From an uncultured Bacteroidota bacterium (GTDB lineage Bacteria > Bacteroidota > Bacteroidia > Flavobacteriales > Flavobacteriaceae): DNA of 64,000 bases. The position numbers were made by a program, and so were the translations under genes. The notes under the pieces are model-generated. The model saw only the letters and a program-made list of their open reading frames with translations, was not told the DNA's origin and ran no database searches. Positions 1-64,000 of this stretch are shown here, piece by piece. Each line of letters begins with the position of its first letter. Position 1 is the stretch's first letter. The stretch is taken from contig CABXUL010000006.1 of assembly GCA_902515395.1 (NCBI GenBank), forward strand, positions 1-64,000. The letters are read 5' to 3'.

Positions 1-1
1 G

Positions 2-64
2 GTCTTTTTGGTTATTAGTTTAATAGTAGTTGTACTTTATTTTGACAAAAAATCAAACCCTTAA
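2..64 (+). CDS. C-terminal fragment of a membrane protein (truncated by window edge)
   Basis: Open frame from the window start, VFLVISLIVVVLYFDKKSNP*, a hydrophobic TM-like tail ending in TAA at 62-64. Confidence 0.4.
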   Translation, partial: VFLVISLIVVVLYFDKKSNP

Positions 65-73
65 AAAATCTTC

Positions 74-694
74 ATGAAGTATTTTGATAGTAATGCGATA
101 AAAAATTTTAAAAAAGTTTATAGATTAAACATGATAAATAGTATTACGGGATATAAATCTGCGAACATGATTGGCACTCGTTCTAATTCTGGAAATGAAA
201 ATTTGGCTATTTTCAGCTCAGTAACTCACCTTGGCAGTAACCCTCCGCTTTTAAGTTTTACCTTAAGACCCAATACCGTTCCTAGGCATACTTATAAGAA
301 TTTTAGAGAAAATAAAGTTTTTACAGTTAACCATGTCACGTTATATCAAATCGAGGATGCTCATCATACAAGTGCAAAATACGATGAAGAAATCTCCGAA
401 TTTAATCAAACAGCTTTGAGCCCTGAATACAAGAATGACTTTTACGCCCCGTTTGTTAAAGGCTCGCCAGTTCAATTAGGCTGTCGATACCTTAACGAAT
501 ACGATATCATAGAAAATGGATGCGTATTGATTGTCGCTTCAATTGAGCATATTTTTATAGAAAATCAACTACTCAAGGATGACGGTTGGGTAAAGCTAGA
601 GGATGGGGATGTAATGACAATAAATGGACTGGATGGGTACGCCCTGCCTAAACTGCACAAAAGACTCGATTATGCTAGACCTAAAACTATTTAA
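74..694 (+). CDS. Flavin reductase family protein (FMN-binding split barrel)
   Basis: 206 aa; flavin-reductase-like pattern NLAIFSSVTHLGSNPPLLSFTLRPNTVPRHTYKNF...FTVNHV. Confidence 0.75.
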   Translation: MKYFDSNAIKNFKKVYRLNMINSITGYKSANMIGTRSNSGNENLAIFSSVTHLGSNPPLLSFTLRPNTVPRHTYKNFRENKVFTVNHVTLYQIEDAHHTSAKYDEEISEFNQTALSPEYKNDFYAPFVKGSPVQLGCRYLNEYDIIENGCVLIVASIEHIFIENQLLKDDGWVKLEDGDVMTINGLDGYALPKLHKRLDYARPKTI

Positions 695-727
695 AAACCC
701 TAATTATATTCTTTGATTTAATTTAAT

Positions 728-1372
728 ATGGAGTTTATAAATAATGATATAATGACTTATGCAATTCAATATACCCAGGATGAATCTGAACTACTAAAGT
801 CATTAAATAAAGAAACGCATCAGAAAATCCTTCAACCTAGAATGATTAGTGGACATTTTCAAGGGAGATTTTTAAGTTTTGTTGCAAAACTAATCAAACC
901 TAAGAAAATTCTTGAAATAGGTACTTTTACTGGCTATGCTACACTTTGTCTTGCTGAGGGGCTGACTAAAGATGGTGAGATTCACACCATTGATACAAAT
1001 GAAGAACTGGTTGATTTCCAAAAAAAATATTTTGACCAAAGTGTATTCAAAAATCAAATATTTCCTTATTTAGGTGAAGCTAAAAATATAATTCCAAAAT
1101 TGGACCTAAAGCTTGACTTAGTATTTATAGATGCTGATAAAATCAATTACCCTATTTACTTAGAAATGGTTGTGGCAAAATTGAAAAAAGGAGGAGTTTT
1201 AATCGCTGACAATGTATTATGGAGTGGAAAAGTTCTAAATAAACAAAAAAAAAGCCTTGATTCGGAAACTAATAGTGTTAAGCTTTTTAATGAACTTGTT
1301 AAAAAAGACAAGCGGTTAGAAACAGTCCTTTTACCTATTCGAGATGGGCTAATGATTTGCAAGAAAGTTTAA
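728..1372 (+). CDS. Class I SAM-dependent O-methyltransferase (caffeoyl-CoA/catechol OMT family)
   Basis: Motifs ILEIGTFTGYATLCLAEGL, LDLVFIDADKINYPIYLEM, KGGVLIADNVLWSGKV. Confidence 0.9.
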   Translation: MEFINNDIMTYAIQYTQDESELLKSLNKETHQKILQPRMISGHFQGRFLSFVAKLIKPKKILEIGTFTGYATLCLAEGLTKDGEIHTIDTNEELVDFQKKYFDQSVFKNQIFPYLGEAKNIIPKLDLKLDLVFIDADKINYPIYLEMVVAKLKKGGVLIADNVLWSGKVLNKQKKSLDSETNSVKLFNELVKKDKRLETVLLPIRDGLMICKKV

Positions 1373-1641
1373 AGATCCCTTTTAATAGAGTCTGTTAATT
1401 CATCAAAGTCGTCCTTGACCTTATCAACTTGCTTCTTGATTTCTTTTCCCACTGACCTTTGGGGATCTTTAGAATCTACTGACTTTTGAATCTCGGATTT
1501 TATTTCATTGGTGGCATTTCTAACCTGAGTAACCCCTTTAGCAAGTGTCTTGGCAATTGAGGGGATTTTATCTTCACCAAAAACAAGTAGTACAATAAAA
1601 AAAATGAAAATCAATTCTGTCCCGCTGATAAAAAGAAGCAT
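1369..1641 (-). CDS. tatA: Sec-independent translocase TatA/TatB-type subunit
   Basis: Short protein with one N-terminal TM helix followed by FGEDKIPSIAKTLAKGVTQVRNATNEIKSEI amphipathic region. Confidence 0.8.
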   Translation of the reverse strand: MLLFISGTELIFIFFIVLLVFGEDKIPSIAKTLAKGVTQVRNATNEIKSEIQKSVDSKDPQRSVGKEIKKQVDKVKDDFDELTDSIKRDL

Positions 1642-1712
1642 AGCCTAAATTTTCACAAATATATAAAAGGTGAATTTATTACGTTAACCAAATAGGTGTA
1701 AAACATTTCAAA

Positions 1713-4004
1713 TCAGCGATTCGTCTTTGACTTAAATTGTTCAAACTCAGAAATGCCTACTTTCTTAGGCCAAACATTGTTTTCGACATCAACATCTGAA
1801 GTCTCAAAATCTGGATCTAAAATAACCGATTTAATTTGTTTATTGGTAGCAATAATTTTCTTTACCATTTCATCATTTTTTCTCCAAATCTCAGGAGGGT
1901 AATTGACTCGATCTGAGCTTCCATCCATATAATTGTACTCCACTAAAATAGGCATCACTAATCCCCCTGGTTTTTCAAAAGTAATCTCATAAAAGTTTTT
2001 GGGCAATTGAAACTTATTATTAATATTTTTATCTAGATAAGTCATAAGATTGTTGGATCCACTTCTGGGCTCTGTTTTCACGTCTTCTTCTTCTAGAAAA
2101 ACAAATGGGTAATCATCATTAGTAATTCCATATTTATCAATTATTGCTTGGGCTTTAAGAGGTGTATTATTTGTAAACTGAAGTTTTTTCAGACTTTTAA
2201 TACCGATATCTACATAATCCGTTGTATAAAACCAACCCCTCCAGAACCAATCTAGATCTACAGCTGAAGCATCCTCCATTGTCCTAAAAAAATCTGCTGG
2301 GGTGGGATGTTTAAACTTCCATCTATTGGAATAAGTTTTAAAGGCATAGTCAAACAAATCTCGACCCATCACTGTTTCTCTCAAAATATTAAGTGCGGTA
2401 GCAGGTTTTCCATAGGCGTTTGGACCCAATTGATATATATTTTCAGGATTTGACATTATTGGGGATAAGAAACTTTGATCTCCTGCCATATAACCCACAA
2501 TCCGTTTAGGATCTCCCCTTCTTGAAGGGTAACTCGAGAGGTTATCCATAGATAAAGGGTTTCGCCTAGCAAACTCTTGTTCGGTTAAATATTGCACAAA
2601 AGTGTTCAGCCCTTCATCCATCCAGCCCCATTGTCTCTCATCAGAATTTACAATCATAGGAAAGAAATTATGCCCTATTTCGTGAATGATCACGCTGATC
2701 ATTCCATATTTCTCTCTCATTGAGTAAGTCCCATCCTCATCGGGTCTTCCGTAATTCCAACAAATCATTGGATATTCCATTCCTTGGTTCTTTGAATGAA
2801 CAGAAACTGCTTTAGGGTAAGGATAATCAAAAGTGAATTTAGAATAGGTTTTTAAAGTCTGAACTACAGCTTTTGTAGAGAACTGCTCCCAAAGCGGATT
2901 ACCCTCCTTTGGATAAAGGGATACAGCCATAACATTTTTATCTCCAATTTGAACAGCCATCATTTCCCAGATAAATTTTCTAGAGCTTGCAAAGGCAAAA
3001 TCACGAACATTTTCAGCAATAAATTTCCAAGTCTTTTTATCTTCAGAAAAGCCTTTTTCATTAATCTCTGCCTCTTCTTGACTAACAATGATGACCGGTT
3101 CATCAAATGATTTTTCAGCTCTTTTATACCTTCGGTACTGATCACGAGAGAGCACTTCCTTGGGATTTTGTAATGTTCCTGTAGCTTCCAATATATGGTC
3201 AGCAGGAACAGTAACGTTGACCTCATAATTTCCAAAGTTCAATGCAAACTCACCATTACCCCAAAATTGATGGTTTTGCCATCCTTCAACATCATTATAA
3301 ACCGCTAAGCGAGGAAAAAACTGAGCAATAACGTACAATCTATTCCCGTCTTTAGGAAAAGGTTCATAACCTGACCTTGCCCGTTTTTTAACGTGATCGT
3401 TTATGTTGTACCACCACTTAATAGAAAATTTGAATTCTTCACCCTTTTTTAACGGTTGTGGAAGATCAACCCGCATCATAGTCATATTTATTGTGTGGCT
3501 TAAGGATTGATTGAATTCATCCTTAACCCATTGAATATTAAACCCCCCATCAAAAGGATCCTCTATGTGTCTTGCAGCAAAACGATCTACCTGTGACTCA
3601 TCAATAAGATTATAAATTATATTATGAGCGGTATCTCCCTCAGAGTTTTTTTGCAATGCTGGAGAATCTTTTTTTCTAATGTTTTGATCTAATTGTAACC
3701 ACAAATATTCAAGTACATCAGGAGAATTATTAGTGTAAGTAATCTCTTCTTCTCCATATAATCTTTTATTTTTATCATCCAATTCTACATCGATTACATA
3801 GTCAACCTTTTGTTGATAATAATCTTCACCTGGAGCACCTGATGCTGTTCTAAACTTATTCGGGGTAGGCAACTCCTCTTTCAACTGCTTAAATTTATTA
3901 CCATTAATATGACCCTGAGAGGCTTTAGATATATCTTGACCTTGGAGATTAATGAAAAACGTCAACAATATTGCAGTAGAAAAAAATATTTTTAATTTTT
4001 TCAT
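1713..4004 (-). CDS. M1 family metallopeptidase, secreted
   Basis: Zinc site HEIGHNFFPMIVNSDERQWGWMDEGL; GMEYP variant of GAMEN; N-terminal signal peptide. Confidence 0.9.
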   Translation of the reverse strand: MKKLKIFFSTAILLTFFINLQGQDISKASQGHINGNKFKQLKEELPTPNKFRTASGAPGEDYYQQKVDYVIDVELDDKNKRLYGEEEITYTNNSPDVLEYLWLQLDQNIRKKDSPALQKNSEGDTAHNIIYNLIDESQVDRFAARHIEDPFDGGFNIQWVKDEFNQSLSHTINMTMMRVDLPQPLKKGEEFKFSIKWWYNINDHVKKRARSGYEPFPKDGNRLYVIAQFFPRLAVYNDVEGWQNHQFWGNGEFALNFGNYEVNVTVPADHILEATGTLQNPKEVLSRDQYRRYKRAEKSFDEPVIIVSQEEAEINEKGFSEDKKTWKFIAENVRDFAFASSRKFIWEMMAVQIGDKNVMAVSLYPKEGNPLWEQFSTKAVVQTLKTYSKFTFDYPYPKAVSVHSKNQGMEYPMICWNYGRPDEDGTYSMREKYGMISVIIHEIGHNFFPMIVNSDERQWGWMDEGLNTFVQYLTEQEFARRNPLSMDNLSSYPSRRGDPKRIVGYMAGDQSFLSPIMSNPENIYQLGPNAYGKPATALNILRETVMGRDLFDYAFKTYSNRWKFKHPTPADFFRTMEDASAVDLDWFWRGWFYTTDYVDIGIKSLKKLQFTNNTPLKAQAIIDKYGITNDDYPFVFLEEEDVKTEPRSGSNNLMTYLDKNINNKFQLPKNFYEITFEKPGGLVMPILVEYNYMDGSSDRVNYPPEIWRKNDEMVKKIIATNKQIKSVILDPDFETSDVDVENNVWPKKVGISEFEQFKSKTNR

Positions 4005-4066
4005 AGATAAGAGTATTTCACTAATACTAAATTAAGATAATTTTGCCTATTAATATTAACCAGTAA

Positions 4067-4570
4067 CTATTTAGAAAGATTAAGTTCAATGTCAAATGTA
4101 TGCTTTGAAGGCACACTCAAAAAACTTCTTCTTCTTCCCTGGCTTCGGAAATGTAAAATATTTTTTTGATCATCTGTAAAATCAAAGAGTAAAGTGTTTT
4201 TGACGTCAAAATTTATTACAGTACTGTCCAATAAAATTTCTAAGTATGCAACCAATAAATCGTTACGGTAAATTTTACCCAAGTAATCAAATGGAAGATC
4301 ACGTTCATTGGATTTGAATACCAAGTTCATTTGAAAATATTTTTTTGTTAAACTGTCGACCAGATCAGCATTATTATCGGGATTTAATTTAATTCCTGAA
4401 GCCATTTTTTTTAAAGCAAATTCAAAGTCGTCAGCAAAAACCTGAGCCGTAATTTGTAAACTTCTTTCATCAGGAATAAACTTAATTGATGTAGTTGATA
4501 CGTAGAATTTATGTAAAGTAAAACTAGATAAAATAAATACAGTCAAAAAAATAAGGGAAATAATTCTCAT
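4067..4570 (-). CDS. DUF6702-like conserved Bacteroidota protein
   Basis: N-terminal signal peptide, HKFYVSTTSIKF start pattern; next to an M1 peptidase and a CarboxypepD_reg-like protein. Confidence 0.6.
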   Translation of the reverse strand: MRIISLIFLTVFILSSFTLHKFYVSTTSIKFIPDERSLQITAQVFADDFEFALKKMASGIKLNPDNNADLVDSLTKKYFQMNLVFKSNERDLPFDYLGKIYRNDLLVAYLEILLDSTVINFDVKNTLLFDFTDDQKNILHFRSQGRRRSFLSVPSKHTFDIELNLSK

Positions 4571-4576
4571 GCAACA

Positions 4577-5299
4577 TTAAAATTTACTCCGGTATTTTTT
4601 ACTCTGCATTATAAGATAATCTATGAGCTGAAACTGCTGACTTTGGTTAAGTAATTTTTGAGATGGCAAATTATCATCTATATGTTCTAAAAATCCAACT
4701 ATCTGATCATCCCTAAGCTCAAGATCAGTCTTAAAAAAAGAAATATCGAATACATAACTGAGTACCTCGCTAGGCTTTAAATTTCTTTTTTCTTCTTCAG
4801 TTTTATTACTTACTATTTTTGCTATCAGCTTAGCAATATTAATTAGGTTAAGACCGTTATTTAGTTGACCTTGTCTGACTATTGTATTTTCTAGACGAGT
4901 TGATTTGTCCCTTTCATAATCAAAACCTTTGAACTCTTCTTCCTTCAAATTAAGAAATTTTTCAGTATCATCAGGCGTGATAACAACCTCCTCTAAAGCG
5001 TTAATTTTCTCATTAACCGTAATAATAAGTCTATTTTTTTGAATGATTTCTGGAGTGATTTCGACTGTACGGATCATGTATTGAACCGAAGAAAAAACCA
5101 CTTCATCTCCAGTTTTAACTGGAATTTCAAATGCCCCCTCCCCATCAGTAATAGTATTTATTTGAGCAGTAATGTTGACTACATTGGCAGCTACGACATT
5201 AACATTACGATAGATTAGCCTTCCTTTGATTGGTATCCTGTCCTGGGCAAAGGCAATCACTTGAAAAATAAGAAAGAATATCAAAAGTTTAAATTTCAT
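4577..5299 (-). CDS. Carboxypeptidase-like regulatory domain protein
   Basis: Signal peptide then IPIKGRLIYRNVNVVAANVVNITAQINTITDGEGAFEIPVKTGDEVVFSSVQY, a CarboxypepD_reg-like beta-sandwich pattern. Confidence 0.75.
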   Translation of the reverse strand: MKFKLLIFFLIFQVIAFAQDRIPIKGRLIYRNVNVVAANVVNITAQINTITDGEGAFEIPVKTGDEVVFSSVQYMIRTVEITPEIIQKNRLIITVNEKINALEEVVITPDDTEKFLNLKEEEFKGFDYERDKSTRLENTIVRQGQLNNGLNLINIAKLIAKIVSNKTEEEKRNLKPSEVLSYVFDISFFKTDLELRDDQIVGFLEHIDDNLPSQKLLNQSQQFQLIDYLIMQSKKYRSKF

Positions 5300-5396
5300 A
5301 ATCTAAAGATAAAAGCTAATTTGAAGATAGTCGTTAAAAGGTTATTTATTTATTAAATTTCCAATATAAATTGATTTTAATAGTTTTGAAAAGCAT

Positions 5397-5840
5397 ATGA
5401 CCATAAAAAGTATAAGCGCTAAAGATACATTTACTGTAAGACACCCTGTTCTTCGACCTGACAGACCAATAGAAGACTGTTACTTTGAATTGGATAATCA
5501 TGTATCAAGCCTTCATCTGGGTATAGAGTTCAATGGAGAAATTATTGCTGTTTTATCTGCTTTACCAATTCAGTGTGAGAATTTCCCTAATCTTATGAGT
5601 ATGAGATTAAGAGGTATTGCAACACTTCATCCATTTCAAAAAAAGGGTTTGGGTTCGCAATTGATTATAGAGGTTGAGAAAAGATTACTTAAATTAAAAA
5701 AAATTAAATTACTCTGGCTAAATGCTAGGATCAGTGCTAAATCATTTTATCAAAATTTAGGCTATGAGACTATGGGAAAAACTTTTAATATTCAGGGCAT
5801 TGGAGTCCATCAATTCATGTATAAAAAAATTTTGGAATGA
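5397..5840 (+). CDS. GNAT family N-acetyltransferase
   Basis: MRLRGIATLHPFQKKGLGSQLIIEVEKRL acetyl-CoA binding motif and WLNARISAKSFYQNLGYE. Confidence 0.85.
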   Translation: MTIKSISAKDTFTVRHPVLRPDRPIEDCYFELDNHVSSLHLGIEFNGEIIAVLSALPIQCENFPNLMSMRLRGIATLHPFQKKGLGSQLIIEVEKRLLKLKKIKLLWLNARISAKSFYQNLGYETMGKTFNIQGIGVHQFMYKKILE

Positions 5841-6556
5841 ACCGATCCGAATTTTTAAGAACTACTTTAGGAATTATAGCTTTATCCAATACTTCTATGA
5901 AACCATTTAAAAATTACGATCCTTTAATTCTGATAGGAAAAGGAAGTCCAAAACTGGTAGGCACAAGCTTTTCAATTTTACCCGAGGTAAAGGTTGCGCT
6001 AGAAAAAATGACTCAGGCTGCAAAAAATGATGGAATAGAAATCAAAGTTGTCTCCGCATATCGTTCTTATGACCGACAAAAAAGTATTTGGAATAGTAAA
6101 TTTGTTCGGTTTGAAAAACAAGGTTTTAAAAGCCTAGCCATTATTGATCAAATCATTAAATACTCCACCATACCTGGTACTTCCAGACATCATTGGGGAA
6201 CAGATATTGATATTATTGATGGATCCCAAACAAATAAAGGTGATTTGTTAGTCTCAAAAAATTTTCACGGAAGTGGCCCTTTTAACAAACTTAGAAAATG
6301 GATGGAGTCGAGTGCTGAAAAATTTGGTTTTCTAAAACCTTATAATCAAGATCCTGAGAGAAAAGGTTTTAATTATGAACCTTGGCATTACAGTTATGCA
6401 GAAAAATCTATCCCGATGCTGAATGCCTATTTAGAATTAGATGCTATCTCATTGATAAAGGATGGTGATCTATTGGGTGCAGATTTATTGGATTCAAAAT
6501 TTATCAAAACCTACCTTAATACTCATATACTGGGAATAGATAAGGCTTTATTATAA
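5837..6556 (+). CDS. M15 family D-alanyl-D-alanine carboxypeptidase
   Basis: VSAYRSYDRQKSIW...PGTSRHHWGTDIDI...FNYEPWHYSY, VanY/M15-type zinc ligands. Confidence 0.85.
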   Translation: MNRSEFLRTTLGIIALSNTSMKPFKNYDPLILIGKGSPKLVGTSFSILPEVKVALEKMTQAAKNDGIEIKVVSAYRSYDRQKSIWNSKFVRFEKQGFKSLAIIDQIIKYSTIPGTSRHHWGTDIDIIDGSQTNKGDLLVSKNFHGSGPFNKLRKWMESSAEKFGFLKPYNQDPERKGFNYEPWHYSYAEKSIPMLNAYLELDAISLIKDGDLLGADLLDSKFIKTYLNTHILGIDKALL

Positions 6557-6557
6557 A

Positions 6558-7319
6558 TTAACGGATAAATACAGGAGCAAAAGATGATGTTGTATTTTCT
6601 TCACTGTAAGCATACCCCCCATAATTAAATCCTAATAAGTTTTCCGTAGTTACTTCTTCTAATTCTAGCAAGTAACGCACCATCATCCCTCTCGCCTTCT
6701 TAGCATAGAATGAAATAATCTTTAATTTACCGTTTTTAAAATCTTTGAACTGTGGTGAAATTAAATTGGTATTTAAAAGCTTGGAATTGATTGATGAGAA
6801 ATATTCGTTGCTCGCTAAATTAACAAAAAGTTCTCCCTCATCTAATTCTTCATTAAGAAAACCTGTCACCTTATCCTTCCAAAACTCATAAAGGTTATTG
6901 TCAGAGCCAACAGAAAACTTAGTCCCCATTTCCAATCGGTAAGGCTGAATTAGATCTAATGGTTTTAAAATACCATATAGTCCTGAAAGAATCCTAAGGC
7001 TGTTTTGCATAGCGCTAATCTTGCCTTCTGAAAGGGAATATACATCCAAGCCGGAGTAAACATCTCCATCGAAAGCGTAAATAGCTGGACGGGCATTATC
7101 TGGATTAAAAGGAGTTTTAAAATTTTGATTTCTTTCCCAGTTTAGATCACCCAACTTATCAGAAATTTTCAACAATTCTGACAATTCTCTAGGAGATTTT
7201 TCCCTCAATAATTCATTAATCCGTTTAGCTTCAGCTAAAAAAAATGGGTTAGAGTTTTTATCGGTAGGCAAGTCAGAATCAAAATTGAGAGATTTAGCAG
7301 GTGATATAACCATTTTCAT
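6558..7319 (-). CDS. yaaA: Peroxide stress protein YaaA family
   Basis: MKMVISPAKSLNF start and the AIYAFDGDVYSGLD...SGLYGILKPLDLIQPYRLEMGTK signature. Confidence 0.92.
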   Translation of the reverse strand: MKMVISPAKSLNFDSDLPTDKNSNPFFLAEAKRINELLREKSPRELSELLKISDKLGDLNWERNQNFKTPFNPDNARPAIYAFDGDVYSGLDVYSLSEGKISAMQNSLRILSGLYGILKPLDLIQPYRLEMGTKFSVGSDNNLYEFWKDKVTGFLNEELDEGELFVNLASNEYFSSINSKLLNTNLISPQFKDFKNGKLKIISFYAKKARGMMVRYLLELEEVTTENLLGFNYGGYAYSEENTTSSFAPVFIR

Positions 7320-7395
7320 AATTCACTTTTTTTCAAATTTATAATGATTTTTGGGGAAAAAAAATTCTATTGAATTATCATAATTTATTGAGATA

Positions 7396-8436
7396 TCAAT
7401 AATGCTTATGTTTAGAGTAGTTTCTCCAACGTTCAAGGGTAGTTTCAATATCTTTTGGTATTGGGGAGTCAAAATCCATCCAACGATTTGTTTTAGGGTG
7501 ATTAAACCCAAGAGTTTTCGCATGTAATGCTTGACGAGGTAGGCTGGAGAAACAATTTTGAACAAACTGCTTGTACTTGGTAAAGGTAGTTCCCTTTAGT
7601 ATTCTATCGCCACCATAGCGAGCATCATTAAACAAAGTGTGTCCTATGTGTTTCATATGGGCTCTAATCTGATGAGTACGACCAGTTTCAAGGCTACATT
7701 CGACTAAAGTAACATAACCCAACCTTTCAATAATCCTAAAGTGAGTGATTGCAGTCTTACCGGAACTTCCATCTGGAAATACAGACATTTGAAGACGGTT
7801 CTTTGGGTTACGTCCAATGTGACCTTCAATTGTGCCCTCGTCTTCCTTAATTTCACCCCAAACTAAAGCAACATATTTTCTAGACGTAATTTTATCATGA
7901 AATTGCTTGGCCAAATTGACCATCGATTCATCTGATTTTGCAATGACAAGTAAACCACTAGTGTCCTTATCAATTCGATGAACTAAACCAGGGCGATTAT
8001 TAGAATTTAACGGAAGTTTTTCAAAGTGATAAAGTAATCCGTTTATTAATGTACCTGAGTAATTTCCATGCCCTGGATGAACGACCATACCAGCAGCTTT
8101 ATTAACTACAATAACATCCTGATCTTCATAAAAGATTTCAATAGGTAAATCCTCTGGAACCAAAAGGTTTTCGTGAGGTGGGTTGGAAAGTAAAACTTTA
8201 ATATTGTCACCCCCTTTAACTTTATAATTTGACTTAATAGTCCTACCGTCCACTTGAATAGCACCTAATTTTACCGCCTGCTGAATTTTACTTCTTGTAG
8301 CATTTTCTATACGATTAATCAAAAACTTATCTACTCTGAGAGGTTCCTGTCCTTGATCAGCTTTAAACGAAAAATGCTCATAAAGCTGACCTTCAAGGGC
8401 CTCAGAGTTTAAAGGAATATTATTTTCTTTTTCCAT
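7396..8436 (-). CDS. rluD: RluA family pseudouridine synthase (RluD-like)
   Basis: S4-like N-terminus (RVDKFLINRIENATRSKIQQAV), GLVHRIDKDTSGLLVIAK catalytic motif, LETGRTHQIRAHMKHIGHTLFNDARYGG. Confidence 0.92.
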   Translation of the reverse strand: MEKENNIPLNSEALEGQLYEHFSFKADQGQEPLRVDKFLINRIENATRSKIQQAVKLGAIQVDGRTIKSNYKVKGGDNIKVLLSNPPHENLLVPEDLPIEIFYEDQDVIVVNKAAGMVVHPGHGNYSGTLINGLLYHFEKLPLNSNNRPGLVHRIDKDTSGLLVIAKSDESMVNLAKQFHDKITSRKYVALVWGEIKEDEGTIEGHIGRNPKNRLQMSVFPDGSSGKTAITHFRIIERLGYVTLVECSLETGRTHQIRAHMKHIGHTLFNDARYGGDRILKGTTFTKYKQFVQNCFSSLPRQALHAKTLGFNHPKTNRWMDFDSPIPKDIETTLERWRNYSKHKHY

Positions 8437-8974
8437 TACCCAAAACTAGATCTATTTTAGTTGTTTTTTGTAATAATGTTCCAGGTTCTATTGGCTCCCC
8501 CAGATATCTAATTTCTAATACCATATCCCTACCTATATTGTTCTCGTATGATATATCCCCAATGGAGAAACCCACTGATTTTAGTTTTGCCTCAGCATTT
8601 CTTCGAGTGATTTGAACAACATTTGGAACACTGATCCTTCTATATCCTGAGGGATTTAAAGTAACATATATTTTACGATTTTTTTTTACCAATTGACCTG
8701 CGGAGGGAAGGTGCTCAATTACACTTAATGGTTTAAATTTAGAAGTAAACTTTGAAGAATCAATAATCTCAAATCTTAAATTTTTAGCCTTTATGATTTC
8801 CTCAAGTTTAATGATAGAAATACCATTTAAATTAGGAACCTCCTGCATGTCGTTATGATAAGTTACTACTTTAAGAACCCAAAGTATTAGATAAATAAAC
8901 AAAACCAACACAAGGATTGAAAGAATAATCTGCCTGATAAAAGCTAAACTGAAAAAGAATCTGAAAAAATTCAT
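8420..8974 (-). CDS. PASTA domain-containing single-pass membrane protein
   Basis: N-terminal TM, then PNLNGISIIKLEEIIKAKNLRFEI and VPNVVQITRRNAEAKLKSVGFSIG PASTA repeats. Confidence 0.8.
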   Translation of the reverse strand: MNFFRFFFSLAFIRQIILSILVLVLFIYLILWVLKVVTYHNDMQEVPNLNGISIIKLEEIIKAKNLRFEIIDSSKFTSKFKPLSVIEHLPSAGQLVKKNRKIYVTLNPSGYRRISVPNVVQITRRNAEAKLKSVGFSIGDISYENNIGRDMVLEIRYLGEPIEPGTLLQKTTKIDLVLGNGKRK

Positions 8975-9013
8975 CGTTTAAAATGTGATCAAAGATAATA
9001 AATCACTCGGCTT

Positions 9014-9042
9014 TTGGATTAATATTAAATGCAATACCTTTG
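9014..9042 (+). promoter_or_regulatory. Predicted Bacteroidota-type promoter (TTG-N18-TACCTTTG) for ddl
   Basis: TTG at 9014-9016, 18-nt spacer, TACCTTTG at 9035-9042 matching the TAnnTTTG consensus; ddl GTG start at 9059. Confidence 0.55.
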
Positions 9043-9058
9043 TTAAAAGCTTATTAAT

Positions 9059-10042
9059 GTGAAAAGAGTAGTTGGTATCGCAATGGGAGGTTATGCTTCT
9101 GAAAGAGCAATCTCTCTGGAGAGTGGCAATAATGTATACCAAACTCTTAGCTCAGAAAAATGGGAAGTTTACCGACTATTAATTGATAAAAATCAATGGA
9201 CCGTTCTGGATCAAAAAAACCATGAATTCCGATTAGATCAAAATAATTTAAATTTTAATATCAATGGCAAAAGCCCTCGGTTTGATGTCATTTTTAATGC
9301 TGTCCATGGCATTCCAGGAGAGAATGGAGAATTGGCAGCTACTTTGAAATCTCAAAATATTCCTCATACCAGTTGTGACCCCATTGCCGCAGAACTTACT
9401 TTCGATAAAAGAAAGTGCCAAGAGTTAGTAAAAAAAACAGGAGTTTCTGTAGCTAAGTCTTTTCGCTTTGACCATGGAGATCATTTTGATGAAGAATTAA
9501 TTTTGAATGTTGTAGGACTTCCATGTTTTGTAAAACCCAATCGATCTGGGAGTAGCTTTGGAATTATTAAAGTTTACAAGAAAAAAGACTTAAAAGAGGG
9601 GATTGTTTCGGCATTGAAAGAGGATTCGGAGCTGATTATCGAATCAGCCCTTGAGGGACCTGAAATCTCCGTAGGTGTGTATACCAAAAACGATAAAGTA
9701 ATTGTTTTGCCTGCTACGGAAATTATATCCAAAAATGATTTTTTTGATTACCAAGCCAAATACGAAGGTAAATCTGAAGAAATAACCCCTGCAAAACTTG
9801 ATTCTAGATTGATTGAAAAAGTGAATCAAATTGTTGAGAAACTTTACGTAACACTGGAACTTAAGGGAGTCTGTAGAAGTGAGTTTATATTGGTAGATGG
9901 CAATCCTCACCTTCTGGAAATAAATACTGTTCCTGGACTGACTCCGGCCAGTCTGATTCCTCAGCAACTTAAAGCAGCTGGAATAACCTTGACAGATTTT
10001 TATGATCAGCTACTTGAACAAGCATTGAAAAAAAACAATTAA
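9059..10042 (+). CDS. ddl: D-alanine--D-alanine ligase
   Basis: ATP-grasp: FNAVHGIPGENGELAATL, PCFVKPNRSGSSFGI, LLEINTVPGLTPASLIPQQ. GTG start (an ATG two bases upstream reads ATG TGA). Confidence 0.95.
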   Translation: MKRVVGIAMGGYASERAISLESGNNVYQTLSSEKWEVYRLLIDKNQWTVLDQKNHEFRLDQNNLNFNINGKSPRFDVIFNAVHGIPGENGELAATLKSQNIPHTSCDPIAAELTFDKRKCQELVKKTGVSVAKSFRFDHGDHFDEELILNVVGLPCFVKPNRSGSSFGIIKVYKKKDLKEGIVSALKEDSELIIESALEGPEISVGVYTKNDKVIVLPATEIISKNDFFDYQAKYEGKSEEITPAKLDSRLIEKVNQIVEKLYVTLELKGVCRSEFILVDGNPHLLEINTVPGLTPASLIPQQLKAAGITLTDFYDQLLEQALKKNN

Positions 10043-10051
10043 TTTTGACTT

Positions 10052-10516
10052 ATGAGACGCGCAATTTTTCCAGGTTCCTTTGATCCTATTACGCTAGGTC
10101 ATCAAGATATTATTGAAAGAAGTATTTCTCTTTTTGATGAAATTATTATAGCGGTGGGAACTAATTCGGATAAAAAATATATGTTTAACCTAGCTCAGCG
10201 AATGAAATTCATTGCTGACACCTTTAGGGGAAAAAAATCTATTTCTGTGACCAGCTATGAAGGACTAACAATTGAATTCTGCAAAAAATCTGATGCTGAT
10301 TTTATAATTCGTGGACTTAGAAATCCTGCCGATTTTGAGTTTGAAAAAGCCATTGCTCATACTAATAGAAGTTTATCTGGCATCGAAACAGTTTTTCTGC
10401 TTACTGCAGCTAAAACATCATTTATAAGTAGTAGTATTGTTCGGGAGGTTATATCAAATGAAGGAAATTACACAAAACTGGTCCCTAGTGCTGTTAGGAT
10501 ACAATCTCAACTATAA
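10052..10516 (+). CDS. coaD: Pantetheine-phosphate adenylyltransferase
   Basis: RRAIFPGSFDPITLGHQDIIERS...FIIRGLRNPADFEFE...SSSIVREV. Confidence 0.97.
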   Translation: MRRAIFPGSFDPITLGHQDIIERSISLFDEIIIAVGTNSDKKYMFNLAQRMKFIADTFRGKKSISVTSYEGLTIEFCKKSDADFIIRGLRNPADFEFEKAIAHTNRSLSGIETVFLLTAAKTSFISSSIVREVISNEGNYTKLVPSAVRIQSQL

Positions 10517-11110
10517 CGCTAAATCCTTAAACAAAATTTTGATATTTTCGTAGGAGTTTTTCATCAATTTAGGAACCTGATCAGTTGTTTTCCATACTGC
10601 CTGTAAAATTCCTTCCTCAAACTGCGGAGTTAATGGACCCTCGTATTTAGTATACATCAAATACCAATGAGTTTTTTTGAGCTTGTACTTACCATTTCTA
10701 GAAAAGATATGATAGGTAATTGGAAGTGATTTTTTTAAAATTAAATCCCTAACACCAGTCTCCTCCATCACCTCTCTTATCGCTCCATCAGTAATGATCT
10801 CATTTTTTTCAACTCGTCCTTTGGGCATATCCCACAAATTATTCCTGTAAATGAATAAAATTTTACTGTTAGCATGTTGAACTACACCGCCCGCTGCAAC
10901 AACCAGTGGAAAACGTTTTAAGAAATGTTTCCACAGCTTTTTATTATTAGGATGGTACAAATACACTCCCTTGACCTTTTTAGATTTAAGGGCAGTTACA
11001 ATCAATTTTGCGTTACTAAATTTGATGTAAAAAAATGGAGTATTGTCATTGTGATCCACAATTTCATTAGTTAATTCTATAAATTTTCTATTGAAAAAAA
11101 CTTTATACAT
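10511..11110 (-). CDS. NUDIX hydrolase
   Basis: Nudix box GRVEKNEIITDGAIREVMEETGV. Start placed at MYKVFFNRKF; the ORF-track start at 11131 would overlap pyrE. Confidence 0.85.
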   Translation of the reverse strand: MYKVFFNRKFIELTNEIVDHNDNTPFFYIKFSNAKLIVTALKSKKVKGVYLYHPNNKKLWKHFLKRFPLVVAAGGVVQHANSKILFIYRNNLWDMPKGRVEKNEIITDGAIREVMEETGVRDLILKKSLPITYHIFSRNGKYKLKKTHWYLMYTKYEGPLTPQFEEGILQAVWKTTDQVPKLMKNSYENIKILFKDLAL

Positions 11111-11116
11111 TTGTGT

Positions 11117-11764
11117 ATGATTCATGATCAAAAAATAGCCTTTGAAACTGCTAGATATTTGTTACAAATAAATGCAATTAAATTGAATCCTAAAAATCCT
11201 TTTCAATGGGCTAGTGGTTGGAAATCACCAATATATTGTGATAACAGAATTGCATTATCCTTCCCCGAAGTGAGAAACCACCTATGTGATCAACTTGTGG
11301 ATCAAGCTAGAGAAATTTATGGAGAGAAATTTGTTATCGCTGGAGTAGCAACTGGAGCAATAGGTATAGGAGTATTAGTCGCCAATGCGATGGGACTACC
11401 CTTTCTCTATGTTAGGCCTCAACCAAAATCTCATGGAAGGAAAAACCAGATTGAAGGTCAGCTTGACATTGGTGCTAAAGTATTGGTTATAGAAGATCTT
11501 ATATCTACCGGAAAAAGCAGTTTAGGAGCTGTGAGGGTACTTCAGGATGCTGGAGCAGAGGTACTGGGAATGTTAGCCTTATTTACTTACAATTTCGAAA
11601 TCTCTAATCAAAACTTTTCGAAAGCAGCTGTACCACTCAACACATTGAGTGATTATGAGCACCTTATCAAAGAAGCAGTAAGCTCAGATTATATTGAACA
11701 AGAAGATATGGAGCTTTTACGATCTTGGCGATCTAATCCCACCAAATGGAACACTGATCAGTAA
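11117..11764 (+). CDS. pyrE: Orotate phosphoribosyltransferase
   Basis: LLQINAIKLNPKNPFQWASGWKSPIYCDNRIALS, PRPP motif VLVIEDLISTGKSSL. ATG at 11117 preferred over TTG at 11111. Confidence 0.95.
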   Translation: MIHDQKIAFETARYLLQINAIKLNPKNPFQWASGWKSPIYCDNRIALSFPEVRNHLCDQLVDQAREIYGEKFVIAGVATGAIGIGVLVANAMGLPFLYVRPQPKSHGRKNQIEGQLDIGAKVLVIEDLISTGKSSLGAVRVLQDAGAEVLGMLALFTYNFEISNQNFSKAAVPLNTLSDYEHLIKEAVSSDYIEQEDMELLRSWRSNPTKWNTDQ

Positions 11765-12495
11765 ATCATTTCAACTCCGCCGTTCGTAAATTGTATAAGT
11801 TTTTTGGATTTTTTTTCTATAATCAATAAACCATGATCGCTCACACCTACTATCCTTCCTAAAAATTTACTACCATTCGTTTTAAATTGACACCATTCCC
11901 CTTTTTTGTAGATTGATTTTTCAAAACTAGATAATAATTGGACTTTATCTGGCTTTTTAAGCAAGTTAAAAAAAAGATCAAGCGTTTCGAGTAATTCCTC
12001 AAAGACTTTTTTTAGGTCATATTTTTTATTTGTCTGAAGAAACATTGAGCCAGCAGACGGAAGGTCGATAAAAGATTTTTGGTTAACATTTATTCCTATT
12101 CCAGTTATAGATGCATTTAACTTTTTTCCCTTTATAATATTTTCAATTAAAACTCCACCAATTTTATTATTAGCTGACAAAATGTCGTTTGGCCATTTTA
12201 TTTTTAAATTAGGTATTTTAAACTTTTCCAATGTCTCAATAATTGCTAATGTAACTGCACAATTAATTAAAAAAGAATCGTCTGAATTTAATCCTGAAAA
12301 ACGCTTGAATACGCTAAATGTAATATTTTTTTGACTATCTGATGACCAAACATTAGAATACTGACCTCTCCCTTTGGTCTGATTCATAGTCCAGACAACA
12401 TCACCGTCATGGCAATTCCCAGATTGTAATTTATTTTTTAACCAGTCATTCGTTGAACCAATGGCATTAAGTTTGATTAAATTGAATTTGGTCAT
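11758..12495 (-). CDS. birA: Biotin--[acetyl-CoA-carboxylase] ligase
   Basis: INAIGSTNDWLKN, TKGRGQYSNVWSSDSQKNITFS, IKWPNDILSANNKIGGVLIE. Confidence 0.93.
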   Translation of the reverse strand: MTKFNLIKLNAIGSTNDWLKNKLQSGNCHDGDVVWTMNQTKGRGQYSNVWSSDSQKNITFSVFKRFSGLNSDDSFLINCAVTLAIIETLEKFKIPNLKIKWPNDILSANNKIGGVLIENIIKGKKLNASITGIGINVNQKSFIDLPSAGSMFLQTNKKYDLKKVFEELLETLDLFFNLLKKPDKVQLLSSFEKSIYKKGEWCQFKTNGSKFLGRIVGVSDHGLLIIEKKSKKLIQFTNGGVEMIY

Positions 12496-12553
12496 TTATT
12501 AAGACGATATGAAACTAAAAAGTAATAAATTTGTTTAAATTTAAAGCATTTTA

Positions 12554-12925
12554 ATGGCAAAACCGAAGTCTTCTGAAGACGATCTTATTACAAATATTAT
12601 ATCAGGAATCGATGATGTTAAGGGCATTGATATAAATTTATTCGACTTGAGAGACATAGATAATATGGCTTCAAGTTATTTTATTATTTGTACTGGTAGA
12701 TCTAATACCCATGTAAATGCAATCGTAAGTTCAGTGAAAAAAAAAGTTAGTAAGGTCTTAAAAGAAAAACCCTACAATTCCGAAGGTAACAATAATTGCG
12801 AATGGGTTTTGTTGGATTATGTGAACGTAGTGGTACATGTTTTTCAAAAAAAAATTAGGGAGTACTACAATATCGAAGGGCTCTGGGGAGATGCAAAAAA
12901 TATTAAAATAGCATCGAATTATTAA
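12554..12925 (+). CDS. rsfS: Ribosome silencing factor RsfS
   Basis: DIDNMASSYFIICTGRSNTHVNAI...GEW-like NNCEWVLLDYVNVVVHVFQKKIREYYNIEGLWGDA. Confidence 0.95.
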   Translation: MAKPKSSEDDLITNIISGIDDVKGIDINLFDLRDIDNMASSYFIICTGRSNTHVNAIVSSVKKKVSKVLKEKPYNSEGNNNCEWVLLDYVNVVVHVFQKKIREYYNIEGLWGDAKNIKIASNY

Positions 12926-12931
12926 TTGAAT

Positions 12932-14890
12932 ATGAAACAGGATAAAGAAAATAGGTCAAAGTTTAACCCATACTGGGTCTACGGAATTATTATAACTGTT
13001 CTGCTTGCAATGAGTATGTTTGGAGGAGACAATAATTGGCAAGCTTTAAATAAAACCAATATTTCTGATTTCGAAAGATTTTTAAATGAAGGAGATATTT
13101 CAGAGGTAAAGGTTATCAATCAGAAACTAGCAAAAGTATCTCTGAATAAAAACGGCCTAGAGAAAAGTGTTCATCAAAATGTGAAGTCCAAAAATATTTT
13201 AGGCCAAGAAAATACCTCTGGACCTCATTATGAATTCGAGGTTGGTAATTTAGAATTGTTTCAGAAAAAGCTTGAAGAAGCTCAGGACAAGGGAATTCAG
13301 TTCAGATACGAGTTTATGACTATAGAAAATCGTTGGATGGATGTTATACTTGGCTTTCTACCGATCATAATTATTATTGGGGTGTGGTTTTTTCTAATGA
13401 GGAGAATGTCAGGAGGTGGAGCAGGAGGACCTGGCGGCCAAATTTTTAATATTGGAAAATCTAAAGCTAAATTATTTGATCAAAATACTGAGGTAAAAAC
13501 TACTTTTAAAGACGTTGCTGGTTTAGAGGGTGCAAAAGAGGAGATACAAGAAATTGTTGATTTCCTTAAAAATCCAAAAAAATACACCATTTTAGGTGGT
13601 AAAATCCCCAAAGGCGCACTTCTTGTCGGATCCCCTGGTACAGGAAAAACATTGCTTGCTAAAGCTGTTGCTGGTGAAGCTAAAGTTCCATTCTTCTCAT
13701 TGTCTGGATCAGACTTTGTTGAAATGTTTGTAGGAGTTGGTGCTTCAAGAGTAAGGGATTTATTCAAACAAGCGAAAGATAAATCTCCCTCTATAATTTT
13801 TATAGATGAAATAGATGCTATTGGAAGAGCTAGGGGGAAAAGTAACTTTACAGGTTCTAACGATGAAAGAGAAAATACACTTAATCAGCTTTTAACTGAA
13901 ATGGATGGTTTTGGAACTGACACAAATGTAATTGTAGTAGCAGCAACAAATAGAGCTGATGTTTTAGATAAAGCATTAATGCGAGCAGGCCGATTTGACC
14001 GTCAAATTTATGTTGATTTACCTGATCTTAATGAAAGGCAGGAGATATTCAAGGTTCACCTTAAACCTCTAAAGACTGTTAAAACTCTTGACGTAGAGTT
14101 CTTGGCAAAACAAACCCCTGGTTTCTCTGGAGCTGATATAGCTAATGTATGCAATGAAGCTGCATTAATTGCTGCCAGAAAAAATAGAAAATCTGTTGGA
14201 AAACAAGATTTCCTTGATGCTGTTGATCGTATTATAGGTGGATTAGAGAAGAAAAATAAAATTGTTACTGTGGAAGAAAAGAAAACTATTGCCTTCCATG
14301 AGGCTGGTCATGCTTTGGTTAGTTGGTTGTTGGAACATGCTGCGCCCCTGGTTAAAGTAACAATCGTTCCAAGAGGTCAATCCCTTGGAGCTGCATGGTA
14401 TCTTCCCGAAGAGAGAATGATCGTTAGAACTGAACAAATGTTAGATGAAATGTGCGCAGCACTTGGGGGTAGAGCTGCTGAGAAAATAATATTTAATAAG
14501 ATTAGCACTGGAGCTCTAAGTGATTTGGAGAAAGTAACTCAACAGGCCAGAGCTATGGTGTCAGTATATGGCCTTAACGATACACTTGGTAATATCACTT
14601 ATTATGACTCCTCTGGTCAGATGGAAAACAGCTTCACCAAACCTTACTCAGAAAAAACTGCTCAAGTAATAGACAAAGAAATTTCTGATATAATTGAACT
14701 TCAATACAACAGAGCGTGTACTATTTTAAAGAAAAATAAAAGTAAATTAAAGCAACTTGCCGAGAGACTTCTTGAAAAAGAGGTAATTTTTAAAGATGAC
14801 TTATTCAATATTTTAGGTGAAAGACCTTTTAAGAAAAAGGATGAGGAAATAGATTTAGATGGCAAAGACATAAAGGTTGCCATTAACTAA
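12932..14890 (+). CDS. ftsH: ATP-dependent zinc metalloprotease FtsH
   Basis: Walker [19 protein letters not shown], Walker [26 protein letters not shown] zinc site; two N-terminal TMs. Confidence 0.98.
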
Positions 14891-14896
14891 TCTATT

Positions 14897-15490
14897 GTGG
14901 GTTTTTGGAGTAAATTATTTGGCGCTAAATCTAGAACCAGTAAATTGTCCGGAGACAGTCCTTATTTTCCAAAAAAAAAAGATGAAGTAGAAGTTATATT
15001 TGCAAAGCTTTTCACCCAAAAAGGTGGAAAGTTTATATACAGTGAAGATGGTAAAAGTTCTGATCACTACTTCAAATTAATACTTGAAGAAAACCATTGG
15101 AAAAATGAAAACGTTCTTTGTTTTAATAAAAACTTATCGGATAGATTTCATGTCAGTTGCCAACCCATTAATATTGATCCAAACGAATTTAAGGTTTTTT
15201 TAATCAGTTGTGAATACTTGATTGCTAATAAGGGTTCAATCCTTATATGTAATCACCAACTAAAAGATTTTAAATTAGATAATCTACCTCCATATATAAT
15301 TGTTTATTCAGGACTAGACAACTTTGTTAATGACGTAAGTGAAGGAATGACTAATCTTAAAAATAAATACTCGAATAGGCTCCCCTCTAACATTACAACT
15401 TTAAATGTGAAAAATTCAACTGATGAAAAAGATTTTTTATCATATGGTAATAGTGCTAAAAGCCTATATTTATTGGTTCAAGAGAGTTAG
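14897..15490 (+). CDS. LUD domain-containing (LutC/YkgG-like) protein
   Basis: GTG start; ISCEYLIANKGSILICNHQ... and DLPPYIIVYSG-type LUD pattern; located in the ftsH-cdsA interval. Confidence 0.6.
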   Translation: MGFWSKLFGAKSRTSKLSGDSPYFPKKKDEVEVIFAKLFTQKGGKFIYSEDGKSSDHYFKLILEENHWKNENVLCFNKNLSDRFHVSCQPINIDPNEFKVFLISCEYLIANKGSILICNHQLKDFKLDNLPPYIIVYSGLDNFVNDVSEGMTNLKNKYSNRLPSNITTLNVKNSTDEKDFLSYGNSAKSLYLLVQES

Positions 15491-15493
15491 GTC

Positions 15494-16297
15494 ATGAGAG
15501 AAATTTATGTTAGGGGCATATCAGGTGTTTTGTATTCTACCTTCATACTAGTTAGTCTCTTTAACAATCAAATAACTTTTTCAATAGTTCTTGTAATTTT
15601 CTCAATACTTGCTCTAATTGAATTTCAACGTCTCATAAATTATAAAAGTTATTTCGCTATTGCATTACTACTACTGCTGGTTTATAATTTTTATAAATCA
15701 CATATCGATCATTCATATCTTAACTATCTTTTAATGGCAAGTTTCACTTGTCACTTTTTTTTATTGTATAAACTATTTGAAAATAAAAAAATCAAATTTA
15801 AATATATTACTAAAAGTATTTTAAGTAGCACATATATTGCCCTGGGCTGTTTTTTTATCATTGCGCTAGCTGGAACTGCAGAAAATTACAATCCTATGGA
15901 GGTATTACTATTCTACATGCTTGTTTGGGTTAATAACTCCTTTGCATTCTTGATTGGAAAAAAAATTGGTAAAAGGCCTCTTTTTAAATCTATTTCACCA
16001 AAAAAAACATGGGAAGGATTTCTAGGAGGATTATTATTTACAATAATTGCAGCTATTATTTTTTATTACTCCAAAGCTTTTTTTTCATTAAATTTTTACA
16101 TTCTTCTAGCAATTTTAATTGCTACCCTTTCCACCTTGGGAGATCTTGTACAATCCAAATTTAAACGCTACGCTGATGTAAAAGATAGTGGGTCCTTTAT
16201 ACCTGGTCATGGGGGTTTTTTTGATCGTATGGATAGTGTAATTTTTAGTGCACCTTGGGTATATTTTCTAATTAAATTAAATCATTATGTTTCATAA
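15494..16297 (+). CDS. cdsA: Phosphatidate cytidylyltransferase
   Basis: Multi-TM; signature SISPKKTWEGFLGG ... STLGDLVQSKFKRYADVKDSGSFIPGHGGFFDRMDS. Confidence 0.96.
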   Translation: MREIYVRGISGVLYSTFILVSLFNNQITFSIVLVIFSILALIEFQRLINYKSYFAIALLLLLVYNFYKSHIDHSYLNYLLMASFTCHFFLLYKLFENKKIKFKYITKSILSSTYIALGCFFIIALAGTAENYNPMEVLLFYMLVWVNNSFAFLIGKKIGKRPLFKSISPKKTWEGFLGGLLFTIIAAIIFYYSKAFFSLNFYILLAILIATLSTLGDLVQSKFKRYADVKDSGSFIPGHGGFFDRMDSVIFSAPWVYFLIKLNHYVS

Positions 16298-16949
16298 AGA
16301 GGGTTATAAAATAATCTTAAGTACTTTTCTAATTACAGCTACGATTGTGATAGGTGTTGAATATATTACTGAAAATTACTGGATGATAAAAATGATTCAA
16401 CTTATTGCAATAATATTATTTGTTTTGGTACTTCAGTTTTTTAGAAATCCAAAACGGGAAACGGCCCTTAATGAATATCATATAATTTCACCTGTAGATG
16501 GAAAAGTTGTCGTTATTGAGGAAATTTTTGAAAAAGAGTATTTTAAAGAAAAGCGTTTACAAGTATCAATTTTCATGTCACCTATAAATGTTCATGTAAC
16601 CAGATATGTCATAAGTGGAGAAGTGGTTTTTAGCAAGTACCATCCAGGAAAATTCCTTGTTGCGTGGCATCCTAAGTCTTCTGAATTAAATGAACGAACA
16701 ACGGTAGTGGTCGAAAATAAGACTGTAGGGAAAATTCTTTACCGTCAAATTGCCGGCGCAGTCGCAAGAAGAATTGTAAACTATGCTAAAGTCGGTGAAA
16801 AAGTCATTCAAGGAACTGATGCTGGATTCATAAAATTCGGCTCAAGAGTAGACGTTTTTTTACCTATTGGCACTAAAATAAATGTAGCTATAGACGAAGT
16901 CGTTAAGGGGGGTGTAGATAAAATTGGAGAAGTTAATAATTATAAATGA
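16287..16949 (+). CDS. psd: Phosphatidylserine decarboxylase family protein
   Basis: FFRNPKRE, SPVDGKVVVIEE, MSPINVHVTRYVISG, FIKFGSRVDVFLP (FGS-type processing motif). Confidence 0.93.
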   Translation: MFHKEGYKIILSTFLITATIVIGVEYITENYWMIKMIQLIAIILFVLVLQFFRNPKRETALNEYHIISPVDGKVVVIEEIFEKEYFKEKRLQVSIFMSPINVHVTRYVISGEVVFSKYHPGKFLVAWHPKSSELNERTTVVVENKTVGKILYRQIAGAVARRIVNYAKVGEKVIQGTDAGFIKFGSRVDVFLPIGTKINVAIDEVVKGGVDKIGEVNNYK

Positions 16950-19561
16950 CCCAAACGCTTTGTTAGTAGGGCTATTTTCTGATGGGCGTCTCCTGCTTTT
17001 TTCCGCTCTAATTCAATTACCTTTTCAGGTGCATTGGAAACAAAGAGTTCGTTAGATAGCTTTTTTTCTACCGACCTTAAAAACCCTTTAATATATTCCA
17101 ACTCTTGCTTTAATTTTTTTCGTTCTTCTTTTGGATCAACTTTCTTGCTAATTGGAATAAAGTACTCTGATTGACCCACACGGAATGATCCTAGGGTCTC
17201 ATTATTTAAAGGAGCAAGCTTTTCAACCTTTTGGATTTGACCCAATTTTTGAATGACCTCAACATATGGGACTGCTCCCTCAGTAACTAGTGTAAGTTGT
17301 TCCTTTTGTCCAATATTTTTTTCTTTCCTAAATTTTCTAATCCCAGCTATTATTTGCTTGGCCATATCAAAATCTTTAATTAACTGCTCATCTACTTCTT
17401 GCACCTTTGGCCAGGAGGAAATAATCAAAGAATCCTTCTTTTTTCTTGTTCTTATAAAATGCCATAGCTCCTCAGTGATAAAAGGCATAAAGGGATGCAA
17501 TAACTTTAAGTTATCCTCGAGCAGGATCTTGACAGCAATCAATGTTCCCCTGTCAATGGGTTGACCATAACTCGGTTTAATCATTTCTAAAAACCAAGAG
17601 CAAAAATCATCCCAAATCAATTTGTAAAGTGTCATCAAGGCATCAGAAATACGATATTTATTGAAATGATCTTCAACTTTTAGAAGAGTTTGGGAAAACA
17701 TTGACTGATACCATTTAATTGCTGAAGCATTCAAGGTTGGGATTGTTTGGGTTTCCACTACTTCGAACCCATCTATCAATCGGAAAGCATTCCAAATTTT
17801 ATTGGAAAAATTCTTTCCCTGTTGACAAAGGCTTTCATCAAATAAGAGATCATTTCCTGCAGCAGAGCTGAGCATCAATCCCACCCTTACAGCATCAGCA
17901 CCGTAATTATCAATTAAACCTAATGCATCGGGAGAATTACCCAACTGTTTGGACATTTTTCTACCTAGTTTGTCACGTACTAGACCTGTTAAGTAAACAT
18001 TGGAAAAAGGATGCTGTTCTCTAAGTTCATATCCTGATATTATCATGCGCGCAACCCAAAAAAATAAAATATCCGGACCAGTAATCAAGTCTTGCGTAGG
18101 ATAATAATAATTAATCTCCGGGTTATCAGGTTCTAGCACACCATTAAATACTGATATTGGCCACAACCATGAGGAAAACCAGGTATCTAGTACATCTTCA
18201 TCTTGGCGCAAATCTGATTTCTTTAAATATTGATTACCGGTCACTTCTTTGGCCTTATAGAGAGCACTTTCAATATCTTTAGCGACAACAAAATCCGACT
18301 TATCATTACCATAATAGTAGGCTGGTATTTGTTGACCCCACCACAACTGTCGTGAAATATTCCAATCGCGAATATTCTCCATCCAGTTACGGTAAGTGTT
18401 TTTAAATTTTTCAGGAACCAACCGAATATTATCACTTTTCAAAACTGCATCGATGGCAGGTTTAGCCAAATCTTCCATTTTTAAAAACCATTGATCTGAC
18501 AACCTAGGTTCTATAATAGCTTTGGTGCGCTCTGAAGTCCCTATTTTATGACTGTAATTTTCTTTTTTTACCAGTTCCCCAGATTCTTCTAGTACTTTGG
18601 CTATTTTTTTACGTGCTATAAATCTGTCCAAACCTTCAAACGACAGGCAATAATGATTTAATGTTGCATCTTCATTAAAAATATTAATTATAGCCAAGTC
18701 ATGTTTTTCCCCTAAAACTTTATCATTAATGTCATGAGCAGGCGTAACTTTAAGGCATCCTGTACCAAATTCCATATCCACATATTCATCCATGATGATG
18801 GGAATCTTCCTGTTGGAAATTGGAACAATTAGTTTTTTACCTTTTAAATGTGAAAAACGCTCGTCATGGGGGTTAACACAAACAGCTGTATCTCCAAAAA
18901 GAGTTTCTGGCCTTGTGGTTGCAATGATAACTTTTTCCTCACTATCCACAACTCGATAGGCAATGTGATATAATTGTCCCTCACGCTCCTGGTATATTAC
19001 CTCCTCATCTGATAAGGTCGTTCTGGCCTCTGGATCCCAATTGACCATCCGAAAACCCCTGTAAATCAATCCTTTGTTGAATAGCTTTATAAAGGTAGAT
19101 ATAACAGCGGCCGACATCTGCTCATCCAATGTGAATTTAGTTCGATTCCAATCGCACGAGCAACCCAGTTTTTTGAGCTGTTCGAGAATAACACCACCGT
19201 ATTTATTGGTCCAATCCCAGGCATGTTTGAGAAATTCTTCTCTCGATAAGTCTGACTTTTTAATGCCTTGTTCTTTTAATTTCGAAACAACCTTGGCCTC
19301 CGTAGCAATAGAGGCGTGGTCAGTTCCAGGAACCCAACATGCATTATAGCCTTGCATTCTTGCGCGACGAATAAGGATGTCTTGAATGGTGTTGTTTAAC
19401 ATGTGTCCCATGTGAAGTACTCCCGTTACATTTGGAGGAGGAATAACTATGGTGTAAGGGTCTCTTTCATCAGGAATAGAACTAAAAAATTCATTTTCCA
19501 TCCAATAAGCATACCACTTCTTTTCAATGTTTTTTGAAACAAACTTCGGCGGAATATCCAT
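16940..19561 (-). CDS. valS: Valine--tRNA ligase
   Basis: Class I aaRS HMGH (GVLHMGHMLNNT) and KMSKQLGNSPD motifs; full-length 873 aa with C-terminal coiled coil. Confidence 0.98.
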   Translation of the reverse strand: MDIPPKFVSKNIEKKWYAYWMENEFFSSIPDERDPYTIVIPPPNVTGVLHMGHMLNNTIQDILIRRARMQGYNACWVPGTDHASIATEAKVVSKLKEQGIKKSDLSREEFLKHAWDWTNKYGGVILEQLKKLGCSCDWNRTKFTLDEQMSAAVISTFIKLFNKGLIYRGFRMVNWDPEARTTLSDEEVIYQEREGQLYHIAYRVVDSEEKVIIATTRPETLFGDTAVCVNPHDERFSHLKGKKLIVPISNRKIPIIMDEYVDMEFGTGCLKVTPAHDINDKVLGEKHDLAIINIFNEDATLNHYCLSFEGLDRFIARKKIAKVLEESGELVKKENYSHKIGTSERTKAIIEPRLSDQWFLKMEDLAKPAIDAVLKSDNIRLVPEKFKNTYRNWMENIRDWNISRQLWWGQQIPAYYYGNDKSDFVVAKDIESALYKAKEVTGNQYLKKSDLRQDEDVLDTWFSSWLWPISVFNGVLEPDNPEINYYYPTQDLITGPDILFFWVARMIISGYELREQHPFSNVYLTGLVRDKLGRKMSKQLGNSPDALGLIDNYGADAVRVGLMLSSAAGNDLLFDESLCQQGKNFSNKIWNAFRLIDGFEVVETQTIPTLNASAIKWYQSMFSQTLLKVEDHFNKYRISDALMTLYKLIWDDFCSWFLEMIKPSYGQPIDRGTLIAVKILLEDNLKLLHPFMPFITEELWHFIRTRKKKDSLIISSWPKVQEVDEQLIKDFDMAKQIIAGIRKFRKEKNIGQKEQLTLVTEGAVPYVEVIQKLGQIQKVEKLAPLNNETLGSFRVGQSEYFIPISKKVDPKEERKKLKQELEYIKGFLRSVEKKLSNELFVSNAPEKVIELERKKAGDAHQKIALLTKRLGHL

Positions 19562-19672
19562 TAGTTCACTAGATACTTAATTGCTTAACAAAAGTAATAT
19601 ACCTTTTGATATTATAAAAGATGTATGAATTTTGCTTTTGACATTAAAGTTGTAAATTTATAATAATAAACA

Positions 19673-20062
19673 ATGGAAAACATGAAACGATTTGCACTAC
19701 TTATCCTTTTTCTTTTAACTCCCCTATATATAATTGCTCAGGGAAAAGGAGCGTTAATCAGTTTTGAAACCGATACTATAGATTATGGGGAAATTTTAAA
19801 AGGCAGCGATGGTGTTCGCACATTTATATTTGAAAATATTGGTGATGCACCAATAGAAATACAAGGTGTAAAATCCAGTTGTGGGTGTACAATCCCAAAA
19901 AAGCCTAAAGCACCAATCCCTCCGGGAGAAAAAGGTGAGATACAAGTCAAATATGATACAAACCGCCTAGGTGTATTTAGAAAAACTATAACCATTAATA
20001 CTAATGTAGCTAATGCTGCAATAATTGCCCTAAAGATCAAAGGAAACGTATTAGCCAACTAA
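19673..20062 (+). CDS. DUF1573 domain-containing secreted protein
   Basis: Signal peptide; IDYGEILKGSDGVRTFIFENIGDAPIEIQGVKSSCGCTIPKKPKAPIPPGEKGEIQVKYDTN. Confidence 0.92.
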   Translation: MENMKRFALLILFLLTPLYIIAQGKGALISFETDTIDYGEILKGSDGVRTFIFENIGDAPIEIQGVKSSCGCTIPKKPKAPIPPGEKGEIQVKYDTNRLGVFRKTITINTNVANAAIIALKIKGNVLAN

Positions 20063-20155
20063 ATTATTCATTTAAACATTATTCTCAATCATAATTTCTA
20101 TCCAAGAATTGATTTTAAGGGTTTTTTTTGAATATTTGCAATCACAAAAGTAGAA

Positions 20156-21349
20156 ATGCCAAAAATATCTAAGAAAGCAAAAGAACTTCCTTCCTCTCCA
20201 ATAAGGAAATTAGTCACCCATGCAGATTATGCAAAGTCACGTGGAGTAGAAATATTACACCTTAATATTGGACAGCCTGATATTGAAGCGCCTGCTGAGG
20301 CTATGGATATTATTCGTCATCACGATTTTAAACTCCTACCTTATGGATCTTCTCAAGGCTCATTATCATACCGTAAGAAACTTTGTGCATATTATGAGCA
20401 ACATAGTATCTCAATTGATCCGGATGATATTATGGTCACGACAGGTGCAAGTGAGGCACTTTCGTTTACCTTAAATGTAATTTGTGATGCTGGAGATGAA
20501 ATTATTATTCCAGAACCATTTTACGCGAATTACAATGGCTTTGCTGCATCCTCAAGTGTGGAGGTAATTCCAGTAGTCTCTTATTTTGACAATAAATTTG
20601 AGTTGCCTCCAGTGGAGGATTTAAAAAAAAAGATAACTAATAAAACCAGAGCAATACTAATTTGTAATCCGAGCAACCCCACTGGATATTTATACACTGA
20701 AATCGAAATAAATGCTCTATTAGACTTGGCAGTTGAAAAAGATATTTTTATCATTGTTGATGAAGTTTATCGAGAATTTATTTACACGAATTCGCCTCAT
20801 TACTCTGTACTTCAAAATGAAAAAGGGAGTGAACACGCGGTTATGATTGATTCTGTATCAAAGCGCTATAGTCTTTGCGGAGCTAGAGTAGGATGCATGA
20901 TTTCAAAAAATAAGCGATTTATGTCAACTGCCTTAAAATTTGCACATCTTAGATTATCTCCTCCTGCCCTAGCTTTAATGGCAAGTGAAGCGGCTATCAC
21001 TGCTCCAAACTCCTACTTAGAGAAGGTCAAAAAAGAATATACCATTCGTAGAAAAGTTACCATTGAAGCCCTTGAAAAAATTAAGGATGTTAAAGTTTCT
21101 TCGCCTATGGGTGCCTTTTATTGCATTGCCAAACTCCCTGTAAAAAGTGCTGAAGATTTTTCCAGATTTCTACTTACTGACTTTCAGGACAATGGGCAAA
21201 CCGTCATGCTTGCCCCTGCAGCTGGGTTCTATTCATCCCCAGAATTTGGGAAAAACCAAGTTAGGTTGGCTTTTGTTTTAGAATCTAATAAGCTAATACG
21301 TGCTGCTAAAATTATAGAAAAAGCATTAATTGCCTACAATAATTCCTAG
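20156..21349 (+). CDS. PLP-dependent aminotransferase (class I/II)
   Basis: LNIGQPDIEAP, CNPSNPTGYLYT, SVSKRYSLCGARVGCM (PLP lysine). Confidence 0.92.
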   Translation: MPKISKKAKELPSSPIRKLVTHADYAKSRGVEILHLNIGQPDIEAPAEAMDIIRHHDFKLLPYGSSQGSLSYRKKLCAYYEQHSISIDPDDIMVTTGASEALSFTLNVICDAGDEIIIPEPFYANYNGFAASSSVEVIPVVSYFDNKFELPPVEDLKKKITNKTRAILICNPSNPTGYLYTEIEINALLDLAVEKDIFIIVDEVYREFIYTNSPHYSVLQNEKGSEHAVMIDSVSKRYSLCGARVGCMISKNKRFMSTALKFAHLRLSPPALALMASEAAITAPNSYLEKVKKEYTIRRKVTIEALEKIKDVKVSSPMGAFYCIAKLPVKSAEDFSRFLLTDFQDNGQTVMLAPAAGFYSSPEFGKNQVRLAFVLESNKLIRAAKIIEKALIAYNNS

Positions 21350-21368
21350 GCAATTTTTATATTAGAGA

Positions 21369-22379
21369 ATGGATTTAAATTTCCAAAAAAACTTTTCCCT
21401 TAGACCCTACAACACTTTCGGAATAAACGTCCAATCAAAACAGTTTATAGGCGCAAAAACTACTGAGGAACTACAATATATTATCCGTCAAAAAAAGGAT
21501 GAAAAAATCCTTATAATAGGCGGTGGCAGTAACCTTTTACTTACTAAAGATTTTGAAGGGCTTACGCTGAGAATTGAATCCCGTGGAATTGAAATCATAA
21601 GAGAAGACGAGGAATCAGTTACTGTTAAAGTAGCCGCAGGAGAAAACTGGCACGAATTTGTACTTTGGTGCTTGGAAAATAATTTAGGTGGTGTAGAAAA
21701 CCTAGCTTTAATCCCTGGAAGTGTTGGAGCAGCACCCATTCAGAATATTGGCGCTTACGGCGCAGAACTTAAATACGTTTTTTCCAGTTGTGAAGCTATT
21801 TCAGTAAGCAACGGAGAAATGAAAACTTTTAGCAAAGCAGACTGTCAATTTAGATATAGAAGTTCCATTTTTAAAAACGAGCTAAAAGGGCGGTATATCA
21901 TTACATCAGTGAATTTATTACTTAATAAGGCACCCCATTCAATAAATGACTCTTATAAGGGCCTAATCGAAAAAATGGAAGGAAAAAATAAAACCATTCA
22001 AAACATTGCCAATGCTGTTATAGCTATTCGTTCAGAAAAACTTCCCAATCCTGAGAAAATTGGTAATAGTGGTAGCTTCTTTAAAAATCCCGTCATCCCA
22101 GTTAGTCAATTTAAATCACTACAAAAACAATACACCAATATGCCGTATTATCCAGATTCTAATGGGAAAATAAAAGTCCCCGCTGCCTGGATGATTGATG
22201 TCCTTGGACTTAAAGGTTTTAGAAATGGAGATGCTGGAGTACACGAAAATCAACCCTTAGTTTTAGTCAATTATGGTAACGCCAGTGGAAAAGCAATTAA
22301 AGCTTTGGCAGAAAAAATTCAATCTAAAGTTGCTGAAAAGTTTGGTATAAACTTAACCACTGAAGTCAATATCATTTAA
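21369..22379 (+). CDS. murB: UDP-N-acetylmuramate dehydrogenase
   Basis: IIGGGSNLLLTKDFEG, LALIPGSVGAAPIQNIGAYGAEL, GNSGSFFKNP. Confidence 0.96.
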   Translation: MDLNFQKNFSLRPYNTFGINVQSKQFIGAKTTEELQYIIRQKKDEKILIIGGGSNLLLTKDFEGLTLRIESRGIEIIREDEESVTVKVAAGENWHEFVLWCLENNLGGVENLALIPGSVGAAPIQNIGAYGAELKYVFSSCEAISVSNGEMKTFSKADCQFRYRSSIFKNELKGRYIITSVNLLLNKAPHSINDSYKGLIEKMEGKNKTIQNIANAVIAIRSEKLPNPEKIGNSGSFFKNPVIPVSQFKSLQKQYTNMPYYPDSNGKIKVPAAWMIDVLGLKGFRNGDAGVHENQPLVLVNYGNASGKAIKALAEKIQSKVAEKFGINLTTEVNII

Positions 22380-22380
22380 A

Positions 22381-22833
22381 CTACTCGCGCTTTTTAGAAT
22401 CAATAAATATTGTGACGGGACCGTCATTAACCATACTCACTTTCATGTCTGCTCCAAAAACCCCCTTAGATACTTGTTTACCTAATCCTTTCTCTGCCAT
22501 TGCTAAAAAGTATTCATAAAGTGGAATAGCAGTCTCATGTTTAGCAGCGCGAATATAAGATGGACGATTGCCCTTTTTTGTTGAGGCCATTAAAGTAAAC
22601 TGACTAATCACCAATAAATCACCTGCCTCTTGCAGCAAACAACGATTCATTACCCCATCAATATCATTAAAAATCCTCATATTTAATAACTTATTAACCA
22701 GCCAAATTACATCTGTCTTGTCGTCATCGCATTCAATCCCCAAAAGCACCAATAAGCCATTACCTATACTGTCGACCAAGTTATCTTCTATTTTTACGGT
22801 TGCAGCTGAAACCTTTTGAATTACTAATCTCAT
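22381..22833 (-). CDS. dtd: D-aminoacyl-tRNA deacylase
   Basis: MRLVIQKVSAATVKIEDN, LVISQFTLMASTKKGNRPSY, NDGPVTIFIDSK. Confidence 0.96.
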   Translation of the reverse strand: MRLVIQKVSAATVKIEDNLVDSIGNGLLVLLGIECDDDKTDVIWLVNKLLNMRIFNDIDGVMNRCLLQEAGDLLVISQFTLMASTKKGNRPSYIRAAKHETAIPLYEYFLAMAEKGLGKQVSKGVFGADMKVSMVNDGPVTIFIDSKKRE

Positions 22834-22835
22834 TT

Positions 22836-23759
22836 TTATCGGTAGAGTGAATCCTCCTCTAAAAGTTGTAAATAGGATTTATATCGACTGTGAGCGATTT
22901 CCCCTTTCTCAATGGCTTCTTTTATTGCACAATTGGGTTCAGTAGTGTGCATGCAATTATTAAACTTACAACCACCTTTTAGCATAGCAAACTCTATAAA
23001 ATAGCATGATAATTCCTTTGGTTTAATACCCACTATGCCAAAACCTTTTATTCCTGGTGTATCAATAATCCTCGATGCACCTAGATCAAACATCTCAGCA
23101 AAAGTTGTGGTGTGTTGACCCTGTTGATTTTGTTTTGATACCATTCCAGTTTTGAGTTTCAAACCTGGAGAAAGTGCATTAACTAAAGTAGATTTACCAA
23201 CCCCACTGTGGCCACAGAACATGCTCACTTTCCCTTTCATTTTGGAATCAATTATATCTAGGGTTTTTGAATCCGTTGCTACCACTTCGTGGCAATCATA
23301 ACCAATTTTTTGGTAAACCCCCTTTAAATTCGTCATTGCATTTAACTCCTCTTTATTGTAGATATCAATCTTATTGAACAGTAACACGACATTGATTTCG
23401 TAGGCTTGGGCAGTCAACAAAAAACGATCGATAAAAGCTGGGAAAGTCTGTGGAGTTTTTAGGGTAATCATCAAAAAAACCTGGTCTATATTAGCAGCAA
23501 TTATATGAATTTGTTTGGAGAGGTTAACAGATTTCCTGACAATATAATTTTGACGAGTTTCTATTGATTTAATTATGCCTACTGCATCTTTTTTGGGTTC
23601 AATAACAAAGGAAACCTTATCGCCAACTGCCAATGGATTCGTACTTTTAATACCTTTAATTCTGAATTTACCCTTTATTCTACAGTCATAAAATTGACCC
23701 TCAGATTTTATACGGTGAATGCTACCAGTAGTACAATAAACAATCCCTTTTTTTATCAT
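22836..23759 (-). CDS. rsgA: Ribosome small subunit-dependent GTPase A
   Basis: Circularly permuted GTPase: LLFNKIDIY, CGHSGVGKSTLVNAL, RIIDTPGIKGFGI. Start MIKKGIVYCTTGSIHRI (cat at 23757-23759); the longer ORF overlaps gpmI. Confidence 0.93.
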   Translation of the reverse strand: MIKKGIVYCTTGSIHRIKSEGQFYDCRIKGKFRIKGIKSTNPLAVGDKVSFVIEPKKDAVGIIKSIETRQNYIVRKSVNLSKQIHIIAANIDQVFLMITLKTPQTFPAFIDRFLLTAQAYEINVVLLFNKIDIYNKEELNAMTNLKGVYQKIGYDCHEVVATDSKTLDIIDSKMKGKVSMFCGHSGVGKSTLVNALSPGLKLKTGMVSKQNQQGQHTTTFAEMFDLGASRIIDTPGIKGFGIVGIKPKELSCYFIEFAMLKGGCKFNNCMHTTEPNCAIKEAIEKGEIAHSRYKSYLQLLEEDSLYR

Positions 23760-23844
23760 CAATACAAAGTAACAACAAAAATTTTTTCTGTATTCATAAA
23801 GATCGCAGCCTTTAGTAATTACTATCTTTGTAATAAAATTTCTC

Positions 23845-25362
23845 ATGGCTAAGAAAGTTATTTTAATGATTTTGGATGGTTGGGGTTTTGCTCCCAATCC
23901 CAAGGTTTCTGCTGTTGATCTTGCCAAAACTCCAGTTATGGATGATCTCTCTAAAAAATACGCGTATGCAGAATTATTAACTGATGGAGAAAATGTCGGA
24001 TTACCCAATGGTCAAATGGGAAATAGTGAGGTAGGGCACATGAATCTGGGTGCTGGAAGAATTGTTTATCAAGACTTGGTTAAAATTTCCAAAGCCATTG
24101 AAGATAAAAGTATTGAGAAAAATAAGGTCCTTAAAGAAGCCTTTAACCATGCCAAGAAAGCAGGTAAAAAAGTGCATTTCCTGGGATTGCTTTCTGACGG
24201 TGGAGTTCACTCCCATCTTGATCACCTTGAAGCACTATTGGAAATGTGTGCAAAATTTGATTGCCCTAATGTTTTTGTTCATGGATTTACTGACGGACGA
24301 GATGTAGACCCTAAGTCTGGAAAAGGTTATATTGAGAGATTAGAGAAAAAACTCAACGCTACTGGCGGTAAATTAGCTTCCATTACAGGACGATATTATG
24401 CCATGGATAGGGATAAAAGATGGGAACGTATCAAAAAAGCATATGATGCACTTATATATGGAAAAGGGACACCAACAAAAGATTTTAAACAGCAGATTCA
24501 ATCAAGTTATGACCAAGGAGTCACGGATGAATTTATTGAACCAATGATTGCTGTGAATGAAAAAAACCTACCGATCACAAAAATCAATTCGGGAGACGTA
24601 ATCGTGTTTTTTAACTATCGAACAGACCGAGGTCGTCAACTGACTGAGGCCCTCTCTCAGGTGGCCTTCCCTAAAAATGAAATGGTCCCGCTTGATTTAC
24701 ACTTTGTAACCTTAACAAATTATAACAAAACTTTTAAAAAGGTAAATGTAGTTTTTGAAAAAGACAACTTAAAAGATACCCTTGGGGAAACTCTTGCCAG
24801 AGCAGGAAAATCTCAGATACGAATTGCTGAAACAGAAAAATATCCTCACGTAACTTTTTTTTTTAACGGTGGCAGGGAAAAACCTTTTAATGGTGAATCA
24901 CGAATTATGTGCCCCTCACCAAAAGTATCAACTTATGACCTCCAACCGGAAATGAGTGCCTTTGATGTTCGTGATTCAATTATACCAAGGATCGAAAACG
25001 ATACTCCGGATTTTATCTGTTTAAATTTCGCCAATCCAGATATGGTAGGACATACTGGAGACCTTAATGCTGCTATAAAAGCATGTGAAACTGTTGATCA
25101 TTGTGCAGGAAATATTATAGAAGCTGCGCTAAAGCAGAATTATAAAATCATCATTATTTCCGATCATGGAAACTGTGAAACTATGATCAATGAGGACGGC
25201 TCACCAAATACTGCCCATACGACCAATCCGGTACCTATAATTTTAGTAGACAAAGACTTTACAACCATAAATAACGGGGTACTCGGAGATATTGCCCCTA
25301 CTATCCTAAAGCTGATGTCAGTTGATATTCCTAAATCGATGACAGGTAATCCTTTAGTCTAA
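23845..25362 (+). CDS. gpmI: 2,3-bisphosphoglycerate-independent phosphoglycerate mutase
   Basis: MILDGWGFAPNPKVSAV, GQMGNSEVGHMNLGAGR, HGFTDGRDVDPKSG, GRYYAMDRDKRWER. Confidence 0.98.
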   Translation: MAKKVILMILDGWGFAPNPKVSAVDLAKTPVMDDLSKKYAYAELLTDGENVGLPNGQMGNSEVGHMNLGAGRIVYQDLVKISKAIEDKSIEKNKVLKEAFNHAKKAGKKVHFLGLLSDGGVHSHLDHLEALLEMCAKFDCPNVFVHGFTDGRDVDPKSGKGYIERLEKKLNATGGKLASITGRYYAMDRDKRWERIKKAYDALIYGKGTPTKDFKQQIQSSYDQGVTDEFIEPMIAVNEKNLPITKINSGDVIVFFNYRTDRGRQLTEALSQVAFPKNEMVPLDLHFVTLTNYNKTFKKVNVVFEKDNLKDTLGETLARAGKSQIRIAETEKYPHVTFFFNGGREKPFNGESRIMCPSPKVSTYDLQPEMSAFDVRDSIIPRIENDTPDFICLNFANPDMVGHTGDLNAAIKACETVDHCAGNIIEAALKQNYKIIIISDHGNCETMINEDGSPNTAHTTNPVPIILVDKDFTTINNGVLGDIAPTILKLMSVDIPKSMTGNPLV

Positions 25363-25390
25363 AAAACAGAGATTCCAAAACTTATTCAAA

Positions 25391-25933
25391 ATGAAAAAAA
25401 TACTTTTTTTAAGTTACATTATAATTATAGCTTGCAATTCCAAATCTAAACAATTGCCATTAGAAGTTAATGAGGTTAAGTCTACAAGTGGAGAAATCAT
25501 ACTTTTGGGGGAAATCAATCTGGCTAATCTGCAAACTTCCAGTGTCACTCCTTGGTTTAATGATGAGTTTGATCGGGTAAGTATCAACTTCAATAAGGCA
25601 AAGGACCTTAAACCCTTTACTAAAGGACTAAAAATTTTGGTATTTATGGGAACTTGGTGTGATGACAGTCATCGAGAACTCCCACCGTTTTTTAAAATGC
25701 TTTTGGCTATGAATTTTGATCAAAAACATTTAAAAATATTTGCGATGTCTGAGGAAAAAAGTACCCCTTCTAATTTTGAACAAGGATTCGAAATTAACAA
25801 TATCCCCACCATTATTTTTTTTAAAAATGGGAAGGAAATCAATAGATTTGTAGAATTTCCAGTTGAAACCCTTGAATCAGATATTCAAAAAATTATTTCG
25901 GGAGCTACATATATAAATTCATATGCCTTATAA
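25391..25933 (+). CDS. Thioredoxin family protein (lipoprotein-like N-terminus)
   Basis: MKKILFLSYIIIIACNSK lipobox-like; LVFMGTWCDDSHRELPPFFKML thioredoxin-fold with a WCDDS active-site variant; NNIPTIIFFKNGKEI. Confidence 0.75.
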   Translation: MKKILFLSYIIIIACNSKSKQLPLEVNEVKSTSGEIILLGEINLANLQTSSVTPWFNDEFDRVSINFNKAKDLKPFTKGLKILVFMGTWCDDSHRELPPFFKMLLAMNFDQKHLKIFAMSEEKSTPSNFEQGFEINNIPTIIFFKNGKEINRFVEFPVETLESDIQKIISGATYINSYAL

Positions 25934-26752
25934 ATGGTAAAAATTAAAAGTCCAGAGGAAATCGAATTGATACGCGAAAGTGCTCAGATTGTCTCCAAAA
26001 CTTTGGGGATGCTTGCTAAAGCGATTCAACCCGGGGTAACCACAATAAAATTGGATAAACTTGCAGAGGAATTTATTCACGACCACGGCGCTAAGCCAGG
26101 TTTTTTAGGTTTGTATGATTTTCCAAATACCCTCTGTGTTAGCCCTAACGAGCAGGTAGTACACGGTATTCCTAATGACTCCCCACTTAAAGAAGGCGAC
26201 ATATTATCAGTAGATTGTGGGGCATTAAAAAATGGATTTTATGGAGATCATGCCTACACTTTTGAGGTTGGTGAGGTTGACCCAGCGGTAAAAAAATTAT
26301 TGGAGGTAACAAAAGCATCATTATATATAGGGATAGCCCAGTTTCGACAAAAAAATAGAGTAGGTGATTTGAGCCATGCAATACAAAGCTATACTGAATC
26401 TTTTGGCTATGGAGTAGTTCGTGAATTAGTCGGACACGGATTGGGGAGGAAAATGCACGAATCACCAGAGATTCCTAATTACGGAAAAAAAGGACATGGA
26501 AAAAAGTTTGTTAATGGAATGGTAATTGCCATTGAACCCATGACCAATAAGGGTACCAAGGATATCAAACAGCTAAAAGATGGATGGACCATCAAAACAG
26601 CAGATGGAAAGCCAAGTGCACATTTTGAACACAATGTTGCCTTAATCAATGGAAAACCTGAACTATTATCTACTTTTGATTATATCTATGAGGCATTGGA
26701 AATTGTCTCCAATGAGGAAAATCCATTCAGAAAAAGTAGTCTCAAGTCATGA
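25934..26752 (+). CDS. map: Type I methionyl aminopeptidase
   Basis: PNEQVVHGIPNDSPLKEGDILSVDCGALKNGFYGDHAYTF, ELVGHGLGRKMHESPEIPNYG. Confidence 0.96.
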   Translation: MVKIKSPEEIELIRESAQIVSKTLGMLAKAIQPGVTTIKLDKLAEEFIHDHGAKPGFLGLYDFPNTLCVSPNEQVVHGIPNDSPLKEGDILSVDCGALKNGFYGDHAYTFEVGEVDPAVKKLLEVTKASLYIGIAQFRQKNRVGDLSHAIQSYTESFGYGVVRELVGHGLGRKMHESPEIPNYGKKGHGKKFVNGMVIAIEPMTNKGTKDIKQLKDGWTIKTADGKPSAHFEHNVALINGKPELLSTFDYIYEALEIVSNEENPFRKSSLKS

Positions 26753-27507
26753 GATGGGTATTAAATACTTTTCACCGTCCTTTTTTGATAAGGATCAGCC
26801 TTATCTTCCAACCTCTATTACGTTGGTACTTTAGCGGGAGTAAATTTGAAGACCCAATAGATGGATCAAAGTATAGAAAATTTTTACCTTATGGCTACGG
26901 TGAAGAATTGCGTCAAAACGCCCTTTGCCCTGGCACTCTTTCACTGGAAAGGCACCGACTGCTATGGCTCTATTTGAGTAAAGAAACCAATTTTCTTAAC
27001 CAGCCTCTTAAGGTTTTACACCTAGCTCCAGAGCAGGTTTTTTACCGTCTTTTTAAAAAATTTGATCATTGGGATTATACAACTACTGACTTATATTCTC
27101 CATTGGCTGAAGTAAAAGCGGATATTTGTAAGCTACCATTTGAGAGCAACATATATGACCTTGTTTTCTGTAATCATGTCTTAGAGCATGTCCCAGAGGA
27201 TCAAAAAGCTATGTCAGAATTACATCGCGTACTAAAAAAAGGAGGAACACTAATTGCTCAAGTCCCCATCAAAGAAGATAGGCTAAAAACTTTTGAGAAT
27301 TGGAGTATAACATCAACAGATGAACGCGCTAAAGTCTTTGGTCAATACGACCATGTTAGAATTTATGGTCAAGATTATTATTCTAGGTTGGAAAAAGTTG
27401 GTTTTAAGACCAAAGCATTTGACTTGATTTCAAAACTTAAACCAGCGGAAATAATATATTTTGGTCTTAAAAAAGAAAAAATACCAGTAGCAGTAAAAAA
27501 TCATTAA
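26749..27507 (+). CDS. Class I SAM-dependent methyltransferase
   Basis: VLHLAPEQVFYRLF..YTTTDLYSPLAEVKADICKLPFESNIYDLVFCNHVLEHVPEDQKAMSELHRVLKKGGTLIAQVP. Confidence 0.88.
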   Translation: MRWVLNTFHRPFLIRISLIFQPLLRWYFSGSKFEDPIDGSKYRKFLPYGYGEELRQNALCPGTLSLERHRLLWLYLSKETNFLNQPLKVLHLAPEQVFYRLFKKFDHWDYTTTDLYSPLAEVKADICKLPFESNIYDLVFCNHVLEHVPEDQKAMSELHRVLKKGGTLIAQVPIKEDRLKTFENWSITSTDERAKVFGQYDHVRIYGQDYYSRLEKVGFKTKAFDLISKLKPAEIIYFGLKKEKIPVAVKNH

Positions 27508-28523
27508 AAACCTTCAGAGGAAATTATTTTATTTTTTTCATTCTCGTTAACTATCCAAAGTGCTTCTAGTTCAGGGTCATTATCGATCAATTGTTTTCCC
27601 ATTTTAAAAGGCATAACCATAAGTGCTGTCGCCCAGGCATCTGCTGTCATACAGTCAGGTGCTTTAACTGAAGTACTCAGGATTTTTGAAGCAGTGCATA
27701 ATCCAGTAATGGGATTAATAGAGTGAACATAGCGCTCACCAGTATTGGGGTCAATACGGAATTTTCTATAATTTCCAGAACTGGCCAATGCCTGATTTTT
27801 TAAATATAAGGTTTGAATAAATTTCCTTTGGGACCCTTGTAAAGGGTCATCAATTGCGATTTTCCAGGGTTGATTTGTTTTAGGACTTTTTCCATAGGCT
27901 AAGATCTCCCCACCAATCTCCACCATATAATTTGAGTGCCCTAATTCTGACAAATAACGACCAATTATATCAACTACATAACCTTTTGCCAATGCATTAA
28001 AGTCGACATAAATGTCTGGGTGTTGCTTTTCAATTGTCCCGTTAGGTAAAAGTCTTATTTTTTCCCAACCAGTAAGTAACAACAAGCTATCTAATTGATA
28101 TCGATTTACTATACTTAAGGATTGCCCAGGACCAAAACCATATGCATTGACCAATGAACCCACGGTGGGGTCAAAATAACCAGATGTAGCTTTCCATAAA
28201 GCTGTAGCCTTTTTAAAAACCTTTCTAAAATGGTTATCTACAATTAGAAGAGTATCTCCTCTATTTATTTTAGAAATATCCGAATTAGGAAGGTAAGTAG
28301 AAAGAGATTTATTAAGGAGATATAATAGTGAATCTATTCCCTTTTGGACTTGTCTTTCAGGGATTTGAGAGGTGTATTTGATACTGTAAGTTGTCCCTAA
28401 GGCTAAGCCATCTAGTTTTTTTTCTGTGCTGGACGTTTCTTTGCAAGAAAGGATCAATAAAATGATCCACCATATACTACTCGATAATTTGAAGTCCGTC
28501 AAAATTAACTGCATATTTATCAC
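27504..28523 (-). CDS. apbE: FAD:protein FMN transferase (ApbE), lipoprotein
   Basis: GTTYSIKYTSQ, YVDFNALAKGYVVDIIGRYL, HSINPITGLCTASKILSTSVKAPDCMTADAWATALMVM. Confidence 0.93.
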   Translation of the reverse strand: MINMQLILTDFKLSSSIWWIILLILSCKETSSTEKKLDGLALGTTYSIKYTSQIPERQVQKGIDSLLYLLNKSLSTYLPNSDISKINRGDTLLIVDNHFRKVFKKATALWKATSGYFDPTVGSLVNAYGFGPGQSLSIVNRYQLDSLLLLTGWEKIRLLPNGTIEKQHPDIYVDFNALAKGYVVDIIGRYLSELGHSNYMVEIGGEILAYGKSPKTNQPWKIAIDDPLQGSQRKFIQTLYLKNQALASSGNYRKFRIDPNTGERYVHSINPITGLCTASKILSTSVKAPDCMTADAWATALMVMPFKMGKQLIDNDPELEALWIVNENEKNKIISSEGF

Positions 28524-28830
28524 TGTGGGTTAATGGTAAATCATAGTCCTTTGCATTAGCAAAACCGACACCTGCAAAGTATGTAGTTGCTTTATATTTT
28601 ATCCCGTGATCCTTTACTTCCTGAACTAGCTTAAAATTAAAATTTTTTGGGTTTTCAGGATATAAAGACCCACGAACAACAATAAAATGCAGCTTTTGGT
28701 TTTTAATACAAATAAATTGGGGATCTTTTTTGGGCTTAGAGTTTACTGCAAGAAACTCAAAGCCCTCCCTGGTTAGGAAATCACCAACTTCTTTCATTGC
28801 CAATTTATGAATATCTTCCGGGTGGAGCAT
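28477..28830 (-). CDS. Conserved small protein of unknown function between nqrF and apbE
   Basis: Start MLHPEDIHKLAMKEVGDFLTREGFEFLAVNSKPKKDPQFICIKNQKLHFIVVRGSLYPENPKNF (cat at 28828-28830); abuts the nqrF stop. Confidence 0.75.
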   Translation of the reverse strand: MLHPEDIHKLAMKEVGDFLTREGFEFLAVNSKPKKDPQFICIKNQKLHFIVVRGSLYPENPKNFNFKLVQEVKDHGIKYKATTYFAGVGFANAKDYDLPLTHSDKYAVNFDGLQIIE

Positions 28831-28831
28831 T

Positions 28832-30127
28832 TTATCCTCCGAAATCGTCAAAGCGAATATTCTCGGGTGGAATCCCAAAGTCGTCAGCCATCTTCTCTAT
28901 CGCTTGGTTCATTAGTGGAGGCCCACAAAAATAAACTTCAATGTCCTCAGGAGCCTCGTGATAATTAAGATAATTATCAATCACACACTGGTGAACAAAA
29001 CCTTTAAATCCGTCGCCTTCACCATCTAGACCATCTTTGACTTTCCAGTTGTCTTCATCCATAGGTTCGGAGAGTGCTACATAAAACTTAAAGTTTTTGA
29101 AATCTTTTTCTAATGCCCTAAAGTGATCTAGATAAAACAATTCTCTTTTAGATCGACCTCCATACCAAAAGGTAACCTTTCTTCCTGTTTTAAGTGTTCT
29201 GAATAATTCATAAAGGTGAGAACGCATGGGGGCCATTCCCGCTCCACCACCAACATATAGCATTTCAGCTTCGGAGTGATTAATAAAGAATTCTCCATAA
29301 GGACCAGAAATAGTTACCTTATCTCCTGCTTTTTTTGAAAAAATATAGGAAGAAGCGATTCCTGGATTGACATCCATCCAGTCATTTTTATTTCTATCCC
29401 ATGGAGGTGAGGCAATTCTTACGTTTAGCATGATCTCTCGTCCTTCAGCAGGGAAAGAGGCCATTGAATACGCTCTTTCAACTGATTCTGGGTTTTTCAT
29501 TACCAACGACCATAGGTTAAATTTGTCCCACTCCAATTTGAACTTATCTGGTTCACCAGGGTGCTCTTCAGGGTGAGCGCTGATATCTATTTCACTGTAT
29601 TTAACTTCACACTTCGGAATTTCAATCTGAATATAACCACCTGCCTCATAATCCATCGCTTCTGGAATCTCAACAACAAACTCCTTGATAAAGGAAGCAA
29701 CATTCCAGTTTCTTACAACTGTCGCTTCCCATTTTTTGATACCAAAAACCTCCTCTGGTACCTGAATGACCATATTTTGCTTCACTTTTACCTGACACCC
29801 TAAACGCCATCCTTCAGCAATTTCTTTTCTGGTAAAATGAGGTTCTTCAGTCGGTAAAATTTCACCGCCACCATCTAATACTTGGCACTTACATTGAATA
29901 CATGTTCCGCCTCCCCCACAAGCAGAGGGTAAAAATATTTTATTGTTCCCTAAGGTTGTTAGTAGTGTACTTCCAGAAGAAACCTCTACATCATTTTCTC
30001 CATTAATCATCAAACTCACTGGCCCTGAAGGCAACAATTTAGCCTTAGCACCTAAAAGCATACCCACTAACAAGAAAGTAACCGCTAAAAAAACAATAAT
30101 GCTCGCTACAACTACAGAATAATCCAT
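28832..30127 (-). CDS. nqrF: Na+-translocating NADH:quinone reductase subunit F
   Basis: 2Fe-2S site SACGGGGTCIQCKCQVL; FAD/NAD domain RAYSMASFP, YVGGGAGMAPMRSHL, YFCGPPLMNQA. Confidence 0.97.
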   Translation of the reverse strand: MDYSVVVASIIVFLAVTFLLVGMLLGAKAKLLPSGPVSLMINGENDVEVSSGSTLLTTLGNNKIFLPSACGGGGTCIQCKCQVLDGGGEILPTEEPHFTRKEIAEGWRLGCQVKVKQNMVIQVPEEVFGIKKWEATVVRNWNVASFIKEFVVEIPEAMDYEAGGYIQIEIPKCEVKYSEIDISAHPEEHPGEPDKFKLEWDKFNLWSLVMKNPESVERAYSMASFPAEGREIMLNVRIASPPWDRNKNDWMDVNPGIASSYIFSKKAGDKVTISGPYGEFFINHSEAEMLYVGGGAGMAPMRSHLYELFRTLKTGRKVTFWYGGRSKRELFYLDHFRALEKDFKNFKFYVALSEPMDEDNWKVKDGLDGEGDGFKGFVHQCVIDNYLNYHEAPEDIEVYFCGPPLMNQAIEKMADDFGIPPENIRFDDFGG

Positions 30128-30139
30128 CTATTAATATAT

Positions 30140-30757
30140 TTACAATTTAATACCCATAAAACTCATAAAACCCAATGCCATCAAACCCGTTATAATAAAA
30201 GTGATACCCAAACCTCTTAGAGGTGCTGGAACATTTGAATAAATTATCTTTTCTCTTATTGCTGCTATCGCTAAAATTGCCAACAACCAACCTACTCCAG
30301 ATCCCAATCCATATATTGCAGATTCTGCAAGGCCAGAAAAATCTTTTTGTTGCATGAACAGAGACCCTCCAAGAATTGCACAGTTTACTGCAATCAAGGG
30401 CAAGAAAATTCCAAGGGCGCCATATAGAGCAGGAGCAAATCTTTCTACAATCATCTCAACTAACTGAACCATTGAGGCAATAACTGCAATGAACATTATG
30501 AAACTCAAAAAGCTCAAGTCAATTTCGGTGTAAGAGGGATCCAGCCACTGCAGTGCTCCAGGCCGTAACAGGTATGTGTCAAGTAAAAAGTTAATCGGAA
30601 CCGTAATAGCCAATACAAAAATAACAGCAAAACCCAGACCAACAGCTGTTTTAACAGTTTTAGATACTGCTAAATATGAACACATACCCAAGAAATAGGC
30701 AAAGATCATATTCTCGATAAAAATACTTTTGACAAATAGGTTTAAATAGTTCTCCAC
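30140..30757 (-). CDS. nqrE: Na+-NQR subunit E
   Basis: Multi-[47 protein letters not shown]. Confidence 0.96.
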
Positions 30758-30760
30758 AAT

Positions 30761-31453
30761 CTAATTTTTTTCAATTAGTTTTCTATTACGAGCCCGCTGA
30801 ATCCAGATAAATATCCCTACAGTGATTAATGCCATTGGAGACAAAAGCATTAATCCATTATTTTCATATCCCATTTCGTAAAATGATTCGGGAATAATTT
30901 GAAATCCAAAAAGTTTACCTGAACCGAAGAGCTCCCTAAAAAAGGCAACTACAATGAGAATGAATCCATATCCTGCGGCATTTCCTATTCCATCCAAGAA
31001 GGATTTCCAAACGCCATTACCCAGAGCAAATGCCTCTAATCGTCCCATAACAATACAATTGGTAATAATTAAACCAATAAAAATGGATAATTGCTTGCTT
31101 ACATCATACGCATATGCCCTAAGAATCTGATCGACTAGAATTACCATCGAAGCAACAACGACCAACTGAACGATTATTCTAATACGGTTGGGAATCAAAT
31201 TTCTCAGAAGGGAGATGATCACGTTGCTTGCTCCCATTACAGCTACTACAGATAAACTCATAACCAATGCTGGTTTTAGCTGAACTGTAATTGCCAAAGC
31301 TGAACAGATACCAAGTACCTGAACTGTAATGGGATTGTTGTCATCCAAAGGGTCGGTTAGTAGAACCCTGTTTTTCTTCGAAAACAGTGGTTCTGACTCT
31401 TTATTTAAAAAAAATAAAGTGGGTTTCTTGGAGTTAGTTTTTTTATCTGCCAT
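30761..31453 (-). CDS. nqrD: Na+-NQR subunit D
   Basis: PLDDNNPITVQVLGICSALAITVQLKPALVMS...IFIGLIITNCIVMGRLEAFA. Confidence 0.96.
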   Translation of the reverse strand: MADKKTNSKKPTLFFLNKESEPLFSKKNRVLLTDPLDDNNPITVQVLGICSALAITVQLKPALVMSLSVVAVMGASNVIISLLRNLIPNRIRIIVQLVVVASMVILVDQILRAYAYDVSKQLSIFIGLIITNCIVMGRLEAFALGNGVWKSFLDGIGNAAGYGFILIVVAFFRELFGSGKLFGFQIIPESFYEMGYENNGLMLLSPMALITVGIFIWIQRARNRKLIEKN

Positions 31454-31460
31454 AGTATTT

Positions 31461-32192
31461 TTAATTTATAGTGGCGACTAGGTTTTTTTCTTTTTCAAAA
31501 TAAGGCAAGTAATGATTTAAGCGTTCTATAATCATATCAGTCACACCATCTCCAGTAATTGTAGCCCCTGAGATCGCATCTACCTCATGGTCATTTTTAT
31601 CAATGTCCTTTGGGTCATTATTCGTCTTGGAAACATTAATTCCGACTAATTTCCCAGAGGTGTCAAAAACTTTTTCTTCCTTAAATCGATTCATAAACCA
31701 CTGTTGAGTAATCTCTGCACCTAATCCAGCTGTTTCAGCTTTGTGATCAAAAACTGCTCCTTGGATTGTATTGATGTCTGACTTAAGGGCTATATAGCCC
31801 CAGATAGCATCCCATAATCCTGAACCACGTAATGGAATGATGTAATAATTGATATTTTCAACTACCGCTTTATAAAGTGGGAAACGCTGCTGGTTTGCAG
31901 GTTTTTTTATTTCACTGTTCAATTTAATTTGAAAGGCATCAACTGTTTTGTCAATATTCCCTAAGTAATCAAGTGCTAAAGTCCCTTTGATATAATTTTT
32001 ATAAAGTTGTTCAGCTTTTTCTCTATCGGTTTGAATTCCAATTGTAGAGAGTATGTTTTGCATTTTTTCTTTACGCACATTATCTGCTTGAAGAGATTTC
32101 AGAGAACTGGCGGTAAAAGCCAAAGTAGAGGCGACAACCAGTACCATTATGGTGGCAAAAATAAAAGTATATGAGTTACTATCTCTATTCAT
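31461..32192 (-). CDS. nqrC: Na+-NQR subunit C
   Basis: Single TM; FMN attachment motif DAISGATITGDGV; start at MNRDSNSYTF (cat 32190-32192). Confidence 0.94.
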   Translation of the reverse strand: MNRDSNSYTFIFATIMVLVVASTLAFTASSLKSLQADNVRKEKMQNILSTIGIQTDREKAEQLYKNYIKGTLALDYLGNIDKTVDAFQIKLNSEIKKPANQQRFPLYKAVVENINYYIIPLRGSGLWDAIWGYIALKSDINTIQGAVFDHKAETAGLGAEITQQWFMNRFKEEKVFDTSGKLVGINVSKTNNDPKDIDKNDHEVDAISGATITGDGVTDMIIERLNHYLPYFEKEKNLVATIN

Positions 32193-32194
32193 GA

Positions 32195-33349
32195 TTAAAC
32201 TGTTTTTAGGGCAGCAGCCCATCTTTTTTTACGCTTAGAAATATTCCCTTGGATTACATAGTGGTCAATGGTAGGTGCAAATACATTCATAAGTAATATG
32301 GCTAACATAACACCTTCTGGGTAAGCAGGATTGAATACCCTTATCAAAATACAAAAAACCCCGATAAGAAAACCATAAATCCATTTTCCTTTATTAGTTT
32401 GGGCACCGGACACAGGATCAGTTGCCATAAAAACAAGACCAAATGCAAATCCTCCAACCACCAAGTGATTAATCCAAGAGAAGCTCATTAAGGCATTAGC
32501 TCCCCATAGATTGAATAAAAGTCCAACAACAGCAGCACCAAAAATTCCACCCAGCATAATTCTCCAACTTCCCACACCTGTGGCTATTAGTATTAACGCG
32601 CCTATCAAAACAAAAAATGCAGACGTCTCGGCAATAGATCCAGGGATTGATCCTTGAAACATTTCAAAGAAACTGTAATTTATGTTCCCCCCTGCAGCGA
32701 GAGTTCCCAAAATAGTTTCACCTGAAATACCATCCATACTGGAGGCCTCTGAAACCCAAACTTTATTCCCTGACATATATGTTGGATAAGCAAAAAAGGC
32801 AAAAGCCCTTGCCGTTAACGCAGGATTTAAGATATTCATCCCCGTTCCCCCAAAAGCTTCTTTTGCAATTAATACAGCAAAGGCAACAGAAATTGCAACC
32901 ATCCACAAGGGAATATCAACAGGCATAATCATTGGAATCAAAAGTCCTGTGACAAGGTAACCCTCATTCACTTCGTGTCCACGGTAAACGGCGAAAATGA
33001 ATTCAATCGTTAAACCCACTACATAAGAAACAACAATCATTGGAAATATTTTCCACGAACCGTGAATAAAGGCATCTACAAAAGTAAATGTCTCTCCAGT
33101 CTGAGAATAATATTGGTAACCGGTGTTATAAATTCCATAAATTAATGCAGGAATTAAAGCAATAATGACAGTCACCATTGTTCTTTTTAAATCCACTGCA
33201 TCACGGATGTGTGCACCAGTTTTGGTGGTGTGATTGGGAACAAATAAAAAAGTATCAAAAGCGTTAATTGCTGGAGCGTACTTTTCCCATTTTTGACCTT
33301 TCCCAAAAGGTCTTTTTAAATCGTCTAACTTTTTTCTCAAAAAATTCAT
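32195..33349 (-). CDS. nqrB: Na+-NQR subunit B
   Basis: RDAVDLKRTMVTVIIALIPALIYGIYNTGYQ, EGYLVTGLLIPMIMP, ATDPVSGAQTNKGKWIYG. Confidence 0.97.
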   Translation of the reverse strand: MNFLRKKLDDLKRPFGKGQKWEKYAPAINAFDTFLFVPNHTTKTGAHIRDAVDLKRTMVTVIIALIPALIYGIYNTGYQYYSQTGETFTFVDAFIHGSWKIFPMIVVSYVVGLTIEFIFAVYRGHEVNEGYLVTGLLIPMIMPVDIPLWMVAISVAFAVLIAKEAFGGTGMNILNPALTARAFAFFAYPTYMSGNKVWVSEASSMDGISGETILGTLAAGGNINYSFFEMFQGSIPGSIAETSAFFVLIGALILIATGVGSWRIMLGGIFGAAVVGLLFNLWGANALMSFSWINHLVVGGFAFGLVFMATDPVSGAQTNKGKWIYGFLIGVFCILIRVFNPAYPEGVMLAILLMNVFAPTIDHYVIQGNISKRKKRWAAALKTV

Positions 33350-34698
33350 CCTACCTCTTTTATCATTAATTCAATTCCACTTCTGATGATTTCTTGTGCC
33401 TCAATTTTAGATGTACTTGCATAATCAATCAGTCCAAAGTCCTCAGGAATTACCTCATATATTCCGAGTGCTTCCATTTTTTCAATATCTTCTGCCATGC
33501 ATGCCTTTAGCAATTGCATTGGGTATATATCCATAGGAAAAACCTTCTCCATTTCTCCTGTTACAACAAATGCTCTTTCTTCACCATTCATATTCGTATC
33601 AACCTCATACCCTTTTTTTCCAAATAACCAGGAAAGTGATGTTTTAGAAAGACTGGGAATTTTATTATCCATAAATGGCAACCAACCAAACATTCGGTAG
33701 TGATTACCCTCAGGAATGATAGTCAAAAGATTATTGTAAAAATCAATATATCCAAGTTCTGATTCACTCATACCCGAGAGCACATCACCGTTGATGTATC
33801 GATTTTGAGAAGAATCGTCAACTCCTGTCAAACTGATTAAAGATGAGATTTTAGCTCCAATTTGGGTTTTAATATATTGGGGTCGAACCACAGAACTTCC
33901 AGCAACTGCGATTGTTCGCTGTGCGCTATATTCTCCAGAGAAAAATAATTTTCCAATATTGGCAACGTCTTCTGGACGAACCTCCCAAACCTTTTCACCC
34001 ATATTTATAGGAAGATGCTTTTGCATCTGAACACTAACATTTCCAGCAGGATGGGGTCCATTTACAAGAAGAATATTAACTCCTTTTATTTTTTCTAGAA
34101 AACCTGAAAAAGAAGCGTCCATACTTAAATTTATTGGCTCCTTAACCAAGGTGTTTAAAACATCAATACCTAATTGAAAACTATCTTTGTCATTTTTCAG
34201 TAAAAACTCAAAGTCAACTCCCAGAGGGGCAGTACAACAAGACGACACATATATGGATTTAGGTATTATATCTGGATCAGCTAATATTCCATAAGGACGT
34301 TGCTTTATAAATGGCCAGGCTCCACTATTAAGTAAAATCTCAACGATAGTTGATCTATCCAATTTGCTTAGTATCTTAATATCATGTTTAATAACAGAAT
34401 CGTTTTTATTTTCTATAATAACATGTAAAATTTTACGCTTTGATCCTCTTAATATTTCTTTGACAATTCCTGACACAGGAGAAACAAAAAGAATTCTAGG
34501 GTCGTGCTTGGCATGAAAAATTGGAGCACCTTTTGCTACTAAGTCACCTTCCTTAACCAATAAACGTGGAACTGTAGCAAAAAAATTATCGGGTTTTAAA
34601 GCGAATGTTTTTGATGGTTTAGCCTCGGTTAAAAATTTTTCAGCTTCACCTCTCAAATTTATATTTGCACCTCTTTTGATGCTGATGCCATTAGACAT
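33346..34698 (-). CDS. nqrA: Na+-NQR subunit A
   Basis: IKRGANINLRGEAEKFL, VKEGDLVAKGAPIFHAKHDPRILFVSPVSGIVKEI; NGPHPAGNVSVQ. Confidence 0.96.
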   Translation of the reverse strand: MSNGISIKRGANINLRGEAEKFLTEAKPSKTFALKPDNFFATVPRLLVKEGDLVAKGAPIFHAKHDPRILFVSPVSGIVKEILRGSKRKILHVIIENKNDSVIKHDIKILSKLDRSTIVEILLNSGAWPFIKQRPYGILADPDIIPKSIYVSSCCTAPLGVDFEFLLKNDKDSFQLGIDVLNTLVKEPINLSMDASFSGFLEKIKGVNILLVNGPHPAGNVSVQMQKHLPINMGEKVWEVRPEDVANIGKLFFSGEYSAQRTIAVAGSSVVRPQYIKTQIGAKISSLISLTGVDDSSQNRYINGDVLSGMSESELGYIDFYNNLLTIIPEGNHYRMFGWLPFMDNKIPSLSKTSLSWLFGKKGYEVDTNMNGEERAFVVTGEMEKVFPMDIYPMQLLKACMAEDIEKMEALGIYEVIPEDFGLIDYASTSKIEAQEIIRSGIELMIKEVG

Positions 34699-34868
34699 AA
34701 ATGAAGTTTCTAAAATACATTACAAATTTACTATAAAAGCCTCACCTCTAAAAGTGAATAAATAGCAAAATTATATAATTTATATTTATTCTAAATAGTC
34801 GTTTAACTTTTAAATCTATTGAGATTGTATTAAATACTAAAATGCTTTTAAATTCATAACTTTACAAT

Positions 34869-36128
34869 ATGTTCAAAAAGGGACTGCTTAAACAATTATC
34901 TATATTACTGGTTGGCTCCAACCTGATTTTTGGACAAATAGTTGGAGAAATGAATAGCCCAGATTTTATAAAATCTATCATATTTAAATCTAAAAACAAA
35001 ACATATCAGCTGCCAATTGTAACTTTAGGAGAAACATTTGAAATTTCATTTGACGACCTTAACGCAGATGAACGAAATTATTATTACCGTATAAAGTATT
35101 TTAATTATGATTGGACTCCCTCGGGTCTTTTCCAAACTGAATTTATTAAGGGTTTTGATAACATACGAATCGAAAATTATCGGACCTCTTTCAATACCTT
35201 GCAGCCCTACACGCATTATAAATTAAAACTACCAAACGATAAAACTCAGTTTTTAATTAGCGGTAATTATATTTTAGAAATTTATAATGAGGAGGACATA
35301 ATGGTTTTTTCTAGAAGATTTTTAATGTACGAGGAGAAAGTAAATATTGGAGCAGCTATTTACCGGTCACGTGATCTTTCATTTTATAGTACTCATCAAA
35401 GTGTTCAGTTTTACATTAGTCCACAAAATGGAGAATTTCTTAGAGATCCAGAAAATCTTGTACACACAGTCATTCTTCAAAACGAACAATGGAATACAGC
35501 TGTTACTGGAATTAAACCACAATACTTCAATGGCAATCGGCTAGAGTATCGTTATGACGAACATACGCGATTTGAAGGTGGTAATGAATATTTATTTTTT
35601 GACACTAAAGACATACGAATAACTGGGTCCAATGTAGGGTCAGTCGAATTAAACAGACTCTATGAAAGCTATTTAAATACAAATTTTTTAAGGCGTGGAT
35701 ATCCTTACAGTTTTAATTCAGATATGAATGGGGATTTTTTTATAAGAACAGTTGAGGGAACTGAGGATGAATCTATTGAAGCTGACTACAGCTGGGTTCA
35801 TTTCAGTTTTTCCGCACCAAAATTTTTAGAGGGTCAGGAAGTTTACATATTTGGAAAATACAATAATTATAATCTCTCGAATGAGAATAAAATGTACTTT
35901 AATCCTAGTTTAGAAATTTATGAGGGGGTAATGCTTCTTAAACAAGGTATTTATAACTATAAATATGTTGTTAAAACAAGTGATAAATTATTGACTAATT
36001 CCCTTTGCGATTCGCATGCATCAACTGAAAATCGTTACTTAATTTTAGTTTATTACAATGAATTCGGAACCCGACACGATGCGCTAATTGGATTTGGAGA
36101 AACTTCCTCATTTGAGATACTTGATTAA
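34869..36128 (+). CDS. DUF5103 / type IX secretion system Plug-type protein
   Basis: Signal peptide; SIIFKSKNKTYQLPIVTLGETFEISFDDLNADERNYYYRIKYFNYDWTPSGLFQTEFIKGFDNIRIENYRTSFNTLQPYTHY matches the DUF5103 pattern. Confidence 0.85.
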   Translation: MFKKGLLKQLSILLVGSNLIFGQIVGEMNSPDFIKSIIFKSKNKTYQLPIVTLGETFEISFDDLNADERNYYYRIKYFNYDWTPSGLFQTEFIKGFDNIRIENYRTSFNTLQPYTHYKLKLPNDKTQFLISGNYILEIYNEEDIMVFSRRFLMYEEKVNIGAAIYRSRDLSFYSTHQSVQFYISPQNGEFLRDPENLVHTVILQNEQWNTAVTGIKPQYFNGNRLEYRYDEHTRFEGGNEYLFFDTKDIRITGSNVGSVELNRLYESYLNTNFLRRGYPYSFNSDMNGDFFIRTVEGTEDESIEADYSWVHFSFSAPKFLEGQEVYIFGKYNNYNLSNENKMYFNPSLEIYEGVMLLKQGIYNYKYVVKTSDKLLTNSLCDSHASTENRYLILVYYNEFGTRHDALIGFGETSSFEILD

Positions 36129-36329
36129 TTATTTTTAAAAAGTTTAAAACAAAAAAATTGTTTTTTGATTGAATTCAGAGGAAACTTAAGTGATTAACTA
36201 ATATTTCAATAATTGACCTGGGACATTAAAGTATAAATGTCAGCTTGTACTAGCAATTGGTTTTTTATTTGTTGCTTTTGCGATGTTTGACCACTTGTAA
36301 GAAAAAACTGAATGTTTAGACTCGCACTT

Positions 36330-36350
36330 TTAAACCAAAGGGGGGTTTAA
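36330..36350. terminator. Hairpin TTAAACC-AAAGGGG-GGTTTAA between convergent genes
   Basis: Perfect 7-bp inverted repeat followed on + by TTTT (36351-36354); 8 bp downstream of the rsmG stop on -. Confidence 0.5.
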
Positions 36351-36357
36351 TTTTGTA

Positions 36358-36978
36358 TTAATTTATTGGTATGTATACAAGGTTTTTGGTTTCAAAAAAT
36401 GTTTCTTGAAAATAAGTGCTTAAACCAATTATTTGCTTTGATTTAAATTTTTTTAATTCTTCACTAAGATCACCACCCTTGAGACAGATGAAGCCATTTT
36501 TCCTCTCTTGTCGATGTTTTTTTGAAACATTATCACCCACCCAATCTACCAAGGTCTCCATTGGAGCAACAGCCCGACATACAACAAAATCTACAGTCAG
36601 GTTAATTTTTTCCATTCTTTCATTATGTGTATTAACATTTTTCAAATTTAATTCTTCTCTTATTACTTCTATTACATTAATTTTTTTACCAATACTATCG
36701 ACCAAATGAAAATTAACATTAGGAAAAAAAATGGACAGAGGAATTCCAGGAAACCCTCCCCCGGTTCCAACATCCATAACTCTACTACCTGATTTAAATT
36801 GGTAAAACTTTGCGATAGATAAAGAATGAAGGACGTGACGTAAATAAAAATAATTCATATCTTTTCTAGAAATCAAATTAATTTTAGAATTCCAATCAGC
36901 ATAGACACTATATAACGATTCCAGCTTTTGGAGTTGATGATTATTCAGGCTTGAAAAGTATTTAGCAATTAAATTCAT
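36358..36978 (-). CDS. rsmG: 16S rRNA (guanine527-N7)-methyltransferase
   Basis: VMDVGTGGGFPGIPLSIFFPNVNFHLVDSIGKKINVI and VVCRAVAPMETLVDWV. Confidence 0.95.
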   Translation of the reverse strand: MNLIAKYFSSLNNHQLQKLESLYSVYADWNSKINLISRKDMNYFYLRHVLHSLSIAKFYQFKSGSRVMDVGTGGGFPGIPLSIFFPNVNFHLVDSIGKKINVIEVIREELNLKNVNTHNERMEKINLTVDFVVCRAVAPMETLVDWVGDNVSKKHRQERKNGFICLKGGDLSEELKKFKSKQIIGLSTYFQETFFETKNLVYIPIN

Positions 36979-37048
36979 TTAAAAGATTTTGTTAAAACTA
37001 AAAAAATACCCTTAAAATTCAATATTTTTACCAAGCAACAAATTTATT

Positions 37049-38158
37049 ATGTCTAAAAAATTAATCCCTCGTTTTTCTCGCAAAGAGTCCCAAGAATTTT
37101 TCAAAACACTTAACAATAGGGTAAACCAATATTTTAAAGATCATAAAATACCTAAAACCGGAAATTGGCGTTTGTACTCCAAAACGGTGGTGATGTTTGC
37201 GCTTTTGATCGCACCTTATATACTGATACTTTCATTAAATGTTAGTGATTGGTTGAAACTGTTCTTATCTATAATCACTGGTATTGGAATGGCTGGAGTA
37301 GGAATGAATGTAATGCATGATGGGAATCACGGATCTTTCTCCAAACACAAATGGATCAATAAACTCATGGGGGGGAGTATTTACATACTTGCTGGAAATG
37401 TTTTCAATTGGAAGGTTCAACACAACCTTTTACATCACACCTATACCAATATTCACGGTCATGATGCAGACCTAGAAGCAGGTAAAATTTTACGTTTTTC
37501 AAAACATTCAAAATGGATGCCACATCATCAGTTTCAGCACCTTTATTCTGTGCTTCTTTACGGGTTGCTTACAATTAATTGGGCAATATTTGCTGACTTT
37601 TTCCAATTGATGGATTATCACAAAAGAAAACTTTCTTATGTAAATAGTAAAAGTCATAAAACGCAATGGGTTGGACTGATTATATCAAAAATCATCTATT
37701 TCTTAATATGGATCATATTACCAATATTTATTTTCAATATCCTTTGGTGGAAAGTGATTATTGGTTTTGTTGTAATGCATTACACTGCGGGTTTGATCTT
37801 AAGTTTGGTATTTCAATTGGCTCACGTTATTGGGGAGGCCGATATGCCATTACCCGATCGGAAAACTGGAACCCTAAAAAATTCGTGGGTCGTTCATCAA
37901 TTAAAAACTACTGTTAATTTTTCGACAAAAAATAGAATTGTAAACTGGTTCACGGGGGGCTTAAACCATCAAATTGAGCATCATATCTTTCCTCATATTA
38001 GCCATATTCACTACACCAAAATATCTGAAATTGTAAAAAAAACAGCTAGAGAATTCAATTTACCATACAATGAGTACAAGACAACCAGGAGTGCATTGTT
38101 ATCACATTTTAAATTTTTAAAAAAAATGGGGGTTAAACCCATTTGTATCGAACCATAA
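37049..38158 (+). CDS. Fatty acid desaturase / acyl-CoA desaturase
   Basis: Histidine boxes HDGNHGS, HNLLHHTYTN, NHQIEHHIFPHISHIHY. Confidence 0.95.
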   Translation: MSKKLIPRFSRKESQEFFKTLNNRVNQYFKDHKIPKTGNWRLYSKTVVMFALLIAPYILILSLNVSDWLKLFLSIITGIGMAGVGMNVMHDGNHGSFSKHKWINKLMGGSIYILAGNVFNWKVQHNLLHHTYTNIHGHDADLEAGKILRFSKHSKWMPHHQFQHLYSVLLYGLLTINWAIFADFFQLMDYHKRKLSYVNSKSHKTQWVGLIISKIIYFLIWIILPIFIFNILWWKVIIGFVVMHYTAGLILSLVFQLAHVIGEADMPLPDRKTGTLKNSWVVHQLKTTVNFSTKNRIVNWFTGGLNHQIEHHIFPHISHIHYTKISEIVKKTAREFNLPYNEYKTTRSALLSHFKFLKKMGVKPICIEP

Positions 38159-38170
38159 TTCAATTTTAAC

Positions 38171-39355
38171 ATGTTATCGAATAGAATTAATAGCTTACCT
38201 ACTTCGGCCACACTTGCTATGGCAGCAAAAGCAAGAGAACTGAAAAACCAGGGAATTAATATCATTGGGCTAAGTTTGGGGGAGCCGGACTTCAATACCC
38301 CTGAATTCATTAAAGAAGCAGCTATTCAGGCGGTAAAAGACAATTACAATTCTTACTCTCCAGTTGACGGTTATGCTGATCTTAAAGGTGCAATCTGTGA
38401 AAAGTTCAAAAGAGATAATGGGTTGTACTATCAACCGCAACAGGTAGTTGTATCAACAGGAGCAAAACAGTCCATCGCGAATGTATGTATGGTATTGCTC
38501 AATCCTGGAGATGAAGTTTTATTACCTGCTCCATATTGGGTCAGCTATTCTGCCATCGCAAGATTGGCAGAGTCAAAGTCTATAATAATCCCATCGTCAA
38601 TTGAAAATGACTTCAAAATAACTCCCGAACAATTGGAAGCAGCTATTACTCCTAAAACTAAACTTGTAATGTTAAACTCCCCCAATAACCCGAGTGGAAC
38701 AATTTATACAGAGGATGAATACCGCGCCTTGGGAGCGGTTTTAAAAAAGTATCCGAACATATATATATTATCGGATGAGATATATGAACATATAAACTAT
38801 GGCATACCCCACTTTAGTATAGCTGCTATTTCAGATTTATATGACCGAACAATTACTGTTAATGGTGTTGCAAAGGCGTTCGCCATGACCGGATGGCGCA
38901 TTGGTTACATTGGTGCTCCTGAATGGATTGCCAAAGCTTGTAACAAGATACAAGGACAGGTTACTTCTGGTGCCAATTGTATCGCCCAACGAGCAACTAT
39001 TGCTGCTGTTTCGGCCCCTACTAGTAAAATTCAATATATGGTGGATGAATTCAAATACCGTAGAGATTTAATATTAAAGTTACTTTCTGAAATTCCTGGA
39101 TTTAAAATAAATCAGCCCCAAGGTGCATTTTACGTCTTCCCAGATATATCCTCATATTTTGGAAAAAGAATTAATGGGAATAAAATTGAAAATGCTAATG
39201 ATTTTGCATTATTTCTACTTGAGAAAGCACACGTGGCAACAGTTACAGGGGAAGCATTTGGAAACCCAAACTGCATAAGAATTTCATATGCAGCATCTGA
39301 AGATGATATTAAGTTGGCAGTTAAAAGGATAAAAAAAGTATTGAGCTCAAAATAA
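38171..39355 (+). CDS. PLP-dependent aminotransferase (aspartate aminotransferase family)
   Basis: LGEPDFNTPEFIKEAA, NSPNNPSGTIYT, NGVAKAFAMTGWRIGYIGAP. Confidence 0.94.
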   Translation: MLSNRINSLPTSATLAMAAKARELKNQGINIIGLSLGEPDFNTPEFIKEAAIQAVKDNYNSYSPVDGYADLKGAICEKFKRDNGLYYQPQQVVVSTGAKQSIANVCMVLLNPGDEVLLPAPYWVSYSAIARLAESKSIIIPSSIENDFKITPEQLEAAITPKTKLVMLNSPNNPSGTIYTEDEYRALGAVLKKYPNIYILSDEIYEHINYGIPHFSIAAISDLYDRTITVNGVAKAFAMTGWRIGYIGAPEWIAKACNKIQGQVTSGANCIAQRATIAAVSAPTSKIQYMVDEFKYRRDLILKLLSEIPGFKINQPQGAFYVFPDISSYFGKRINGNKIENANDFALFLLEKAHVATVTGEAFGNPNCIRISYAASEDDIKLAVKRIKKVLSSK

Positions 39356-39381
39356 AATTTCCTGATAGGGTACTTTTTTGT

Positions 39382-40464
39382 TTATCCGTTTATTACCTTC
39401 TGTTGATGATTTATTGACTCTTGATGAATAGATTTAAATACTCGACTTATAAAATCCTCACTTAATCCTCTTTGTTCACCCTCAATTATCATTGTCTTTA
39501 ATATCTCACTCCAACGTTTATTTTGTAAAACTGCGACATTATTATCTTTTTTAATTTTACCAATAGAGGCCGCTATTTTCATACGTTTACCCAAAGCATC
39601 TAAAAGCACTTGATCAGTAACATCAATTTGTTCACGGTAAGTTTCTAGCTGTGTCTGGTAACCTGCCTCATCAGTAGTCTTTTTACGAATTTTCAAAGAT
39701 TTCATTATCTCAATAAGACGCCTTGGGGTTACCTGTTGTTTAGCATCACTCCAAGCATTATCTGGATCCCAGTGTGTTTCAATCATTAAACCGTCAAAGT
39801 TCAGGTCTAAAGCCCTTTGACTCAGGTCAAAAATCAAATCCCTACGTCCTGCGATATGAGAAGGATCACAGATCAATGGAATATCAGGAAACTTATTTTG
39901 AAATTCCACTGCTATTTGCCATTCGGGATTATTACGATATTTGGATTTATCATAGGTTGAAAATCCTCTGTGTATAACTCCTAAATTTTTGATATCTGCA
40001 GTATACAATCTTTCCAGACCACCCATCCATAATGCTAAATCAGGGTTAACAGGATTTTTAACCAATACAATTTTATCTGTTCCGCAAAGTGCATCCGCGA
40101 TTTCCTGAATTATAAAAGGACTAACAGTCGTTCGAGCACCAATCCAAAGAATATCTATGTCCGCCTCCAAGGCTAATTTGACATGGTCTTTATTGGCAAC
40201 CTCAGTAGTAGTCATTAAACCAGTTTCTTCTTTCACTTTTTTAAGCCAGTCTAAACCGATTGCACCAACACCTTCAAACATTCCCGGACGGGTTCTAGGT
40301 TTCCATATCCCAGCACGATATACCGTTACATCGGTGTCCTTTAATTCATGTGCAATTTTTAAAACCTGCTCCTCCGTTTCCGCGCTACAAGGGCCAGCTA
40401 TAACAAGGGGATGACCTAATCCAAAGTTATCCAGCCAAGTTCTCATTTCTTTACTGTTTTCCAT
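39382..40464 (-). CDS. Bifunctional DAHP synthase / chorismate mutase type II
   Basis: VIAGPCSAETEEQ, YRAGIWKPRTRPGMFEGVG (DAHPS) plus C-terminal YREQIDVTDQVLLDALGKRMKIAASIGKIKK (AroQ-type CM). Confidence 0.94.
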   Translation of the reverse strand: MENSKEMRTWLDNFGLGHPLVIAGPCSAETEEQVLKIAHELKDTDVTVYRAGIWKPRTRPGMFEGVGAIGLDWLKKVKEETGLMTTTEVANKDHVKLALEADIDILWIGARTTVSPFIIQEIADALCGTDKIVLVKNPVNPDLALWMGGLERLYTADIKNLGVIHRGFSTYDKSKYRNNPEWQIAVEFQNKFPDIPLICDPSHIAGRRDLIFDLSQRALDLNFDGLMIETHWDPDNAWSDAKQQVTPRRLIEIMKSLKIRKKTTDEAGYQTQLETYREQIDVTDQVLLDALGKRMKIAASIGKIKKDNNVAVLQNKRWSEILKTMIIEGEQRGLSEDFISRVFKSIHQESINHQQKVING

Positions 40465-40469
40465 TTTTA

Positions 40470-41336
40470 TTAATTGTTTTTTGTGGTTTTGGCAATGCCG
40501 TCTAAAATCTGATCAATACTATTAATAATTTTAATTTTATCGTACAATTCATCGTACTTTTCGTTATCAAGAAGTGATTTAAAATTATTTAGGTTGTTTA
40601 TATATTCTTTAAGTGTTTCACTAATGTTATCTTTATTCTGTTCAAAAATTGGGATCCACATGCTTGGGGAACTTTTTGCAAGGCGAACAGAAGAAGCAAA
40701 CCCACTGCCTGCCATATCGAATATAGTGGCTTGGTCTTTTTCTTTTTCCATTACAGTTTGCCCCAACATATATGAACTAATATGAGATAAGTGAGAAACA
40801 TATGCAATGTGCTGATCGTGCGCAACTGGATCCATTTCCCTTAAATTCATGCCAATTTTTTTAAACCAGTCTTGTGCCCATTCTAATAAATCTGGACGAG
40901 TTTTTTGTGTTTCACAGAGAATTTGAATTTTATTAAAAAATAAATCAGGCAAGGCAGCTTCTGGTCCAGAGTATTCTGTTCCTGCAATTGGATGAGTTGC
41001 GAGAAATTGACCCCTTTTGGAATGAAGGGCTACAGCTTGACATATAGGATATTTTGTAGAGCCAAAATCGATCACTAAACCGTTGTCATTGACTTCATCA
41101 AGTAAATCGATCAATTGATTCATCGCAATATCTACTGGGACAGTCAACAAAATTATATCCATAGATTTTATGTCATTTTTTTGTAATTCAAAATCTATTA
41201 ATCCCATTTTCAAGGACTTTTTAAGGTTGGCCTCGCTTTTATTACTCCCATAAATTTCAGAATCAGGGATATGTTTACGTGCAGATAAAGCAAGTGATCC
41301 TCCAATTAATCCAACACCAATGATACCTATTTTCAT
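40470..41336 (-). CDS. tyrA: Prephenate dehydrogenase
   Basis: MKIGIIGVGLIGGSLAL, FLATHPIAGTEYSGPEAALPDLF, HDQHIAYVSHLSHISSYML. Confidence 0.94.
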   Translation of the reverse strand: MKIGIIGVGLIGGSLALSARKHIPDSEIYGSNKSEANLKKSLKMGLIDFELQKNDIKSMDIILLTVPVDIAMNQLIDLLDEVNDNGLVIDFGSTKYPICQAVALHSKRGQFLATHPIAGTEYSGPEAALPDLFFNKIQILCETQKTRPDLLEWAQDWFKKIGMNLREMDPVAHDQHIAYVSHLSHISSYMLGQTVMEKEKDQATIFDMAGSGFASSVRLAKSSPSMWIPIFEQNKDNISETLKEYINNLNNFKSLLDNEKYDELYDKIKIINSIDQILDGIAKTTKNN

Positions 41337-42481
41337 TTTTTTGTTATTCGTTTAATAGCTTTATTAATTTGGTCTTCTTTTACACATAGTGAAAAACGGA
41401 CATAGCCTTCACCAAGACTGCCAAAGATACTTCCCGGTGTAATAAATAGATTGTATTTTTGTAAAATTTCCTCAATTACTTCAACCGAACTTTTATTAGT
41501 GTCTTTAAGTTTAGCCCAAACAAATAGCCCACTACTTTGAAGATCAAATTCTGTATTTAAAAGTGCCGCTAATTTAAAAATCAACTTTCTTCTTTTGGTG
41601 TAAGTATCATTCAATTGTTTAAACCAGATTTCATTAACATCTAGCGCAGCAATTGCCCCCTTTTGGATTCCTAAAAACATTCCAGAATCCATATTACTTT
41701 TAACCTTCAACAGTGCTTTAATATTTTCTTTATTACCTAAAACCATTCCTACCCGCCAACCAGCCATATTAAAAGATTTACTTAAAGAATTCAATTCCAT
41801 ACCTACCTCCATTGCCCCTGGCACCGAAAGCATGCTATGGGGGCGATCAGTAAGAATAAAACTGTAGGGATTGTCATTTACCAAAAGGATCTCTCTCTCT
41901 CTAACCCAATCAATTAATTTTCTAAATGTTTCTTGTTTAGCATTGGCTCCAGTTGGCATGTTAGGATAATTGACCCACATTATTTTAACACCATTCAAGT
42001 CCATTTGATTTAATGCCTCTAGGTCAGGTTGCCAATCATTTTCAGGACTAAGATTATAAAAAACAGGGGTGGCTTGCAAAAGTCTAGTTACTGATTGGTA
42101 AGTTGGATAACCAGGATTTGGAATCAACACCTTATCTCCAGGATTTAAAAAAGCCATTGAAATATGCATTATACCCTCTTTTGATCCCAAAAGGGGTAAA
42201 ATTTCACTATCGGGATTTGCGTTAACATGATAATGCCTTAGGTAAAATTTGGCAATTGCAATTCTTAGCTCAGGAATTCCCTGATAACTTTGGTACTGAT
42301 GAACTTTGGGATTGCTAAAACTTTCTTTTAACGCCTTGACTACGTCAGGGTGAGCAGGTAAATCAGGACTTCCAATACCCATATTTATTATCGGTTTACC
42401 TTTGGCAATCATAGCAGAAACCTCTCTCAATTTCTTAGAGAAGTAATATTCTTTAACTGTATCTAATCTTTTTGCAATCAT
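41333..42481 (-). CDS. PLP-dependent aminotransferase (probable aromatic amino acid aminotransferase by operon context)
   Basis: INMGIGSPDLPAHPDV, NYPNMPTGANAK, SLSKSFNMAGWRVGMVLG; start/stop overlaps with pheA and tyrA. Confidence 0.92.
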   Translation of the reverse strand: MIAKRLDTVKEYYFSKKLREVSAMIAKGKPIINMGIGSPDLPAHPDVVKALKESFSNPKVHQYQSYQGIPELRIAIAKFYLRHYHVNANPDSEILPLLGSKEGIMHISMAFLNPGDKVLIPNPGYPTYQSVTRLLQATPVFYNLSPENDWQPDLEALNQMDLNGVKIMWVNYPNMPTGANAKQETFRKLIDWVREREILLVNDNPYSFILTDRPHSMLSVPGAMEVGMELNSLSKSFNMAGWRVGMVLGNKENIKALLKVKSNMDSGMFLGIQKGAIAALDVNEIWFKQLNDTYTKRRKLIFKLAALLNTEFDLQSSGLFVWAKLKDTNKSSVEVIEEILQKYNLFITPGSIFGSLGEGYVRFSLCVKEDQINKAIKRITKK

Positions 42482-43302
42482 GATTTATCAGATTTATATT
42501 CACCTAACACTTTAAAGGAGGTAGCCATTATTTTCAATAACGATTTCGCTTTAAAATAATCCGTTGACTCATCAAAAGTAACATCTACAAAAAATGCATA
42601 CTTACCAGGCGTTTTGATCACAGGTAAAGATTGTATTTTGGTCAAATTTAGATTGCAATCACTCACGACATTTAGTGCCGTGGCTAAACTACCACGTTTA
42701 TGGTCTAACACAAATTTCCAAGCAGCCTTGTTTATATTATCTTGTCGTTCAGGGATTGTCTTTTGAACTATTACAAAACGTGTAACATTATTTTTTATCG
42801 TCTGAATAGATTCACTTATAATACTTAATCCATAAATATCAGCAGCCCAAATGCCTGCTATAGCTCCACGACTCTTAATATTTTTTTCACTTATTTTCAT
42901 GGCCTCTTCTGCAGTATCATGACTTTCAACCAACTTGATGTAGGGATAATCCTGGAAAAAATTTTTACACTGTAATATAGCCATAGGGTGAGAATGTACT
43001 TCTTCGATATCAGTTATGGATTGCCCTGGAAGAGCCATCAAATTATGCTGTATACGGAGATAAAACTCACCTACAATGACTAATTCGTATTGGTCTAGCA
43101 ATGCATAGTTAGGCAATATAGATCCTGCAATTGAGTTTTCAATCGCCATGACTGCCTGATCACAATCACCCGCTAAAACAGCTTGTGATAAATCATCAAA
43201 GGTACTGCACTCGACAAGAGATAGGTTACCATCATAATATTCACTTACCACCTGATGATGGAAAGACCCTTTAATACCCTGTATGGCTATTTTTCTTGTC
43301 AT
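42478..43302 (-). CDS. pheA: Prephenate dehydratase with ACT domain
   Basis: IAIQGIKGSFHHQVVSEYY, VMAIENSIAGSILPNYALL, ACT region KRGSLATALNVVSDCNLNLTKIQSLPVIKTPGKYAFFVDV. Confidence 0.95.
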   Translation of the reverse strand: MTRKIAIQGIKGSFHHQVVSEYYDGNLSLVECSTFDDLSQAVLAGDCDQAVMAIENSIAGSILPNYALLDQYELVIVGEFYLRIQHNLMALPGQSITDIEEVHSHPMAILQCKNFFQDYPYIKLVESHDTAEEAMKISEKNIKSRGAIAGIWAADIYGLSIISESIQTIKNNVTRFVIVQKTIPERQDNINKAAWKFVLDHKRGSLATALNVVSDCNLNLTKIQSLPVIKTPGKYAFFVDVTFDESTDYFKAKSLLKIMATSFKVLGEYKSDKS

Positions 43303-43310
43303 ATCCTCAA

Positions 43311-43342
43311 AAAAAAAGTCCCGATAAATCAGGACTTTTTTT
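43311..43342 (-). terminator. Intrinsic terminator in the pheA leader (attenuator)
   Basis: On -: AAAGTCCTGAT-TT-ATCGGGACTTTTTTT; strong stem with U-tract, lying between a short leader ORF and the pheA ATG. Confidence 0.9.
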
Positions 43343-43376
43343 CTTAACTATATTTAGAATATTACAAAGCCCCAAC
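43328..43376 (-). promoter_or_regulatory. Predicted antiterminator pairing in the pheA leader
   Basis: GUUGGGGCUUU (43366-43376) can form 11 contiguous pairs (4 G-U) with AAAGUCCUGAU (43328-43338), the 5' arm of the terminator. Confidence 0.7.
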
Positions 43377-43430
43377 TGCTTCTGAATAGAAGTAGAAAAA
43401 GAAAGTGTAATATGTATTATTGTAAATCAT
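43362..43430 (-). CDS. Phe/Tyr-rich attenuator leader peptide MIYNNTYYTFFFYFYSEAVGAL
   Basis: 22-codon ORF ATG...TAA with 4 Phe and 5 Tyr codons, including a TFFFYFY run, directly upstream of the antiterminator/terminator of the aromatic operon. Too short for the ORF track. Confidence 0.88.
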   Translation of the reverse strand: MIYNNTYYTFFFYFYSEAVGAL

Positions 43431-43444
43431 TTTAAATATCTCGA

Positions 43445-43474
43445 CAAAAGTAAGATAGGTTTTCACAAAAACAA
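43445..43474 (-). promoter_or_regulatory. Predicted promoter of the pheA leader/operon: TTG-N19-TACTTTTG
   Basis: On -: TTG (43474-43472), 19-nt spacer, TACTTTTG (43452-43445), matching the Bacteroidota consensus; ATG of the leader peptide about 14 nt downstream. Confidence 0.7.
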
Positions 43475-43634
43475 ATGATTTTATAAATTTTTTATAATCT
43501 AAAATTTTTTTAATCAGTTAAATAAATTTCTTTTCCAAAACTCTATACTTTAGCTTTTATTATTCCCCTTGGATTATCTAATTTTAATTAATTTCTTAAT
43601 AAAATTTAAATTAGTTTAATTCTACATAAAAATT

Positions 43635-44534
43635 ATGGACATTAAGATTGATTTTTTATCTAAAAGTTATGGAAGTTTTTCGGTACTGAAAAAAATATCT
43701 CTCCATTTTAATCAAAATGGAGTTATAGGCCTTTTGGGACCAAACGGTGCGGGAAAAACAACTTTGATGAAAATCATGACAGGCTACCTAAACCAATGGG
43801 ATGGTGAAGTAAGGATCGATGGGTTTGATTTAAAAAAAGACTTAAAAAAAATACAAGCTCAAATTGGTTATTTACCAGAAAACAATCCACTTTACTCAGA
43901 AATGTACGTAAAGGAATACCTAAAGTTCGTTGGACAGTTACATAGAATAAAGACTCCACCAATTGAAGAGTTGATCGAAAAAATAGGTTTGTCTTCTCAA
44001 TTTAAAAAAAAAATAGGTAATCTTTCTAAAGGTTTCAAACAAAGAGTAGGGCTCGCTGCAGCATTATTACATGACCCTAAATACCTGATATTAGACGAGC
44101 CTACTACTGGACTTGATCCTAATCAAATAATCGAAATTCGAAAGATAATTCAAGACTTGGGAAAGAAAAAAATGGTTTTTATATCCACTCATGTTCTCCA
44201 AGAAGTCGAGGCAATGTGTAAGGATGTCGTAATTATAAACAAAGGAGAAATAGTCTTAAACCAGTCCCTTAAAGAACTTCAATCTAATAAAGAACAAATA
44301 ATTGAAGTAAGTTTTGACTACAGAGTGGAAAATTTAGCACTAGCAAAAATACCTCAACTGAAAACGGTAACGAATACTTTCGACTTTAACTATGAATTGA
44401 CCTTTGAAAACAGTGAAGATATGAGACCAGCAATATTTGACTTTGCACACGAAAATGGTCTAAAAATCTTGGGGTTAAAACAAAAAAATCAAAGTTTGGA
44501 AAAAAGATTTAATACTTTGACCAAAGAAATTTAA
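43635..44534 (+). CDS. gldA: Gliding motility-associated ABC transporter ATP-binding protein GldA
   Basis: GLLGPNGAGKTTLMKIMTGYLNQWDGEV, LSKGFKQRVGLAAALLHDPKYLILDEPTTGLDPNQI; GldA-like length and C-terminus. Confidence 0.85.
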   Translation: MDIKIDFLSKSYGSFSVLKKISLHFNQNGVIGLLGPNGAGKTTLMKIMTGYLNQWDGEVRIDGFDLKKDLKKIQAQIGYLPENNPLYSEMYVKEYLKFVGQLHRIKTPPIEELIEKIGLSSQFKKKIGNLSKGFKQRVGLAAALLHDPKYLILDEPTTGLDPNQIIEIRKIIQDLGKKKMVFISTHVLQEVEAMCKDVVIINKGEIVLNQSLKELQSNKEQIIEVSFDYRVENLALAKIPQLKTVTNTFDFNYELTFENSEDMRPAIFDFAHENGLKILGLKQKNQSLEKRFNTLTKEI

Positions 44535-44677
44535 AAAATTTAATAGCTATCTTACTTACCCTATTGATTTCCTCATCGCTAAAATTTTAATTTAATTTAT
44601 CATTTTTAAATTTGCAGAGAAAATCTTTACTTTCAAAACTAGATATCTTTCTATTTAAGTATGCTGATTTAAGTTTA

Positions 44678-45643
44678 TTAAGTCTTAAATATCTTTCTAA
44701 GTATTTTAGATATTGCCTTATTCTCAATTAAAAATGCATCGTGTCCATGAATGGAATTAAGTTCATGATAATAAATTTTCTTTTTGAGATTTCTCCCAAT
44801 TTTAAAAGTCTTCTGATCCTCTTCGGGAGTAAAAAAAATATCGCTATCAATTGCAATTAAATGAATATCAGATTCAATACTTTTAATCACCTTTTCAATA
44901 GATTCTCCATTTCTTGTAATATCAACAGAGGCTAATAAATGATTCATAGTCTTATATGCTTTTAACAAAAAACGTTTAAAAAGTTTATCTCCATGATGAA
45001 TTAACCAGCTCTCTACATTGTAAATATTCTTCTCAAGGTTTTTAGTTCTCCCGAAACGCTCCGAAAAGGAGGCTGGAGTTCGATATGTTAACATCGCATG
45101 AATACGAGCATCTCTTATGGGATCTTTTGAATTTTCCAACAAACGTTTTTGGAGAAAAGTATTTGCAATAATCCAATCTGAAGCTTTCCAATCTGCAGCA
45201 ACAGGTATCAAATTTTTGGTTAATGAAGGATACAATGCTGCCATTTCCCATGCAATTCCACCTCCTATTGAACCTCCAATTAAAGCAAATAATTTTCCAA
45301 CTCCTAAGACTTGAAGTCCTTTGTAAAAAATCTCTGCAATATCACCGGTATGAAAATCTTGATAGTTTTCAATAATATAATTTTTTACACCATTTCCAGG
45401 AATATTAAATGCCAAGATTGCAAAAGTTTTCGTATCGATGGTTAGGTTCGGACCTACAATCTCGTTCCACCAGCCCGAAGAACCGGCGACATTTGCATCG
45501 CCAGTTAGGGAGTGGTTTATGAGAACCACTGGGGCATTAATACAATTTCTGCCAAAATGCTGATAATGCAATTCAACTTTATCGTAATAGCTACCGCTAG
45601 CAGTGGTAAAATTAGGAATCGATATGGTTTTAACCTTCGACAT
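44678..45643 (-). CDS. metX: Alpha/beta-fold homoserine O-acetyltransferase family protein
   Basis: VLINHSLTGDANV, WWNEIVGPNLTIDTKTFAILAFNIPGNG, GGSIGGGIAWEMAALYP, MLTYRTPASFSERFGR; third gene of the metK-metY operon. Confidence 0.85.
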   Translation of the reverse strand: MSKVKTISIPNFTTASGSYYDKVELHYQHFGRNCINAPVVLINHSLTGDANVAGSSGWWNEIVGPNLTIDTKTFAILAFNIPGNGVKNYIIENYQDFHTGDIAEIFYKGLQVLGVGKLFALIGGSIGGGIAWEMAALYPSLTKNLIPVAADWKASDWIIANTFLQKRLLENSKDPIRDARIHAMLTYRTPASFSERFGRTKNLEKNIYNVESWLIHHGDKLFKRFLLKAYKTMNHLLASVDITRNGESIEKVIKSIESDIHLIAIDSDIFFTPEEDQKTFKIGRNLKKKIYYHELNSIHGHDAFLIENKAISKILRKIFKT

Positions 45644-45653
45644 TTATTCCATA

Positions 45654-46925
45654 TTATACTGCTTTAAGTGCTTGGTCCAAATCTTCTTTTAAGTCTTCAA
45701 TATTTTCAATTCCAACTGAGATTCTAACCAAATCGGACGAAACCCCTGTACTACTTTGCTCTTCTTCATTTAACTGAGAATGAGTAGTGCTAGATGGATG
45801 AATAATCAAAGATTTAGTGTCACCAATATTTGCTAATAAAGCAAAAATCTTTGTGGACTCAGCAACTTTCTTAGCAGCCTCAAAGCCTTTTTTAAGTCCA
45901 AAGGTAACTATGCCGCTTTTTCCGTTTGGTAAGTATTTATTAGCTAAATTATGGTATTTAGAAGAATTTAAACCTGGATAATTAACCCAACTTACTTCTC
46001 CTCTTGATGATAACCACTTGGCTAGTTCTAAAGCATTCTGAGAATGTTTTTGCATACGCACCTCAAGAGTTTCTAGGCCCTGAATGACTTGAAAACTATT
46101 TAGCGGACTAGGTGCGCTACCGAGGTCTCTTAAACCCTCTACTCTAACTCTCGCGATAAAAGCAATTGGACCTAAAGCTTCATGATACTTAAGACCGTGA
46201 TAGGATGGCGAAGGCTCAGTAAATTCAGGAAAATTTCCATTTGAGTAATCAAAAGTTCCAGCATCAATAATAATTCCACCTAGAGTAGTTCCATTACCAG
46301 TAATGTACTTAGTTAATGAATGGATAACAATATTGGCTCCATATTTAATTGGATTAAGTAAGGCAGGAGTTGCAATAGTGTTGTCGACAATAAAAGGTAC
46401 TTTAGCCACTTTTGCATGATCACTGATTCCTTTTAAATCAATCACATCCAATTTTGGATTGCCCAAAGATTCTGCAAAAAATGCTCTTGTGTTTGGCTCA
46501 ACTGCTTTTGCAAAATTCTCTGTATCATCAGGGTCAACAAAAGTTGTAGTAATTCCAAAACGGGGTAGGGTATTACTTAACATATTATAAGTTCCTCCAT
46601 AAAGGCTATTAGATGCTACAATATGATCTCCAGACTTTAATAAGGTCATAAAAGTAGTAGCAATAGCTGCTGTTCCAGAGGCGGTTGCCACTGCAGCAAC
46701 ACCTCCTTCTAAGGCAGCCAAACGCTGTTCAAGAACATCATTGGTGGGGTTATTTAATCTGGTATAAATATACCCTGCCTCTGAAAGTGCAAATAAATTG
46801 GCAGCTTGATCAGAATCCTCAAATACATAGGATGTGGATTGATAAATCGGAACAGCTCTTGTTCCTTGTGTTTTTTTCACATCATGCCCAGCATGAAGTG
46901 CGTTAGTTGCTAATTTTAAACTCAT
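45654..46925 (-). CDS. metY: O-acetylhomoserine aminocarboxypropyltransferase / cysteine synthase family
   Basis: [79 protein letters not shown]. Confidence 0.93.
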
Positions 46926-48178
46926 AATTCAAAAGTGTTTTTAATTTTATTTAAATAATCTAATTTTTCCCAAGTAAAAAGCTCTACTTTTTTTTCTACT
47001 CTCCCACTATAGGGAGATTCAAAAACCTTGGTGATTTTTTGAGGTGATCTCCCCATATGACCATAAGCAGCTGTTTCTAGATAGATTGGGTTTCTAAGTT
47101 TAAGTCTTTGTTCAATAGCGTAAGGGCGTAGATCAAAAATCTGACTTACCTTTTCCGCAATTTCTACATCACTAAATGGCACTTTCGCAGTATTGAAAGT
47201 GTTTACGTTTATTGATGTTGGTGCTATCACCCCTATTGCATAACTTAGTTGAACTAATATTTCTTTTGCAACACCGGCAGCTACAATATTTTTAGCGATA
47301 TGACGAGCCGCATAAGCCGCTGATCGATCAACTTTACTTGGGTCTTTTCCACTAAAAGCACCTCCACCGTGGGCTCCTTTTCCTCCATAAGTATCCACGA
47401 TAATTTTCCTACCTGTTAGACCGGTATCCCCATGTGGACCTCCAATGACAAATTTTCCTGTAGGGTTTATATGGTAGATGATATCATCATTAAAAAGCTT
47501 TTGTATATGCAATGGCTCCTTATTTATAACATTTTTAACAGCTATATTAATAATATCACTATTAATTTTTTTCAAGACCTTCTCATTACTCTTATCAAAT
47601 GGGTCGTGTTGAGTAGAAACTACAATTGTATCAATTCTGATAGGCTTGTGGTTGTCATCATATTCTATGGTAACTTGTGACTTAGCATCGGGACGTAAAT
47701 AGGGAATTTGCTTACCATCCCTTCGTAAATCGGCAAGCTCAATCAAAATTTTATGAGATAAATCTAATGAAAGAGGAATATGGTTATCAGTTTCATCTGT
47801 AGCATAGCCAAACATTATACCCTGATCACCTGCCCCTTGTTCCTCTTTATTATCTCGATCGACACCTCTATTAATGTCTTTGGATTGTTCGTGTATTAGA
47901 GAAATGATACCACATGAATTTCCACTAAACTGATATTCATCTTTAGTATATCCTATATTATTAATTGTATCCCTAGCTATCTGTTGAACATCAAGATATG
48001 TACTACTTTTAACCTCTCCTGCAAGTACCACTTGACCAGTAGTTACAAGTGTTTCACAAGCAACTTTGCTTTCGGGATCAAAAGCAATAAAATTATCCAG
48101 TAATGCGTCACTGATTTGATCAGAAACTTTGTCGGGATGACCTTCGCTTACAGATTCAGAAGTAAATAAGTATGGCAT
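46922..48178 (-). CDS. metK: S-adenosylmethionine synthase
   Basis: [61 protein letters not shown]. Confidence 0.98.
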
Positions 48179-48184
48179 TTAAAA

Positions 48185-48228
48185 ATTGCTTTGTGAAAGG
48201 ATTTGACAAAATAAAGTCTTAAAGCAAT
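48185..48228 (-). promoter_or_regulatory. Predicted OFF-state hairpin of the metK riboswitch expression platform
   Basis: AUUGCUUU (48228-48221) pairs with AAAGCAAU (48192-48185), followed by UUUU and AA then the metK AUG. Confidence 0.55.
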
Positions 48229-48229
48229 A

Positions 48230-48277
48230 CCGCTTTAGCATTTTTTTAAGAGGTTGCAATCAGTCAAATCCTTCCTC
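48230..48277 (-). ncRNA. SAM-II riboswitch aptamer (metA motif) upstream of metK
   Basis: On -: GAGGAAGGATTTGACTGATTGCAACCTCTTAAAAAAATGCTAAAGCGG. P1 GAGG/CCTC with GATTTGA..ATTGCA loop, A-rich strand and GCTAAA..GG as in the SAM-II consensus; precedes metK-metY-metX. Confidence 0.88.
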
Positions 48278-48287
48278 GTTTGAAGTG

Positions 48288-48295
48288 CAAAGTTA
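48288..48295 (-). promoter_or_regulatory. Predicted -7 promoter element TAACTTTG for the SAM-II/metK transcript
   Basis: On -: TAACTTTG matches TAnnTTTG, ending 11 nt upstream of the aptamer P1; the -33 TTG is weak (TTT at expected spacing). Confidence 0.5.
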
Positions 48296-48449
48296 TTATT
48301 TATTTTTAAATTTTAAAAAAAAATTTAATTAAAGTTTGATTTAAGAATTTGAGATTGATTATTTACAATTTTTAATTAAAATTTGAACTAAAATTAAATG
48401 CATCAAAAAGAAAAAGTATTTATCTTGGCATCAAACAAAATATTTTAAA

Positions 48450-49064
48450 ATGCAATTTGCAATTGCTGGAAATATTGGCGCAGGTAAAACAAGCTTAGCT
48501 GAACTACTTTCGAAACATTATAAATGGGAGCCACATTTCGAGGATGTTATCGACAATCCTTATTTAGATGACTTTTATGTACACATGGAGCGATGGTCGT
48601 TTAACCTTCAGGTTTATTTTTTGAATAGTCGTTTTAGACAGCTAATGAGTTTTAACGGATCTGAAAAAAGTGTTGTACAAGATAGAACAGTTTATGAAGA
48701 CGCTTATATTTTTGCTCCAAACCTTCATTCTATGGGGTTAATGAATCAAAGAGACTTTAAAAATTATATATCACTATTTGAATTAATGGAATCAATGATT
48801 AAAGCCCCTGAGCTTTTAATTTACTTGAGAAGCAGTATTCCTAACTTGGTAAATAAAATTCATAAAAGAGGGAGAGAATATGAAAATTCAATAAGTATCG
48901 AATATTTAAGTCGCCTCAACGAACGTTACGAGGCTTGGGTATCAACTTATGATAAGGGTAAATTACTTGTTATTGATGTTGACAATTTAGATTTTGTTAA
49001 AAATAAAGAAGATCTAGGTTTCATCATCGAGAAAGTTGATGCAGAAATAAGTGGTTTATTCTAA
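48450..49064 (+). CDS. Deoxynucleoside kinase
   Basis: MQFAIAGNIGAGKTSLAELLSKHYKWEPHFEDVIDNPYLDDFY; VVQDRTVYEDAYIFA; KRGREYENSISIEYLSRLNERYEAW. Confidence 0.94.
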   Translation: MQFAIAGNIGAGKTSLAELLSKHYKWEPHFEDVIDNPYLDDFYVHMERWSFNLQVYFLNSRFRQLMSFNGSEKSVVQDRTVYEDAYIFAPNLHSMGLMNQRDFKNYISLFELMESMIKAPELLIYLRSSIPNLVNKIHKRGREYENSISIEYLSRLNERYEAWVSTYDKGKLLVIDVDNLDFVKNKEDLGFIIEKVDAEISGLF

Positions 49065-49172
49065 ATTTCACATTACTCTTTTCAACCAAAATTTAAATCT
49101 TAAAGACATTACAATTCTTTTTTATTCTGAATGGTTTTACTATTTTTGGTCCCGCTTAAAAAATAATACTTC

Positions 49173-51422
49173 ATGGAAATTATAGTTAAATTTTTACCTG
49201 CATTTGGAATTATAGGTTTAATATTTGTCTTGATAAAAAACAATTGGGTAAATAAACAAGAAGTTGGAAATGAAAAAATGGCCACAATTGCTAAAAATAT
49301 TTCAAGCGGTGCAATGTCTTTTTTAAAGGCAGAATATAGAATCCTATCCATATTTGTGCTTTGTTTAGCCATTTTACTATATATCAAGGGAAGTAATGAA
49401 GAAGGATCTCATGGGATGGTAGCATTATCATTTATTGTTGGTGCCATTTGTTCTGCCTTAGCAGGCTTTATAGGTATGCGAGTCGCTACTAAAGCAAATG
49501 TAAGAACTACCAATGCGGCTAGAAAATCTCTAGGTAAAGCTCTCGAAGTGGCTTTTGCCGGAGGTTCAGTTATGGGGCTTGGAGTTGTAGGGCTTGGAGT
49601 TCTTGGTTTAAGTGGTTTATTTGCGACTTATCAGGAAATCTGGCCAGGTCAGGATAACCTAACATTGGTCCTGAATGTATTGACCGGTTTTTCTATGGGT
49701 GCTTCTTCCATCGCACTATTTGCAAGAGTTGGTGGAGGAATCTATACCAAAGCCGCTGATGTAGGTGCTGACCTTGTAGGTAAAGTTGAAGCAGGAATCC
49801 CCGAAGATCATCCACTAAACCCAGCTACAATAGCAGATAATGTTGGCGATAATGTAGGAGACGTTGCAGGAATGGGAGCTGATTTATTTGAATCTTATGT
49901 CGGTTCTATTATAGGTACAATGGTTTTGGGTGCTTTTATCATTACACCAGATGTAGCCGGAGGAATGGGAGCTGTTTTCCTTCCACTTGTCATTGCTGCT
50001 CTTGGAATAATAATATCTATAATAGGTACACTTTTTGTTAAAGTAAAAGAAGGTGGTAATCCACAAACCGCACTAAATATTGGTGAATTTGGCTCCGCAG
50101 GCCTAATGGTAGTTGTTTCATATTTTGTTATTAACGCAATGATCCCAGAATCAACTTCAGGTTTACCACACGGTGCAATAGGAATATTTTTAGCAACAAT
50201 ATCTGGTCTTGTTGCAGGATTGGGTGTTGGAAAAATAACTGAATATTATACAGGAACAGGGACTAAACCTGTTACTTCAATTGTAAGACAATCTGAAACA
50301 GGATCAGCAACCAATATTATTGCAGGACTTGGAGTAGGAATGATGTCTACAATGATTCCAATTTTATTAATTGCAGCTGCTATTTTAATCTCTCACTACT
50401 ATGCAGGTCTTTATGGTATTGCAATTGCTGCAGTAGGAATGTTAGCAAATACAGGGATTCAACTGGCTGTTGATGCTTATGGACCAATTTCAGATAATGC
50501 TGGAGGTATTGCTGAAATGGCCGAGTTACCCGCGGAGGTAAGACAACGAACTGATAAATTGGATGCAGTAGGAAATACAACAGCTGCAATTGGTAAGGGA
50601 TTTGCTATTGCATCTGCAGCACTTACTGCTCTAGCCCTATTTTCTGCCTTCATGCAAGTTGCTAACGTTACTGAAATAGATGTCTCTAAGCCTAAGGTTA
50701 TGGCTGGACTTCTAGTTGGTGGAATGTTACCTTTTGTTTTCTCGGCACTTTCTATGAATGCTGTTGGTCGAGCTGCAATGTCCATGATAGAGGAAGTTAG
50801 AAGGCAATTCAAAGATATTCCTGAATTAAAAGCAGCGCTGGAGGTCATGCGTAAATGTAATGCCGATATTTCAAAAGCTAATACTAAAGATCGCTCCATT
50901 TTTGATGCCGCATATGGTAAAGCTGACTATGAGAAGTGTGTTGAAATTTCAACCAAGGCTTCCATTAAAGAGATGGTTATGCCGGGATTATTAGCAATAC
51001 TAGTTCCCGTTGCAGTGGGTTTCCTGGGTGGGGCTGAAATGCTCGGTGGTCTTTTAGCTGGTGTTACCACCTCTGGTATTTTGATGGCCATTTTCCAGTC
51101 TAATGCTGGAGGAGCTTGGGACAATGCAAAAAAAATGATTGAATCTGACGGTAGAAAAGGCACAGATGCTCACAAGGCCGCAGTGGTTGGAGATACTGTT
51201 GGAGATCCTTTCAAAGATACTTCAGGACCTTCTTTAAATATTCTTCTTAAGTTAATGTCAGTTGTGGCTCTGGTTATTGCCCCAAGTATCGCCTTGGATT
51301 TAGATCCAATGAGCGAAAAAGTTGAAAATAAAGAACACAATATCACTTTTGAAGTAAATAAAGATACAGATATAGCTGACAACAATATTACTTACGAAAG
51401 GGTTATTAAAATTAGAAGATAA
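49173..51422 (+). CDS. hppA: Membrane-bound (probably Na+-translocating, K+-dependent) pyrophosphatase
   Basis: [77 protein letters not shown] (Ala at the position associated with K+-dependence). Confidence 0.95.
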
Positions 51423-51495
51423 TTTTTAATGAATAATTGTTTGAAACTCACCAAATATTGCTCCTTCAATAGGAAAATAATCACCTTTAATAACT

Positions 51496-52476
51496 CTAGG
51501 TTGAATACATCACCTTTTTAACTGATTTAATTACATCATTTGCATTAGGAAGCCACTCTGCAAGTAGAACTGGTGAGTAGGGTGCGGGAGTGTCAGCAGT
51601 ATTTATTTTTTCTACTGGAGCATCTAAATAATCGAATATTTGACTCTGAACTTGATAAGTTATTTCAGTAGATATATTTCCAAAAGGCCAGGATTCCTCT
51701 AAAATCACAAGGCGATTAGTTTTTTTTACAGATTCAAATATTGTTTCGTAGTCCATCGGACGAATTGTTCTCAAATCAATTACCTCGCAATCAATACTTT
51801 CCTCTGAAAGAATTTCTGCTGCCTTATAGGCTTCTTTAATGATTTTACCAAATGATACAATAGTAACATCTTTACCTTTTCGTTTGATCTCAGCTAAACC
51901 AATTGGGAGTGTAAATTCACCATCAGGAACTTCTCCTTTATCTCCATACATTTGTTCAGATTCCATAAAAATGACAGGGTCATTGTCTCTAATAGCAGAC
52001 TTTAATAGGCCTTTTGCATCATATGGGTTAGAGGGGACAATTACCTTTAATCCTGGGCAATTTGCATACCAACTCTCAAAGGCTTGAGAATGTGTAGCGG
52101 CTAACTGACCTGCAGATGCAGTAGGACCTCTAAATACGATAGGGCAAGGAAATTGACCCCCTGACATTTGTCTAATTTTTGCAGCGTTATTTATAATTTG
52201 ATCTATACCTACCAAAGCAAAGTTAAATGTCATAAATTCTATTATTGGACGATTTCCAGTCATTGTTGAACCAACCCCTATTCCAGCAAATCCCAATTCT
52301 GATATTGGGGTGTCAATTACACGTCTTTCACCGAACTCATCAAGCATTCCTTTTGATGCTTTGTAAGCGCCATTATACTCTGCAACCTCCTCTCCCATTA
52401 AAAAAATGGTATCATCTCTTCTCATCTCCTCAGTCATGGCTTCACATATCGCCTCCCTAAATTGAATTGTTTTCAT
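51496..52476 (-). CDS. pdhB: Pyruvate dehydrogenase E1 component subunit beta
   Basis: MKTIQFREAICEAMTEEMRRDDTIFLMGEEVAEYNGAYKASKGMLDEFGERRVIDTPISELGFAGIGVGSTM. Confidence 0.96.
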   Translation of the reverse strand: MKTIQFREAICEAMTEEMRRDDTIFLMGEEVAEYNGAYKASKGMLDEFGERRVIDTPISELGFAGIGVGSTMTGNRPIIEFMTFNFALVGIDQIINNAAKIRQMSGGQFPCPIVFRGPTASAGQLAATHSQAFESWYANCPGLKVIVPSNPYDAKGLLKSAIRDNDPVIFMESEQMYGDKGEVPDGEFTLPIGLAEIKRKGKDVTIVSFGKIIKEAYKAAEILSEESIDCEVIDLRTIRPMDYETIFESVKKTNRLVILEESWPFGNISTEITYQVQSQIFDYLDAPVEKINTADTPAPYSPVLLAEWLPNANDVIKSVKKVMYST

Positions 52477-52626
52477 CAACATATATTTTGACAATACAAA
52501 TTTAAATAATTGCTATGTGATTATTTGAATTAATACATAAATATTTTATAATGAGTCATCCTTTAAAATCGTTTATTTATCGATGATTTAGTTAAATATT
52601 TTACTAATTTGGTATTGCCTTAACTT

Positions 52627-53250
52627 ATGAAGTTAGTACAATTAAACATTAAGGGAATTTCATACAGCGAGACCCAAACTGGAGCTTATGCACTTATATT
52701 AAGTGAAATAGATGGAGGTCGAAGACTTCCAATTATTATTGGAGGTTTTGAGGCCCAATCTGTTGCAATTGCATTGGATAAAGAATTAAAGCCTAAAAGA
52801 CCTCTAACCCATGATCTTTTTAAAAATTTTGCTGATCGCTATGGTATTTATGTTAAACAAGTAATTATTCATAAGCTTGTCGATGGAGTTTTCTACTCAA
52901 GTTTAATTTGCGAAAGGGACAAAATAGAGGAGATTATAGATTCTAGAACATCAGATGCAATTGCCTTAGCTTTAAGGTTTAGCGCCCCTATTTTTATATA
53001 TGACTCTATACTGAATCAAGCAGGATTTGATGAGAAAAGTATTCGTAAATCCAAAAAAAATAAAAACGATGAGAGTTGGATTCAAAATTTTGTTGAAGAG
53101 CAAAACGAGCAAAAAAGAATTCCTGAGGATTTAAAAAAACTTTCTCTATCTAAACTAAAATCATTACTCAATAAACTAGTTAATCTTGAAGATTACGAGA
53201 AGGCTGTTAAGATTAGAGACGAAATTTCTAAAAGGGAAAAGAAAACTTAA
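52627..53250 (+). CDS. Bifunctional nuclease family (DUF151) protein with C-terminal UVR-like domain
   Basis: RRLPIIIGGFEAQSVAIALDKELKPKRPLTHDLF; IDSRTSDAIALALRFSAPIF; C-terminal LKSLLNKLVNLEDYEKAVKIRDEISKRE. Confidence 0.93.
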   Translation: MKLVQLNIKGISYSETQTGAYALILSEIDGGRRLPIIIGGFEAQSVAIALDKELKPKRPLTHDLFKNFADRYGIYVKQVIIHKLVDGVFYSSLICERDKIEEIIDSRTSDAIALALRFSAPIFIYDSILNQAGFDEKSIRKSKKNKNDESWIQNFVEEQNEQKRIPEDLKKLSLSKLKSLLNKLVNLEDYEKAVKIRDEISKREKKT

Positions 53251-53333
53251 CTGTTAATTTTTTTTTGAAAACTATTTAATTTGCAAAGCTCATCTTAAGT
53301 AACGATGAGTATTTTTAATCAAACATTTAATTT

Positions 53334-54158
53334 ATGCAACAGTATTTAGACCTGATTAGACATGTTCAGGAAAATGGATTAAAAAAAACTGATCGAACCG
53401 GAACCGGTACAAAAAGTATTTTTGGATATCAAATGCGCTTTGATCTTCAAGATGGTTTCCCGCTGGTAACAACAAAAAAAATTCACGTAAAATCAGTTAT
53501 TCACGAACTACTTTGGTTTCTAAAAGGAGATAGTAATATTAATTATCTAATTGAAAATGGTGTAAGAATTTGGAATGAATGGGCAGATGAAAATGGAAAT
53601 CTGGGACCAGTTTATGGACACCAATGGAGAAACTGGAACAGCGAAGGAATAGATCAGATTAAATCCGTGATAGACTCTTTAAAAAATAATCCTGATAGTA
53701 GGAGAATGCTTGTATCAGCATGGAACCCCAGTGTTTTGCCTGACAATTCTATTTCATTTTCTGAAAATGTTGCAAATAACAAGGCAGCTCTCCCACCCTG
53801 TCACGCTTTCTTTCAATTTTATGTAGCAGATGGAAAGCTTTCCTGTCAACTCTATCAACGAAGTGCAGATGTTTTCTTAGGTGTTCCGTTTAATATTGCC
53901 TCTTATGCCCTACTGAATATGATGGTAGCACATGTTTGTGATCTCTCGCTGGGAGAATTTATTCATTCTTTTGGAGATGCACATATATATTCCAATCATC
54001 ACGAACAAATTCAAGAGCAACTTTCTAGGAATCCAAAACCACTTCCAAAGATGACTCTAAATCAGGAAATCAAAGATATTTTTTGTTTTAAATTTGATGA
54101 TTTTAATTTGACTGGGTATGATCCTCACCCTTTAATTAAAGGAAAAGTCGCCATTTGA
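53334..54158 (+). CDS. thyA: Thymidylate synthase
   Basis: [72 protein letters not shown]. Confidence 0.98.
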
Positions 54159-54159
54159 G

Positions 54160-55200
54160 TTAGGCCACAGCCATTTTTTTAATTACCTCAACTAAGTTTT
54201 TAATATCATCTAAAGTGTTATAGAAGTGAATAGAAAATCGAATATAATTGCCTCGATGCGCAACTTTTATATTTTTTTTCTCTAATAATCTCAAAAAACT
54301 TTCATCATAATTAACACTAATAATTGAGCTATTCTTTTTACGTTCGTGACCGGCGGGTTTGTAACCATGCAACATTAGGGCATTACGCAATTCATTGCTG
54401 AGACGCCGATTGGTTTCAACTAATTTTATGAAGTCATTTTCTATCAAACGCTCCAATGCAAAAACCAGCGATGCGGCTCCAAGAATATTAAAATGACCTG
54501 CATACACCTTTCCAGCAAATTCTTTAGAACTGGAATTATTTTTAGCCAAAAAAATATCTGATAATGCAATGAATCCGTTTCCAAAACCAGCCAATAACCA
54601 CTTGTAGCCACTGCAAACAATGGCATCAAAGGGAGAATCATTGAAATTGAAGACATCTGTCCCAATATATTGGGTTGCATCTCCAATAATGGAAAGCCTG
54701 GGATATTTTTGTTTTAAATCACTTAAAAAATCAAAATCAACTAGTAATCCATTTGTATACTGAACCATACTGATAACCAAAGTTTCAATAGGATTTTTTT
54801 CTAACGAAGATGCAATATCAGTTTCAATATTATCCGACATTTCAATTGGGAACAACTTGAATTTCTTCTCCTTTATTGAGGAAACTAAAGAATGATAATC
54901 CTCTTTAATATACATTACGTTTGTGTTTTCTGGAAGTAAATTCATAACATAGCGAACACCAGTAGAAAAATTTGACACAAAATAGGTCTGCTCTTTTTTT
55001 GAACCAATGAATGAAGCAATCATAGCTTGAGTTTGAGGTAAATTATCGTACGCTCTTAATTTATATTCATCACCATTATTAAGATAGCCTCTTTCGAAAT
55101 TGACTCTGAAATCGTATAATGACTCAGACATTAAACCAACGTAAGCAGTATTGAAATACGTACAAGATTTCAGTAGCGGGAAATCATTTTTAAACTTCAT
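54160..55200 (-). CDS. Class V aminotransferase-fold PLP-dependent enzyme
   Basis: FNTAYVGLMSESL, IIGDATQYIGTDVFNFNDSPFDAIVCSGYKWLLAGFGNGF (PLP lysine). Confidence 0.88.
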   Translation of the reverse strand: MKFKNDFPLLKSCTYFNTAYVGLMSESLYDFRVNFERGYLNNGDEYKLRAYDNLPQTQAMIASFIGSKKEQTYFVSNFSTGVRYVMNLLPENTNVMYIKEDYHSLVSSIKEKKFKLFPIEMSDNIETDIASSLEKNPIETLVISMVQYTNGLLVDFDFLSDLKQKYPRLSIIGDATQYIGTDVFNFNDSPFDAIVCSGYKWLLAGFGNGFIALSDIFLAKNNSSSKEFAGKVYAGHFNILGAASLVFALERLIENDFIKLVETNRRLSNELRNALMLHGYKPAGHERKKNSSIISVNYDESFLRLLEKKNIKVAHRGNYIRFSIHFYNTLDDIKNLVEVIKKMAVA

Positions 55201-55365
55201 AAATTGTTTAGAAATTGTACATTTGTTTCAAAATTACTCTATTTAGTGCTATTTAGAACGATATTTTTTTTTAAAGTCTAAAAACAAGAAAAAGTTCTTC
55301 ATTATTGATGATTGATATCGAACAAATTTATTGAGCGAACCAAGACTTATCCCACAAAAAAAGAA

Positions 55366-55881
55366 ATGACCAAGAAAAAAGATCCTATTTTCTTAAAAGA
55401 GCGAAATATAACCATAATAGCTGCGATTGCTGAAAACCAAGTTTTGGGGAAAGAAAATAAGTTGATTTGGCACCTTCCAGAAGATTTAAAAAGATTCAAA
55501 CGTTTGACTTCAGGACATTCAATTATAATGGGTAGAAAGACTTTTGAATCACTTCCAGGGGCCCTTCCTAAAAGGCATAACATTGTGGTGACCAAAAATA
55601 AGAGATTTTATGCTAAGGGGGTAACAACTTGTCACAGTCTAAACGAGGCAATTGATGCATCAGGTGATGACCTTCAACCATTTATCATAGGGGGAGGGCA
55701 AATTTACCAACAGGCAATGGAATTGGCTGATAGAATTGAACTTACGAAAATCTACAAGTCATTTGAAGGAGATGTTTTTTTTCCAGAAATTGATTCTCAA
55801 TTATGGCATTTAGATAAAGAGGAACAGTTTAAGCATTCCCATTTTAAATACGCCTATTTAACCTATTTAAAAAACAAGTAA
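55366..55881 (+). CDS. folA: Dihydrofolate reductase
   Basis: ITIIAAIAENQVLGKENKLIWHLPEDLKRFKRLTSGHSIIMGRKTFESLPGALPKRHNIVVT; start MTKKKDPIF preferred. Confidence 0.95.
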   Translation: MTKKKDPIFLKERNITIIAAIAENQVLGKENKLIWHLPEDLKRFKRLTSGHSIIMGRKTFESLPGALPKRHNIVVTKNKRFYAKGVTTCHSLNEAIDASGDDLQPFIIGGGQIYQQAMELADRIELTKIYKSFEGDVFFPEIDSQLWHLDKEEQFKHSHFKYAYLTYLKNK

Positions 55882-55886
55882 ATAAT

Positions 55887-56762
55887 ATGAATGCCTACGT
55901 TTTCCCAGGTCAAGGATCACAGTTCCCAGGGATGGGAAAGGATCTTTATGATCAGTATCGAATTGCAAAAATACTTTTTGAATCGGCAAATAAAATTTTA
56001 GATTTTGATATAACCAAAATCATGTTTGAGGGAACAAAAGAGGAATTAAAACAAACTCGTGTAACCCAACCAGCTATATATATATACTCTGTAATAGTAA
56101 CTAAGATAATGGGGAGTAAATTTCAGCCAGATGCATTGGCTGGCCACTCCCTTGGCGAGTTTTCTGCATTAGCAGCAGCAGAAACAATATCCTTCGATTC
56201 AGGTTTAAAATTGGTCTCTCAGCGAGCTAAAGCTATGCAAAAGGCCTGTGATATTAAAGATGGAACGATGGCAGCTATTTTAGGTCTTGAAGATGAAAAA
56301 GTAGTTGAAATATGTGAGCAAACCCATGGCTCAGTTGTTGCAGCAAACTTCAATTGTCCAGGACAATTGGTTATTTCCGGAAGTGTTACCGCTGTTGAAT
56401 CAGCCTGTGAAAGTATTAAAGCTGCTGGAGCAAAAAGAACCATTTTGCTTCCTGTTGGAGGAGCTTTTCACTCTCCACTTATGGAACCTGCCAAAATTGA
56501 ATTAGCCAACGCAATAAAAAATACTGATTTCAGCACCCCAATTTGCCCTATTTATCAAAATGTTGTGGCTAATGCTGTAACCGAGCCTATTGAAATCCAA
56601 AAAAATCTCATTGCGCAACTTACTGGTCCAGTAAGGTGGACTCAGAGTATAAATACAATGATTAAAGAAGGGGTTACAAGCTTTATAGATGTTGGACCAG
56701 GTAAAGTTTTATTGGGGTTGGTCAGTAAAATTTCTGATAAGGTTGAGGTTTATGTATTATAA
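55887..56762 (+). CDS. fabD: Malonyl-CoA:ACP S-malonyltransferase
   Basis: VFPGQGSQFPGMGKDLYDQY, LAGHSLGEFSALAAAE, VGPGKVLLGLVSKI. Confidence 0.97.
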   Translation: MNAYVFPGQGSQFPGMGKDLYDQYRIAKILFESANKILDFDITKIMFEGTKEELKQTRVTQPAIYIYSVIVTKIMGSKFQPDALAGHSLGEFSALAAAETISFDSGLKLVSQRAKAMQKACDIKDGTMAAILGLEDEKVVEICEQTHGSVVAANFNCPGQLVISGSVTAVESACESIKAAGAKRTILLPVGGAFHSPLMEPAKIELANAIKNTDFSTPICPIYQNVVANAVTEPIEIQKNLIAQLTGPVRWTQSINTMIKEGVTSFIDVGPGKVLLGLVSKISDKVEVYVL

Positions 56763-56772
56763 GTTTAATCAA

Positions 56773-57909
56773 TTAATCTAAAAACTTTTTTACACATTCA
56801 GAAATATAATCTATTTGATCATCCGTCAACTCAGTGTGCATGGGTAATGATATCACTTCTTTTACAACTTGATTAGTTACTTTAAAATTAGATTGATTGT
56901 ACCTTTTGCTTTTGTAAGCCTTTTGAAGATGTAATGGAACAGGGTAATAAATACCACATGGAATATTGGACTTACTCAAATATTTAACAAGTTCGTCTCT
57001 GTGACTGTCACCTCTTAAAATTCTTAAAGTATATTGGTGAAAGACGTGAGAGTCAAATTCTCCAATTCTAATTGGAGTAATTATATCAGAATGATCCCTA
57101 AATCGTTCATTGTATTTAAATGCGGCATCATTACGGCTCTTATTATAATCGTCAAGATAATTCAACTTTATATCTAAAATTGATGCTTGTATTGAATCCA
57201 GACGAGAATTAACTCCAACCAAGTCATGATAGTATCTAATGTACATCCCGTGGTTAACAATACCTCTTATAGTATGGGCCAGATCGTCATCCTCAGTAAA
57301 AATAGCTCCACCATCTCCATATGCTCCTAGGTTTTTTGAGGGAAAAAAGGAAGTGGTTCCTATATGGCCAATGGTCCCTGCTTTCTTTTTAGATCCATTT
57401 TTAAAAGTATAATTTGCTCCCAATGACTGAGCATTATCCTCTACTATAAATAAATTATTTTCTTTAGCAATATTTCTTATTTCAGACATTAGTGCTACTT
57501 GGCCAAACAAGTGAACTGGAATAATTGCTTTGGTTTTTGAGGTTATGGCATTTTTAATCCCCGATATATCAATATTAAAAGATTCAATATCTATATCTAC
57601 TAAAACTGGCGTTAATCCTAAAAGTAAAATGACCTCTATTGTTGATGCATATGTGAAATCAGGAGTAATAACTTCATCACCGGGTCTAAGATTTAAAGCC
57701 ATAAGCGCAATTTGTAATGCATCAGTACCATTAGCACAAGGAATGACGTGTTTTACATCAAGATAATTCTCTAGATTTTTTTGGAAACTTTTAACTTGAG
57801 GGCCGTTAATAAAACTAGCAGAATTAATTGTATTTAAAACTGAGTCATTTACTTGGCTCTGAATTTTCTGATATTGACTTTTTAGGTCAACCATTTCAAT
57901 TTTTTTCAT
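56773..57909 (-). CDS. DegT/DnrJ/EryC1/StrS family aminotransferase
   Basis: MVDLKSQYQKIQ, VIPCANGTDALQIALMAL, VEDNAQSLGA, TTSFFPSKNLGAYGDGGAI; start MKKIEMVDLKSQ at 57909. Confidence 0.93.
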   Translation of the reverse strand: MKKIEMVDLKSQYQKIQSQVNDSVLNTINSASFINGPQVKSFQKNLENYLDVKHVIPCANGTDALQIALMALNLRPGDEVITPDFTYASTIEVILLLGLTPVLVDIDIESFNIDISGIKNAITSKTKAIIPVHLFGQVALMSEIRNIAKENNLFIVEDNAQSLGANYTFKNGSKKKAGTIGHIGTTSFFPSKNLGAYGDGGAIFTEDDDLAHTIRGIVNHGMYIRYYHDLVGVNSRLDSIQASILDIKLNYLDDYNKSRNDAAFKYNERFRDHSDIITPIRIGEFDSHVFHQYTLRILRGDSHRDELVKYLSKSNIPCGIYYPVPLHLQKAYKSKRYNQSNFKVTNQVVKEVISLPMHTELTDDQIDYISECVKKFLD

Positions 57910-57984
57910 ATAATTATTTCGACACAAAATTAATAAAGGTTTCTTCTTTTGACAATTAATTATAAAAACTATTTTTGAAGAAAC

Positions 57985-59229
57985 ATGATTTTTCGACTTT
58001 CTTATAATTTTATAATTCAAATTTCCTACCCTATTCTATGGGTTATAGGGATCTTTTCTCATAAGATAAACCTTTTTACTAGAGGACGATTTAAGACCTT
58101 TGAAATATTAAAGTCCAAATCAGTAGACAAGAACCAATGGGTTTGGTTTCATGTTGCCTCTTTAGGAGAGTTCGAGCAAGCTAGGCCTTTAATAAAGGCT
58201 TATAAAAATTCATTTTCTCAAGACAAAATATTACTAACTTTCTTTTCTCCATCAGGTTATGAGGTAAAAAAGAACTTTCCAAATGCTGATTGTGTTTGTT
58301 ACCTCCCATGGGATAGTATTCAGAACGTAAATCGTTTCCTAGATTTTTGTAATATAAAATTGGCGATTTTTGTGAAATATGAATTTTGGCCAAATTATTT
58401 TAAAGGCCTTCATAAAAGAAAAATTCCTGTCTATTCTGTCTCTAGTATCTTTAGACCTCAACAACTTTTTTTTCGTTGGTATGGAGTTGAATACAGAAAA
58501 CTACTTTATAGTGTAAAACACTATTTCGTCCAGAATGATCTCTCTAAAAAGCTTTTGAATAATATAGGAATTAATGCAGTTTCAGTTAATGGAGACACGA
58601 GAATTGATAGAGTTTATCAAATGGTAAAACAAGAAAATAAACTAGAAATAATGGATGATTTTACATCGGGAATAAAATGTTTTGTTGCAGGAAGTACATG
58701 GCCTGAAGACCACAACTTAATTGAGGATTTACTTAAAAAAAATATGCCCCTAAAAATAGTTATTGTTCCACACGAAGTTTCTAGAAAAGTAATCGGAAAT
58801 TTAGAAAAAAAAATAAAATTACCTTATGCTAAATGGAGTACATATGATACTATGAAAGATGTAAAAAAGAGAATTCTTATTGTTGATAAAATAGGAGAAT
58901 TGAGTAAAATATATAGTTATGCTGCATTTGCTTATGTAGGAGGAGGATTTAAGAAAAAAAAGTTACACAACACATTGGAACCTGCTGCTTTCAGCATACC
59001 GGTAATAATTGGTCCACATTTTAAAACTTTTCAAGAAGCAGAGACTCTTGTTGGCCTTGGGGGTATCTATTCAATTAGAAATAAGTCTGAACTAAAAAAT
59101 ATTTTTGATTATATCTTATTGAATGACCAAATAAGAAAAAAGGCAGGAATGATAAACGGTAAATATATTTCAAAAAGTATTGGAGCAAGCTCAATATTTA
59201 TAAATAAATTAAAAGAACTCCATTCGTAA
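57985..59229 (+). CDS. waaA: 3-deoxy-D-manno-octulosonic acid transferase
   Basis: WVWFHVASLGEFEQARPLIKAYK, KYEFWPNYFKGLHKRKIPVYSVSSIFR, YVGGGFKKKKLHNTLEPAAFSIPVIIGPHFKTFQEA. Confidence 0.96.
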   Translation: MIFRLSYNFIIQISYPILWVIGIFSHKINLFTRGRFKTFEILKSKSVDKNQWVWFHVASLGEFEQARPLIKAYKNSFSQDKILLTFFSPSGYEVKKNFPNADCVCYLPWDSIQNVNRFLDFCNIKLAIFVKYEFWPNYFKGLHKRKIPVYSVSSIFRPQQLFFRWYGVEYRKLLYSVKHYFVQNDLSKKLLNNIGINAVSVNGDTRIDRVYQMVKQENKLEIMDDFTSGIKCFVAGSTWPEDHNLIEDLLKKNMPLKIVIVPHEVSRKVIGNLEKKIKLPYAKWSTYDTMKDVKKRILIVDKIGELSKIYSYAAFAYVGGGFKKKKLHNTLEPAAFSIPVIIGPHFKTFQEAETLVGLGGIYSIRNKSELKNIFDYILLNDQIRKKAGMINGKYISKSIGASSIFINKLKELHS

Positions 59230-59240
59230 TCCTCAATTAA

Positions 59241-60284
59241 TTATTTGGTTCTCATCATTTGAAGAACTTCTTTTTTAAAAGATTTATCGTCTTCCATAAT
59301 GTCGAAAAAGTTTGTAAGGAATTCATTGGTACTTTCAAATTCAGATGGTATTTCAAATTTTGATTTTTGATTATCAACGATTTGATAAAATTCATTTTTC
59401 TTACTAAGAATTTGATCTCTAACTTTCTCAAGAAGTGATTCATCTCTCTTAAATCCCCGATATTTTCTATCTCTTACAGAGCTTATCCCTAATGTACTGT
59501 TAACTATAGCATAACTTGCATCTACCAAACCACAAAGATCAAAGTCATAGGGCAATGGATGAATCTTTTTGTTGGCATAAAGTAGTTTCCCATTATGTTG
59601 ATATGCAACAGAAAAATCGGTATTTCCTATCATAAATTGAAAAATAGAGTTTTGAACAGATGTCATATCGTCCATAGCCTTTGGATGGATGTACCTTTCA
59701 AATGATTTGCCTTCAAATCGATCAGCGACTCTCTTATCATCCTCTATCAAAAAACCTATTAGCTTATGAACTTCTGTTTTCTTTTTTTTTATCTCTGTGA
59801 ATTCAATATCTACCAATCTAGTTTTGAAATAATATGGTGAAATCTTTTCGTAAAACTTATAAGCAATAAACTCTTGAAGGATGTTGTCATTTTTTTCTTT
59901 TCTAAGAAGGCAAGGCATTACGAGTTTCAAATTCTTGTTACCTTCAAATAAAGTCCCTTTGGCTGATGATTTTTTTATACGCATTTTGATTGGAGGAAAA
60001 TAACATTTCGATCTTCTAAAATTTCCTCTTGCTCTAAGGTTTACATTTAAACTTTCCCATTTATTATCATTGTTGTATTCAAGATTTACTTTAATAAATG
60101 TCGTATCATCAGTATCCATACGCATTTCAGCATTAGAGTAGCTTAATTTAATCTTAAGAATATCTTGATTATTGAAAAGAGAATCAGATTTTTGAACAAT
60201 TTGTGCAGAAGCTACTCCACAAAATAGTATTAATGCCGAAAAAAACATTTGTATATTCATAATAATAATAATAGATTTAAACAA
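59241..60284 (-). CDS. Secreted protein of unknown function with CotH-kinase-like features
   Basis: Signal peptide; NLRARGNFRRSKCYFPPIKMRIKKSS...FQFMIGNTDFSVAYQHNGKLL...PLPYDFDLCGLVDASYA resembles CotH core motifs. Confidence 0.5.
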   Translation of the reverse strand: MFKSIIIIMNIQMFFSALILFCGVASAQIVQKSDSLFNNQDILKIKLSYSNAEMRMDTDDTTFIKVNLEYNNDNKWESLNVNLRARGNFRRSKCYFPPIKMRIKKSSAKGTLFEGNKNLKLVMPCLLRKEKNDNILQEFIAYKFYEKISPYYFKTRLVDIEFTEIKKKKTEVHKLIGFLIEDDKRVADRFEGKSFERYIHPKAMDDMTSVQNSIFQFMIGNTDFSVAYQHNGKLLYANKKIHPLPYDFDLCGLVDASYAIVNSTLGISSVRDRKYRGFKRDESLLEKVRDQILSKKNEFYQIVDNQKSKFEIPSEFESTNEFLTNFFDIMEDDKSFKKEVLQMMRTK

Positions 60285-60301
60285 CTAATTTAAAAAATTT
60301 A

Positions 60302-61048
60302 ATGAAAAGGTACTTATCAATATTAAATCAGCGAACATTATTTACTTTAATTCTATCGATAGTAATACCTTTTCTTGCCTTTGAATTTGAGATTTTTTAT
60401 CACATTGATCTAACCCTAATAAGTTTAGCAATAATTTTTCCATTGGTTTTTGCTATAAGAGGCGCTTTTAAAAGAAGAGAAAAATCATTACAATTTTTAA
60501 GTCAATTTAGGAGCTCATTAAAAACCATTTACTATTTTTTCAATAGTAATTCAAAGTTATCTACTTCAAAAAAAGAAGAGATCAACAATATACTTCATGA
60601 AATATCTGAATCATTTATTAATCATCTTTCTCAGTCCAGTCATAATACCACTGACGTTGATAAAAAAACTGAAAATATTTTTAAATTCATACTTGATAAT
60701 GAAGAGGATATTCCTAACAGCTTAAAGCAGAAGATTTTGAGGTTTGTAAGAGATCTTCATTTATCGATTGAAAATTTAATTGCGGTTCATACTCATAGGA
60801 CCCCAATAAGCTTAAAAGCTTACTGTCTTATTTTTATATATATTTTTCCAACCGTTTATACACCTACAATAATTAATAAAATTGGGTATGATAATCCTCA
60901 CAATATAACTTACTTCATTATTATTCTAAGTGAATTTATTTTGATTTCACTTTACAATATTCAAGATCAAATGGAGCATCCATTTGACAAAGATGGATTG
61001 GATGATATCAAATTAGATAATTTTAAAATAGATAGAATAATAAACTAA
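60302..61048 (+). CDS. Membrane protein of unknown function (predicted 4 TM with cytosolic helical region)
   Basis: N-terminal TM pair, FAIRGAFKRREKSLQFLSQFRSSLKTIYYFFNSNS, C-terminal TM pair. Confidence 0.6.
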   Translation: MKRYLSILNQRTLFTLILSIVIPFLAFEFEIFYHIDLTLISLAIIFPLVFAIRGAFKRREKSLQFLSQFRSSLKTIYYFFNSNSKLSTSKKEEINNILHEISESFINHLSQSSHNTTDVDKKTENIFKFILDNEEDIPNSLKQKILRFVRDLHLSIENLIAVHTHRTPISLKAYCLIFIYIFPTVYTPTIINKIGYDNPHNITYFIIILSEFILISLYNIQDQMEHPFDKDGLDDIKLDNFKIDRIIN

Positions 61049-61338
61049 TATTCTTAACACCACAAATTGAGTCTCACCTAAAATTTGATAAACTATTTTA
61101 ATAATTAGGATTCAATAAAATTTTCTTCTTAAATCTAAGTCTATAATTAACAATAAAATTTGAAATATTGTCAAATAATTTAATTGAGTAAAAAAAATTT
61201 ATTTCTTAAATAGAAAAACAACAAATTTATTTTAATAAGTTATTATATTTTACCATTAAGCTGTAAATAATAGTATAAAAAGTTAATATTATACATAACT
61301 ATGATAATAATATTGAATTTAAATTGATAAATCAAATT

Positions 61339-61346
61339 TATCTTTG
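61339..61346 (+). promoter_or_regulatory. Predicted -7 promoter element TATCTTTG
   Basis: Exact TAnnTTTG match 30 nt upstream of ATG 61376, at the end of an AT-rich intergenic region. Confidence 0.45.
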
Positions 61347-61375
61347 TGATAAGTTTAATTTTAAATACAATTGGT

Positions 61376-61771
61376 ATGAAAAACTTCTTATTAGTAATAA
61401 TTCTGATCTCATTAACCTCACTAAATGCTAATGAAGTGACGGTTGCCAAAGACAGTCTAACTCTAACTCTAAAAGAAAATAACTTATTATCCTCAGAGGA
61501 GAAAGCATTAATGGCCATAAAAAGTGATAATTATGCATACATTGAGTCTGTAATTAATCAAGGTCTTTTAAACCCAAAAACAGTTGTTGATGGTAAGCCA
61601 CTCATCATACATGCTGCAATTCTTGATAAACCGGAAATGATTTTATTACTTGCTTCACATGGAGCAATGATAATTGATCCTGTTTGTGAGGATGGTAAAA
61701 ATATAATGGAGCACGCTGAAGAAAATAATTCTATTCTGGCTCAAGCCCAAATCATTATAATCAGAGCTTAA
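61376..61771 (+). CDS. Small secreted protein with an ankyrin-like repeat
   Basis: MKNFLLVIILISLTSLNANE signal peptide; KPLIIHAAILDKPEMILLLASHGAMIIDPVCEDGKNIMEHAEENNS ankyrin-like pattern. Confidence 0.6.
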   Translation: MKNFLLVIILISLTSLNANEVTVAKDSLTLTLKENNLLSSEEKALMAIKSDNYAYIESVINQGLLNPKTVVDGKPLIIHAAILDKPEMILLLASHGAMIIDPVCEDGKNIMEHAEENNSILAQAQIIIIRA

Positions 61772-61873
61772 TGATTGTAATTTGAAAAAATGTAAAGAAT
61801 TTAGCTATATAATTTATTTTATTTACTAAACATCACTGATTAAATTCTAAAAGTCTTCAAGCTTTAAAAACTC

Positions 61874-61903
61874 AAAAACCTCTAAATTAATGTAGAGGTT
61901 TTT
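61874..61903. terminator. Bidirectional intrinsic terminator between the small secreted protein and tRNA-Leu
   Basis: AAAAACCTCTA-AATTAATG-TAGAGGTTTTT; U-tract on both strands. Confidence 0.85.
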
Positions 61904-61906
61904 TTG

Positions 61907-61988
61907 TGCGGGTGAAGGGACTCGAACCCCCAAGCCGTGAAGCACTAGATCCTAAATCTAGCGTGTCTACCAATTTCACCACACCCGC
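61907..61988 (-). tRNA. tRNA-Leu (anticodon UAG)
   Basis: GCGGGTGTGGTGAAATTGGTAGACACGCTAGATTTAGGATCTAGTGCTTCACGGCTTGGGGGTTCGAGTCCCTTCACCCGCA; acceptor GCGGGTG/CACCCGC, anticodon stem CTAGA/TCTAG with loop TTTAGGA, T-loop TTCGAGT; CCA not encoded. Confidence 0.95.
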
Positions 61989-62091
61989 TCAGTTAAAAGT
62001 CAACAAATATAATCAAGTTTTACTAATTTTTTTTTGGTAAAAAAAGAAAAGAGGTAATGTTTTGTACTTTTGCACATCTACCTGTGAACTT

Positions 62092-63474
62092 ATGAAAAAT
62101 CAAATCCTAAATCAAAAAAAAGAATACCTAGATCAGTTGATAGAATTACTTAAAATCCCATCTATTAGTGCTGATCCAAAATACGACCACGCGATTAAAA
62201 AAACAGCTCATTGGATAGAAAGATCTCTCAATGAAATTGGTTGCGATCATGTTAAGATATTCGAAACTGCTGGCCACCCTGTTGTCTATGCAGAAAAGAT
62301 TATAAACAAAAATGCACCAACAGTTTTAGTATATGGTCATTATGATGTCCAGCCCCCTGACCCCTTAGAGCTATGGAAAAGTCCACCTTTTGAACCTGTA
62401 ATTAAAGAAACACCACTTCACCCCAATGGTGCAATATTTGCCCGTGGAGCCTGTGATGATAAAGGACAAATGTTCATGCATATTAAAGCAGTAGAACTTT
62501 TGATTAAAAACAACGCTTTAAACTGTAATGTTAAATTTGTTATTGAGGGAGAGGAAGAAATTGGAAGTGATAATCTTGAACAATTTATAACTGATCATAA
62601 GAATAAATTAAAGTCTGACATTATTATCATCTCCGATACTGGAATTCACAGTATGGATAAGCCAGCCATAACAACTGGATTACGAGGTCTAAGTTACATG
62701 GAGGTAACTCTAACTGGGCCTAATCGAGACTTACATTCTGGTTTGTACGGAGGAACAGTTGGCAACCCAATAAATATTCTATGTGAAATGATCGCCTCAC
62801 TTCACGATGAAGATAAAAAAGTAAATATCCCTGGGTTTTATGACAAAGTAATTGAAATTTCGGAAGCTGAGCGTCAAAAAATGAATATTAACGCAACTCC
62901 AGAGAAGGAATTCCAAAAATCTATTGCTATAAATGCCTCAGTGGGAGAAAAGGGATATACCACTTTAGAACGAAAATCCATTAGGCCAACACTTGACGTA
63001 AATGGAATTTGGGGAGGTTATACTGGAGAGGGAGCAAAAACAGTAATACCTAGTAAAGCACATGCAAAAATTTCAATGCGGTTAGTTCCAAATCAAAACT
63101 GGGAAGAGATTAGTGAATTGTTTAATAACTATTTTAGAAGCATTGCTCCTGAAGGTGTTGATGTTCAGGTAAAAACTCATCATGGAGGAGATGCTTACAT
63201 AACTCCGGATGGGAGTAAAGCTTACAAAGCAGCTGAAATGGCTTATCAAGAAGTTTTTGGTGTTATTCCACATGCTAAAAGAGATGGAGGAAGTATTCCC
63301 ATAGTACCCATGTTTGAGAAAATTTTAGGTTGTAAAACTATTCTTATGGGATTTGGATTGGATAGTGATGCCATACATTCTCCCAATGAGCATTATGGAT
63401 TAGATAATTTCTTTAAGGGAATTGAAACTATTTCAATATTTTACAAACACTTCTCTAAATTAGAGATTACTTAG
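62092..63474 (+). CDS. M20 family dipeptidase
   Basis: VLVYGHYDVQPPDPLELWKSPPFEP, ARGACDDKGQMFMHIKA, EGEEEIGSDNLEQF, RDLHSGLYGGTVGNP; start MKNQILNQKKEY preferred. Confidence 0.93.
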   Translation: MKNQILNQKKEYLDQLIELLKIPSISADPKYDHAIKKTAHWIERSLNEIGCDHVKIFETAGHPVVYAEKIINKNAPTVLVYGHYDVQPPDPLELWKSPPFEPVIKETPLHPNGAIFARGACDDKGQMFMHIKAVELLIKNNALNCNVKFVIEGEEEIGSDNLEQFITDHKNKLKSDIIIISDTGIHSMDKPAITTGLRGLSYMEVTLTGPNRDLHSGLYGGTVGNPINILCEMIASLHDEDKKVNIPGFYDKVIEISEAERQKMNINATPEKEFQKSIAINASVGEKGYTTLERKSIRPTLDVNGIWGGYTGEGAKTVIPSKAHAKISMRLVPNQNWEEISELFNNYFRSIAPEGVDVQVKTHHGGDAYITPDGSKAYKAAEMAYQEVFGVIPHAKRDGGSIPIVPMFEKILGCKTILMGFGLDSDAIHSPNEHYGLDNFFKGIETISIFYKHFSKLEIT

Positions 63475-64000
63475 CTTCTAAGCATAAAAAGGTCTGAGGC
63501 AATTCCATCGGTTAAAAATCTAGCATGTTTACTGACTTTTAAAACATCACCATCCCAAAAAAGACTACGACTCAAAAGATGTTTTTTGACTTGTTTCTCC
63601 AGAAAAACTACATAATTGGAGCCAAAAGAATCATTTACTCCTCTAATTTTAACCCCATTAGTTCTTAAGCCAATCATCACGTATTCATTGAAAACTTCGT
63701 TATCTTTTAAAACCTCTTTTGTTTGGGGCAAATATCCCTTTTCTATTGATTTTAAATATTTTAAATTATTAGAAATATTCCAACTCCTTAATCGATGACC
63801 ATCAAAACTATGGGCCGATGGACCAATTCCGAGATAAGGCTTACCACTCCAATAGTTACTATTATTAACGGAATGAAAACCAAACTTTCCAAAATTTGAG
63901 AATTCATAATTTATATATGACTCCTTCTCTAGTCTGGAAATTAAATAATCATATTGAAATTTAACAGTTTCTTCATCTAATAATTTAACTTCGCCCTTCT
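63471..64000 (-). CDS. hemW: Oxygen-independent coproporphyrinogen III oxidase-like HemW (C-terminal part, truncated by window edge)
   Basis: Frame runs to the window end: YEFSNFGKFGFHSVNNSNYWSGKPYLGIGPSAHSFDGHRLRSWN...NEYVMIGLRTNGVK. Confidence 0.9.
   Translation of the reverse strand, partial: KGEVKLLDEETVKFQYDYLISRLEKESYINYEFSNFGKFGFHSVNNSNYWSGKPYLGIGPSAHSFDGHRLRSWNISNNLKYLKSIEKGYLPQTKEVLKDNEVFNEYVMIGLRTNGVKIRGVNDSFGSNYVVFLEKQVKKHLLSRSLFWDGDVLKVSKHARFLTDGIASDLFMLRS

Follow-up and report, generated by a model that had tools for sequence, protein, structure and literature searches.

In the trp, his, thr and leu attenuators of E. coli and Salmonella, the leader RNA is organized into regions 1–4 and a stalled ribosome senses charged tRNA. 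The E. coli pheL–pheA attenuator (RF01859 Phe_leader, Gammaproteobacteria), whose details are used for comparison here, combines a Phe-codon-rich leader peptide with a mutually exclusive antiterminator and terminator to control pheA, and in all three respects the element described below is like it. Comparative-genomic predictions of attenuation at amino-acid and aminoacyl-tRNA operons were reportedly made by Lopatovskaya, Seliverstov and Lyubetsky in 2010, to judge by their title. In a survey of the same year, Proteobacteria and Actinobacteria were the only groups in which, as far as its authors knew, such regulation had been shown; the survey itself added a case from Firmicutes (PMC2965389). 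According to a 2021 transcriptome study of Flavobacterium psychrophilum, pheA carries an expressed 5′ element that is conserved in other Flavobacteriaceae genera and lacks an Rfam match, and the study sees 'strong clues' for attenuation by leader peptides at operons for amino acids (PMC9723704). That element is almost certainly the same as ours, so the caveat in the initial annotation that it knew of no experimental work in this group needs amending; the main text of the study contains neither the peptide nor the arms, sets out no codon logic, and describes neither an occurrence outside the family nor a codon swap. What we add is the peptide with its arms, the range, a spacing rule and the codon swap, none of which was found in the open-access papers searched.

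Ahead of the pheA–aminotransferase–tyrA–DAHPS/CM operon of the window (the whole 64,000-nucleotide stretch of DNA that was analysed) lies what is very probably a ribosome-mediated transcription attenuator, predicted to sense scarcity of charged tRNA-Phe or tRNA-Tyr and to control the four genes (Table 1). This reading draws on the observed anatomy, conservation, covariation and fixed spacing of the leader, and on a codon change that accompanies gene loss. In the named relatives' loci the operon is kept, with the aminotransferase on the same strand in 79/80, tyrA in 80/80 and DAHPS/CM in 77/80.

Table 1 Parts of the pheA leader and genes of the operon in the window
Feature	Position	Strand	Basis and remarks
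Promoter	43445..43475	-	TTTG 43475-43472 (-33), 19-nt spacing, TACTTTTG 43452-43445 (-7, TAnnTTTG); read from sequence
Leader ORF MIYNNTYYTFFFYFYSEAVGAL	43362..43430	-	ATG 43430, TAA 43364-43362; 22 codons + stop
Sensing codons F-F-F-Y-F-Y (codons 10-15)	43386..43403	-	Y7 and Y8 directly upstream
Small hairpin CUUCU-AUUC-AGAAG (protector/pause type, 1:2-like)	43379..43392	-	Fold; inside ORF
Antiterminator arm (region 2) GUUGGGGCUUU	43366..43376	-	Last ORF codons; pairs with terminator 5′ arm
Shared arm (region 3) AAAGUCCUGAU	43328..43338	-	Partner either region 2 or region 4
Intrinsic terminator hairpin (regions 3:4) + U tract	43309..43344	-	Fold; conserved helix
pheA, prephenate dehydratase (PF00800)	42478..43302	-	First operon gene; ATG 43302; Pfam
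Class I/II aminotransferase (PF00155)	41333..42481	-	Pfam
tyrA, prephenate dehydrogenase (PF02153, PF20463)	40470..41336	-	Pfam
DAHP synthase / chorismate mutase fusion (PF00793 + PF01817)	39382..40464	-	Pfam

The leader peptide is aromatic at 9 of its 22 residues (four F and five Y, the exact counts of the initial annotation), and its reading frame, aromatic codons and stop are kept in relatives. Within the 20 aligned leaders of equal length (22 codons), codons 12–14 encode Phe or Tyr in 20/20 and codon 15 in 19/20, the third base at conserved aromatic codons is T or C, and F and Y interchange; codon 17 (GAA/GAG) is constant, with a variable codon on either side, a pattern that pairing of this codon with CUUC at the RNA level would produce. 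Among 37 representatives, drawn at <75% identity from 132 distinct leaders, the aromatic fraction is 0.38 in the ORF frame, compared with 0.13 and 0.17 when the other two frames are read, and Phe and Tyr both occur in all 37 aromatic runs, eight of which also contain Trp. A short ORF with clustered codons for the operon's products, in frame and conserved, therefore stands ahead of the operon. The promoter-like TTG-N19 element noticed earlier agrees, on reading the sequence, with the Bacteroidota pattern TTG-N19-TAnnTTTG and places the predicted transcription start about 8–12 nt 5′ of the leader ATG; TTG-N18-21-TAnnTTTG was found 5′ of the leader in 21/37 representatives (shuffles: mean 0.2, maximum 2, 500 rounds).

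The terminator 3′ of the leader ORF reads AAAAAGUCCUGA-UUUA-UCGGGACUUUUUUU and is followed by the pheA start at 43302. It had been described with a 2-nt UU loop, which is impossible; the hairpin itself is present and conserved, folding around a UUUA loop with as many as 16 pairs when the A/U flanks are included, and the terminated RNA would end near 43311. The full 129-nt window leader folds with z = -3.7. A generic terminator scan did not pick up the window terminator, most likely because the A-U extension of the stem consumes the U tract.

The alternative helix, GUUGGGGCUUU with AAAGUCCUGAU, comprises 11 uninterrupted pairs including four G-U, precisely as first described; with these four G-U pairs the window arm is weaker than most and only marginal when taken alone (duplex p = 0.048). 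Over the 37 representatives, the duplex between ORF end and terminator arm averages -12.3 kcal/mol compared with -7.0 (SD 0.32) for shuffled regions, and none of 20000 permutations in which arms were swapped among the 37 leaders was as good as each leader's own arm. In the alignment of relatives the antiterminator is paired in 89.7% of cells, against at most 57.3% when slid, with 18 compensatory cells (matched by 0/500 shuffles), and the terminator helix is paired in 95.8% of cells with 7 compensatory cells (0/500 shuffles); these shuffle p-values are optimistic because the sampled leaders are related, but kinship weighs less on the slid control, the spacing test and the gene-loss pattern. The arm differs by group (GUCCUGA, GUCUCGA, AUCCUGA, GCCUCG, CCCGGC and others), and since the arms co-vary across groups the shared arm remains complementary to both partners. 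A terminator thus lies between the ORF and the first gene, and an antiterminator that excludes it is maintained with covariation.

Directly 5′ of the antiterminator arm sits the small CUUCU/AGAAG hairpin, for which a 1:2 role had been proposed. The fold and the pairing in relatives bear out the hairpin (CUUC/GARG, paired in 87.1% of cells across 29 relatives; compensatory changes at a single pair in 7 sequences, a level reached by 10/500 shuffles), but it conceals the arm only within a longer, weaker leader fold. When the leader is folded by itself, as without translation, the mean z is -2.8 (window, -0.9) and the arm is at least half paired in 35/37 representatives. Folding only the RNA that a stalled ribosome would leave free gives arms 2:3 in 37/37, and with a ribosome placed at the stop codon the terminator forms at a mean of -14.7 kcal/mol (37 representatives). 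The logic first suggested, in which stalling yields the antiterminator (ON) and run-through the terminator (OFF), is consistent with these modelled folds for 37/37 leaders.

The position of the arm is tied to the sensing codons. Across the 37 representatives it starts a median of 14 nt past the first base of the last aromatic codon, with an SD of 2.7 nt (20.5 by chance, minimum 15.8); relative to the stop codon, its position has an SD of 8.8 and a range of -30 to +8 nt. A ribosome with a codon in its A site extends about 12 nt further, so a spacing of about 14 nt puts the arm just beyond the stalled ribosome. Measured from the last aromatic codon in the same way, the start lies at least 10 nt downstream in 35/37, and once a ribosome has reached the stop codon it would cover a mean of 84% of the arm; in 3/37 it would cover little or none, so that the timing of passage or release must matter there. 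The geometry is thus one in which the arm is free of a stalled ribosome and covered by a ribosome at the stop.

From this arrangement we infer how the attenuator would act over time, how transcription would terminate in vivo and how it would respond to amino acids. Transcription would begin some 10 nt 5′ of the leader ORF. With ample Phe and Tyr, the ribosome would pass the aromatic codons, reach the stop and cover GUUGGGGCUUU, whereupon the terminator would fold and transcription end near 43311 (OFF). Were charged tRNA-Phe or tRNA-Tyr short, the ribosome would stall in codons 7–15 with its leading edge just short of GUUGGGGCUUU; the free arm could then pair with the emerging AAAGUCCUGAU, blocking the terminator and letting the polymerase enter pheA (ON). 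If the leader is not translated, its own fold may partly conceal the antiterminator arm.

Relatives were surveyed by means of PheA in 22 same-genus genomes, 300 family genomes and 80 named GTDB loci, together with class-wide and phylum-wide samples. Nearly all same-genus and other Flavobacteriaceae loci that were read have the leader and terminator ahead of pheA, and the element also occurs in several other families of Bacteroidia; the aromatic codons and the terminator, on whose conservation the initial annotation had staked its proposal, are strongly conserved. A rule requiring a short aromatic-rich ORF, a terminator and, at a defined spacing from the last aromatic codon, an antiterminator duplex was scanned over both strands of the window and the 80 named relatives' loci (520 kb) and gave 77 matches in 77 sequences, all just upstream of pheA and none elsewhere, although, as the rule was set after the leaders had been viewed, this measures specificity and not discovery. 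Within the 64-kb window, on either strand, the rule matches this single place. A covariance model (R1) built from 29 leaders matches 49/61 family genomes, its best match lying upstream of pheA wherever both coordinates are listed, within about 100 nt, or about 500 nt in one genome with inserted repeats. In the window organism's genome R1 has one significant match, the window leader (3.7e-15; next, 0.5).

Two apparent absences were rejected: in L124 (Flavobacterium branchiophilum) the leader is present with a GTG start, and in L044 (G034) it lies about 500 nt upstream. In the latter locus (L044/L192, G034 contig C21), tandem repeats of ~110 nt with CCCGCC...GGCGGG hairpins separate the attenuator from pheA. 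At L139 and L140, which seem leaderless, pheA is directly 3′ of an apparent aroA. No leader was seen in L154–L158, the most distant members of the phylum, whose PheA is 34–37% identical. In other classes of the phylum, L142 (G381, family f14) and L149 (G332, family f17) have the leader; their PheA is 43–46% identical to that of the window, compared with about 29–36% for the family mates listed. Horizontal transfer of pheA together with its leader is a possible reading of these two loci.

An alternative interpretation is that the ORF and the hairpin have nothing to do with each other, an ordinary terminator (or that of an upstream transcript) having fallen beside a chance ORF whose TTT and TAT codons mimic an aromatic run. 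The region is AT-rich, AT-rich codons include those for Phe and Tyr, and the window alone yields only modest statistics; but the same-frame aromatic run, the stop, the arm spacing and the arm covariation are kept over many genera, and away from pheA no match to the rule occurs on either strand of the 520 kb. Nor is there an upstream transcript to terminate at this place, since the nearest upstream gene, for an ABC transporter ATPase (Pfam), is divergent. We consider this interpretation extremely unlikely and refuted by the conservation data. It is also conceivable, though very unlikely, that the ribosome is stalled not by a shortage of charged tRNA but by the leader peptide itself, or by free Phe or Tyr bound in the tunnel, as in TnaC-like nascent-peptide arrest. 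The good conservation of the peptide within some genera (for example NNWFYFFFSKRNETLYV) would suit such arrest, but between families the peptide retains no more than its aromatic character, with F and Y interchanging and the flanks varying, and the change of these codons to Trp in genomes without pheA and tyrA fits a codon sensor. A stall that requires the free amino acid would, moreover, switch the operon on amid plentiful product.

A terminator with an alternative helix is equally the layout of a ligand-binding riboswitch, a T-box or a site for an RNA-binding protein, any of which could drive the terminator and leave the ORF incidental. Rfam, searched at the gathering score and then with E up to 10, gave no usable match and no fitting family; the leader region has 0 matches at the gathering score, and the best weak one is the proteobacterial Phe_leader (25.7 bits against a cut-off of 55). 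A conserved structured aptamer is absent, RNAalifold recovering the terminator only, and the codons are conserved in frame, all of which leaves such a regulator with a negligible share of the probability. A ribosome-mediated attenuator reading Phe and Tyr codons remains our interpretation of the element.

The window also holds a SAM-II riboswitch (RF01726, 72.2 bits; 48225-48283, minus strand) directly ahead of an operon led by metK (46922-48178 and the genes downstream), so that two amino-acid operons a few kilobases apart have different kinds of cis RNA control. hisG was not found in the window organism's assembly, which is incomplete.

What the leaders sense appears to change with gene content. 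Of 20 family genomes taken for having no pheA match, 18 have DAHPS/CM, and tyrA is absent from these 18 except for a fragment at a contig end (G083); as the contig is cut inside tyrA, G083 was left out of the gene-loss set. A leader and terminator stand directly ahead of DAHPS/CM in eight genomes (L193–L195, L197–L200, L206), and these leaders have tandem WW in seven cases, a single W in one and no Phe/Tyr run (examples: MNTTTTHPFSANWWHVCKNCQ, MYNTSLYWWHPYKL and MTNNNTWWSNSKFYLKR). All without pheA and tyrA, 8/9 trpE-positive and 0/8 trpE-negative genomes have a Trp leader before DAHPS/CM (one-sided Fisher 0.0004, ignoring kinship). In a DAHPS tree with weak support, seven of the eight Trp-leader genomes lie near each other and G053 lies apart, which indicates probably two events (lineages), not eight. 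In G053, a genome without pheA, an R1 match sits ahead of DAHPS/CM; its Trp leader would thus still fit the pheA-leader model, with codons as if rewritten in place. The antiterminator pairing of single Trp-type DAHPS leaders is weak (p 0.02-0.96), and for these leaders we therefore claim only the Trp codons and the terminator.

The window organism's trpE has a leader of its own, MKHKIEDISWWNDLI (L178 629-676; G000 contig C3, about 22528-22575), with tandem Trp codons, a weak antiterminator and a strong terminator that directly precedes the start of trpE. Ten trpE loci of relatives have WW or WWW leaders with terminators following.

Taken across these genomes, it seems likely that leader-peptide attenuators are an old and general control of aromatic synthesis in Bacteroidota, with Phe/Tyr leaders at pheA and Trp leaders at trpE, and that they re-specialize: where pheA and tyrA were lost and Trp synthesis was kept, DAHPS/CM would have come under a Trp-sensing leader, and where Trp synthesis was lost too, no leader would remain. 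As an evolutionary test of what the leaders sense, the codon swap that follows gene loss is a clean one, and the attenuator would explain the control of aromatic synthesis in a major marine and soil group. In Bacteroidota, translation mostly starts without Shine–Dalgarno pairing and the promoter is unusual, so that tight coupling of transcription and translation is not obvious there; a conserved attenuator that needs coupling opens it to direct testing in a genetic model, for instance Flavobacterium johnsoniae.

The window element belongs to a known kind, the trp/phe/his-type leader-peptide attenuators, and its mechanism is classical. At the score given above, it falls short of membership in RF01859. 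It differs from E. coli pheL–pheA in mixing Phe and Tyr codons, in an operon that adds tyrA, the aminotransferase and DAHPS/CM, in an antiterminator arm placed at the end of the ORF, and in a promoter of the Bacteroidota type. With the E. coli and Salmonella trp, his, thr and leu leaders it shares the four-part logic, but here region 2 overlaps the end of the ORF or lies right next to it, the arm keeps a fixed distance from the sensing codons wherever the stop codon is placed, and arms 2 and 3 are on average about 37 nt apart. The layout is thus of the textbook type, here conserved across Bacteroidota, with codons that shift with the operon's product.
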